DNA from: a virus
IMG/VR virus record: IMGVR_UViG_3300025383_001347
Span: 1 to 31,843 of that record
Reading direction: 5' to 3' (one strand)
DNA: 31,843 nucleotides
Part shown: in pieces, positions 1 through 31,843 of the stretch
How positions within the stretch are numbered: position 1 is the first letter of the stretch
Layout: every line of letters begins with the position of its first letter
The notes under the pieces: generated by a model
The model's database searches: none
What the model saw: the letters and a program-made list of their open reading frames with translations, nothing else
Told to the model about the DNA's origin: nothing
Position numbers and translations under genes: made by a program

Positions 1-4
1 TTTG

Positions 5-80
5 TAGAAGATATTGGATTCGAACCAATGATCTCTTGTGTGTAAAACAAGCGCTTTAAAACCAGCTAAGCGAATCTTCT
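5..80 (-). tRNA. tRNA-Val (anticodon TAC)
   Basis: Read on the minus strand this folds as a complete cloverleaf. The 7-bp acceptor stem is AGAAGAT/ATCTTCT, the D arm is GCTT...AAGC, and the anticodon stem CTTGT/ACAAG closes the loop TTTACAC, giving anticodon TAC. The T stem is ATTGG/CCAAT with loop TTCGAAT. Discriminator A73 is followed by CAA, so CCA is not fully encoded. It is the last tRNA of the minus-strand array visible in the window. Confidence 0.95.
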
Positions 81-123
81 ATGTTATATTTGTCGTTTTT
101 TATTTTTTTAATGTCATCTTTTT

Positions 124-747
124 TTAAAATATTGTTTTTTTATAGTCTTTTCCCAAAAAACGATTAAGATTATATGAAGAATTATGTGAAATATTATATT
201 GATAAACCCACTCATCAATATGATATTCGCTTTTCAAATGTTTTTGTACTTTAAACATATGTCCACCGTCATCACCAATCATTCTTTCTGTGTCAATTGG
301 AATTTTACTCATTATTTCCTTTTTTATTACCATTCTATAATTTGGATTCGAAACACATTTAATTTTCTCATCATCTTTTATCCATCCCGTCCTTTTATAT
401 TTTATACTAAAGTCCGTCTCCCATGTTTCGGTTTCACTTACATTAAGAATTTTATACGTTATACAATCAACATTTTTATTAATTCCGTTCATTATCAATT
501 CTATTCCATTTTCACAAATCCAATCATCATCATCCCAATAAACAATATATTTTCCTTTTGAATTTTGAGATAATATATTCCTTTTTTCACCAATGCTCAA
601 CTCTCTATTATCTGATAAAACCAAAATTTCAATTTGTTCCTTGTAAGGTTCACATTGTTTTTTTAATTCATTATAAATCCTATTAAACGATTCATTTCTT
701 TCTACAATCGTTGCAGTTAGTATTGATAATGAAATTTCATTTTTCAT
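124..747 (-). CDS. GT-A fold glycosyltransferase-like protein
   Basis: A 207-residue protein resembling family-2 (GT-A) glycosyltransferases. The N-terminus is a beta-strand (SLSILTATI), followed by a helix and a strand ending ILVLSDN, as in nucleotide-sugar binding folds. The segment SIGEKRNIL and the strand KYIVYWDDDDW (residues 67-76) match the region around the metal-binding DXD motif. A later GDDGGH (about residue 158) could hold the acceptor-site acid. By family it would move a sugar from a nucleotide donor to an unknown acceptor such as phage DNA, protein or a surface glycan; the target cannot be seen. It lies between tRNA-Val and tRNA-Met on the same strand. It is short for the family, so it may be a minimal catalytic domain. 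Fold assignment is fairly confident; substrate unknown. Confidence 0.7.
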   Translation of the reverse strand: MKNEISLSILTATIVERNESFNRIYNELKKQCEPYKEQIEILVLSDNRELSIGEKRNILSQNSKGKYIVYWDDDDWICENGIELIMNGINKNVDCITYKILNVSETETWETDFSIKYKRTGWIKDDEKIKCVSNPNYRMVIKKEIMSKIPIDTERMIGDDGGHMFKVQKHLKSEYHIDEWVYQYNISHNSSYNLNRFLGKDYKKTIF

Positions 748-759
748 AATTTTAAATAG

Positions 760-846
760 TTGCGGGTGCAGGATTCGAACCTGACGTGCTATATTACTAG
801 CGTCGGCTTATGAGACCGCTGAGTTTGACCTCTACTCTAACCCGCA
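760..846 (-). tRNA. tRNA with CAT anticodon (Met or Ile2) and a long variable arm
   Basis: On the minus strand the acceptor stem TGCGGGT/ACCCGCA pairs fully, the D stem is GAG/CTC, and the anticodon loop is CTCATAA (anticodon CAT). The T loop is TTCGAAT. Between anticodon stem and T stem lie about 18 nt instead of the usual 4-5, and they contain GCTA-GTAATA-TAGC, which can form its own hairpin. Such an arm is normal for Leu, Ser and Tyr but not for Met or Ile. There are mismatches at 27-43 (G-A) and 49-65 (T-C). Whether it is elongator Met or lysidine-modified Ile2 cannot be decided here. Confidence 0.85.
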
Positions 847-851
847 ATATG

Positions 852-923
852 GGTGTAATGTCGGTAACGATCCGACTTCCCGAGCTCCACAAACTCGTGC
901 TTCACCTTAAAGCTTAAAACACC
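852..923 (-). tRNA. tRNA-His (GTG)
   Basis: On the minus strand the anticodon stem CGAGT/GCTCG closes loop TTGTGGA, giving anticodon GTG. An extra G at position -1 faces C73, the hallmark of tRNA-His. The D stem GCTT/AAGC and T stem GTCGG/CCGAC are fully paired. The acceptor stem has two T-T oppositions (positions 5-68 and 6-67), and the T loop is ATCGTTA rather than TTCRANY, so the molecule is somewhat degenerate. It ends 3 nt after the HNH endonuclease gene. Confidence 0.85.
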
Positions 924-926
924 ATT

Positions 927-1643
927 TTACCAATTTTTAATTCTTTCCAAAAGTTCATCAATTGTTATTGTTGAATTTGTTTTTTTTAAATTATTATCCT
1001 TATGTATCATCAATTTACAATTTGCGGGATGTTTCATTATATCAGGCGATATTTTTAATTTAAATCCATCTTTTACTGAAAACATATGATCTCTACTAAC
1101 ACCATTCAAATTATTACCTCTATTTGAAGCTGAATACCACCCATATTTTTTTATTAAATCTAAATCAAATTTATTTGGATATTCATAAACATTAAAATCA
1201 AACTTAGATTCCACCCTATAATATTGATAGTATTCAATTTTACAAGATTCACAAATGTATTTGTATTTTTCTTTTACATCGTTTGAACAAATTTTACATT
1301 TTTTTATTGGTTTTTCTTTTTTTGGTTTATTGTTAAAAAAACCCATTAATGAATTTTTTATTTTTTGTTTTGTTTCGTCAGTTAATTTTCTATTTTTATT
1401 TGTGTGTTTTGCAGAACAGGAATTTGAACAAAATTTAGAATTAATATTTGAATAATTTTCAAATTCATTTCCACAATTAACACATTTTATTACATTTTTA
1501 TATTTTATTTTTAATCCGAGTCTATTCATTTTTAATGATAGGGCCTTTTTAGTTACGCCAAGTTCTTTAATAATTTCATCTGGTCTTTTGTTTTTATTTA
1601 TTAAACATTCTAATTTTTCTATTTTTATTTTATTCCATTTCAT
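927..1643 (-). CDS. HNH homing endonuclease with N-terminal DNA-binding helices
   Basis: A 238-residue free-standing homing endonuclease. Residues 1-50 look like a helix-turn-helix (LGVTKKALSLKMNRLGL). Two cysteine clusters follow, CVNCGNEF...FCSNSCSAKH and CKICSNDV...CESCK, typical of small zinc ribbons. Between them KLTDETKQKIKNSLMG matches the NUMOD3-type DNA-binding motif. The C-terminus carries the HNH-like core: SRDHMFSV (H as first ligand), then PANCKLMIHKDNN, the Asn/His pattern seen in phage HNH enzymes. It would cut an allele lacking the gene and spread by repair copying. It sits inside the tRNA array between tRNA-His and tRNA-Cys, a common position for such elements. A TATTTATA box ends 4 nt before its ATG. 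Confidence 0.85.
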   Translation of the reverse strand: MKWNKIKIEKLECLINKNKRPDEIIKELGVTKKALSLKMNRLGLKIKYKNVIKCVNCGNEFENYSNINSKFCSNSCSAKHTNKNRKLTDETKQKIKNSLMGFFNNKPKKEKPIKKCKICSNDVKEKYKYICESCKIEYYQYYRVESKFDFNVYEYPNKFDLDLIKKYGWYSASNRGNNLNGVSRDHMFSVKDGFKLKISPDIMKHPANCKLMIHKDNNLKKTNSTITIDELLERIKNW

Positions 1644-1647
1644 ATTA

Positions 1648-1655
1648 TATAAATA
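1648..1655 (-). promoter_or_regulatory. TATTTATA promoter-like box for the HNH gene
   Basis: On the minus strand TATTTATA is followed by TAAT and then the ATG of the HNH gene at 1643. The same octamer precedes many other transcription units in this window. Promoter function is inferred from recurrence and position only. Confidence 0.5.
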
Positions 1656-1690
1656 TCACAAAATGAGAAAAATACCGTTCTTGAACCTAA

Positions 1691-1779
1691 TGGAGACGAT
1701 GGTGAGATTCGAACTCACAATGAAATAAAAATTTTCTGGTTTTGCAGACCAGTGCTTTCAACCATTCGGCCACATCGTC
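1691..1779 (-). tRNA. tRNA-Cys (GCA) with a long variable region and encoded CCA
   Basis: On the minus strand the acceptor stem GACGATG/CATCGTC is perfect, followed by U73 (the Cys discriminator) and an encoded CCA. The anticodon stem CTGGT/ACCAG closes loop CTGCAAA, giving GCA. The T stem is GTGAG/CTCAC. The variable region is about 17 nt of A/T (AAAATTTTTATTTCATT), far longer than the 4-5 nt normal for tRNA-Cys. The D arm begins GGCCGAATGGTTGAAAGC, which is also like long-arm tRNAs. Confidence 0.92.
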
Positions 1780-1994
1780 TAATTTACAACAATATCTTCC
1801 AACACAATATCTTCACCTTGTGTATGTCTATACACTTTATCGAAGAACTCACCTAATAATTTGTAATCCTCATCAATCATACTACAAAAATCAAATGCTG
1901 GTATCACATTATGAATTTTCCCCTGAACAACTTTATCAAATTTTGCGTCAGGTTTATATTCAAAAATTATATTTCCTCTAAAAATGTATTTCAT
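1779..1994 (-). CDS. hypothetical protein, 71 aa
   Basis: I do not recognise this protein. It is mixed alpha/beta in character, moderately acidic, with no signal peptide, membrane segment or cysteine motif. The start MKYIF has an A-rich stretch upstream (AAAATAAAAGTT), which fits the SD-less style of this genome. Its stop codon TAG shares a base with the 5' end of tRNA-Cys, so gene and tRNA were probably cotranscribed and are separated by tRNA processing. The tight packing between tRNA-Arg and tRNA-Cys supports a real gene, but there is no functional evidence. Confidence 0.6.
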   Translation of the reverse strand: MKYIFRGNIIFEYKPDAKFDKVVQGKIHNVIPAFDFCSMIDEDYKLLGEFFDKVYRHTQGEDIVLEDIVVN

Positions 1995-2007
1995 AACTTT
2001 TATTTTG

Positions 2008-2079
2008 AGGTTTTATATAGATTCGAACTATAACTTCAGATTCCGTAGATCTGGGTGCTCACCATTACACCATAAAACC
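2008..2079 (-). tRNA. tRNA-Arg (ACG)
   Basis: On the minus strand the acceptor stem GGTTTTA/TAAAACC is fully paired, the D arm is GTG...CAC, and the anticodon stem CAGAT/ATCTG closes loop CTACGGA, giving anticodon ACG. The T stem is TATAG/CTATA with loop TTCGAAT. The discriminator reads T, unusual for Arg, and CCA is not encoded. A34 would need host deamination to inosine to read CGN codons. Confidence 0.9.
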
Positions 2080-2083
2080 TATT

Positions 2084-2278
2084 TTACTTCCATTGAGTCT
2101 TTCTGTTGTGTTTCCACGTTCTGAATTCTCTCCAATTATGGTTTGGTAAATTTCCGTGATGAAAATTCCAACCATAATCCCAATCACCTTCGTATTTGTC
2201 AGGTGCCGTGATAATATTATACTCTTTGTTATGAGTAGTTGATTTGGCAACTTTACCATTTTTTCTTTTTGCTTTCAT
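2084..2278 (-). CDS. hypothetical basic protein, 64 aa, Trp/His-rich C-terminus
   Basis: I do not recognise this protein. The N-terminus is strongly basic (MKAKRKNGKVAK). The C-terminal half is rich in Trp, His and Asn (DWDYGWNFHHGNLPNHNW). I prefer this frame over an overlapping alternative of equal length, because this one stops 4 nt before tRNA-Arg while the other runs into the tRNA. The ATG is preceded by two bases and then an 8-bp perfect inverted repeat, which could affect initiation. Confidence 0.6.
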   Translation of the reverse strand: MKAKRKNGKVAKSTTHNKEYNIITAPDKYEGDWDYGWNFHHGNLPNHNWREFRTWKHNRKTQWK

Positions 2279-2280
2279 GT

Positions 2281-2298
2281 CATTAGGTTTACCTAATG
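2281..2298 (-). promoter_or_regulatory. inverted repeat abutting a start codon
   Basis: CATTAGGT and ACCTAATG form a perfect 8-bp inverted repeat with a 2-nt centre. It ends two bases before the ATG of the 64-residue gene on the minus strand. It could be a protein-binding operator or an RNA hairpin masking the start. No T-run follows, so it is not a terminator. Confidence 0.4.
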
Positions 2299-2321
2299 CA
2301 TATCAAATTGTTTTTTCATAG

Positions 2322-2564
2322 TTACTTATATTTTCTTATAATTTCAAATACTCTTTTTATGTCAGTTAATTCCATTTTCTGATCTGGTTTGATTGGGTAA
2401 AATGCAATAGTGAATCCGTGGTTACCGCAAAAGTAATCTTCTTTCTTTATTCTATTACCATTTACCTTTTCAAGATATATCCAAGGAACATTTCCTGACA
2501 TTTCAATATCTATTCCAATCTTTTTCAATCTTGGTACCAATCGGTTTAACACATTATTTTCCAT
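2322..2564 (-). CDS. hypothetical protein, 80 aa
   Basis: An 80-residue soluble protein of unknown function. It has a basic N-terminal helix (LNRLVPRLKKIGI), a short beta region with NVPWIYLEKVNG, and the segment YFCGNHGFTIAFYP, followed by a C-terminal helix. The alternation suggests a small alpha/beta fold. There is no signal peptide or membrane segment. It lies between tRNA-Trp and the 64-aa gene on the same strand. Gene call is good from composition and packing; function unknown. Confidence 0.65.
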   Translation of the reverse strand: MENNVLNRLVPRLKKIGIDIEMSGNVPWIYLEKVNGNRIKKEDYFCGNHGFTIAFYPIKPDQKMELTDIKRVFEIIRKYK

Positions 2565-2595
2565 ATTGTGAATATTTTACTTTACATATTATTAG

Positions 2596-2667
2596 CACGG
2601 GTGGAGGGAATCGAACCCCCAGTCTGTAGTTTTGGAGACTATTATGTTACCGTTACACCACACCCAT
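2596..2667 (-). tRNA. tRNA-Trp (CCA)
   Basis: On the minus strand the acceptor stem ATGGGTG/CACCCGT has one T-G wobble. The anticodon loop CTCCAAA gives anticodon CCA, and G73 is the Trp discriminator. The T arm is GGGGG-TTCGATT-CCCTC. The anticodon stem has one mismatch at its base. Confidence 0.9.
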
Positions 2668-2674
2668 ATTTTTG

Positions 2675-2748
2675 TTCCCCCTGATGGATTCGAACCATCG
2701 ACATTCACCGTATCAGGATGACGCTCTAACCAACTGAGCTACCTAAGA
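2675..2748 (-). tRNA. tRNA-Ile-like (GAT) with a badly paired acceptor stem
   Basis: On the minus strand the D arm (GCTC...GAGC), anticodon stem TCATC/GGTGA with loop CTGATAC (GAT), and T arm GATGG-TTCGAAT-CCATC are all good. The acceptor strands do not match: 5' TCTTAGG faces 3' AGGGGGA, with only the outer pairs plus wobbles possible. The 3' strand expects TCCCCCT. It may be a degrading tRNA, a recombination joint, or an edited tRNA. Confidence 0.7.
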
Positions 2749-2753
2749 ATATG

Positions 2754-2823
2754 TGGACACGTAGGGAATCGAACCCTTTCACTCTGATTGCAAATCAGGT
2801 GGTCTGCCATTGACATCCGGCCC
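2754..2823 (-). tRNA. tRNA-Ala (TGC)
   Basis: On the minus strand the stem CCTGA/TCAGA closes loop TTTGCAA, giving anticodon TGC. The acceptor strands GGGCCGG and CGTGTCC have mismatches at 5-68 and 6-67 but keep G3-U70, the alanine identity pair, and A73. The D arm GTC...GAC is short and one extra base precedes the anticodon stem. It is the first tRNA of the array in the direction of transcription. Confidence 0.75.
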
Positions 2824-2890
2824 ATTTATATTTTTCCAAATCACATATTTTTTACCTCATTTGGCAAATTATAATGTTATTATATTTTAC

Positions 2891-2898
2891 CAAAACTA
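2891..2898 (-). promoter_or_regulatory. possible TAnnTTTG promoter for the tRNA array
   Basis: TAGTTTTG on the minus strand matches the Bacteroidetes -7 consensus TAnnTTTG. It lies about 70 nt upstream of tRNA-Ala and just downstream of a minus-strand terminator, where a new start is needed. I see no TTG at the proper -33 distance, so this is weak. Confidence 0.3.
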
Positions 2899-2907
2899 CT
2901 GTAAAAC

Positions 2908-2941
2908 AAAAAACCCCGAGATTTTTGAAGTCTCAGGGTTT
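2908..2941 (-). terminator. rho-independent terminator (minus strand)
   Basis: AAACCC-C-GAGA pairs with TCTC-A-GGGTTT (one C-A mismatch) around a 9-nt loop. On the minus strand the hairpin is followed by a T-run. It ends the small unit that starts near 3141. Confidence 0.8.
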
Positions 2942-2965
2942 CTTAATATCGTAATTTAACTTTAG

Positions 2966-3064
2966 TTAAATCGTATTCCAATCTCCGAGACTATTGTGCA
3001 TAGCGCGCTCATCCGCCCAAATTGAACAGATTGTAAACGACATTGTATGTTTTAATTGTTTCAT
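2966..3064 (-). CDS. small ORF, 32 aa, in its own transcription unit
   Basis: A 32-residue ORF beginning MKQLKHTMSF and ending GDWNTI, with a central CSIWADER segment. I do not recognise it. It lies alone between a host-type promoter (3148-3178) and a terminator (2908-2941), with an untranslated leader of about 75 nt. The reading frame remains open upstream to 3178, but a longer form would cover the promoter, so I take the ATG at 3064. Small promoter-proximal proteins of this kind in phages often act early against host functions; that is only inference. The unit might instead make a non-coding RNA. Confidence 0.45.
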   Translation of the reverse strand: MKQLKHTMSFTICSIWADERAMHNSLGDWNTI

Positions 3065-3106
3065 CGAAGTTATTTTTAGTTTTGTTTTCTTTGTTTGAAT
3101 GAAATG

Positions 3107-3118
3107 TGTACTAGTACA
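3107..3118. promoter_or_regulatory. 12-bp perfect palindrome, possible operator
   Basis: TGTACTAGTACA is a perfect palindrome. It lies about 25-35 bp downstream of the start expected from the TAnnTTTG promoter at 3148-3178. The position suits a repressor site, but no cognate regulator is visible in the window. Confidence 0.4.
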
Positions 3119-3147
3119 ATCCCAATACGTCCATCTCATTTGTTTTA

Positions 3148-3178
3148 CAAAGATACTAATAAGTATTTGAAAAAACAA
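3148..3178 (-). promoter_or_regulatory. Bacteroidetes-type promoter TTG-N20-TATCTTTG
   Basis: On the minus strand TTG (3176-3178) and TATCTTTG (3148-3155) are separated by 20 nt. This matches the primary-sigma promoter consensus TTG/TAnnTTTG of Bacteroidetes. A terminator lies about 210 nt downstream. The same spacing recurs before the ClpC-like gene. Confidence 0.65.
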
Positions 3179-3191
3179 GAAAATATCAAAA

Positions 3192-3199
3192 TATTTATA
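3192..3199 (+). promoter_or_regulatory. TATTTATA promoter-like box for the oxygenase gene
   Basis: The octamer ends 14 nt before the ATG at 3214, with a poly-A/poly-T leader between. It belongs to the recurrent TATTTATA set. Together with the opposing promoter at 3148-3178 it makes this a divergent control region. Confidence 0.5.
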
Positions 3200-3213
3200 A
3201 AAAAGTTTTTTTT

Positions 3214-3891
3214 ATGTCACAATATGATAGTTTATATGAGAAGGGATACTATTTCGGTAATTTATCTGAATCAGATGTTAATATGGAAGAATTTATCGAA
3301 ATATCCAATGCGGTTTATTCATTTGAAAAAGATAGATTGAAGTATTTTGATTATTTTAATGTTATTGATGATAAGATGCCACATAAAATTCCCTACTCAG
3401 AAAAACAAGATAGAATAAATTATTTGGAAAATAATCCTCAAGTTACCGCTTGTAATTCTTCACATAATTTACTTGTATCTAATGAAACAAAATATTGTAT
3501 TGATTATTTTCAAGATGTTGTTTCAAAATTTTTTCATAAAATTCATTCAGACTACACTGAAGAAAAATTTAAGAATGGTGATATTAAAACGAATAGTGGC
3601 ATCCAAATGTATGATAACGGATGTTACCAAAATGCACATACTGATGGACACGTAGGTGAATTTGTCATAATAATTTATTTTTCAGACCCATCAAATTATA
3701 ATAATACTGGTAGATTAGAAATATTAAAAGATTCACACTCAAATGAAGAAATAATTGATTTTGTTGATCCTGTTTTAGGTAAATTTTCAATATTTGAGGT
3801 TGTTAAAAATAACGTAAGACATCGTGTACAAAAAGTTGATGGTGATTTTATTAGATTTTCTTTTTTAGCACAAATAAGAAAAAATTTTTAA
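3214..3891 (+). CDS. 2OG-Fe(II) oxygenase (prolyl-hydroxylase-like)
   Basis: A 225-residue protein of the 2-oxoglutarate/Fe(II) oxygenase superfamily. The double-stranded beta-helix core spans about residues 125-222. The iron ligands fit HTD (H142, D144) and the distal H203 in VRHRVQKV, and R214 in DFIRFSF would bind 2-oxoglutarate. The N-terminal 110 residues are helical and acidic without a clear match. Related proteins are common in T4-like phages and have been proposed to hydroxylate proteins or nucleobases; the substrate here is unknown. The gene converges on the FG-GAP lipoprotein gene, with a 4-bp overlap at the stop codons. A TATTTATA box lies 14 nt upstream. Confidence 0.85.
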   Translation: MSQYDSLYEKGYYFGNLSESDVNMEEFIEISNAVYSFEKDRLKYFDYFNVIDDKMPHKIPYSEKQDRINYLENNPQVTACNSSHNLLVSNETKYCIDYFQDVVSKFFHKIHSDYTEEKFKNGDIKTNSGIQMYDNGCYQNAHTDGHVGEFVIIIYFSDPSNYNNTGRLEILKDSHSNEEIIDFVDPVLGKFSIFEVVKNNVRHRVQKVDGDFIRFSFLAQIRKNF

Positions 3892-5294
3892 TTTCCCTTA
3901 AAATACGTTGTTCTCAATTTATTTGTATAGTTATCATATTGATAGTAATTCTTCTCAACAAAACTATTTCCTGTTCTCAAAAAGATTGTTTTATTATATA
4001 GTAAATTATTTGGTGTATTATATTGTGTAACTCCTGCGTCAATATAACCTATATCTTTTTTTCCATCATTATTGAAATCATAATATACTAATTTACCTCT
4101 CCAACTTGTTTTAGTTAAATTTGGATCGTTAATTATCCAAGAATTATCAATATTAAATGAACCATTTGATTGTTGAATATAAACAACAATATTCCAAGTT
4201 GAATAATTAACCGTATTCAAAGCTATTAAGTCTTTTAAACCATCTCCGTTTAAATCATCTACTATATAATCAATTTGAACAACATTAGTTGCGGAATAAT
4301 AAGGTAAAGTGTCAACATTTTGGTCATTAAATCTTCCTTTACCTTGATTTAGTAATATTTTTTGTTGCACGTTATTTGTTTTGTCTTCACCGAAACAAAT
4401 CACTAAATCATTTTTTCCGTCATTGTTTACGTCCATAATGCGACCTCCATAAGCTGCCCCTGCAGCTGCTGTAACCACCTCACCAAAACCATTATCGGGA
4501 TGAAAGTTTTTTGTGTCAGAAGCAAAATCTGCAAATCCGTTATTTGTGAAATATGGATATGAGGGTATACCCCAAAATATGTATGTATGTGAATTACAAG
4601 TTACCAACAAATCTGGTATTCCATCTTCATTCAAATCACCAACATCACCACCTTCTATTGTGAAATGTAATAAATCAGGTTGGATTAAACCGTCTAATTT
4701 CGTCAAATCATATCCACCTTTACCGTCACTAATCACTAAAGTAATTGGTTCCAAAGGTGAATTTGAATCCCCTTCGTCGTGATGACCAAAAATAACTAAA
4801 TCAACATAATTGTCACCATTTAAATAAACAGGTACAACTTTAATTGGTCCACCAATAAAATTAGTTTTATCGTTAATTAAATTTTGCTCTTTAAATGTCT
4901 TAGAAGCGGTGTCCCAAATTAAAAAAGATAGGTTTGATTGAATACCATTGTAAGCTGAACCTGCATTGAACACATCAATATAACCATCATTATTGAAATC
5001 ACCTAAAGCTAATTGGGTGGTGAATGCTGATAAACAACTTAATCCATTATTCCCTTGAGTTATTCCTTTTTGGAATATATCAACCATAATATCAGGTAAA
5101 ACTTGTGTATTTTGCCAATAACTGCTACCTAACTGACGAGCATTTGGTGCTACTTTGTAACCATAAAAAACAGTATCTACAGCAGTAGCTACTATAGCGG
5201 TATTTGTTGTAGTGGTACCGATATGGGTAAAATCATCGGTTTTTCTACAAGAAAACAAGGTTAAAACTAACACTGAAAAGACTAATTTTTGCAT
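3888..5294 (-). CDS. FG-GAP/VCBS repeat lipoprotein
   Basis: A 468-residue exported protein. The N-terminus MQKLVFSVLVLTLFSC is a lipoprotein signal with lipobox LFSC, so it should be lipid-anchored at Cys16. The mature part has about six calcium-loop repeats of the FG-GAP/VCBS type: GDFNNDGYIDV, GDLNEDGIPDL, DVNNDGKNDL, DLNGDGLKDL, DFNNDGKKDI and one degenerate copy (VYLNGDNYVDL). Such repeats build a beta-propeller like the integrin alpha head and often mediate adhesion. A phage virion protein would not need a lipoprotein signal, so it probably works on the surface of the infected cell, perhaps in exclusion of other phages or in adhesion. An 18-bp palindrome lies 22 bp upstream of its start. 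Confidence 0.85.
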   Translation of the reverse strand: MQKLVFSVLVLTLFSCRKTDDFTHIGTTTTNTAIVATAVDTVFYGYKVAPNARQLGSSYWQNTQVLPDIMVDIFQKGITQGNNGLSCLSAFTTQLALGDFNNDGYIDVFNAGSAYNGIQSNLSFLIWDTASKTFKEQNLINDKTNFIGGPIKVVPVYLNGDNYVDLVIFGHHDEGDSNSPLEPITLVISDGKGGYDLTKLDGLIQPDLLHFTIEGGDVGDLNEDGIPDLLVTCNSHTYIFWGIPSYPYFTNNGFADFASDTKNFHPDNGFGEVVTAAAGAAYGGRIMDVNNDGKNDLVICFGEDKTNNVQQKILLNQGKGRFNDQNVDTLPYYSATNVVQIDYIVDDLNGDGLKDLIALNTVNYSTWNIVVYIQQSNGSFNIDNSWIINDPNLTKTSWRGKLVYYDFNNDGKKDIGYIDAGVTQYNTPNNLLYNKTIFLRTGNSFVEKNYYQYDNYTNKLRTTYFKGN

Positions 5295-5316
5295 ATTCTA
5301 GTTATTTGAAATGTAA

Positions 5317-5334
5317 AATTAGAATATTCTAATT
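5317..5334. promoter_or_regulatory. 18-bp perfect palindrome upstream of the FG-GAP gene
   Basis: AATTAGAATATTCTAATT is a perfect palindrome, 22 bp before the minus-strand start at 5294. A further half-site-like ATATTCTA lies at 5293-5300. It looks like an operator for a dimeric repressor. It sits in the divergent region shared with the plus-strand cassette. Confidence 0.5.
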
Positions 5335-5389
5335 AAACCACCAAAAAAAGTTTTTTAATTATTTAACGACCCGCAACCCCAACTGGTTA

Positions 5390-5397
5390 TATTTATA
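5390..5397 (+). promoter_or_regulatory. TATTTATA promoter-like box for the envelope cassette
   Basis: The octamer lies 73 nt before the ATG at 5471. The leader contains three short overlapping start-stop units (ATG ACA AAA TAA; ATG TAC ... TAA; ATG CCC ... TAA) and a CCTCAGAGG inverted repeat. It is the only good promoter candidate for the 5471-13819 block. Confidence 0.5.
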
Positions 5398-5398
5398 A

Positions 5399-5434
5399 AT
5401 GACAAAATAAATGTACCTCTTTTGGATATAATCT
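5399..5434 (+). repeat. left copy of a diverged direct repeat flanking the cassette
   Basis: ATGACAAAA followed by TAAATGTACCTCT recurs at 13850-13873, after which GATATAATCTAA matches GATACAATTAAA there. The two copies lie immediately outside the 5471-13819 gene block, in the same orientation. Confidence 0.6.
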
Positions 5435-5470
5435 AATTTATGCCCCTCAGAGGCCACTCAACTCAATTTT

Positions 5471-6121
5471 ATGGAAAAGATAATCGCACTAACGTCTAAT
5501 TTGAAAGAAAAATTCGTCTATGGATTTTTGATTTTATTCGGAGCTTGGTTAATATTTGCTCTTGGTTTAATATTTTATACTGTATTTTTAGAAGCTACAG
5601 GTAATGAAACGGCTTTACAGAATATGGCTAACCAATTTGAATGGAAATTTGATGGTACATTCAAAAACGATCCAAATAACATTTGGTATAATGCAGACGA
5701 ACAAATGTTTGTGGAAAGCGTAACAAATAAGGTTGTTATTGGAAAATTAGCGGGAAATAGAAATTTAGCTTTTGGAGTGAAAAACATCTTGGAAGAATTT
5801 TTACAAGAAAAGGGTTACAATCTTTCACCATCAGCCCCTAACAAACTTCAAGTCGAAATTATATTTTTAGATGTATTAACAACCAAAAAAAATATATCAG
5901 TTTTTCACAAAAACGATGAAGAAGTGGTTGTTCGTATGAAGGGTAATGTAATAAAAAATGGTAAAAAGGGTAAAGATATAATCGTAGAAGCTTCTTCAGA
6001 TGAAATATCTATGTCAACTTTAGCTATTGATGAAGGTGGTAAATTCAATCAACAAAGTTTGAGTAATGCAATAAAGAAAGCGTGTGAATCGCTTGTTAAA
6101 GAAATAGAAAAACAAAAATAA
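5471..6121 (+). CDS. membrane-anchored periplasmic protein, unknown family
   Basis: A 216-residue protein with one strong membrane helix (about residues 17-40, FVYGFLILFGAWLIFALGLI) and a soluble domain of about 170 residues. That places the domain in the periplasm if the short basic N-terminus stays inside. The alternation of helix and strand (KVVIGKLAG, LQVEIIFLDVL, VVVRMKGNVI) and the closing helix of Ala/Lys/Glu resemble the anticodon-binding-domain-like fold shared by CsgG and YajG-type proteins. That resemblance is only suggestive. It is the first gene of the plus-strand cassette, 23 nt before the next gene. No catalytic residues are seen. A role as an envelope adaptor for the later secreted proteins is inference from context. 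Confidence 0.6.
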   Translation: MEKIIALTSNLKEKFVYGFLILFGAWLIFALGLIFYTVFLEATGNETALQNMANQFEWKFDGTFKNDPNNIWYNADEQMFVESVTNKVVIGKLAGNRNLAFGVKNILEEFLQEKGYNLSPSAPNKLQVEIIFLDVLTTKKNISVFHKNDEEVVVRMKGNVIKNGKKGKDIIVEASSDEISMSTLAIDEGGKFNQQSLSNAIKKACESLVKEIEKQK

Positions 6122-6144
6122 AAATAAAAAAGACAAAAAATAAA

Positions 6145-7818
6145 ATGAAAAAAATACTCTCCACCTTAGGGACAATAATATTGTCCTTAGCTACTGCATT
6201 TAGCTTAAATGCTCAAAGTATTTCAATTAATCAAGCCATTGTTCAACAACCACCATATCACGTTGGTGATACTTTAACAATGACATATACTGTAACTAAT
6301 ACAAGTACAAATCCTCGTTATTTTTGGTTAAGATATCAATATAATAACCAAGCTTTACAATTTGTTCCGAACAGCACAGTTTTCTCACAGGGTACGTCTT
6401 CTCAGACTTATTATACAAGTTGGAGTAACTATCAATTTAATTCAAATCCTAATTTTAATGTTGGTGATTTATATAATCAATATCATACAACACCTTGGAA
6501 TTATGTTTCAAATAACAGTTGGAATGTGGGACAATTAACTGTTCAAAGAACAGATGCTGCCATAAATGGTGTGATTGCAACTCAAAAATTTATTTTATTA
6601 GACCAAAACAATTATAATAATATACATAAATTGGATATGTCGTATGGTATTGATGTTAATGGTAGTAATATAACAACAATCAACTCCAATGTTTTGGATT
6701 TAACAATACCTTCAAGTAATATTTTAGGTAATTCATCAGCTTACAAAATAATGATTGCGTTTCCTTTAGGCGACACAACAATTACACATTTGAATGCTCA
6801 GTTGATGAACCTTAACGCTGATGGTACAACAAATTGGAGTGTTCCTCCAATCGCTCAAACAAAATTCAATGCACAAGGTATTGCAACATTTACAGGTTTA
6901 AAAGTTGGACAAAAATTTGCCGCATATGTTACACCGTCGTTTCATTTATCTTATTTAGATAATATAGTAACAGTGTCAGACGCATATAAAGCTTTTTTAG
7001 GGGTTTCCGAAGTTGGACTTACAGGTACTTCGAATTATTTCACATATCCTACTTTACAAAAAATGATAGGTAATGTTTCAAAATCAGATACCACATTTGA
7101 TAATAACGATGCTTATTATTTGTTCTCTTATGTGATGGGAATTGATATGTCATCAAAGACAAACATACCAACCTCTACCGCAAATACTATGAGTTTCTTT
7201 TCCGGTAAATATAAAAATTGGGCTGCGGGTTTAACAATGGATCATACATTCATAATTGACTCCGTTGCTCAAGTTGATACATTGGCGTATGCTTATGGTG
7301 GTGATTTGAATTTTTCACATTCAACAGACCCATCATTAATTCCTGGATCAGTTACAGGTTTATCAGTTAAGACACCATCAGTTGGTACAGGAACAATTGC
7401 AGCTTTCGATGTAACTCAAGGTTCTACACCAGGGGGACTTGCTTCTGTAAGTTATAATGATACTTTGAGTTTGTCATCAACAGTTGTCAATGGTAATGTA
7501 ATATTAACAGGAACTTTAACGGCATCGAATTTAGCAGGTTTGGAAGTAATTTTACAATATGACAATTCTAAATTAACATTACAAAATGTGAATTTTGATG
7601 CAGGTAGTACAATAACAAATTTCTCAACTATCAATGGCAATAGATTAACATTTGGTTCAATCGATCAAATCAAAACAGCAAGAATCAAACCAGGCGTAGC
7701 ATATACTTTAACGTTCACAACAAATACACCTTTGACAGACGCAACGGGTTTATTTTTTACTGTATTATCTGATGCTGTAGATGGAAACGGAAACAAAGTC
7801 AATCTAATAGTAGAATAA
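6145..7818 (+). CDS. secreted protein with dockerin-like loop and C-terminal cohesin-like domain
   Basis: A 557-residue exported protein. Residues 1-23 form a Sec signal ending LNAQS, typical of Bacteroidetes. An Ig-like beta domain follows (HVGDTLTMTYTVTN). Residues about 285-335 hold VTVSDAYKAF and then GNVSKSDTTFDNNDAYYLF, which has the calcium-loop plus helix pattern of a dockerin repeat. After GDLNFSHS the last 120 residues (about 436-557) resemble a cohesin: VILTGTLTASNLAGLEVILQ, YDNSKLTL, and closing strands ending DGNGNKVNLIVE. The C-terminal half is paralogous to that of the next gene. It is coupled to that gene by TAATG overlap. The leader AAAAGACAAAAAATAAA is an A-rich initiation region. 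Function is unknown; dockerin and cohesin could mediate self-assembly. Confidence 0.75.
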   Translation: MKKILSTLGTIILSLATAFSLNAQSISINQAIVQQPPYHVGDTLTMTYTVTNTSTNPRYFWLRYQYNNQALQFVPNSTVFSQGTSSQTYYTSWSNYQFNSNPNFNVGDLYNQYHTTPWNYVSNNSWNVGQLTVQRTDAAINGVIATQKFILLDQNNYNNIHKLDMSYGIDVNGSNITTINSNVLDLTIPSSNILGNSSAYKIMIAFPLGDTTITHLNAQLMNLNADGTTNWSVPPIAQTKFNAQGIATFTGLKVGQKFAAYVTPSFHLSYLDNIVTVSDAYKAFLGVSEVGLTGTSNYFTYPTLQKMIGNVSKSDTTFDNNDAYYLFSYVMGIDMSSKTNIPTSTANTMSFFSGKYKNWAAGLTMDHTFIIDSVAQVDTLAYAYGGDLNFSHSTDPSLIPGSVTGLSVKTPSVGTGTIAAFDVTQGSTPGGLASVSYNDTLSLSSTVVNGNVILTGTLTASNLAGLEVILQYDNSKLTLQNVNFDAGSTITNFSTINGNRLTFGSIDQIKTARIKPGVAYTLTFTTNTPLTDATGLFFTVLSDAVDGNGNKVNLIVE

Positions 7819-9779
7819 TGAGAAAACTTTTAACAGTTTTATTCTTATTAATTTTTTCGATAACCTACTCCCAAAACGGAGTGGGTTATTTGAATTATAC
7901 GATTTATAATGAAATATCCTACAATGGTGGATATGGTTCTTATGCTAATAGTTCTACAGATTTTAATAATATGTTTAACACAGCAAATGGTACCACAATT
8001 TATCATACAGGAATTGGAACAGCATCAGCAACGTTAAATTATAATGGAAGTTTTATGGCCACAGTCCCGAATGGTGGTTCATATTTTGGTATAAAAACAA
8101 CAGGGTTTTTTATACCTAAAGAAACAGGAACTTATTATTTTAGTGTAGACGGTGATGATGGTGTAGATTTTTCAATCAATGGAACAGTTGTTACGTCATA
8201 TTACGGACCGCACGGTTTTGGAGGTTATCATATTGGTTCTATAAATTTAGTTGCAGGTCAAGTTTACACTCTAATGGCAAGATTCCAACAAGTTGGAGGT
8301 GGATGGGGTATTTCTGTTGTATGGAAAAGACCTTCACAATCAACATATACTTTGCAGTCAGATGAATGTTATTCCGTTGTTGCAACGCCTACAAAAAAAG
8401 CGGTGATAAATTATAATTTCAACAATGCAATAACACCTTCAAATTTCTCAGCTAATGTTTACACAAATAATAGTAACACTTGGGCAATCAACTCAATGAA
8501 TACTGCAACATCATTAGGTTCAAATGGTTCAGCTAATATTACCAATAGTTTAGACAGTACTAAAATTACTTCAGGTGAAAATATAACAGTAACTGCAGGT
8601 CAAGTAGAATGGAGTTATGTTAATATTTTTAATGGTGTTACAACACTTTATGTTGATATGAGACAATTTGGAAATGTTACACCAAGTAGCATTACAAATG
8701 TTTCTATATTAGACATATACAGCGGTCCTGTAACATTTACAAGTAACGACGGTACTTGGGCTCAATATATTGTCCCATCAACATTACCAATGGTTACGAA
8801 TGGAACATCTTCATATAATTCGAATATAAGAAACGCAGGTTATAATAACTACGCATTTTCTTGTACAATAGCTTTCAATAATTTAATGGCATATAAACCA
8901 CAAGCTGTCGAATTATCAACATCAAGTAATTTAACTACATTATATAATAGTATCGTTACAGTATCAGATGTCTATCTTGCTTTTCAAGAATATTCTAACC
9001 AAGGATTATTCGGAAATACTTTAGGCACCTATTTTACATCAGGTATTCAATATCTTAATGCAGATGTTAATTTAGATGGCCAATTTAATGAAGCGGACTG
9101 TTATTTATTATTAGCAAATTTGACAGGAAAGCAGTCTTTATTAACAACCGTTACTTTACCAAATATTATTAAAACAATTGATAAAAGTACATATGATGGA
9201 ATAAATCATAATAATTGGCAGCTTTATAGTAATGCTTCAAGTTACATTTATCCAATCAATTTGAACGATACAAAAGTCACCGATACTTTTAACGTATCAG
9301 TTGCTTGGTTAGGTGACGTTAATATGTCGCATTCAATATCACAAACTGCAGGTGTTGCAACATTCAGTATTGATAACACTATTAAATCTTTTTCACTTGC
9401 GCCATCAAATCAAATTCAATCATCGATCATAACCCAATTGATTGGAGATAGTGTTTATGTAACAATAACTTTAAACCCACTACAACAACAAGTTGTCGGA
9501 GTACAGTATCAAATTAATTATGATAATAGTATTTTACAATATCAAAGAACACAATTCAATACTATTGGTAATTCAACAAATTTTGCAACTAACAAAACAA
9601 ACTATATAGATTTGGGTTCGTTAATAACAGACGGCTCTTCAAATTTAAATAATACTACAGTATATAAATTAGTATTCACATCAAACATTAAACTTAATAA
9701 TGTTTTGGGATTAATATCCATAACACCAATTGATGCTGTTAATCAATCAGGAACACAATTAAAAATAACAATAAATTAA
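7818..9779 (+). CDS. secreted PA14-dockerin-cohesin protein
   Basis: A 653-residue exported protein with signal peptide MRKLLTVLFLLIFSITYSQ. Residues about 20-175 form a PA14/GLEYA-type domain (GYLNYTIYNE; TGFFIPKETGTYYFSVDGDD; GWGISVVWKR), usually a carbohydrate-binding adhesion unit. A middle beta-rich region follows. At 416-436, ADVNLDGQFNEADCYLLLAN is a near-canonical dockerin calcium loop and helix, preceded by VTVSDVYLAF as in the previous protein. GDVNMSHS follows, and residues about 535-653 form a cohesin-like domain (VVGVQYQINYDNSILQYQ ... ALNQSGTQLKITIN-like end). Start and stop overlap both neighbours by one base (TAATG). It is probably the adhesive component of an extracellular assembly; that is inference. 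Confidence 0.8.
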   Translation: MRKLLTVLFLLIFSITYSQNGVGYLNYTIYNEISYNGGYGSYANSSTDFNNMFNTANGTTIYHTGIGTASATLNYNGSFMATVPNGGSYFGIKTTGFFIPKETGTYYFSVDGDDGVDFSINGTVVTSYYGPHGFGGYHIGSINLVAGQVYTLMARFQQVGGGWGISVVWKRPSQSTYTLQSDECYSVVATPTKKAVINYNFNNAITPSNFSANVYTNNSNTWAINSMNTATSLGSNGSANITNSLDSTKITSGENITVTAGQVEWSYVNIFNGVTTLYVDMRQFGNVTPSSITNVSILDIYSGPVTFTSNDGTWAQYIVPSTLPMVTNGTSSYNSNIRNAGYNNYAFSCTIAFNNLMAYKPQAVELSTSSNLTTLYNSIVTVSDVYLAFQEYSNQGLFGNTLGTYFTSGIQYLNADVNLDGQFNEADCYLLLANLTGKQSLLTTVTLPNIIKTIDKSTYDGINHNNWQLYSNASSYIYPINLNDTKVTDTFNVSVAWLGDVNMSHSISQTAGVATFSIDNTIKSFSLAPSNQIQSSIITQLIGDSVYVTITLNPLQQQVVGVQYQINYDNSILQYQRTQFNTIGNSTNFATNKTNYIDLGSLITDGSSNLNNTTVYKLVFTSNIKLNNVLGLISITPIDAVNQSGTQLKITIN

Positions 9780-10129
9780 TGAAAATTATTAAAATTATAA
9801 TATCTTGTTGTATTGTTTTTATATTATCCTGCAAAAAAACTGTAGTAACACCTACCGCTCCTGTCATTTCTGACATTTTCACACAATCACAAAATAGCGT
9901 ATCTAATGCTGGTATTATATCGTTTAAATTAATAAATTTAGGCACATATACGTTGACAATGATGGATACATTAGGAACTAACGTCGTTACAAGAGAAAAA
10001 TTTATTGGTAAATCAGGTGTTAACACTTTATCAATTTATACTAAATCAATTCCGTTTACATATTTATATTTGATATTGGCCGACTCAACCAATACACAAA
10101 TAGGAAAAACTAAAATAATAATAAAATAA
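9779..10129 (+). CDS. small lipoprotein with sorting-tail-like beta domain
   Basis: A 116-residue lipoprotein. MKIIKIIISCCIVFILSC is the signal, with lipobox ILSC and KK after the Cys. The mature part is a single beta-sandwich-like domain: ISFKLINLGTYTLTMMDTLG, then GVNTLSIYTKSI, and an end TQIGKTKIIIK. The strand order and the KIIIK end resemble the C-terminal sorting domain of the type IX secretion system (Por secretion tail), but here it is a whole lipoprotein rather than a tail. The gene is coupled to the upstream gene by TAATG and is followed 10 nt later by a similar lipoprotein. A TATTTATA inside it (10061-10068) may be chance or an internal promoter. Confidence 0.65.
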   Translation: MKIIKIIISCCIVFILSCKKTVVTPTAPVISDIFTQSQNSVSNAGIISFKLINLGTYTLTMMDTLGTNVVTREKFIGKSGVNTLSIYTKSIPFTYLYLILADSTNTQIGKTKIIIK

Positions 10130-10139
10130 AAGACAAAAA

Positions 10140-10508
10140 ATGAAAAAAATTATCACATTAATTTTAGGGTTAACATTCTTGGTGGGTTGTTCTAAACACG
10201 ATATCGTTACTCCACAACAAGTAGTTCCTCAAGGTTTATCAATAAACAGTACAATTGGGGTTAAATTAGCCACAACATTTGTTACATCCGAAGTTTCAAT
10301 GAACATTAAAACAAGTTCAGCACAAACTGTTACAATAAAAATTTTAGATATTACAAATAGAATTGTATCTAAATCAACCGCTAATGTGGCTGCAGGTGAT
10401 AATATTTTAACCTTGTACACATCTGCTTTTCCATCTTCAGCATATAGAATCGCAGTTTACGATAGTTCAGGAAATCTATTAGCTATTACCGATTTTAATA
10501 AAATGTAA
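10140..10508 (+). CDS. small lipoprotein, paralogue-like partner of the preceding gene
   Basis: A 122-residue lipoprotein with signal MKKIITLILGLTFLVGC (lipobox LVGC). The mature domain has the strand pattern VTIKILDITNRIV, GDNILTLYTSAF, YRIAVYDSSGNLL, which is close to the type IX sorting-domain pattern and similar in layout to the upstream lipoprotein. The leader TAAAAGACAAAAA matches the A-rich leader of the 6145 gene, suggesting a shared translation-initiation style. Two related lipoproteins beside secreted adhesin-like proteins suggest surface anchors or plugs; this is inference. Confidence 0.65.
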   Translation: MKKIITLILGLTFLVGCSKHDIVTPQQVVPQGLSINSTIGVKLATTFVTSEVSMNIKTSSAQTVTIKILDITNRIVSKSTANVAAGDNILTLYTSAFPSSAYRIAVYDSSGNLLAITDFNKM

Positions 10509-10532
10509 GATAATTATAATAAAAGAATTAAT

Positions 10533-10895
10533 ATGGCAAAAAGTAAATTAACCGAAGACCAAGCAATGGCCAAAAATGAGAAACATAACGACGGCACAAT
10601 GAGTGGACTGAAAAAGACAATAATTGGTACAATTGGCACCGTAGCGGTAGCGGGCGGTACTTTTTTAACTTCCTATTTGAATGGACCTAAAAAGGACGAT
10701 AAATCGGCTCCTACATCACAACCAACCATTAATGTTAACATTCCTGCTCAGCAACAAGCTGCAGGTAATAAAACTGTAATCATTAAAGAATCATCACCAT
10801 CACAAAAAGACCTTAAAAAAGCTGACAATTCTGAAGCTCCTAAACCTAAAAAGAAAGAAGGTGATGAGTTTAAAGAAAAACCGGCACAATGGTAA
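10533..10895 (+). CDS. single-pass membrane protein with charged tail, 120 aa
   Basis: A 120-residue protein. The first 25 residues are polar and charged. One glycine/alanine/threonine-rich membrane helix spans about residues 27-47 (TIIGTIGTVAVAGGTFL). The rest is disordered: a Gln/Pro stretch (INVNIPAQQQ), then Lys/Glu/Pro-rich sequence ending EKPAQW. The layout suggests an inner-membrane protein with a flexible tail, as in some lysis or adaptor proteins, but no family is recognised. It lies 24 nt after the lipoprotein gene and 28 nt before the next gene, in an evident operon. Confidence 0.6.
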   Translation: MAKSKLTEDQAMAKNEKHNDGTMSGLKKTIIGTIGTVAVAGGTFLTSYLNGPKKDDKSAPTSQPTINVNIPAQQQAAGNKTVIIKESSPSQKDLKKADNSEAPKPKKKEGDEFKEKPAQW

Positions 10896-10923
10896 TAAAC
10901 AAAAAAAAATAAAAACACAGATT

Positions 10924-11217
10924 ATGACATTTAAAGAATGGTTAATTGACCTTTTCAAAGACGAAAGAGGAACAATTTCCGTAAAACCGGTAATCGCATT
11001 TGTGGGTGCTCTATTTTTATGTGGAACAATGTTAGCAAACAGTTTTTCCAGTAAAGATTTCGCACCATCTCCTGAATTGGTAAATGCGGTAATGGTAATT
11101 ACAGCAATCGGTATGGGTGCAGATACTTTGGATAAATTTACAAAGAAAGGCGCTCCAGATCCTACTTCAACAACACCTCCCCCACCGCCACCAGCAGAAC
11201 CTGCATCGGCAGAATAA
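10924..11217 (+). CDS. two-helix membrane protein, holin-like
   Basis: A 97-residue protein starting MTFKEWLIDLFKDERG. I chose the ATG at 10924 because the longer frame begins inside the previous gene with a low-complexity basic extension. Two hydrophobic segments (KPVIAFVGALFLCGTMLA, about 21-38, and ELVNAVMVITAIGMGA, about 49-64) are joined by a short loop. The C-terminus is Pro-rich (PPPPPPAEPASAE). The amphipathic start DLFKDERG followed by two membrane helices and a charged end resembles phage holin-type proteins. No lysis enzyme is visible beside it, so the holin call is tentative. A strong terminator follows at 11226. Confidence 0.6.
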   Translation: MTFKEWLIDLFKDERGTISVKPVIAFVGALFLCGTMLANSFSSKDFAPSPELVNAVMVITAIGMGADTLDKFTKKGAPDPTSTTPPPPPPAEPASAE

Positions 11218-11225
11218 TATTAATT

Positions 11226-11249
11226 GGGGGGACATAGTTCCCCCTTTTT
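11226..11249 (+). terminator. rho-independent terminator
   Basis: GGGGGA and TCCCCC form a stem around CATAGT, followed by TTTTT. It ends the first part of the cassette operon (5471-11217). Confidence 0.85.
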
Positions 11250-11261
11250 AAATTAAATCAA

Positions 11262-11399
11262 ATGATTAAGATTATTATCAAAATTTGTTGTTTTTTGGGA
11301 ATTCACGATTGGATAGATTGTGATGACTGTAAAATGACAAGTGATTACGCAATAATGGAAAAATGCATTAATTGTAATAAAATAAGAGAAGGACAATGA
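11262..11399 (+). CDS. 45-aa protein with paired CxxC motifs, coupled to the CsgG-like gene
   Basis: A small ORF starting MIKIIIKICC. It carries DCDDC and KCINC, 15 residues apart, a zinc-ribbon-like arrangement, plus a Cys pair near the N-terminus. Its TGA overlaps the ATG of the CsgG-like gene (ATGA), so the two are probably translationally coupled. It fills the space between the terminator at 11226 and that gene. I recognise no family. The overlap, the frame length and the cysteine pattern support a real gene. Confidence 0.6.
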   Translation: MIKIIIKICCFLGIHDWIDCDDCKMTSDYAIMEKCINCNKIREGQ

Positions 11400-12124
11400 A
11401 AAAAGTAAAATTTATAATTTTAACGATAATTATGTTTTTTTTAGTGTTTGAAGGTAGTTCACAAACTATCGGAAAAACATCTACAGAACAATATAAAGCA
11501 TCGTTTGAAACAAAAACAGATATATCTCAATATATGGATTATAATGGTCCGACTATCCCAATTCAAATTTTGAAGTGTGGAATTAGTGATGAAATGTATG
11601 AACAATATCCTGAATTAAAAGAAAAGAGAGTTGGCTTAGGGGTAGCTAATATCACTTTGGAGTACTTGGAAAACTTAAACCGTTTCACATTTACCGAGGA
11701 TAAAACAGAAATAAAAAACCGTATGGTTAAACAATTCCAAGCTTCTCAAGCTGGAATTTCACAAGATAAATTAGACGGACGTGGTAAAATACGTTTAGCT
11801 CATTATTTTGTTGAAATAGAATGTTATGACTATTCTGTATCAGATGATGAGGAAGTAAATCTTAAAAATGGTGTAAAAAATATGGTTGTTACACGTATAG
11901 GTTTACAAGTTAGATTCACAGACGCGGAAACGGGCGAAATAATAGCAGCATCGGGATTAGGTGAAGCAAAAACAACAAGAGAATTGACTTTTATGAGTGA
12001 TGCTACTGTTGATCCAGTTAAATTCAACCAATCAACAATTAGTATTGCAACTAAAAAAGCTTTGGATATTGCTTGTGCCAGAATATTAGGTAGGATGATA
12101 AAAAAAGGTATTTACAAAGGATAA
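11396..12124 (+). CDS. CsgG-family exported protein
   Basis: A 242-residue protein with a cleavable signal (MKKVKFIILTIIMFFLVFEGSSQ) and no lipobox Cys. The mature part resembles the CsgG family, the curli secretion pore: VGLGVANITLEYL, then a helix with RFTFTEDKTEIKNRMV, the strand AHYFVEIECYDYSV, TRIGLQVRFTDAETGEIIAASG (compare the VNVSTGEILSS segment of CsgG), and a final helix ALDIACARILGRMIKKGI. The two segments that form the membrane barrel in CsgG look shorter here, and without a lipid anchor it may be a periplasmic or reduced pore form. CsgG-like genes are known from some marine T4-like phages. It sits with a Ser-rich outer-membrane protein and secreted adhesin-like proteins, so a role in exporting or docking them is a reasonable inference. 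Confidence 0.75.
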   Translation: MKKVKFIILTIIMFFLVFEGSSQTIGKTSTEQYKASFETKTDISQYMDYNGPTIPIQILKCGISDEMYEQYPELKEKRVGLGVANITLEYLENLNRFTFTEDKTEIKNRMVKQFQASQAGISQDKLDGRGKIRLAHYFVEIECYDYSVSDDEEVNLKNGVKNMVVTRIGLQVRFTDAETGEIIAASGLGEAKTTRELTFMSDATVDPVKFNQSTISIATKKALDIACARILGRMIKKGIYKG

Positions 12125-12127
12125 AAT

Positions 12128-12310
12128 ATGACAAAAAATAAATTAAAAACAGTATTAGTCACAATATTAGTAATATTAGGATTTTTCGGGGTAGGATATG
12201 TGTATTTCAATTATCAAATGCAATCTCTCTATGTTTTGATGGGAGCATTAATTTTGATATTCATAAGACATACATATGTAGTGGTGGATCATCTATTAAC
12301 TAAGGATTAA
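12128..12310 (+). CDS. small two-helix membrane protein, 60 aa
   Basis: A 60-residue protein with a short basic start (MTKNKLK) and two hydrophobic segments (about residues 8-26 and 32-47), ending in a charged tail HLLTKD. It lies 3 nt after the CsgG-like gene and before the Ser-rich outer-membrane gene, with the same A-rich leader. It could be a small accessory or a second holin-like protein. No family is recognised. Confidence 0.55.
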   Translation: MTKNKLKTVLVTILVILGFFGVGYVYFNYQMQSLYVLMGALILIFIRHTYVVVDHLLTKD

Positions 12311-12323
12311 TAGGTATAAGGTA

Positions 12324-12331
12324 TATTTATA
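12324..12331 (+). promoter_or_regulatory. TATTTATA box 3 nt before the Ser-rich gene
   Basis: TATTTATA-ATT-ATG. If this is a -10 type promoter element, transcription would begin at or inside the start codon, giving a leaderless message. The same 3-nt gap occurs before the portal gene. Confidence 0.45.
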
Positions 12332-12334
12332 ATT

Positions 12335-13819
12335 ATGACAAAAAAATGGTTATCTCTCCTAACCATTGTACTTATATTCATATTATGTGGTAAGGTACAA
12401 GGGCAAACTTATACCCAAACGTTTAGGGATAAGTGTACAGGACAAACTGTAAAAGCCACTACAACATACGTTAATGGTAATGCTGTTGTTTCATTTTACA
12501 ATCAAATACAAACTTTCACACCTCTTCAAGTACAAACAGGACAATTACAGGCTTGGTTGATGACAACCTATGCGACTTATCAAACTATGGCTTGTCCTGT
12601 AAGTCAAACAACTACACAGGTTATTACATCAACAGTTTCTCAAGCGGCATCTCAAGCGGCCAGTTCTGCAGCCAGTTCAGCAGCAAGCGCAGCTGCCTCT
12701 TCAGCAAGTAGTAGTGCCTCATCATCAGCAAGTAGTGCAGCTTCTTCCTCAGCAAGTGGGGCAGCGTCAGGAGCTTCTTCAAGTGCATCAAGCGGAGCTT
12801 CAACTAGTGCTTCAACAGGAGGAAGTTCACAATCTTCAGGAGATCAAGGAAACAGTGGCGGAAGTACTCAATCCTCAGGTGGAGGAGACACACCACCTCA
12901 ATCATCATCTTCTCAAAGTAGTTCTTCAAGTTCGTCTAGTAACTCATCAAGTTCTTCATCCAATAGTTCAGATAGTAAATCATCAAGTTCATCGTCTTCA
13001 TCTGATAGTAAATCATCATCCGATTCAAAATCTTCAGATAGTAAAAGTGATTCAAAATCTTCAGATAGTAAAAAATCCGATGAAAAGAAACAAGAACAAC
13101 AAAAAAAGAAAGAAGAAGAAAAAAAGAAAAAGGAAGAAGAGAAAAAAAAGAAAAAAGAACAAAATGCTATGAACCCTCTATTGTTAGCTTCAGATTTGAC
13201 AACAGTTCAAGGGAATGACAAAACTTATACAGCAGCTATGACAGTTGGTGTGAGTAAATCATCATTGATGGGAGACCAAAGTTGGAATGCAACATCAATG
13301 ATTTATACAAATCTTAAACAATTTGTTGTGAGTGGTGGTTACACAAGAATGAATTTTGAAAACGGTAAATTAAGTAATATAAGCTCATATTCATCGTCAT
13401 TCGCTTATTTAAATGGTAACTATATGAATTTATTAGGTTATACTTGGATAAAGCCAACTATGAAATATGGAACATATGGTTACAACGTGGGTTTGATTAA
13501 TTTATTTTTAGCTAATGGTAATAGATTTGATTATAGTAGTTCAACATCATTAGTTGCATTTTGGACCAAGCCTTATCAATATAATAGGAGATTGACATTA
13601 TCCCCTCAAATATTCACAATGTTCTCACCATTGGCTTGGAATAGCGTCACAGGTGAATCAACAGTTAATAGACAAATGGGATTTCTAATCGGTACTTCTG
13701 CCGATTATAAAATAAGCAAGAGATTCGGATTTAGTTTTAATTATAAATTACAAGGGAGCACCACACCAAAAACACAATATCTTTCCAACTTCTTAATTGG
13801 ATCAAGAGTTGTATTATAA
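12335..13819 (+). CDS. Ser/Ala-rich exported protein with C-terminal outer-membrane barrel
   Basis: A 494-residue exported protein. The signal MTKKWLSLLTIVLIFILCGK ends near GQTYTQ. A small domain (about 27-92, with two cysteines) precedes a Ser/Ala/Gly-rich stretch of about 140 residues (about 105-248) that is almost pure low complexity. A Lys/Glu segment (about 249-277) follows. The last 215 residues have alternating amphipathic strands rich in Tyr, Ser, Thr and Gly, ending FLIGSRVVL, as in an outer-membrane beta-barrel. The layout suggests a barrel anchored in the outer membrane with a long flexible periplasmic or surface arm. Trinucleotide-rich Ser codons make the DNA repetitive and prone to length change. 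It is the last gene of the cassette. Confidence 0.7.
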   Translation: MTKKWLSLLTIVLIFILCGKVQGQTYTQTFRDKCTGQTVKATTTYVNGNAVVSFYNQIQTFTPLQVQTGQLQAWLMTTYATYQTMACPVSQTTTQVITSTVSQAASQAASSAASSAASAAASSASSSASSSASSAASSSASGAASGASSSASSGASTSASTGGSSQSSGDQGNSGGSTQSSGGGDTPPQSSSSQSSSSSSSSNSSSSSSNSSDSKSSSSSSSSDSKSSSDSKSSDSKSDSKSSDSKKSDEKKQEQQKKKEEEKKKKEEEKKKKKEQNAMNPLLLASDLTTVQGNDKTYTAAMTVGVSKSSLMGDQSWNATSMIYTNLKQFVVSGGYTRMNFENGKLSNISSYSSSFAYLNGNYMNLLGYTWIKPTMKYGTYGYNVGLINLFLANGNRFDYSSSTSLVAFWTKPYQYNRRLTLSPQIFTMFSPLAWNSVTGESTVNRQMGFLIGTSADYKISKRFGFSFNYKLQGSTTPKTQYLSNFLIGSRVVL

Positions 13820-13849
13820 AAAAATCCCTGGTGTGAAAACATCAGGGAT
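13818..13849 (-). terminator. terminator for the minus-strand RNA-repair operon
   Basis: ATCCCTGGTG and CATCAGGGAT form a 10-bp stem (one G-T) around TGAAAA. On the minus strand the hairpin is followed by a run of T (13823 to 13818). On the plus strand no T-run follows, though the hairpin may still protect the upstream message. Confidence 0.85.
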
Positions 13850-13886
13850 ATGACAAAAAATAAATGTACCTCTCCAGATACAATTA
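13850..13886 (+). repeat. right copy of the diverged direct repeat flanking the cassette
   Basis: ATGACAAAAAATAAATGTACCTCT matches 5399-5420 except for a 2-nt insertion, and the homology continues weakly as GATACAATTAAA. It overlaps the 3' end of the next minus-strand gene. Confidence 0.6.
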
Positions 13887-14234
13887 AAGTATACTCATTT
13901 CTTTTTCATTAGTCAATTCTAAATAAAGATTTTTTATTTCCGCACATTTTTCATAATTTTCGATAGATTCAAAATATGGTAATATGTCTCTCATCAGAAC
14001 TGAAACCTCTTTTCTGTTGAATTTAAATACAGTATCCCATTCCAAACCTTTGATTATGGCCGAAATATAAAGGGTCAAATCATTTTCAGTTGTGGTTCTA
14101 AATCCTTCAAACACATCGAACATTGCATTATATATTTTATTTTTATTAATATCATAAAAATCTGTAAAATCTTGATAGATTCCTTTGATATGTAATTTCT
14201 TGTATGCACTGATGGTTTTTCTTGTTTTTTTCAT
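13884..14234 (-). CDS. hypothetical helical protein, 116 aa
   Basis: A 116-residue, mostly helical soluble protein with a basic start (MKKTRKTISAYKKL). Later helices include MRDILPYFESIENYEKCAEIKNLYLEL in shorter runs, giving an acidic end. The pattern ENYEKCAEIKN resembles a helical hairpin as in small repeat proteins, but no family is recognised. It is the last gene before the terminator at 13818-13849 and lies 19 nt after the receiver-domain gene, so it belongs to the RNA-repair operon by position. Confidence 0.6.
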   Translation of the reverse strand: MKKTRKTISAYKKLHIKGIYQDFTDFYDINKNKIYNAMFDVFEGFRTTTENDLTLYISAIIKGLEWDTVFKFNRKEVSVLMRDILPYFESIENYEKCAEIKNLYLELTNEKEMSIL

Positions 14235-14253
14235 ATGTTGGGTTTAAGTAATT

Positions 14254-14736
14254 TTATTGATTTGGTTTTTTCCATCTAGCTTCTCTTGCTTCGGAAGACA
14301 TCTGAATATGTTCTTCTATTGTGTGTTCTATTTGAACTCTAATACAAGTTTGTGGTCTACCGCAATTCATCAAATAATTGTTTATGTATCCCATCATATT
14401 TGCACTACCTATAGGATTAGCAGAATGAACATAAATTTGTGGTAAAGGCACTTTTCTATTCATACTTTCAGCTACTAAAAATTTAGCAGCATCATATCCT
14501 GTTTTTTCTTTGTGAATATTATTATAATCTAAAGTATAATTTTCTTTTACATTATTATAGTATTCAGTCATAGCTTCGTCACCTAAATCATGATCTAAAG
14601 ATATGACTTCAAAGTTTTCTAAACTTTTTAATTTTATTGTAGCAACAAAATCATCATAATTTCTAACTACAATCCATTCATCATTTTTTGGCGTTCTTAC
14701 ATCATCAAGGTATAATCTCATTTTTTCAATTTTCAT
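14254..14736 (-). CDS. cyclic-phosphate-processing receiver-domain protein (cREC-type)
   Basis: A 160-residue protein matching the receiver-fold family predicted to process cyclic phosphates in RNA repair. The first strand and acid pair read MRLYLDDVRTP, then YDDFVATI, the second acidic strand VISLDHDLGD, the helix GYDAAKFLVAE, and the signature PQIYVHSANPIG followed by a helix MMGYINNYL. The D/D/D/H and S/N residues fit a metal-dependent phosphate site rather than a signalling receiver. The gene overlaps the C-terminal RNA-ligase fragment by 11 nt, which ties it to end repair: it could open or remove 2',3'-cyclic phosphate before ligation. An internal start at MRLYLDD is possible. Family assignment comes from motifs; the chemistry is inferred. 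Confidence 0.75.
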   Translation of the reverse strand: MKIEKMRLYLDDVRTPKNDEWIVVRNYDDFVATIKLKSLENFEVISLDHDLGDEAMTEYYNNVKENYTLDYNNIHKEKTGYDAAKFLVAESMNRKVPLPQIYVHSANPIGSANMMGYINNYLMNCGRPQTCIRVQIEHTIEEHIQMSSEAREARWKKPNQ

Positions 14737-15373
14737 CTTTTTTAAATGGTTTTTCGTATTTAGGTTTCATTATTTTCCAAATAATATGTTCGTATGGTTT
14801 TCTATCCCACATTGCAAATAAAATTGGTCTATAATATGGTTCAACATTACATCGTTCTAAATGTAATGCAAATTCTTTTTTAGTTGGTTCAGGATCAACA
14901 TCGTTATATTTTCCATATCTAAAATAATCATGAATTTTACCACAATGTTCTCTGATATTATATTTAGCGTACTCAAATGAACTTATTTGTTGTTTAACCC
15001 ACTTATAAAATTCATCAGGTACTCTATCTAAAAATTCATCCAATGGTTTTCCATCTTTCATTAGTTCCCAAATATCTTTAGAAGAAAAATTTGTTAAAAT
15101 TTTATGGAGACGTTTATATTCTTCTCCTTTAATTTTCATACGGAAACCATTTTTGAAACGAATTACATAACCTTCTTTGTCTTTAGATATTTCTTCTTTA
15201 AGTAAATCGTAACTTTCACCCCAAGTTTTATATGTTGTAACAATTTCAAATCCATCAAGTTTTTCTAATTCGGTTTTACTAATCTCAACACCTGATTTAG
15301 TGTCAAATGCACCCAAAAGCACTAATCCTTCGTAATCTCCGTAATCTACAACTATTCTATTTTGTCCTCCCAT
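14726..15373 (-). CDS. rnlA: RNA ligase (T4 Rnl1-like), C-terminal half of a split gene
   Basis: This 215-residue protein continues the ligase begun at 16937. It starts MGGQNRIVVDYG, matching the Rnl1 stretch after motif IIIa (NRIVLAY in T4). Motif IV is EGYVIRFKNG (67-76) and motif V is MKIKG with K80 and K82. The C-terminal 120 residues are helical, as in the T4 Rnl1 end domain. Alone it lacks the nucleotidyl-acceptor lysine. The two halves total 362 residues, against 374 for T4 Rnl1, so little is missing. It has its own ATG, 5 nt after the 78-aa ORF, and overlaps the receiver-domain gene. The halves may assemble into an active enzyme; loss of function is the alternative. Confidence 0.82.
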   Translation of the reverse strand: MGGQNRIVVDYGDYEGLVLLGAFDTKSGVEISKTELEKLDGFEIVTTYKTWGESYDLLKEEISKDKEGYVIRFKNGFRMKIKGEEYKRLHKILTNFSSKDIWELMKDGKPLDEFLDRVPDEFYKWVKQQISSFEYAKYNIREHCGKIHDYFRYGKYNDVDPEPTKKEFALHLERCNVEPYYRPILFAMWDRKPYEHIIWKIMKPKYEKPFKKDEN

Positions 15374-15378
15374 AGTTA

Positions 15379-15615
15379 TTATTTGTTTTGGTTATAGGTT
15401 TGGTTGTAGTATTTTTTACCTTTTCTTGTAGTTTGACCAATGGTCTTTATATATTCCTGACAATCTTCCCAACCTATTTTATGTGCTTCTATTATCTGCT
15501 CTTTTTCTTTTTCAAGTCCTTTATTAATTGAATTTCTAATTGACTTATTCATAGGCCAGTCAACTTTAATATATTTTCCAATATCATCAATTAATTCTTG
15601 CATTGCTGTTTTCAT
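15379..15615 (-). CDS. hypothetical protein, 78 aa, passenger within the split ligase
   Basis: A 78-residue protein starting MKTAMQELIDDIG. It is helical, with EKEQIIEAHKIGWEDCQEYI, and ends in a basic Tyr/Gln/Asn tail (KKYYNQTYNQNK) often seen in small phage proteins. It lies 3 nt after the GIY-YIG gene and 5 nt before the ligase C-terminal half, so it moved in together with the endonuclease or was trapped by rearrangement. It has no nuclease motif. Function unknown. Confidence 0.6.
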   Translation of the reverse strand: MKTAMQELIDDIGKYIKVDWPMNKSIRNSINKGLEKEKEQIIEAHKIGWEDCQEYIKTIGQTTRKGKKYYNQTYNQNK

Positions 15616-15618
15616 AGG

Positions 15619-16431
15619 TTATTTATTTTTACAATTTTCAAAATGCCATCGGTGCATTAAACCTTCACCGCCTTCTTTATTACAATATGGGCAAGTTACT
15701 TTTTTTCTTGGAACACCTTTTTTTAAGGATGGTATTCCTTTTTTATTTTCACTTATTTTTTTTCTTGTTTCATTGGATAAGGTTTTACCTAAATTAAGTT
15801 GAGACATCCTAATTCGTTTTTTATCTTTGGTTTCTTCAGTTTGATTTTTTCCGTAACTATTACCTATTAATTTTTTTCGTAGATTTTGTTTATGTTCTTC
15901 ACTATGATAATGTTTTCCGGTGTTTATCTCACTAATTTTATTTCCAATTTCTTTTGCTTTATCTTTACCATATCGTTCAATAAATGTTTTACCTTTTAAT
16001 AATTCACTTAATTTCTTTTTTGTTTCTTCACTACAAGGAATACCTTTTTTTGATTCCGATATTTTTTTTGCACGTTCTATTTTTTTCTCATCACTCATAA
16101 TTTCCCATCTTTTTTTATGAGAGTTCGACATTTTATTTAAAACATCTTTTGTGAAAATTATTTCAGAACCTCTTGCATTATTATAGTACTTATTATTTCT
16201 TAAATCAATTTCTTTTAATAACCTTTGTTCAATTTGTAAGCACACCTCTTTTGTTCCTTCAGCTACGATTTTTCTTTCCCACTTCATTTTTGGATTGTTA
16301 AAATCATTCCAAAAATCTTGATTATGTGATGATGAAATATACCCATCATTTATATTTCCTTTATGATAACCAATATATGATTTACCATTAGTCAAATTAT
16401 ACCATTCATATACAAACGCCTCATAATTCAT
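15619..16431 (-). CDS. GIY-YIG homing endonuclease with NUMOD3 repeats
   Basis: A 270-residue endonuclease if started at the ATG at 16431 (MNYEAFVYEW). An upstream TTG would extend it through the TATTTATA box and is unlikely. The catalytic GIY-YIG domain shows VYEWYNLTNGKSYIGYHKG, with the catalytic region around WERKIVAEG and a Glu in CLQIEQRLL. It is followed by several NUMOD3-type DNA-binding repeats (KISESKKGIPCSEETKKKL, ISEINTGKHYHSEEHK, RMSQLNLGKTLSNETRKK). A C-terminal CPYCNKEGGEGLMHRWHFENC zinc finger, here quoted only in part, completes it: CPYC ... HRWH ... C. It splits the RNA-ligase gene. It has its own promoter-like TATTTATA 15 nt upstream. Confidence 0.9.
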   Translation of the reverse strand: MNYEAFVYEWYNLTNGKSYIGYHKGNINDGYISSSHNQDFWNDFNNPKMKWERKIVAEGTKEVCLQIEQRLLKEIDLRNNKYYNNARGSEIIFTKDVLNKMSNSHKKRWEIMSDEKKIERAKKISESKKGIPCSEETKKKLSELLKGKTFIERYGKDKAKEIGNKISEINTGKHYHSEEHKQNLRKKLIGNSYGKNQTEETKDKKRIRMSQLNLGKTLSNETRKKISENKKGIPSLKKGVPRKKVTCPYCNKEGGEGLMHRWHFENCKNK

Positions 16432-16446
16432 ATCTGTTTCTTTATA

Positions 16447-16454
16447 TATAAATA
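16447..16454 (-). promoter_or_regulatory. TATTTATA box for the GIY-YIG gene
   Basis: On the minus strand TATTTATA lies 15 nt before the ATG at 16431 and 40 nt after the stop of the ligase N-terminal half. It would allow late expression of the endonuclease and of the genes that follow, including the ligase C-terminal half. Confidence 0.5.
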
Positions 16455-16493
16455 TCAAATATAATTAAAAACAACACTATTTTATGGATAAAT

Positions 16494-16937
16494 CTAATAA
16501 ATAATTTCAAATAAATACGTATTATTTTTATTTAATTTATCTAACGGGTATTTTCCCAACAACTCTTTTCCTTTAATTGCTTGCGGTGATGTGAATGAAC
16601 CACGAGTTGTCATTATCCACTCATTTTCATAATTAAAAAGAATACCTAATGATCCGTCCATCTTTTCATAGACAACATAATCTTCATTTGGAATATCTTC
16701 TGGTTTATGTTCTTCGTAATTAAAAAATTTGGGAAAACTTCGTGCTTTAATATTACCGTCAAAGTCAGTTACTAAACCACGGCACATCATTAACAATGGG
16801 GTCCAAAGTTTTTCATACTGCACAAGTGGCGAATAATTCCATATTATCAAAGGATACGTTGGGTGAAATTGTTTATGTAATAAACCTTTTTCATACATTT
16901 CATTAAGAATCCCGATATCTAATTTCTCATTTTCCAT
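16494..16937 (-). CDS. rnlA: RNA ligase (T4 Rnl1-like), N-terminal half of a split gene
   Basis: A 147-residue protein with the N-terminal ligase motifs. Motif I is YEKMDGSLG with nucleotidyl-acceptor K92. Upstream are CRGLVTDFDG and FPKFFNYEE, as in Rnl1, and RGSFTSPQA corresponds to the motif III region. It ends with motif IIIa, YLFEIIY, then TAG. In T4 the chain continues FEFVAPTNRIV; here the next residues restart in the C-terminal fragment as (GG)QNRIV, so the break is exact to about one residue. After TAG the codons ATT TAT CCA repeat the I-Y end and supply the expected Pro, a short duplication scar. The start overlaps the LAGLIDADG gene by 19 bp. In T4, Rnl1 reseals tRNA cut by host anticodon nucleases. 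Confidence 0.82.
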   Translation of the reverse strand: MENEKLDIGILNEMYEKGLLHKQFHPTYPLIIWNYSPLVQYEKLWTPLLMMCRGLVTDFDGNIKARSFPKFFNYEEHKPEDIPNEDYVVYEKMDGSLGILFNYENEWIMTTRGSFTSPQAIKGKELLGKYPLDKLNKNNTYLFEIIY

Positions 16938-17704
16938 GTGTATATTGTTTTATATGGTATATCATATTCATTGGATAAAGTTATAACTTTTTCCCCACCT
17001 TTTAATTTTTCTATTATTATATCTTTTACGTTATAATATTTTTTATATTTTTTACCGTAATCATTATTATCAATAAATTTATTAAAATTATATAACTTAT
17101 AATGATTAAAACAAATGTCATCATATAAATAAAAACCAAAATCTACAGCTTTTTTTCCATAAAATCTTAATTCATTAAGATTTTTACATTGTTTTACTTT
17201 TCTAATATTTCCTTTAATTGGTATTAAATTGTTTAAATCCTCAATAAATTCCTTTGTCCCAACTAAATTAATTGTTAAATAAAAAACACCATTACCATTA
17301 TTGTATGTACCAATGGATCCATCACCATCAATATACCCTTGTAAAAAATACTTTAATTCGTTTTTATTTAATTTTGGTAATTTATATGTTAATGTTTTAT
17401 TTGGTTTAATATTATATTGTTCTAATATTTTTACAATTTTTTTATCTGTTATAGTAATGGTATTGGAATTATTATATTTAGTAATTTTATGGTTTGATTT
17501 TATTTTGTTTAAAATATTTTTTAATAATTTAAACCCCTCTTCTCCACTTTGAGATAATGATATTGTTCTATCGTTTTTAACATTACCATCAGAAGCCATT
17601 AAACCTAAAAAATAAAAAAATTCCTTTTCTTTTTTTTCAAAAAAACTAAAATCATATGAATAGATTTGACTAATCTGACCATTTTTTTTTCTTGTATTTA
17701 TCAT
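16919..17704 (-). CDS. LAGLIDADG homing endonuclease
   Basis: A 261-residue double-motif LAGLIDADG protein starting MINTRKKNG at 17704. The longer frame begins inside its promoter-like box. The two catalytic helices read FLGLMASDGNV (first Asp) and LQGYIDGDGSIG (second Asp). The space between them, about 100 residues, holds TISLSQSGEEGF and TITDKKIVKIL strands and helices, as expected for the DNA-binding saddle. The end, LSNEYDIPYKTIYTWKMR, looks like an added helix-turn-helix. It is free-standing and its 3' end overlaps the start of the ligase N-terminal half, so it lies beside the same target gene that the GIY-YIG enzyme splits. Confidence 0.92.
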   Translation of the reverse strand: MINTRKKNGQISQIYSYDFSFFEKKEKEFFYFLGLMASDGNVKNDRTISLSQSGEEGFKLLKNILNKIKSNHKITKYNNSNTITITDKKIVKILEQYNIKPNKTLTYKLPKLNKNELKYFLQGYIDGDGSIGTYNNGNGVFYLTINLVGTKEFIEDLNNLIPIKGNIRKVKQCKNLNELRFYGKKAVDFGFYLYDDICFNHYKLYNFNKFIDNNDYGKKYKKYYNVKDIIIEKLKGGEKVITLSNEYDIPYKTIYTWKMRN

Positions 17705-17707
17705 AAT

Positions 17708-17715
17708 AATAAATA
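17708..17715 (-). promoter_or_regulatory. TATTTATT variant box before the LAGLIDADG gene
   Basis: Minus strand TATTTATT-ATT-ATG, the same arrangement as before the bS21 gene (TATTTATT-AGT-ATG). Confidence 0.4.
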
Positions 17716-17740
17716 TTTTCAAAATTGAAAAAAAATAACA

Positions 17741-17986
17741 TTAGTTTATTGTTTTGTGGATTCCGATGTTGTAAGTATGTTTCAACCAATTAAAGGACAA
17801 ATATACTCCACATATTTTGTTCTTCCAAAAAGAAACGTGAGAATCGGGTTGACAAGTTTCAAAATATAAATAAACAAAAGGTAATGGATAAACTGCCCAT
17901 TGGTTTCTATGTATGATTGAATGAAATTTCATTTTTGTATTTTTTTGTGGTATTGTTGTAAAATAAGATTTAATGAATTGACTCAT
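17741..17986 (-). CDS. hypothetical protein, 81 aa
   Basis: An 81-residue protein starting MSQFIKSYF at 17986, one base after the kinase stop (TGA-A-ATG). An alternative start at 18004 would overlap the kinase end by 17 bp. It is rich in aromatic and His residues (FHSIIHRNQWAVYP, FVYLYFETC, CGVYLSFNWLKH). No signal peptide or clear membrane helix is seen and no family is recognised. By position it is part of the RNA-repair operon, between kinase and ligase, so it may take part in it; this is inference only. Confidence 0.6.
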   Translation of the reverse strand: MSQFIKSYFTTIPQKNTKMKFHSIIHRNQWAVYPLPFVYLYFETCQPDSHVSFWKNKICGVYLSFNWLKHTYNIGIHKTIN

Positions 17987-17987
17987 T

Positions 17988-18410
17988 TCATAACTTAATT
18001 TCAAAACGCTCCTTCATTTTTAGGAGTTTATCTTCTGGTACATTATGAACGTTTTCGCTACCATGTCTATTTTCAACAATGACAGTATGAACACGATAAT
18101 TGTATCTTTCGGCCAATTCAAAATATTCTTTCATTTCCCATTCTTGAGTGAATGTATTTGCAATAACAATCCTTTTTATTCCTTGCCTCATTTTTTCATA
18201 ACATCTAAATTGGCAATTGTTATGTGCTACTTTTAACTTACTTGCATCGAAATTGTAATTCCCGTCATCATCAGTGAAAAAATCATCGGCAGATAAAATG
18301 TGTGATTTTGAATTTTGTGGGGTATCTAATATTATTTCAGCTAATGTTGATTTACCAGATCCAGGAATACCACGTAATAGAATTAAATCTCCTATAAATT
18401 CTTTTTCCAT
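17988..18410 (-). CDS. P-loop polynucleotide-kinase-like protein
   Basis: A 140-residue AAA/P-loop kinase. I start at the ATG at 18410 (MEKEFIGDLILLRG), because the longer frame runs through a terminator. The Walker A motif is GIPGSGKST (14-22). A following ADDFF (41-45) and a final helix with VPEDKLLKMKERF match the N4BP2/T4-Pnk kinase type, where an Asp activates the 5'-OH. The lid segment lies around RVHTVIVENRHGS. It is the kinase domain only and has no phosphatase domain as in T4 Pnkp. Together with the ligase and the cREC protein it fits a 5'-phosphorylation step in RNA repair. A role as a different small-molecule kinase cannot be excluded. Confidence 0.75.
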   Translation of the reverse strand: MEKEFIGDLILLRGIPGSGKSTLAEIILDTPQNSKSHILSADDFFTDDDGNYNFDASKLKVAHNNCQFRCYEKMRQGIKRIVIANTFTQEWEMKEYFELAERYNYRVHTVIVENRHGSENVHNVPEDKLLKMKERFEIKL

Positions 18411-18426
18411 AAAAATTAATTTAAAT

Positions 18427-18450
18427 AAAAAGGGCCAGTAAAACTGGCCC
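18427..18450 (-). terminator. rho-independent terminator after the small lipoprotein gene
   Basis: GGGCCAGT and ACTGGCCC form a perfect 8-bp stem with a 3-nt loop. On the minus strand a TTTTT run follows. It separates the lipoprotein gene from the kinase gene. Confidence 0.88.
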
Positions 18451-18456
18451 AATTTT

Positions 18457-18645
18457 TTACTTCACTTGTGCTTCAGCTTTAGCACCACCAGCGGTAGTAT
18501 CTACTGTTACTTTTGCAGAATCAGTTTTTGTAGAATCTACTTTTGCAGCAGTTGAGTCAGTTTTTGTAGTTGCGGTAGACCCTGAACCACATGATACCAT
18601 TGCAACTGTTGCAACGATAGTCAAAATAAATAAAATTTTCTTCAT
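18457..18645 (-). CDS. tiny lipoprotein rich in Thr, Asp, Ser and Lys
   Basis: A 62-residue lipoprotein starting MKKILFILTIVATVAMVSC at 18645, with lipobox MVSC followed by GSGS. The mature 43 residues are almost wholly T, D, S, K, A and V, with repeated DSTAAK / DSTKTDSAK / DTTAGGAK units. It is likely unstructured. Its own terminator follows within 7 nt of the stop. A TATATTTACATTT stretch before the ATG resembles the TATTTATA boxes. Small phage-encoded lipoproteins of this kind can act in exclusion of later phages; nothing in the sequence proves it here. Confidence 0.75.
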   Translation of the reverse strand: MKKILFILTIVATVAMVSCGSGSTATTKTDSTAAKVDSTKTDSAKVTVDTTAGGAKAEAQVK

Positions 18646-18689
18646 AAATGTAAATATACGAAAAAAAAACTTATTAACCAAATATTAGT

Positions 18690-18717
18690 AAAAAACCCCA
18701 ACGAGTTGTTGGGGTTT
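18690..18717 (-). terminator. rho-independent terminator downstream of the ClpC-like gene
   Basis: AAACCCCAAC and GTTGGGGTTT form a 10-bp stem with loop GAGTT. On the minus strand it is followed by TTTTTAC. It lies 112 nt after the ClpC-like stop. Confidence 0.85.
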
Positions 18718-18793
18718 AAGGTCATTCAGCGGGTTCAACCCCACTTACTATTTAAAAAACGAAAAGGTAATCGACAAAGAGAACCTAAGAATA

Positions 18794-18801
18794 TATAAAT
18801 A
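18794..18801 (-). promoter_or_regulatory. TATTTATA box before the 18690 terminator
   Basis: Minus-strand TATTTATA lies 28 nt after the ClpC-like gene end and about 75 nt before a strong terminator, with no ORF between. The region also contains GGGTT-G-AACCC (about 18730-18742). Either it makes a short RNA or it is a chance match in the 3' untranslated region. Confidence 0.35.
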
Positions 18802-18829
18802 TATATAACTTTAAGAAAAAATCAACTAT

Positions 18830-20851
18830 TTATGAACTTTTTTTGGTAATTAACAAATTACCATCCTTAAATTTGATAGTTATTGATTTATTTTCAATAA
18901 TGTTTCCTCTAAGAATTTCTTCACTTAAAAAATCTTCACATAGATTTTGTATGATTCTTTTAACAGGTCTCGCACCAAATTCTTCTTGTGAATTTAACTC
19001 AAAAATTCTATCGATTACTGAAGAATCAAAATTAACCATATAGTTTTTTTCTTTCAATCTAATAATCAATTTTTTCATTTCAATGTCAATGATTTTCTTC
19101 AATACAATTTCATCTAATTTATTGAACAAAATAATATCGTCAATACGATTCAAAAATTCAGGGTTGAAATGGCTTTTTAAAGCTTTTTGAATTATAGATT
19201 TTCTAACTTCATACTTTTGAGCTTCACTTGAAGTTGTACTGAAACCAATACCGCCTCCAAATTCTGAAACTTTTTTTGCACCAATGTTTGAAGTCATAAT
19301 AACTAAGCAATTAGTGAAGTTTACTTTTCTTCCAAATGAATCTGTTAAATGCCCTTCATCTAAAATTTGAAGTAATAAATTGAAAACATCTTTATGTGCC
19401 TTTTCAATTTCATCAAATAAAATTACTGAGAATGGATTGTTTTTAACCTTTTCAGTTAATTGACCACCTTCATCGTATCCAACAAAACCTGGAGGTGAAC
19501 CAATTAATTTAGAAACATTATGTCTATCCATATATTCGCTCATATCTATGCGAATAATTTTTTCCGAATCACCGAATAATATTTCAGCAAGGGATTTAGC
19601 TAAATAAGTTTTACCTACACCAGTCGAACCCAAGAATATAAATGAACCAATCGGTTTATTTGCATCTTTAATACCAACACGGTTTCTTCTAATTGCTTTT
19701 GATATCGAAGTAATTGCTTCATCTTGACCAATAACTTTAGCAGAAAGAATATTTTCCATCTCTAATAGTTTTTTGGTTTCAGTAGAATCCAATTTAGAAA
19801 TAGGTACACCCGTCATTTGTGATATCATTTGATAAACATCATCGATAGTAATTTGATCTTTATTACTTTTTTGCTTTTCAGACCAATTTTCTTTTTCCTT
19901 ATCTAATTTATCTTTCAACTTCTTTTCTTCGTCTCTAAGTTTAGCTGCTTGTTCATAATTTTGACTTTTAACAACAGCAATCTTTGTCTCTTTAATTTCA
20001 TCGATTTGTTTTTTCAACTTCTCAATGTTTTCAGGAGTTTTAGTTGTTACTCTCTTTTCTGAACCTAATTCATCTAATACATCGATCGCTTTATCAGGGA
20101 ATTGTCTATCAGTAATGTATCTTGACGATAATTTTACAATAGTTTCGATTACGTTATCATCATAAAGAACTTTGTGAAAATCTTGATATGATGATTGTAA
20201 ATTTTTTAGAATTTGAACAGTTTCTTGTGCAGTAGGTTCTTTCAAAATAATTTTTTGAAATCTTCTCACTAATGCAGCATCCTTTTCAATACTCTTTTTA
20301 TATTCATCTAACGTAGTGGCACCAATACATTGGATTTCTCCACGCGCAAGTGCGGGTTTGAGGATATTTGCAGCATCCATAGAACCACTTGCATTTCCAG
20401 CACCAACCATTGTATGTAATTCATCTATAAAAACAATTACATTAGGTGATTCAACTAATTCATTTAGAATGGCTTTGATTCTTTCTTCAAATTGACCGCG
20501 ATATTTTGTACCTGCAACAAGTGAAGTTAAATCTAACGCCATTATTCTTTTTTCAAGAAGATTTGGAGGGCAATCCCCTTTTTGAATCATCAATGCTAAT
20601 TTTTCAACTAACGCTGATTTACCGACACCAGCCTCGCCCACAATTACGGCATTGTTTTTCTTTTTACGAGATAGAATTTGAGCAATTCTTTTAACTTCCT
20701 CATCTCTACCTATAATTGGGTCAATTTTACCTTCTTCAGCCATCTTTATCAAATCTCTTGAAAAGTTGTCTAAGATTGGGGTTGTTGAACCCTTTTTGTT
20801 CTTTTTAGGGTTGAGCTGTTGCTGACCCTCTTCAAAGTAATCTACTGGCAT
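18830..20851 (-). CDS. ClpC/ClpB-type AAA+ unfoldase lacking the Clp-N domain
   Basis: A 673-residue double-AAA+ protein. NBD1 has Walker A GEAGVGKS (72-79) and Walker B FIDELH (141-146). A UVR-like middle segment (QNYEQAAKLRDEEKKLKDK, about 298-316) is of ClpC type and much shorter than the ClpB coiled coil. NBD2 has GSTGVGKT (408-415), VILFDE (476-481), the pore loop GYDEGG and sensor-2 GARPVKR. GIGF at 534-537 lies where ClpA/ClpC carry the loop that docks into ClpP, so it may use host ClpP. The N-terminal substrate domain (about 140 residues) is missing, replaced by a short polar tail MPVDYFEEGQQQL. Substrates are unknown. It is divergent from hsp20, with a host-type promoter at 20870-20900. 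Confidence 0.93.
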   Translation of the reverse strand: MPVDYFEEGQQQLNPKKNKKGSTTPILDNFSRDLIKMAEEGKIDPIIGRDEEVKRIAQILSRKKKNNAVIVGEAGVGKSALVEKLALMIQKGDCPPNLLEKRIMALDLTSLVAGTKYRGQFEERIKAILNELVESPNVIVFIDELHTMVGAGNASGSMDAANILKPALARGEIQCIGATTLDEYKKSIEKDAALVRRFQKIILKEPTAQETVQILKNLQSSYQDFHKVLYDDNVIETIVKLSSRYITDRQFPDKAIDVLDELGSEKRVTTKTPENIEKLKKQIDEIKETKIAVVKSQNYEQAAKLRDEEKKLKDKLDKEKENWSEKQKSNKDQITIDDVYQMISQMTGVPISKLDSTETKKLLEMENILSAKVIGQDEAITSISKAIRRNRVGIKDANKPIGSFIFLGSTGVGKTYLAKSLAEILFGDSEKIIRIDMSEYMDRHNVSKLIGSPPGFVGYDEGGQLTEKVKNNPFSVILFDEIEKAHKDVFNLLLQILDEGHLTDSFGRKVNFTNCLVIMTSNIGAKKVSEFGGGIGFSTTSSEAQKYEVRKSIIQKALKSHFNPEFLNRIDDIILFNKLDEIVLKKIIDIEMKKLIIRLKEKNYMVNFDSSVIDRIFELNSQEEFGARPVKRIIQNLCEDFLSEEILRGNIIENKSITIKFKDGNLLITKKSS

Positions 20852-20869
20852 ATGTGTTTAATTTATAAG

Positions 20870-20900
20870 CAAACATAACATAAATTATACTAACAAACAA
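20870..20900 (-). promoter_or_regulatory. Bacteroidetes-type promoter TTG-N20-TATGTTTG for the ClpC-like gene
   Basis: On the minus strand TTG (20898-20900) and TATGTTTG (20870-20877) are 20 nt apart, the same spacing as the promoter at 3148-3178. The start would fall about 10-15 nt before the ATG at 20851. It suggests transcription by the unmodified host polymerase, so early expression. Confidence 0.6.
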
Positions 20901-20930
20901 ATATTCTTAAAAATATTTTTATAATGCCAA

Positions 20931-20971
20931 AATGTCTAAAAAATGTCTAAAAGTATGACGAAATGTCTAAA
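20931..20971 (+). repeat. three AATGTCTAAA direct repeats between clpC-like and hsp20 genes
   Basis: Identical 10-mers start at 20931, 20942 and 20962, that is 11 and 20 bp apart, about one and two turns of DNA. They lie 50 bp before hsp20 and 30 bp upstream of the ClpC-like promoter. The spacing puts them on one face of the helix, as for an activator or repressor array. Confidence 0.7.
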
Positions 20972-21021
20972 TGTTCAATTTGGTAGAGATTTTGATAAAC
21001 ATTAAGAAAAAATATTAAACT

Positions 21022-21396
21022 ATGATTACAACAACATTATTTAAAGATCCAATCTTTAACAATTTAGACAGAATCTTCAACGATTCCTTTGAAAAAACTA
21101 ATAATCAAAAGACAAACATCGAAACAAACGATGAAGATTATCGTGTACAAATCGCCGTACCCGGGTTAACTAAAGAAAATCTTAAAATTACAGTCAAAGA
21201 AAGTACCTTAACCATTTCTTATGATCGTCCTGAAAAGAATGCATCTATTTTTGTAAGTTCTTTTAAAAGACATTATAATGTACCTGATGATGTGGATGAA
21301 AAAAATATTACAGGTAGTGTAGAAAATGGGGTATTGGAAGTGATTTTACCAAAAAGTAAAAAAAAGGCCATTGAACGTTTAATTTCAATTAATTAA
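21022..21396 (+). CDS. hsp20: Hsp20 small heat-shock protein
   Basis: A 124-residue alpha-crystallin-domain protein. The N-terminal 30 residues (LFKDPIFNNLDRIFNDSF) match the short arm of bacterial Hsp20. The core begins DEDYRVQIAVPGLTKENLKI and includes FVSSFKRHYNVPDDVDEKNI. It then has the closing GVLEVILPK (about 102-110), the conserved G-x-L motif, followed by a short Lys-rich tail. Hsp20 genes are typical of T4-like phages of cyanobacteria and other marine hosts, where they are thought to hold folding proteins during head assembly. It faces the ClpC-like gene across the repeat region and is followed by its own terminator, so it forms a single-gene unit. Confidence 0.93.
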   Translation: MITTTLFKDPIFNNLDRIFNDSFEKTNNQKTNIETNDEDYRVQIAVPGLTKENLKITVKESTLTISYDRPEKNASIFVSSFKRHYNVPDDVDEKNITGSVENGVLEVILPKSKKKAIERLISIN

Positions 21397-21403
21397 ACTT
21401 GAA

Positions 21404-21426
21404 CCCTCCTAAACGGAGGGTTTTTT
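21404..21426 (+). terminator. rho-independent terminator after hsp20
   Basis: CCCTCC and GGAGGG with a 5-nt loop, followed by TTTTTT. A TATTTATT box follows 6 nt later, so a new unit starts here. Confidence 0.88.
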
Positions 21427-21432
21427 ATTTGA

Positions 21433-21440
21433 TATTTATT
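21433..21440 (+). promoter_or_regulatory. TATTTATT variant box before the KTSC gene
   Basis: TATTTATT lies 25 nt before the ATG at 21466 and directly after the hsp20 terminator, where a promoter is required. Confidence 0.4.
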
Positions 21441-21465
21441 ATGTATATTATCTAAAAATAGAATT

Positions 21466-21711
21466 ATGGCAATATTATCAGAAAAAATAGAAGGTAAGCT
21501 AATCAATGTAACTTTTGAATCAACAAACCTTAAAGAAGCGTCATATAACACTGAAAATGAGGTATTGACGATTACTTTCAATAATGGCTCTATTTATGAT
21601 TATAATAAAGTTCCTTGGAGTAAATTCACTAAATTCAGAATGGCTGAATCCCACGGAAAACACTTTAACGAAAACATCGCTAAAGCGCACGATTATAAGA
21701 AAGTAAAATGA
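21466..21711 (+). CDS. KTSC-domain protein
   Basis: An 81-residue protein fitting the KTSC domain: a strand pair ASYNTENEVLTITFNNGSIY, then YNKVPWSKFTKF and the signature AESHGKHFNENIAKAH near the C-terminus. In other proteins the domain sits beside nucleases, lysyl-tRNA synthetase-like proteins and others and is thought to bind nucleic acids; its exact job is unknown. The stop overlaps the start of the nucleotidyltransferase-like gene (ATGA), so the two proteins are coupled and may act together. Confidence 0.75.
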   Translation: MAILSEKIEGKLINVTFESTNLKEASYNTENEVLTITFNNGSIYDYNKVPWSKFTKFRMAESHGKHFNENIAKAHDYKKVK

Positions 21712-22466
21712 GTCTATTTGAAGAACTAATTGAAGACAACGAAGATGATAAGAAAATCTTAAAATCTTTTAAAACCAAAGATTCTTTGTCTGATAACATA
21801 TTTGAGTTATCAAATAAAGAATATATTATGCGACCAGAAATCAGGAAAAAACTTCTTGAGATATCTGATGATTTTATAGAAACATTAGGTGTTAAATTTT
21901 TTATACACGATATAGTTCTAACAGGTTCGCTTGCTAATTACAATTGGTCCAATAATTCGGACGTTGATTTACATATTCTTATTGATTACGAAGAAACAAA
22001 ATTCAATCTTGATTTGATTAAAGAATTTTTTGATGCAAAGAAAAACATATGGAACGAAAAACATGATGTTATCATCAAAGGATTTGATGTAGAAATCTAC
22101 GTTCAAGATATTAGTGAAGAACACGTTTCTTCAGGTGTTTATTCTATATTACATAACAAATGGATCGTTGTTCCTGAGAAAAATAAAGTTAATATTGATG
22201 ACAGAAAAATCATAGAAAAAGGTGATGAATTCGCATCTAATATCGAACGATTAGTTAAAAAAGCAGCTAAAGGTATTGATGTTTTAAAAGAAATTGAAGA
22301 CCTTAGACAAAAATTGAAAAAATTCAGACAATCTGGTTTGGAATCAGGTGGTGAATTTTCTTATGAGAACTTAACATTCAAATTATTAAGGAGAAATGGG
22401 TCAATTGAAAAGTTATTAAATTTAAAAAATCAAATTGTAGATAAAAAATTGTCCTTACCACAATAA
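21708..22466 (+). CDS. nucleotidyltransferase-fold protein
   Basis: A 252-residue protein with the core of polymerase-beta-type nucleotidyltransferases: LTGSLANYNWSNNSDVDLHI holds GS (73-74) and the metal-binding D85 and D87, and GFDVEIYVQD likely gives the third acid. The first 60 residues are acidic and helical. A helical C-terminal 90 residues (LKEIEDLRQKLKKFRQS) follows. By family it could transfer a nucleotide to a protein, RNA or small molecule; the target is unknown. It is translationally coupled to the KTSC gene and ends 73 nt before the next gene. Related proteins occur in other T4-like phages. Confidence 0.75.
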   Translation: MSLFEELIEDNEDDKKILKSFKTKDSLSDNIFELSNKEYIMRPEIRKKLLEISDDFIETLGVKFFIHDIVLTGSLANYNWSNNSDVDLHILIDYEETKFNLDLIKEFFDAKKNIWNEKHDVIIKGFDVEIYVQDISEEHVSSGVYSILHNKWIVVPEKNKVNIDDRKIIEKGDEFASNIERLVKKAAKGIDVLKEIEDLRQKLKKFRQSGLESGGEFSYENLTFKLLRRNGSIEKLLNLKNQIVDKKLSLPQ

Positions 22467-22495
22467 ACAACCTTATTTTTTTCCCGATATCTTTA

Positions 22496-22503
22496 TATTT
22501 ATA
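22496..22503 (+). promoter_or_regulatory. TATTTATA box before the 22539 gene
   Basis: The octamer lies 35 nt before the ATG, in the 72-nt gap after the nucleotidyltransferase gene. The leader ends with ACAAAAAAAACAAA, the A-rich style of this genome. Confidence 0.5.
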
Positions 22504-22538
22504 GGATAAGAATAAGTATACTTAACAAAAAAAACAAA

Positions 22539-23555
22539 ATGTCAGACTTAAAACCACTTGGTAGCGAGAAACTTAACGGAGATGAAAAATTAAAAAGAAT
22601 TCTCGAACTAACCTACTATAATACAAATAAAAAAACACAATCAGCTAAAGCTGAATTGGTTAAAGAATCCAAAAATGGTGGCGTTTATGCTATTGTTAAA
22701 GAAAAGGATTCATATTATGTAAAACAAGGTTTAAATGAATCTTCTTTAGATTATATAGGTGGAATGTATATGAAGAATAAAAACAAATTCTCTTCGTATG
22801 CTGAAGCTCTTAAAAGACTTGAATTGATTAAAGGACAAGAAGAATTAATCAACGAAACAAAATATCTTTTAAAGAAATCAAAAGATACAGATGAGGCTGC
22901 TTCTCAAGCTGCTATGCCTCCTGCACCGGAAGAAGCACCAGCGTTACCTGCACCTGCCCCTGATGATATGGGTGGAGCACCTGCTGACGATATGGGCGGA
23001 CAACCTGCACCTGATGATATGGGTGGAGCACCAGATGCTGATGCTGCACCAGATGCAAATATGGGTAATGATAAAGGTGAACAAGGAGCTGATGATGAAT
23101 ACGAATATATGGGCCAAATCCATAAATTTTGTGGTAAATTACAAGAGGAATTAAGAAAACAAGATAAGAAATTAGAAAGTAAAGACATCAAGTGGGTTTT
23201 GAATATGATCATCTCTTCTTTGGATTTAGATAAGTTAGAAGACAAAGATTTAGAGGAAATTGCTGATAAATTTGATCGCGATGAAATTCACAATGGAGAT
23301 AAAGGTGGAGAAGAAGAAACACCTGCAGAACCATCAGGTGAAGAACCATCTTCAGATGAGGAGATTGGTGAAGAATATGATGCTATGAAAGCACTTGAAG
23401 AATTCGTGGATGGCCCTATGGATGAAACTGATATGAGTGAATATCTACCTGAGGAAAAACACGAACACGATGAAGAAATGACTATCGACTTAGATGAAAT
23501 AAAAAAAGATATTAACGATAGTATCAATCAAGCGTTACACAAATATTTTAAGTAA
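22539..23555 (+). CDS. acidic low-complexity protein, probable virion or assembly protein
   Basis: A 338-residue, strongly acidic protein. Residues 1-115 form a mixed domain (VYAIVKEKDSYYVKQGL; YIGGMYMKNKNKFSSYAEAL) like the small modules found in phage head-region proteins. Residues about 125-185 are an Ala/Pro linker with DDMGG repeated three times (PAPDDMGGAPADDMGG and similar). A helical part follows (EYMGQIHKFCGKLQEEL), then a Glu/Asp-rich stretch and a C-terminal helix DDSINQALHKYFK-like. No family is recognised. It is the first of a run of late genes leading to TerL and portal, which suggests a structural or scaffold role. The linker codes create local tandem repeats in DNA. Confidence 0.65.
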   Translation: MSDLKPLGSEKLNGDEKLKRILELTYYNTNKKTQSAKAELVKESKNGGVYAIVKEKDSYYVKQGLNESSLDYIGGMYMKNKNKFSSYAEALKRLELIKGQEELINETKYLLKKSKDTDEAASQAAMPPAPEEAPALPAPAPDDMGGAPADDMGGQPAPDDMGGAPDADAAPDANMGNDKGEQGADDEYEYMGQIHKFCGKLQEELRKQDKKLESKDIKWVLNMIISSLDLDKLEDKDLEEIADKFDRDEIHNGDKGGEEETPAEPSGEEPSSDEEIGEEYDAMKALEEFVDGPMDETDMSEYLPEEKHEHDEEMTIDLDEIKKDINDSINQALHKYFK

Positions 23556-23556
23556 A

Positions 23557-23958
23557 ATGCGTTTAATCTATGTTAATGAAATCGGTGCAGACTATAAAGG
23601 TCAAAAACAGTATGAATTTATATTCAGTACTAGTACCGAAATTGATATGGATGAATGGTTTGTAATTCCTGCTTCCGCATCATCAAGACCAAAATCACCT
23701 GAAATAGAATACATAGATTTAGTTGGTTTATTAAAAAATACAGATTTAGATATGGAACTAGTTCAAAATTCCGATTATTTTGGGGTTATTGATGCTGTAG
23801 ATGGTGTTGTAGCTTTAGCTTGGCAAAAATTTGACATATCAATCGATGAACAAAGACTTACTTTTAAGTTTGGGGAATCAATCGATAGTGTAAATAAAAA
23901 ATTAAAAAATAAAGGTTTCGCTCTTCAAATTGAAGAGATAAAAACAAACGATATATGA
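23557..23958 (+). CDS. hypothetical protein, 133 aa
   Basis: A 133-residue soluble, acidic protein, one base after the preceding stop. The start MRLIYVNEIGADYKGQKQYEF and EIDMDEWFVIPAS suggest a beta-rich fold, and GVVALAWQKFDISIDEQRLT continues it. The end is helical. Its stop overlaps the next start by 4 bp (ATGA type). I do not recognise it. Tight coupling on both sides and its place before TerL fit a virion or assembly protein. Confidence 0.65.
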   Translation: MRLIYVNEIGADYKGQKQYEFIFSTSTEIDMDEWFVIPASASSRPKSPEIEYIDLVGLLKNTDLDMELVQNSDYFGVIDAVDGVVALAWQKFDISIDEQRLTFKFGESIDSVNKKLKNKGFALQIEEIKTNDI

Positions 23959-24884
23959 AAAGAAATGAAATAGTAAGTAGATTAATCAAAGAAGGATTTT
24001 CAGAAAAAACATTGGTTAATTTCTCAGATAAACAATTAGCTAACTTGTCAGAAAGAATGTTCAATGAAGTATTGAAAGTTTCACCAGATAAATTAGGTGA
24101 TGAGAATGTTAAAGCAGCAGTACAAGACCCTGATAGTGAAGTTGAGGTTGAAGAAAACGCATTTATAGGTAACAAAAAAGCTTGTAAAGTTTGTAAAATG
24201 AGTCCTTGTAAGTGTGGTAAAGAAAAAAAACCAAAAGAAACTAAAGAAGGCAATGCATTTGGTAAAAAAATAGCAGATGCTAAAAAAGAAGGTAAACCTT
24301 CAATCGAGATTGGTGGTAAAAAAGTGGAAGTTAAAGAAACTGCAGGTGAACCATTCGAAAAGAAAGTAAAAGGAGTTGGTAAAAAATTGGAAGCAACTGA
24401 AGAAGATAAAAAATGGATTCAAAAAGCCATAAAACACCCTGGTAAATTACATAAAGATTTAGGAGTTCCTAAAGACGAAAAAATTCCTGCAGCTAAATTA
24501 GATGCAGCAGCAAAAAAAGGTGGTAAAATTGGTAAAGAAGCAAGATTAGCTAAAACTTTAAAAGGTTTACACGAATCTGATTCAGGTTTGAATGCTAAAC
24601 GTAACTTACATTTTGAATTAAAAGAAGCAGGAGTATCTGAAAAAGATCTTGAATCTAAAGATATTAACGAATTAGCTGAAAAGCATTCAAATAATCCATA
24701 TGTAAAAAGTGCTCACGATTATTACAAAAGAATCAATAATAAGTCAATGAGTATGACAGGGAAAGATACTGAAATGAAAGAATGGGTTATGACTTTAGCT
24801 GAAAATAAATTATATCATAGTTTCACATCAAAAGGAGAAATTATGAATTTAATTAAAACTAAATTAAACGAATCTAAAAAATAA
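23955..24884 (+). CDS. Lys-rich protein with Cys cluster, probable phage structural or assembly protein
   Basis: A 309-residue basic protein. The N-terminal 45 residues are helical (EIVSRLIKEGFSEKTLVNF). CKVCKMSPCKCGKE (about 76-89) is a compact Cys cluster that could bind zinc. A Lys/Gly-rich middle follows, with AAKLDAAAKKGGKIGKEARL. A C-terminal helical domain ends NLIKTKLNESKK. The motif KHPGKLHKDLGVPKDEKIPA resembles a segment found in phage and plasmid proteins with a 'KHPG...LGVP...IP' pattern of unknown role. Gene order places it between acidic linker proteins and TerL. No enzyme motif is seen. Confidence 0.65.
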   Translation: MKRNEIVSRLIKEGFSEKTLVNFSDKQLANLSERMFNEVLKVSPDKLGDENVKAAVQDPDSEVEVEENAFIGNKKACKVCKMSPCKCGKEKKPKETKEGNAFGKKIADAKKEGKPSIEIGGKKVEVKETAGEPFEKKVKGVGKKLEATEEDKKWIQKAIKHPGKLHKDLGVPKDEKIPAAKLDAAAKKGGKIGKEARLAKTLKGLHESDSGLNAKRNLHFELKEAGVSEKDLESKDINELAEKHSNNPYVKSAHDYYKRINNKSMSMTGKDTEMKEWVMTLAENKLYHSFTSKGEIMNLIKTKLNESKK

Positions 24885-24929
24885 TTTTATTATTTGTATT
24901 TTTTCAGTATTTTTACAAAAATTACACTT

Positions 24930-25070
24930 ATGAAAAATATTTTTAATGATGGAGGAACTAAAACAGCTCCATCTAAACCCAAAGTAAAACCAGGTACAAG
25001 GGAGGTTCCAAAAAAACCAAGTACCCCTTATAAACCCGGAACTGGCCCAAAACACAAACCAAAAGCATAA
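24930..25070 (+). CDS. Pro/Lys-rich small protein, 46 aa
   Basis: A 46-residue ORF starting MKNIFNDGGTKTAPSKPK and ending in PKHKPKA. It is strongly basic and Pro-rich with repeated K-P spacing (KPKVKPGT, VPKKPSTP, YKPGTGPKHKP), so it should be extended and unstructured. It lies alone in the 247-nt gap between two larger late genes, with A-rich leader sequence. It may bind DNA or a head protein, but I recognise no family. The regular composition over the whole frame supports a coding role. Confidence 0.6.
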   Translation: MKNIFNDGGTKTAPSKPKVKPGTREVPKKPSTPYKPGTGPKHKPKA

Positions 25071-25131
25071 TTTTCCTAAAAAAATTAGGATATTTCAAAA
25101 AACATCGTTACATTTGTAAAAATATATTACA

Positions 25132-26361
25132 ATGGCGATGTTTTTTAATTCTGAAGATAGACCCGATCAGGGTATAATAGCTAAATTAGCTGTCAACAAT
25201 ACTCCTCTTACAAAAATTCCTTTTCCAAAGAATTTTACTGAACCGTACATAAATTACCAAGAACTTTTAGCATCCGAAAGATACAAACAAGTAATTGAGA
25301 ACGTAAGAAAATATACGGACATAACTGATGTGTATAAAGGTATGAATCGAAATATGCAAATTAGTTTGAACGAAATGATGGATGCATATCAAAGGGTTGC
25401 TACTATTGAAAGTTTTCATATACCTGAATTAGAAAAGTTAGCAGTCAAAATTGTATTGAATGAAATGGGTATTCCTGAAGGAGCTATCGAAATTGATGCC
25501 AAAATTATTCAGTATGGTCAAATTGATACAAATGATTTCAATAAAGAAGATATTAGTGAATTAGACAATAATCCTGTCGAAGTTAATATAGACGACAATA
25601 CCCCTGAAATTCCGAGAGAGTTTGATGAAGAAGAATTAAATTTAGAAAGAGCCAAAAGAAGATTGATAAATGCAATAATACAAGGCGCATCTAAAAGAGG
25701 TCATTATATGTACCATTTAGCATATGATGAGTTGATGGAGATATTTGGTTCTGAGTATTTGATGAAATATTACGGTATTATGATGTCCATCAATGATTTG
25801 AATTATTGGCAGATGAGCGATAATATGATTGGAGGTTTAAGTAACAGTGTGGCCGGAAAATGTGAAGTACAAAGACCATCGGAAAATGAAGAAGAATCTG
25901 AAGAAGAACCAACTGCAAAAATTATAGTGAGAGGTATAACTTTTCCTGTTTTACTTCACGAATTGATTAAAGGTATTATGGAATTATTTTCACACCAAGG
26001 AGAGCCAAATGATAAAGAATTGTTTATAGAAGTGATGAAGTTCGAAGATACATTGGAAAAAGAAATGTGGGATTTGAGACTTGGTGCACCTATTTGGGAT
26101 AAAATTCGTTCTCAGTTTCCCGATGATTTAATGGAAGAAGAAAATAAAGAATTACAGAACTATCTATTAGTTGATTTATTTAAGTTACCAGCAAAAGAGT
26201 TTCTAATGGTAATGAGGGAAATTCTTTCCGAATCAGATAAAGGAAAAAAATTACTGAATGATATGCTGAATATTATAAATAAGAGACTACGAGAAGAAGA
26301 TTATGAAGATATAATATCTAAATTCCAAACAGATGTAGATGGTTTAGATGATGATGAATAA
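25132..26361 (+). CDS. conserved-looking late protein upstream of terminase, 409 aa
   Basis: A 409-residue, mainly helical acidic protein. I do not recognise a family. The first part has KNFTEPYINYQELLASERYK and many short helices. An acidic break (DDNTPEIPREFDEEEL, about 153-168) separates it from a helical body with ASKRGHYMYHLAYDELMEIF and later WDLRLGAPIWDKIRSQF. It ends in an Asp-rich tail DVDGLDDDE. There is no signal peptide or membrane segment. It directly precedes TerL, with a terminator between, in the place where head or terminase-related genes are found. A small-terminase role is possible but not supported by any visible motif. Confidence 0.65.
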   Translation: MAMFFNSEDRPDQGIIAKLAVNNTPLTKIPFPKNFTEPYINYQELLASERYKQVIENVRKYTDITDVYKGMNRNMQISLNEMMDAYQRVATIESFHIPELEKLAVKIVLNEMGIPEGAIEIDAKIIQYGQIDTNDFNKEDISELDNNPVEVNIDDNTPEIPREFDEEELNLERAKRRLINAIIQGASKRGHYMYHLAYDELMEIFGSEYLMKYYGIMMSINDLNYWQMSDNMIGGLSNSVAGKCEVQRPSENEEESEEEPTAKIIVRGITFPVLLHELIKGIMELFSHQGEPNDKELFIEVMKFEDTLEKEMWDLRLGAPIWDKIRSQFPDDLMEEENKELQNYLLVDLFKLPAKEFLMVMREILSESDKGKKLLNDMLNIINKRLREEDYEDIISKFQTDVDGLDDDE

Positions 26362-26365
26362 ATAC

Positions 26366-26391
26366 AAAGACGGTTTTAACCGTCTTTTTTT
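26366..26391 (+). terminator. rho-independent terminator before terL
   Basis: AAAGACGGTT and AACCGTCTTT form a perfect 10-bp stem with a 2-nt loop, followed by a T-run (to 26391). A TATTTATA box begins two bases later. Confidence 0.9.
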
Positions 26392-26392
26392 G

Positions 26393-26400
26393 TATTTATA
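26393..26400 (+). promoter_or_regulatory. TATTTATA box before terL
   Basis: It lies between the terminator and terL, 5 nt before the ATG. Because a terminator lies directly upstream, some promoter must be here, which makes this the best single case for the octamer being a promoter. Confidence 0.6.
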
Positions 26401-26405
26401 GGTAT

Positions 26406-28193
26406 ATGAATAGTAAAATAGAACAGTTAAAAGAGTTGGCTCGTATTATGAAAGATACGCCATACGCTTTAAGAACATACCTTCAGACATATGATAATAC
26501 ACAGAAGAAATATGTTCCAATGGATTTGTTTGAAGACCAAGTACAACTTATCCAAGATTACGAAAATTACAACGAAAATATCACAAGAAAATACAGACAA
26601 GCGGGGGTTACTACTGTAACTGCAGCTTGGTTATCTAAAAAATTACAATTAGCTAAACCTGAGAATCCTGAAAGAGTATTGCTTATCGCGAATAAGCGTG
26701 ATACTGCGGTGGAAATGGCTAATAAGATTAGAAACTTTTTAGATCAATGGCCTGAATGGATTAATGTAGGATTTTCAGCAGATAAGAACTCAGAAAGTAG
26801 ATTTAGACTTAATAATGGTTGTGAGGTTAAAGCCGTCGCAACATCACCCGATGCATTACGTGGTTATACACCAACAATACTTGTATTTGACGAGGCTGCA
26901 CACATCGAAGCTGGAGAAGATTTCTGGTCAGCATCTATGGCGTCATTATCAACGGGAGGTAAAATTATATTAATATCAACACCTAATGGCTATGATCCGA
27001 TTTATTATGCGGTATATGATCAAGCAATCAGAGGGTTGAATGATTTTCATATTACAGATTTAAGATGGTTTAAAGATCCTCGTTATACAAAAGATTTACG
27101 TTGGGTAAAATGTCAAGACATTTGTCATTATATGTTGAATAGAGAGCAATATAACGATGATGAAGTTGTGTTACATGATTTTGACATCAAAGAATATAAC
27201 AAATTATTGGAGGATGGTTATAAACCATTTTCATCGTGGTTTGAATCAATGTCTAAGAAATTCAAATATGATAGACGTAAGATTGCTCAAGAGTTGGAAT
27301 GTGACTTTTTGGGTTCAGGAGACGGTGTAATTCCTGGTGATGTTCAAGAGAACATTGCAAAAAATATGATACGTGTACCCATTGAAAAATATATGCAAGG
27401 TACAATGTGGCAATGGAAAGAACCAGTACAAGGACATCGATACATTATGGGTGTAGATGTGAGTAGAGGTGATAGTGAAGATTTCTCATCAATTAATATT
27501 GTTGATTTCGATGATAGAGAACAAGTGGTTGAGTATATTGGTAAAATACCACCAGATGATTTAGCTGCAATCGCGTATAAGTGGGGTATTCTTTACAACG
27601 CATTTATTGTGATAGATATAACAGGAGGTATGGGTGTTGCAACATCAAGAAAGTTGCAAGAAATGAATTATAAAAACTTATACATAGATGGTATTAATGT
27701 TCAAAACAAATGGGAATATAATGCCAAAGCAATGGAAAAAATTCCGGGTATCAATTTTAACAATAAACGAACACAAATCGTAGCTGCTTTCGAAGAACAA
27801 TTAAGAAAAGAATTTATAGTGCGTTCAAATAGATTATTGAATGAATTGAATACGTTTGTTTACATCAATGGTCGTCCTGATCATATGAAAGGTGCTCACG
27901 ATGATGCAATTATGAGTTTATCTATGGCTTTATATGCTGCAGACATTTGTTTCAATCAATTGGAAAGAAACGAAGCCGCAAGTAAAGCGATGATGAATTC
28001 TTGGGTAATGACGGAAAGAACATATGAAACAGAAAAAACATTTTATTCTTATGGCACTAGTTTGGATATGGTTGGTTCAATGACAATGGACCCAAGTTTC
28101 TATCATAGAGATAATCCATTGAAAATGGGTGAACAAGCTTATAAAGAACATTCTTGGTTGTTTGGTAACCCTAATAAAGGTTTAAAAAGATAA
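26406..28193 (+). CDS. terL: terminase large subunit (TerL)
   Basis: A 595-residue DNA-packaging motor of T4 gp17 type. The ATPase half has the Walker A-like RQAGVTT (64-70), atypical as in many TerL, Walker B ILVFDEAAH (158-166) and the coupling segment LISTPNG (189-195). The nuclease half has VDVSRGD (D351), VIDITGG (D404) and AHDDAIMS (D499/D500), the three acidic positions of the RNase H-like fold. Length matches gp17 (610 residues). It cuts concatemeric DNA and drives it into the prohead through the portal, which follows 38 nt downstream. A terminator and a TATTTATA box precede it, so it begins its own late unit. Confidence 0.95.
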   Translation: MNSKIEQLKELARIMKDTPYALRTYLQTYDNTQKKYVPMDLFEDQVQLIQDYENYNENITRKYRQAGVTTVTAAWLSKKLQLAKPENPERVLLIANKRDTAVEMANKIRNFLDQWPEWINVGFSADKNSESRFRLNNGCEVKAVATSPDALRGYTPTILVFDEAAHIEAGEDFWSASMASLSTGGKIILISTPNGYDPIYYAVYDQAIRGLNDFHITDLRWFKDPRYTKDLRWVKCQDICHYMLNREQYNDDEVVLHDFDIKEYNKLLEDGYKPFSSWFESMSKKFKYDRRKIAQELECDFLGSGDGVIPGDVQENIAKNMIRVPIEKYMQGTMWQWKEPVQGHRYIMGVDVSRGDSEDFSSINIVDFDDREQVVEYIGKIPPDDLAAIAYKWGILYNAFIVIDITGGMGVATSRKLQEMNYKNLYIDGINVQNKWEYNAKAMEKIPGINFNNKRTQIVAAFEEQLRKEFIVRSNRLLNELNTFVYINGRPDHMKGAHDDAIMSLSMALYAADICFNQLERNEAASKAMMNSWVMTERTYETEKTFYSYGTSLDMVGSMTMDPSFYHRDNPLKMGEQAYKEHSWLFGNPNKGLKR

Positions 28194-28220
28194 TTAAATT
28201 GTTTATATTATAATCAAAAG

Positions 28221-28228
28221 TATTTATA
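28221..28228 (+). promoter_or_regulatory. TATTTATA box 3 nt before the portal gene
   Basis: TATTTATA-TAC-ATG in the 38-nt gap after terL. The spacing equals that before the Ser-rich gene at 12335, again implying a leaderless message if it is a -10 element. Confidence 0.5.
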
Positions 28229-28231
28229 TAC

Positions 28232-30067
28232 ATGGCTAATCAGAATCAAGATATAACTGTATTTCAGAAGTTAACCAGAATGTTTGGTTTTCCAGGTCAA
28301 AAAAGACCTCAACCACAACAAACTATTAATTTTAGTAAAGATGAGTTATTAAAAACGGATAGTAGAGAAGAATATGAAAAAGCAATGTTGCAAGCGCAAC
28401 AAAGCCAATACATTGCAGATAAATGGACAAAACTTGACCAATCTTTATACAATCAATCGGTTTATTATGAACCAAATAGATTATCAGCATATTATGATTA
28501 TGAATCTATGGAATTTACACCAGAGATTTCTGCAGCATTAGACATATATGGTGAGGAATCTACAACAATGTCAGAAAAAGGTGAAATCCTTACAATATTT
28601 TCAGAATCAGATAGAGTAAAAGATATCCTTAATGATTTATTCAATAATGTATTGGATGTAAATACCAATTTACAAATGTGGGCAAGAGGTATGTGTAAGT
28701 ATGGTGATGATTTTGTTTATTTAAAAATTGACCCTGAAAAAGGTATCATTGGTTGTCAACAACTACCGAATATTGAAATAGAAAGAATTGAAGGCGCAGC
28801 ATCTAAAACTCCAAATCAAAGAGATATAAAGGTACCTACAAGAGAATTAAGATTTACTTGGAAAAATAAAGATTTAGAATTCCAATCTTGGGAAGTTGCT
28901 CACTTCAGATTATTAGGTGACGATAGAAAATTACCTTATGGTACATCAATGCTTGACAAGGTAAGAAGAATATGGAAACAATTATTACTTGCTGAGGATG
29001 CTATGTTAATCTATAGAACATCAAGAGCTCCTGAAAGACGTATTTTTAAAATATTTGTGGGTAATATGGATGATAAAGATATTGAACCATATGTACAACG
29101 TGTGGCCAATAAATTTAAAAGACAAGCTGTATCAGATCCAACAAATGGTAATGTTGATATGAGATATAATCAAATGTCTGTAGACCAAGATTATTTCATT
29201 CCTGTTCGTGACCCGGCAGCACCAAGTCCAATTGACACATTACCTGGAGCACAGAATTTAGGTGAAATTGCGGATATTGAATACATCCAAAAAAAGTTAT
29301 TGGCAACACTTAGAATTCCAAAAGCATTTTTAGGTTTTGAAGAAGTGGTTGGTGATGGTAAAAATCTTGCGTTAATGGATATACGTTTTGCAAGAACAAT
29401 TAATAAAATACAAAAATCATTAATTCAAGAACTTAATAAAGTTGCATTAATGCATTTATTCTTATTAGGATTAGAAGATGAATTGAATAATTTCACCTTA
29501 TCTTTAACTAACCCATCAGCACAATCTGATTTATTAAGAATTGAACAATGGAAAGAAAAAATAACTCTTTATAAAGACGCAACTTCTGATCAGTCTCAAC
29601 TTGGTATTTTACCAGTTTCACATACTTGGGCTAAGAAAAATATCCTTGGTTTCAGTGATAGTGAGGTTATACTTGATTTACAACAACAACGTCTTGAAAG
29701 AGCTATAGGTGCTGAATTAACAGCTACGAATACAATCATTAGACGTTCAGGTATATTCGATGATGTTGATGCTAAATATGGTATTCCTGAAGAAGAAAGA
29801 GAAAAATTGGAAGCTAAAGCAAGTACAGCTGCACCAGCAGAAGGGGGAGCATCAGGTGGAGCAGAACCTCCATCGGGCGGAGCTGAACCAACTGCAGGTG
29901 GCGAAGAAGCTGCACCATTAAGCGAAGGTTTAAAAACTAAAAAATCTAAAATATTAGGAATGTTGGGTGACGAAAAAGAAAATTTCAAAGATTTATTTGA
30001 TATGGAAAAGGCTCAACAGAATATTTATGAAATAGAACATAAATTAAACAATCTATTAAACGATTAA
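28232..30067 (+). CDS. portal protein (T4 gp20-like)
   Basis: A 611-residue portal vertex protein. Features that fit the T4 gp20 family are the N-terminal YDYESMEFTPEISAALDIYG, the segment ELRFTWKNKDLEFQSWEVAHF, then LLAEDAMLIYRTSRAPERRI, which leads to the stem and clip region, and DVDMRYNQMSVDQDYFIPV-type sequence (shortened here). RIPKAFLGFEEVVGDGKNLA is also typical. Twelve copies would form the channel through which TerL packs DNA. The C-terminus has a Gly/Ala/Pro/Glu linker (about 530-565) followed by a helix ending HKLNNLLND, an extension beyond the core. It lies 2 nt before the next gene. Confidence 0.93.
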   Translation: MANQNQDITVFQKLTRMFGFPGQKRPQPQQTINFSKDELLKTDSREEYEKAMLQAQQSQYIADKWTKLDQSLYNQSVYYEPNRLSAYYDYESMEFTPEISAALDIYGEESTTMSEKGEILTIFSESDRVKDILNDLFNNVLDVNTNLQMWARGMCKYGDDFVYLKIDPEKGIIGCQQLPNIEIERIEGAASKTPNQRDIKVPTRELRFTWKNKDLEFQSWEVAHFRLLGDDRKLPYGTSMLDKVRRIWKQLLLAEDAMLIYRTSRAPERRIFKIFVGNMDDKDIEPYVQRVANKFKRQAVSDPTNGNVDMRYNQMSVDQDYFIPVRDPAAPSPIDTLPGAQNLGEIADIEYIQKKLLATLRIPKAFLGFEEVVGDGKNLALMDIRFARTINKIQKSLIQELNKVALMHLFLLGLEDELNNFTLSLTNPSAQSDLLRIEQWKEKITLYKDATSDQSQLGILPVSHTWAKKNILGFSDSEVILDLQQQRLERAIGAELTATNTIIRRSGIFDDVDAKYGIPEEEREKLEAKASTAAPAEGGASGGAEPPSGGAEPTAGGEEAAPLSEGLKTKKSKILGMLGDEKENFKDLFDMEKAQQNIYEIEHKLNNLLND

Positions 30068-30069
30068 AA

Positions 30070-30816
30070 ATGAACAAATTCGGTACAATAAAAAACAAAT
30101 TATTAACTAAATTAACTGAATCTTATGCCAATGAAAACAAGGCTGAGATTAAAAATATTTTAACAACAATTAAAGAAAACAAAAGTTTTAAAGAAATGTA
30201 TTTGTTTTATGAAGAAATTGAAAACAAATATATTGAAGATAAAGAAATAGCAAAATTATATGTTGAAGGTTTAAGTACATATTTTGGTGAACCAATAGGA
30301 AATTGGAATGAATTAAATATGTTTTGTGAATCTTTAAAAAGTAAATTAAGTGATATCAAAACTCAACCTAATGAATTATACGAATCTTTAGATGTTTTAT
30401 CTGAAAAAAACTTATTATCAAATATTGAAAAGAAAGTTAAAGCTAAAAAGAAATTAGTTGAACATTTAACAACCAAAAAAGAAATTAAGGAATCAAAAGA
30501 CTCAACGTTAGTTCCTAATGAAACTTTATTAAATGCGGTATTAGCAAACAACTTTAACGTACTATATTCTAACACATTATCTGAATCACAAAAAGAAGAG
30601 TTAAAAAATATTTTATCAATTCCTTACGAAGATTTAATTATTAAAAGTAATGAATTATCGGAATCGATTATTAATCAAGTATCAACACTTATAAGTGAAT
30701 CAAATGACGCGGATTTATCCAACAAATTAAAGGCGGTAAAAGATGAGGTTTCTCAAATGCATCCATCACGATACAATTACTACAGATTGAATGAATTAAA
30801 AAATGGTCTTGATTAA
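30070..30816 (+). CDS. helical late protein between portal and prohead protease, 248 aa
   Basis: A 248-residue helical, charged protein of unknown family. Long Lys/Glu helices dominate (NKLLTKLTESYANENKAEIK; NIEKKVKAKKKLVEHL), with NETLLNAVLANNFNVLYS in the middle and the end MHPSRYNYYRLNELKNGLD. In T4 the genes between portal and protease encode small core proteins, so a prohead core or scaffold role is possible. That is based on order only. Its stop lies within a bidirectional terminator hairpin shared with the opposing bS21 gene (4-bp overlap). Confidence 0.6.
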   Translation: MNKFGTIKNKLLTKLTESYANENKAEIKNILTTIKENKSFKEMYLFYEEIENKYIEDKEIAKLYVEGLSTYFGEPIGNWNELNMFCESLKSKLSDIKTQPNELYESLDVLSEKNLLSNIEKKVKAKKKLVEHLTTKKEIKESKDSTLVPNETLLNAVLANNFNVLYSNTLSESQKEELKNILSIPYEDLIIKSNELSESIINQVSTLISESNDADLSNKLKAVKDEVSQMHPSRYNYYRLNELKNGLD

Positions 30817-30835
30817 TCGAGACCATTTCTTTTTT
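30802..30835. terminator. bidirectional terminator spanning two convergent stop codons
   Basis: AATGGTCTTGATT and AATCGAGACCATT form a 13-bp stem (one T-G) at 30802-30827. TTTCTTTTTT follows on the plus strand and TTTTTT on the minus strand. Both stop codons (30814-30816 plus, 30813-30815 minus) lie inside the hairpin. Confidence 0.8.
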
Positions 30836-31004
30836 GTTGTACGTAGACCGCTTTTAACCTTTCCGTTCTTTTTTTAACTGAAGGTTTTACAAATACTTGT
30901 CGGTCCCTCAATTGTTGAACTTGCTTAGTTTTTTGAACTTTATTTTTATAAGTTCTCAATGCAGTTTCAATACTTTTTTCTTTTGTAACATCAATAATAA
31001 TCAT
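30813..31004 (-). CDS. rpsU: ribosomal protein bS21 homologue, phage-encoded
   Basis: A 63-residue protein starting MIIIDVTKEK at 31004. An upstream ATG would add MNIFIS and overlap the promoter-like box. It matches bacterial bS21 over its full length: an N-terminal strand, the helix SIETALRTYKNKVQKTKQVQ, then QLRDRQVFVKPSVKKR and a basic C-terminal helix with KAVYVQQKR. Length and the FVKPSVKKR segment are of flavobacterial type. In Bacteroidetes ribosomes bS21 helps hide the anti-Shine-Dalgarno tail of 16S rRNA, and a Tyr at position 54 has been implicated; Y54 is present here. The phage copy could replace host bS21 and bias translation. It is the only minus-strand gene among the head genes. 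Confidence 0.9.
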   Translation of the reverse strand: MIIIDVTKEKSIETALRTYKNKVQKTKQVQQLRDRQVFVKPSVKKRTERLKAVYVQQKRNGLD

Positions 31005-31007
31005 ACT

Positions 31008-31015
31008 AATAAATA
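31008..31015 (-). promoter_or_regulatory. TATTTATT variant box before the bS21 gene
   Basis: Minus strand TATTTATT-AGT-ATG. No Shine-Dalgarno sequence is seen in the 60 nt upstream, unlike the rpsU genes of many Bacteroidetes. Confidence 0.4.
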
Positions 31016-31109
31016 TATTCACAAATATATAATTATTTTTTGGAATTACAAATAAAATTTCTTATATTTTACGTTACACCATAAAACGTGATTATAATGA
31101 AAAAAATTA

Positions 31110-31535
31110 ATGAAAACAGGTAAATTTATACCCATCGGTACTTACAACGATGTAAAAATCGGTTATGGTACCGTAGATTTCAAAAATCTTAAAACCATTT
31201 ATCTTAAACTAAATTCTTGGTTACAACCAGAAAATGAAACTGAAGATTTCGATGCAATAATTTCCAAGTCAAAAAGAAAAATTAAATCATCGATTCATAA
31301 TTTAAAAAATCCATATTTCAAACAAGAAAATATTGTTGATTTAGATATCAGAACGAAAGGTATTAAATTAGAAAAGAGGTCATTTATGAATTTGGAGATA
31401 ACGCTTTATGTTAACGATAAATTCGATATCAAAACGAAGGAAATTAAAAATTTGATGAAAAATATTATGGAAATCATTATTGAAGATGGTTTATCTGATA
31501 AAATGTTATTTAATTTTTACAAAACAAAAAAATAG
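31110..31535 (+). CDS. hypothetical late protein, 141 aa
   Basis: A 141-residue basic protein of mixed fold: a beta start (KFIPIGTYNDVKIGYGTVDF), a helix and turn, NIVDLDIRTKGIKLEKRSFM with strands, LEITLYVNDKFDIK, and a helix IKNLMKNIMEIIIEDGLS near the end. I recognise no family. Its place between portal and prohead protease, on the plus strand, suggests a head-assembly protein. Start choice: a second ATG 13 nt upstream gives only an 8-codon frame, so 31110 is preferred. Confidence 0.65.
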   Translation: MKTGKFIPIGTYNDVKIGYGTVDFKNLKTIYLKLNSWLQPENETEDFDAIISKSKRKIKSSIHNLKNPYFKQENIVDLDIRTKGIKLEKRSFMNLEITLYVNDKFDIKTKEIKNLMKNIMEIIIEDGLSDKMLFNFYKTKK

Positions 31536-31548
31536 TCCACTATTGAAG

Positions 31549-31556
31549 TATTTATA
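31549..31556 (+). promoter_or_regulatory. TATTTATA box before the prohead protease gene
   Basis: The octamer lies 16 nt before the ATG at 31573 and directly after the preceding gene, with the same A/G-preceded context (AAG-TATTTATA) as before the portal gene. Confidence 0.5.
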
Positions 31557-31572
31557 GAGATAAATTCTATAA

Positions 31573-31843
31573 ATGAAGGTATTAGGACCAAAAGAAACCG
31601 GTAGGGGTATATTAGTTGAATATGACGCAGGTCATGTTTCCCCCGATGAAAATAAGCAAATAATACAGGAAATGAAGGATATGGACTTTTCAAAAGACCT
31701 TATCCTTTATGCTGTTTTACAGAAATACAACACTCCAAATAAAAACGGGAGAATCTATCCCGAAGCCATTCTCAAAAGAGAGAATGAAAAATACCAAGCC
31801 GTTATAAAAAAAGGTGCAGCTTTAAATGAGCTGAATCACCCTT
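31573..31843 (+). CDS. prohead core protease (T4 gp21-like), 5' part only
   Basis: The first 90 residues of a protein cut by the window end. YNTPNKNGRIYPEAIL followed by ALNELNHP is the conserved N-terminal signature of T4-type prohead proteases (U9/S80-like, gp21). Such enzymes mature the head by cutting scaffold and shell proteins. Order portal, small core-region genes, protease matches T4. The catalytic residues lie beyond the window. The ATG is preceded by a TATTTATA box with a 16-nt leader. Confidence 0.85.
   Translation, partial: MKVLGPKETGRGILVEYDAGHVSPDENKQIIQEMKDMDFSKDLILYAVLQKYNTPNKNGRIYPEAILKRENEKYQAVIKKGAALNELNHP

Follow-up and report, generated by a model that had tools for sequence, protein, structure and literature searches.

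How can a mobile gene settle in the middle of an enzyme gene, with neither intron nor intein to take it out again, and what becomes of the enzyme? The question is raised by an RNA ligase locus on the virus record IMGVR_UViG_3300025383_001347, the whole of which (31,843 nucleotides) is called the window here. Since terminase, portal and eight tRNA genes are found on it, the record is regarded as a 31.8-kb fragment of a tailed phage. An earlier note, made from the letters alone, had proposed that an RNA ligase gene is divided here by a GIY-YIG homing endonuclease gene and a passenger ORF. From sequence comparisons, it appears to us that a GIY-YIG homing element did split a gene for an Rnl1-type ligase, and we consider it quite probable that the two halves form a working two-piece ligase. 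On the minus strand the genes follow each other in the order of kinase-like gene, 87-aa ORF, LAGLIDADG ORF, N-terminal half, GIY-YIG gene, passenger ORF, C-terminal half and cREC gene, and both halves lie exactly where the note had put them (Table 1). This configuration is seen again in five other viral contigs at 98-100% identity, and thus an assembly accident is excluded.

Table 1. Features of the split ligase locus in the window.
Feature	Position	Strand	Remarks
Rnl1 N-terminal half	16494..16937	(-)	147 aa + stop; PHROG 562 and Pfam RNA_lig_T4_1, alignment with intact relatives
Ghost of native C-half start	16461..16493	(-)	decayed, in frame, IYP*NSVVFNY; residue, nucleotide and HMM matches
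Leader, N-half stop to nuclease start	16432..16493	(-)	62 nt
GIY-YIG homing endonuclease gene	15619..16431	(-)	270 aa; NUMOD3 DNA-binding motifs; relatives at same site in 7 other lineages
Passenger ORF	15379..15615	(-)	78 aa; MKTAM...YYNQTYNQNK family; secondary addition
Rnl1 C-terminal half	14726..15373	(-)	215 aa, own ATG; PHROG 562 and alignment
Cassette-borne new start of C half, MGGQNRIVVDYGDYEGLVLLGA	15308..15373	(-)	common to all split lineages with small changes
Upstream co-conversion tract	16497..16586	(-)	window, L048 and L085 93-100% identical
Downstream co-conversion tract	15254..15373	(-)	window, L048 and L085 97-100% identical
Polynucleotide-kinase-like P-loop gene	17988..18452	(-)	Pfam AAA_33, PHROG 2071 and 505
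cREC gene (cyclic-phosphate processing receiver domain)	14254..14736	(-)	Pfam PF20274, E 1.4e-24
87-aa ORF	17741-18004	(-)	between kinase-like gene and LAGLIDADG ORF
LAGLIDADG endonuclease ORF	16919-17722	(-)	adjoins ligase N half

Do the two fragments really belong to one enzyme? The N half matches positions 20-165 of the 377 in PHROG 562 (RNA ligase/tail fibre attachment catalyst; E 1.7e-31), and the C half matches positions 167-370 of the same profile (E 6.9e-29), so that the two matches are contiguous and together span this T4 Rnl1-type family, as the note had supposed. For Pfam RNA_lig_T4_1, too, the N half is above the cut-off (E 2.1e-12). It carries motif I for adenylation (EKMDGS) and, at its extreme end (TYLFEIIY-TAG), motif IIIa (FEIIY), while the C half restarts at its own ATG as MGGQNRIVVDY, each half thus having a start of its own as had been noticed, and carries motif IV (EGYVIRF), motif V (KIKG) and a helical C-terminal domain. 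In an alignment with intact relatives, these four motifs line up with invariant columns, and in the relatives exactly one codon joins the two matched parts. Both the profile and a predicted fold match T4 RNA ligase 1 (PDB 2c5u, 5tt6, 9do4), which is a single chain in which the split would correspond to the boundary between FEFVA and PTNRIV. In the predicted fold of an intact relative, L084 (pLDDT 86), the motif IIIa strand occupies residues 133-140 and is followed by a loop at 141-154, and the split falls in this loop just past the strand. From the model and by analogy with other split enzymes, a cut in this loop seems compatible with assembly of two chains; lying beside the active site, it might also abolish activity.

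Viral contigs were searched with each half, and about 150 loci were obtained. At 144 of them the two matches are joined directly with one codon (or none) between. These loci represent 74 distinct intact alleles, nearly all of which read FEIIY-P-ENRIV or close variants; the joining codon usually encodes Pro, and the residues there are PENR- or PQNR-like and in no case GGQNR. Thus a host coding sequence is broken at a codon present in its intact relatives, and the loss of about one residue postulated in the note corresponds to exactly one codon. A split at this same codon together with a GIY-YIG gene is found in eight lineages: the window, L048, L085, L049, L177 (with L158, L166 and L176), L178 (with L161), L175 (with L173 and L174) and L224. 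The last of them was found by a pattern search for the N-half stop, in which L213 and most other new matches turned out to be chance. Every split lineage is cut after FEIIY and restarts with (M/V)GG(Q/K)NRIVVDYGD. The same split-start pattern has nine matches in bacterial genomes, none of them encoding a ligase. A ninth viral C half (L056:1-472) is 99% identical to that of L049 (L049:4150-4995); it is preceded by an ORF that is not of GIY-YIG type and is unrelated to the GIY-YIG ORF at the same site in L049. By eye this ORF resembles Vsr/PD-(D/E)XK nucleases, which is a possible assignment to which Pfam gives a weak match (E 0.06).

Just past the N-half stop lies a remnant of what the split displaced. 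The note had pointed to the codons ATT TAT CCA there as an insertion scar. An insertion remnant it is, but not a short repeat: the three codons begin a decayed in-frame copy, about 33-60 nt long, of the native start of the C half, which we call the ghost and which takes the place of the short scar. It reads IYP*NSVVFNYI in the window and IYHKN*IVFDYG in L049; the reading is IYPQNSVVLDYD in L224, with a stretch IYPQNSVVLDY, and IYSQNSIVFNYI in L175, with a stretch IYSQNSIVFNY. Six of 12 residues of the window ghost are identical to IYPQNRIVVDYG (shuffle p<=5e-5), and comparison with IYPQNRIVVDYG stands above shuffles in 7 of the 8 lineages (p<=5e-5 to 3.5e-4), a recognisable ghost being absent from L178 in this frame-fixed comparison. 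At the nucleotide level, alignment of the ghost with intact alleles scores up to 27, the mean for dinucleotide shuffles being 10.2 (s.d. 1.8), and the PHROG 562 HMM, which was built independently, extends past the N-half stop of the window to 16461. Five other split lineages have a whole leader of 60-62 nt; it measures 56 nt to the first ATG in L175 and 49 nt in L178. Because the ghost precedes the nuclease gene, the latter actually sits about 60 nt inside the former C half, whose first codons are present twice, as a dead copy 5′ and a live copy 3′ of the nuclease gene. The live copy would have come from recombination with a donor allele. Besides the ghost, three things had escaped the note: that the cassette brings the restart with it, that the split has spread horizontally, and that the passenger ORF has no bearing on the split.

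The two copies provide a comparison within each locus, for the ghost can serve as a control of the same origin for the live copy. Over the same pairs of lineages, synonymous and amino-acid-changing codon differences number 12:20 in the ghost and 47:12 in the live copy (Fisher p ~1e-4, the pairs not being independent of each other). Over the first 21 codons past the new start, the window and L049 differ by 11 synonymous changes and 1 non-synonymous change, and L175 and L049 by 8 and 0; even the GGN-GGN after the start codon varies synonymously, and variation between lineages in the restarted segment is almost only of this kind. These patterns indicate that the C-half start is under purifying selection. 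As the residues GGQ..GDYEG are specific to the split genes, the constraint is supposed to have acted after the splitting. Wherever both halves are present, the ORF before the C half stops 2-11 nt 5′ of the C-half start, a distance which suggests translational coupling. The reading frames of the two halves are free of stops and frameshifts in all split lineages. Invariant ligase residues are retained at 74/74 positions in the window and at 71-74/74 in the other complete splits (the C half of L178 is cut by the contig end), and by these measures decay is absent from both halves. Could another complete ligase have relieved them, as the note had considered? None was detected in the split records, among them one of 190 kb, the window itself being a 31.8-kb fragment, and a second ligase family (PF09414) gave nothing above cut-off in the window and the 190-kb and 40.8-kb records.

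How did the same arrangement come to reside in so many alleles? Among the window, L048 and L085, the nuclease gene and the leader are 90-100% identical in every 60-nt bin, and the ligase flanks are nearly identical over some 60-90 nt on the upstream side and 120 nt on the downstream side, beyond which identity is about 50-90%. Such a drop, down to the level of unrelated alleles, looks like the co-conversion signature of homing. Indeed, in the 60 nt upstream of the junction the three are 100% identical and at most 82% identical to any intact allele, and 240-360 nt upstream the window is 98-100% identical to the intact L084. On trees built without the converted zone, the split label changes 7 times for the N half (bootstrap 7-7) and 8 times for the C half; supported branches force 7 and at least 6 of these changes, respectively. 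Some of them may be losses, and precise loss of the split would need recombination with intact alleles. Taken together, the co-conversion tracts and the repeated changes of the split label point to homing: the unit seems to have spread into empty alleles with co-conversion of their flanks, and six or more lineages to have acquired the split state, each time at an identical codon.

The ORF between the halves has the features of a protein that could drive this movement, and the note's naming of a GIY-YIG homing endonuclease holds. Its GIY-YIG domain is weak (E 0.013, below the Pfam cut-off), its NUMOD3 match is above the cut-off (E 3.9e-6), and nearly the whole protein is covered by the homing endonuclease family PHROG 314 (E 3e-18), so that it would possess both a GIY-YIG catalytic domain and a DNA-binding region. 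Its start is most likely the ATG at 16431, an upstream TTG being disfavoured. The ORF is open in all split lineages with a dN/dS of about 0.2 (window-L175 and window-L085), a ratio which suggests that the nuclease is likewise under constraint. A GIY-YIG protein of Aeromonas phage 25 is among its closest relatives in named phages, at 27% identity. The nuclease of L178 (L178:2661-3424) is 51% identical to that of the window in its C-terminal part and has no match in its N-terminal part; apparently the catalytic domain was swapped, and the DNA-binding part and the target were kept. The passenger ORF, which the note had counted as a part of the split, is to be removed from it: five split lineages (L049, L175, L177, L178 and L224) do without it and it therefore lies outside the splitting event. 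It belongs to a very common family of small phage ORFs (L238-L315) that is abundant elsewhere, and those in the window, L006, L048 and L085 were inserted without disturbing the spacing between stop and C-half start. As to the family itself, its members share constant ends (MKTAM... and ...YYNQTYNQNK) around a middle part that is exchanged; the modules recombine, for the C-terminal module of the window, YIKTIGQTTRKGKK, is joined to a different N-terminus in L251, and between the window and L006 the passenger ORF is only 43% identical in neighbourhoods that are 98% identical.

These observations can be arranged into a course of events. A GIY-YIG homing endonuclease gene would have split a phage Rnl1-type ligase gene at the loop past the motif IIIa strand. 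The mobile unit would consist of the leader, some 60 nt that stem from the native C-half start and are now decayed and closed by a stop, of the nuclease gene, and of a second, preserved C-half start with a new ATG or GTG 2-11 nt past the stop of the preceding ORF. Where a co-infecting phage has an intact allele, the nuclease presumably cuts it, and repair may then copy the unit with some 90 nt of upstream and 120 nt of downstream flank. The ligase of the recipient would end up as two translated pieces, since the re-start is supplied by the unit itself: the N piece would contain the nucleophilic lysine as well as motif IIIa, and the C piece motifs IV and V together with the C-terminal domain. 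As their conservation suggests, the two pieces most likely come together as a functional RNA ligase, which may act with the adjacent kinase and cREC in tRNA or RNA repair. That an element free of intron and intein, by means of a replacement segment with its own start, has turned a one-chain ligase into an active two-chain ligase in at least six lineages is a bolder statement, towards which we lean.

Might the ligase simply be broken and its loss tolerated, the nuclease having inactivated the enzyme whether or not the halves are expressed? In the laboratory an RNA ligase can often be dispensed with, as is known for T4 gene 63, and this lends the idea some ground. However, the intact frames and retained invariant residues, the almost purely synonymous change of the split-specific segment beside a freely decaying ghost, and the kinase neighbour that has been kept make it unlikely. 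Or do the pieces act separately, the N half as a carrier of adenylate, for example, and the C half in RNA binding or as a tail-fibre factor? The name of the PHROG 562 family does include T4 tail fibre attachment. In T4 Rnl1, motifs I-IIIa and IV-V build one active site, and all of them are conserved across the two pieces, which renders separate roles very improbable.

Another way to spare the enzyme would be to join the halves in RNA. GIY-YIG genes are common in group I introns, T4 td being an example, and insertion at the same site is what a self-splicing intron would also give. Yet Rfam intron models, at gathering as well as permissive thresholds, have no match in the window or in five other split loci. 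In L049, the non-coding sequence amounts to the 60 nt of the ghost and 2 nt, so that an intron core would not fit outside the ORF, and a spliced product would not need a C-half start codon and a GGN-GGN that varies synonymously. We give splicing, which the note had named as what would undo its proposal, hardly any credence. Translational bypass as in T4 gene 60 is ruled out by size, the gap being 764-1680 nt with closed frames.

We therefore return to a two-piece ligase made by homing, and ask what it resembles. Phage genes-in-pieces are known for nrdA of Aeh1 (mobE), 39/60 of T4 (mobA) and gene 43 of phage 25 (seg43), and RNA ligase is absent from the Edgell review of them (PMC2988022). The note's comparison with Aeh1 is apt: there too an enzyme gene is divided by a homing endonuclease that is free-standing, and splicing is not involved (PMC2988022; Friedrich et al., 2007). 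In that case, a ribonucleotide reductase with an HNH endonuclease instead of Rnl1 with GIY-YIG, both halves are translated and the product is active, whereas for Rnl1 reassembly is what we infer; and unlike nrdA, the present unit carries a replacement C-half start, leaves a ghost and has spread to several alleles. In T4, a topoisomerase subunit is likewise in two pieces with a homing endonuclease gene between, but enzyme and nuclease are others, and the review describes neither ghost nor repeated spread (PMC2988022). A GIY-YIG gene also lies beside the split gene 43 of Aeromonas phage 25, which encodes DNA polymerase and in which the nuclease is an uncertain cause of the split (PMC2988022). 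Replacement copies are known from mobile ORFs of fungal mitochondria with duplicated C-terminal sequences, namely atp6 in Allomyces and atp6, atp9, cox2 and nad3 in Glomus, where a nuclease gene moves with a replacement of host coding sequence, the native remnant stays and the copies have diverged synonymously (PMC3630166). In the fungal ORFs the replacement stands upstream of the nuclease as an in-frame fusion, so that the host protein remains in one piece; here it stands downstream of the nuclease and has a start of its own, so that the protein is split. Thus the element unites features of phage genes-in-pieces with those of the fungal replacement copies.

In the open-access literature no report of a split RNA ligase or split Rnl1 was found, so a two-piece Rnl1, judged by its genes, is most likely of a kind known from Aeh1 nrdA and an unreported case for RNA ligase there. 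With it, RNA ligase is added to the few enzymes that have been divided by homing endonucleases. Where other cases come from single phages, this one offers replicated natural experiments: several alleles have been cut identically, intact sister alleles are at hand, and the decayed copy is a control for the preserved one next to it. It is testable here how a mobile gene avoids the cost of breaking a host gene without splicing, and naturally split Rnl1 pairs are possible reagents.

Finally, the surroundings of the ligase deserve mention. The kinase gene is close to the ligase in most lineages, split and intact alike, and the cREC gene shares 11 nt with the end of the C half. Kinase, Rnl1 and cREC (14254-18452), together with the eight tRNAs at 5-2823, are likely a tRNA repair module. 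A LAGLIDADG homing endonuclease ORF sits exactly at the start of the N half with a 19-nt overlap. In the intact L084 the 87-aa ORF directly adjoins the ligase, and thus the ligase region of the window has been invaded twice. Among the tRNA genes, an ORF at 927-1643(-) has a weak match to HNH endonucleases (PHROG 1271, E 1.4e-5).

Follow-up and report, generated by a model that had tools for sequence, protein, structure and literature searches.

Why do phages often carry a gene for the ribosomal protein bS21, and is such a gene controlled as the host copy is? We examined this question at one locus of a 31,843-base viral record, the whole stretch of DNA that was analysed and is here called the window, which carries T4-type portal and terminase genes and seven tRNA genes called by ARAGORN. 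On its minus strand, positions 30813-31004 hold an ORF with an ATG start and 63 codons plus a stop, which a preliminary description made from the sequence had read as a Bacteroidetes-type bS21 with Tyr54 that keeps the flavobacterial length and the motif FVKPSVKKR. This identification was borne out. The ORF scored 47.9 bits against Ribosomal_S21 of Pfam (PF01165; cut-off 27, E 1.1e-12) and 34.7 bits against TIGR00030 of NCBIfam (curated cut-off 28.95), and matched the PHROG ‘ribosomal protein S21’ (E 2.9e-7). The best two PDB chains were the bS21 of 9i5v and 7jil (E ~2e-11), the latter from F. johnsoniae (PMC9723584). FVKPSVKKR is present, residue 54 is Tyr by count, and the 63 aa of the protein compare with 63-66 aa for most host copies. 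A pooled pN/pS of 0.19 over codons 1-59 among 66 unique related ORF sequences argues that this is not a chance ORF. Residue 54, which stacks on A1534 in F. johnsoniae bS21, is Tyr in 50, His in two and Phe in one of the 53 unique phage-clade proteins, and hence of aromatic type in 53/53. Together with the relatives (loci L002-L081), these matches identify the gene, on sequence grounds, as a genuine Bacteroidota-type bS21 whose product would be expected to enter ribosomes.

Contrary to what the preliminary description implied, a phage bS21 with Tyr54 is not new, since it was reported by Chen et al. 2022 together with its locus and the idea of substitution (PMC9723584). In freshwater Bacteroidetes myophages these authors found bS21 encoded on the reverse strand in a neighbourhood of terminase, portal and prohead protease genes, with Tyr54 in 54 of 61 proteins and other aromatic residues in seven, described high levels of phage bS21 transcripts late in infection, and proposed that the phage protein substitutes in ribosomes (PMC9723584). 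By gene order the window resembles their bS21 jumbo myophages (clades a-e), which have the same locus layout with two hypothetical flanking genes; low GC, tRNAs, Clp-like and chaperone genes and Tyr54 are also held in common, and the gene itself is no different from the bS21 of the window. The main text of that paper makes no mention of promoter, terminator, leaderless, autoregul- or rpsU, and no published test of the Shine–Dalgarno (SD) status, promoters or terminators of phage bS21 was found in the literature searched. To the extent of that search, what is new here is the SD comparison, the boxes in the leader, the terminator-encoded C-terminus, the occurrence of the neighbouring gene without bS21, and the limit that SD avoidance places on selectivity through the anti-SD. 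The bS21 of pelagiphage HTVC008M is likewise phage-borne but of alphaproteobacterial type; pelagiphage bS21 enters E. coli 70S ribosomes, which retain ~5% of wild-type activity (Mizuno et al. 2019, PMC6375957), so that replacement of the host protein is not necessarily harmless.

In the window and its relatives the bS21 gene lies on the opposite strand between the portal side and the prohead-protease side, with one hypothetical gene on each side. The T4-type portal protein (28232-30067, plus strand; PF07230, E 6.5e-77) and the terminase large subunit (26406-28193, plus strand; PF03237, E 3.4e-11) were assigned by profile, and the protease ORF, which is cut by the window end, was recognised by its likeness to L141 and L415. 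The convergent ‘-1’ gene (30070-30816, plus strand; 248 aa, ending in KNGLD) had no match in Pfam or PHROG. The divergent neighbour, ‘CN’ (31110-31535, plus strand; 141 aa), has a confidently predicted fold (pLDDT 87.8, pTM 0.83) that gave no functional lead, with no PDB match at or below 0.001 (best E 5e-3); the viral library gave a single match, to an uncharacterised Myoviridae protein (E 5.6e-11), and the phage records gave none. The bS21_CN of Chen et al. is an opposite-strand neighbour, a description that fits both bS21 neighbours here (PMC9723584). Elsewhere in the window, an eighth tRNA-like match (2754-2823, minus strand) lies barely over the Rfam threshold and was not called by ARAGORN, and a LAGLIDADG-type homing endonuclease-like ORF adjoins an apparent piece of an RNA ligase gene (16919-17722 and 16494-16937, minus strand; by eye).

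Relatives were collected from IMG/VR with the bS21 protein (the best 80 of 149 kept) and with the divergent neighbour (60 related loci). Two further scans reached other lineages, some of which encode a markedly different bS21 at this locus, and 30 of the 97 loci of the wider scan, which the KP[ST] motif had missed, were taken into the later wider set. The divergent neighbour lies on the opposite strand in 134 of 137 bS21 rows (136 loci and the window, contigs from both scans being counted twice). Its role as a required partner of bS21 is not supported: within the stretches analysed, L138, L139 and L141 carry the neighbour while the gap holds no bS21 (a further locus, L092, is truncated at the contig end), and the neighbour can hence exist here without bS21. 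The 50,697 phage records yielded only four matches, all to uncultured huge-phage records at 47-52% identity. A tree of host and phage bS21, a check that the preliminary description had proposed, separated the hosts from the main phage branch, to which 38 of the 44 viral-collection rows belong, with an SH-aLRT of 99; the alignment has 64 columns for 114 rows, and the deep split alone was used. V_L300 sits among SD-less host paralogs with weak inner support. The viral-collection match most like F. johnsoniae bS21, L224, had the look of a recent capture that had lost its SD, but the genes around it (by eye, for recombinase-like and HPF-like proteins) show host chromosome next to a prophage, and it was set aside as phage evidence; this host gene is still counted among the 32 other viral-collection leaders, the tree rows and the wider rows. 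L317 and L318 look like other families. In a different phage lineage, represented by L313 and three identical loci, bS21 starts shortly after the 3' end of an apparent tRNA gene.

The host counterpart provides the comparison on which our reading turns. The rpsU of F. johnsoniae is preceded by an extended SD, its autoregulation works through ribosomes devoid of bS21, and Y54A derepresses it; ribosomes of this species that lack bS21, or carry a C-terminally cut form, favour rpsU and initiate poorly on SD-less mRNA (McNutt et al. 2023, PMC9976891). For each start, the 22 nt from -24 to -3 were paired with the 16S tail ACCUCCUUUCU and the SD duplex was scored; two of the four host genomes tested contain this tail. 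The host set comprised 60 genomes of the family around a Flavobacterium, all with bS21; L403 was skipped and L408 gave no match among 89 host loci, leaving 59 of 60 genomes counted. An extended SD (<= -13 kcal/mol) preceded the strongest rpsU copy in 54 of these 59 Flavobacteriaceae-level genomes, a choice of copy that favours the hosts, and 54 of 87 host genes still reached -13 when all were counted. None of the 53 unique phage-clade leaders reached even -9 kcal/mol, let alone -13. Of the other viral-collection leaders, one in 32 was at or below -9 (L225, with a partial SD-like GAGAGGA at -9.7, the sole such leader in the viral collection) and none was at -13. Flavobacteriaceae rpsU and the phage gene thus belong to the same family, are similar in length and share Tyr54, whereas the extended SD and autoregulation of rpsU are matched in the phage gene by neither an SD nor a host-like leader. 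This comparison of sequences suggests that the phage bS21 gene lies outside the host SD feedback loop. In a wider Bacteroidota set only 31 of 80 loci were at or below -13, so the contrast is limited to hosts that have the SD loop. Additional bS21 copies (a second and in some cases a third) scored over the cut-off in 26 of the 60 Flavobacteriaceae-level genomes (loci L350-L407).

Absence of SDs extended to the phage messages in general, as the preliminary description had claimed. No gene of the window had a duplex at or below -9 kcal/mol (31 genes, best -8.8). Duplexes of -5 or below preceded 22 of 346 genes in a 335,630-base relative, versus 66 in the mock window, and 15 of 299 genes in a 286,785-base relative, versus 56; SD-like duplexes are hence 3-4 times rarer than in the mock window, and none of -13 was found in the genes of either relative. 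The window by itself gave 5 versus 5 in the mock among 34 genes, which is no difference in a sample too small to show depletion. Flavobacteriales messages are SD-poor too (PMC9976891), and by this sequence measure the phages avoid SDs as Flavobacteriales genes do. Because phage and host messages are both SD-poor, hiding of the anti-SD cannot alone favour phage over host mRNA, and would instead keep ribosomes fit for phage and host messages alike. The earlier suggestion that bS21 exchange could tune ribosomes toward phage messages accordingly draws no support from the SD logic.

Two promoter-like boxes occupy the short leader of the phage gene. The first, TATATTTG (31022-31029, minus strand), starts 25 nt before the ATG and has the form TA..TTTG, which we take to be the host-type (sigma-A-type) -7 box of Bacteroidota. 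Of 53 unique leaders, 40 have this form with its start between -27 and -24 relative to the ATG, where shuffling gives a mean of 0.17; counted by cluster, the figures are 10 of 19 and 0.09. In host rpsU it is found mostly at -36 to -47, with the SD between box and start. A TTG at 31049-31051 (minus strand), separated from the -7 box by a 19-nt spacer, is a candidate -33 element that many relatives do not keep: the spacer differs in length, and in 20 of the 40 cases the 60 nt contain no TTG ahead of the box. The second box, TATTTATT (31008-31015, minus strand), starts 11 nt before the ATG and is a variant of the putative late-type box TATTTATA. Of the 53 unique leaders, 50 contain the pattern TA[TAC]TTAT (17 of 19 clusters), and 44 have it between -14 and -9; shuffling of the 53 leaders gives means of 7.2 (anywhere) and 1.9 (-14 to -9). 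Among 54 host leaders it occurs in one.

The late-type box is widespread in these phages. We counted TATTTATA in two large relatives, G002 (L409-L425) and G004 (L430-L444). In the larger, G002, 54 of 107 occurrences fall in the 40 nt upstream of a gene start, most often at -12, compared with 2 in an 80-nt mock window and 5 in reverse orientation; in the second, 45 of 110 precede starts in two clusters (-24 to -18 and -13 to -10), with 12 in reverse. The same octamer precedes six genes of the window, including the terminase, where it starts 13 nt before the ATG just past a terminator-like site, and the portal, where it starts 11 nt before the ATG. The large relatives show the octamer and its orientation bias before starts, with no -35 seen. 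The PHROGs among late-box genes (TerL, head protease, tail fibre and endonuclease; 20 scanned of 53) and host-type-box genes (a Clp ATPase and a ClpP/head-protease-like protein; 10 scanned of 27) are too few to establish timing, and a search for a late sigma factor through a guessed family (phrog_244) identified none and was uninformative. T4 late promoters have the consensus TATAAATA with the geometry of a -10 box, and they are likewise lone, -10-like, AT-rich octamers without a conserved -35, in a T4-type phage. Their sequence differs, and the box here reads TATTTATA on the coding strand, often right before the start codon. By this analogy TATTTATA is a candidate phage late promoter: were it to act as the T4 late -10 box does, many late transcripts would begin on or beside the AUG, leaving these mRNAs with little or no leader. 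The earlier remark that some phage genes may be leaderless gains indirect support from the position of the octamer just before starts in the large relatives, while the transcript starts themselves are predictions from the box. Nothing relevant to such a box was found in the literature searched; phage transcripts are described as often leaderless, though not in the phage studied there (PMC5312081).

At the other end of the gene, a pattern scan found a 12-bp palindromic hairpin with a T run (30801-30828), a candidate intrinsic terminator shared by the convergent genes. It spans the ends of bS21 and the convergent gene, folds on the minus strand at -14 kcal/mol (z -5.5), and encodes the C-terminal NGL of both proteins, which end in NGLD in the window. 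Across the 55 unique 3' regions of the main set, the two proteins always terminate in NGL, with at most one further residue (55/55). All 55 write the Leu of NGL as CTT or CTC, codons used for 23 of the 213 other Leu residues of these genes. Each of the seven stem pairs examined is intact in 55/55; one is T-A in 25 and A-T in 30, and another is C-G once. Synonymous divergence is 0.113 at the C-terminal hairpin codons versus 0.426 in codons 1-59. Five checked loci in which bS21 does not overlap the hairpin (L241, L242, L246, L247 and L287) have no NGL end. Less clean are L237 (DGLND opposite EGLN), L300 (EDS opposite NSLS, with a weaker hairpin) and L312 (KNS, with no clear hairpin). By eye, a hairpin followed by a T run is kept at the end of the convergent gene in L139 and L141, two of the loci whose gap is free of bS21. 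Codon choice, covariation and the non-overlapping loci without NGL indicate that the conserved tripeptide is better explained by a terminator in the DNA, although a role in the protein may also exist. Caution is warranted for the conserved C-terminus of phage bS21, which has been taken to matter for ribosome substitution.

From the sequence, the leader, the promoter- and terminator-like anatomy and the host comparison, we infer ribosome incorporation, use of the boxes and repression of host rpsU, and the best explanation, to which we give about an even chance, is a deregulated bS21 substitute that keeps ribosomes bS21-replete for SD-less phage messages and turns down host rpsU. The phage protein would replace the host protein on 30S subunits during infection and, with Tyr54 kept, should hide the anti-SD. 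In Flavobacteriaceae, rpsU usually has an extended SD and is most efficiently translated on bS21-free ribosomes, so that bS21 limits its own synthesis. The phage gene, with no SD and a short AU-rich leader bearing a late-type and usually a host-type box, should be translated by bS21-replete ribosomes, and its output should not fall as bS21 accumulates. Phage bS21 would then keep ribosomes competent for SD-less phage messages, and by filling bS21-free ribosomes would turn host rpsU down through the host's own loop, a loop that McNutt et al. suggested might serve as counter-defence (PMC9976891). Of the earlier proposals, the one in best agreement with this is that the phage copy would sustain anti-SD hiding under a shortage of host bS21, since the phage gene is free of the SD feedback that acts on the host copy. 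Many Bacteroidota have no SD at rpsU (31 of 80 at or below -13), and the loop may be absent in the true host.

Other readings share part of this evidence. The phage copy could simply top up a loosely bound, limiting protein, with SD loss neutral and host rpsU unaffected. Almost all phage genes are SD-less, so loss of the SD from this one may indeed be neutral, and the extra bS21 copies of hosts, most of which cluster in the tree (SH-aLRT 99), are SD-less also (0 of 28 at or below -9), which counts against the argument from SD loss. Against plain supply, which we regard as fairly unlikely, the constancy of the leader and of the late-type box position points to a tuned leader, although this says nothing about host rpsU. 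Less probable again is the proposal of Chen et al. that bS21, through an N-terminal part peculiar to the phages, biases ribosomes toward phage mRNAs. The phage branch does stand apart from host bS21 (SH-aLRT 99), and these authors place the divergence in the N-terminal helix, near the mRNA (PMC9723584), but phage and host leaders are both SD-poor, so that anti-SD hiding does not discriminate between them, and leaderless late messages would offer no upstream mRNA for bS21 to read. A non-ribosomal or virion role, such as RNA binding or particle packaging, is very improbable: the gene lies among head genes and packaging in the virion was raised by Chen et al. (PMC9723584), but the aromatic residue 54 is kept and purifying selection over the bS21 body is strong.

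A deregulated substitute also admits a stronger form, which we put forward tentatively as possible but somewhat doubtful. Here the phage would take over the host bS21 feedback: its SD-free, Tyr54-bearing bS21 would saturate ribosomes, shut off host rpsU and become the main form late in infection, when many phage messages would start at or next to the AUG and could thus do without any contacts to a leader. If this is true, translation control in these phages would lie in a deregulated supply of bS21 combined with leaderless mRNA, and not in recognition of mRNA by bS21. Comparison with the host loop makes the question of why phages often carry bS21 approachable by a reporter experiment in a tractable bacterium.
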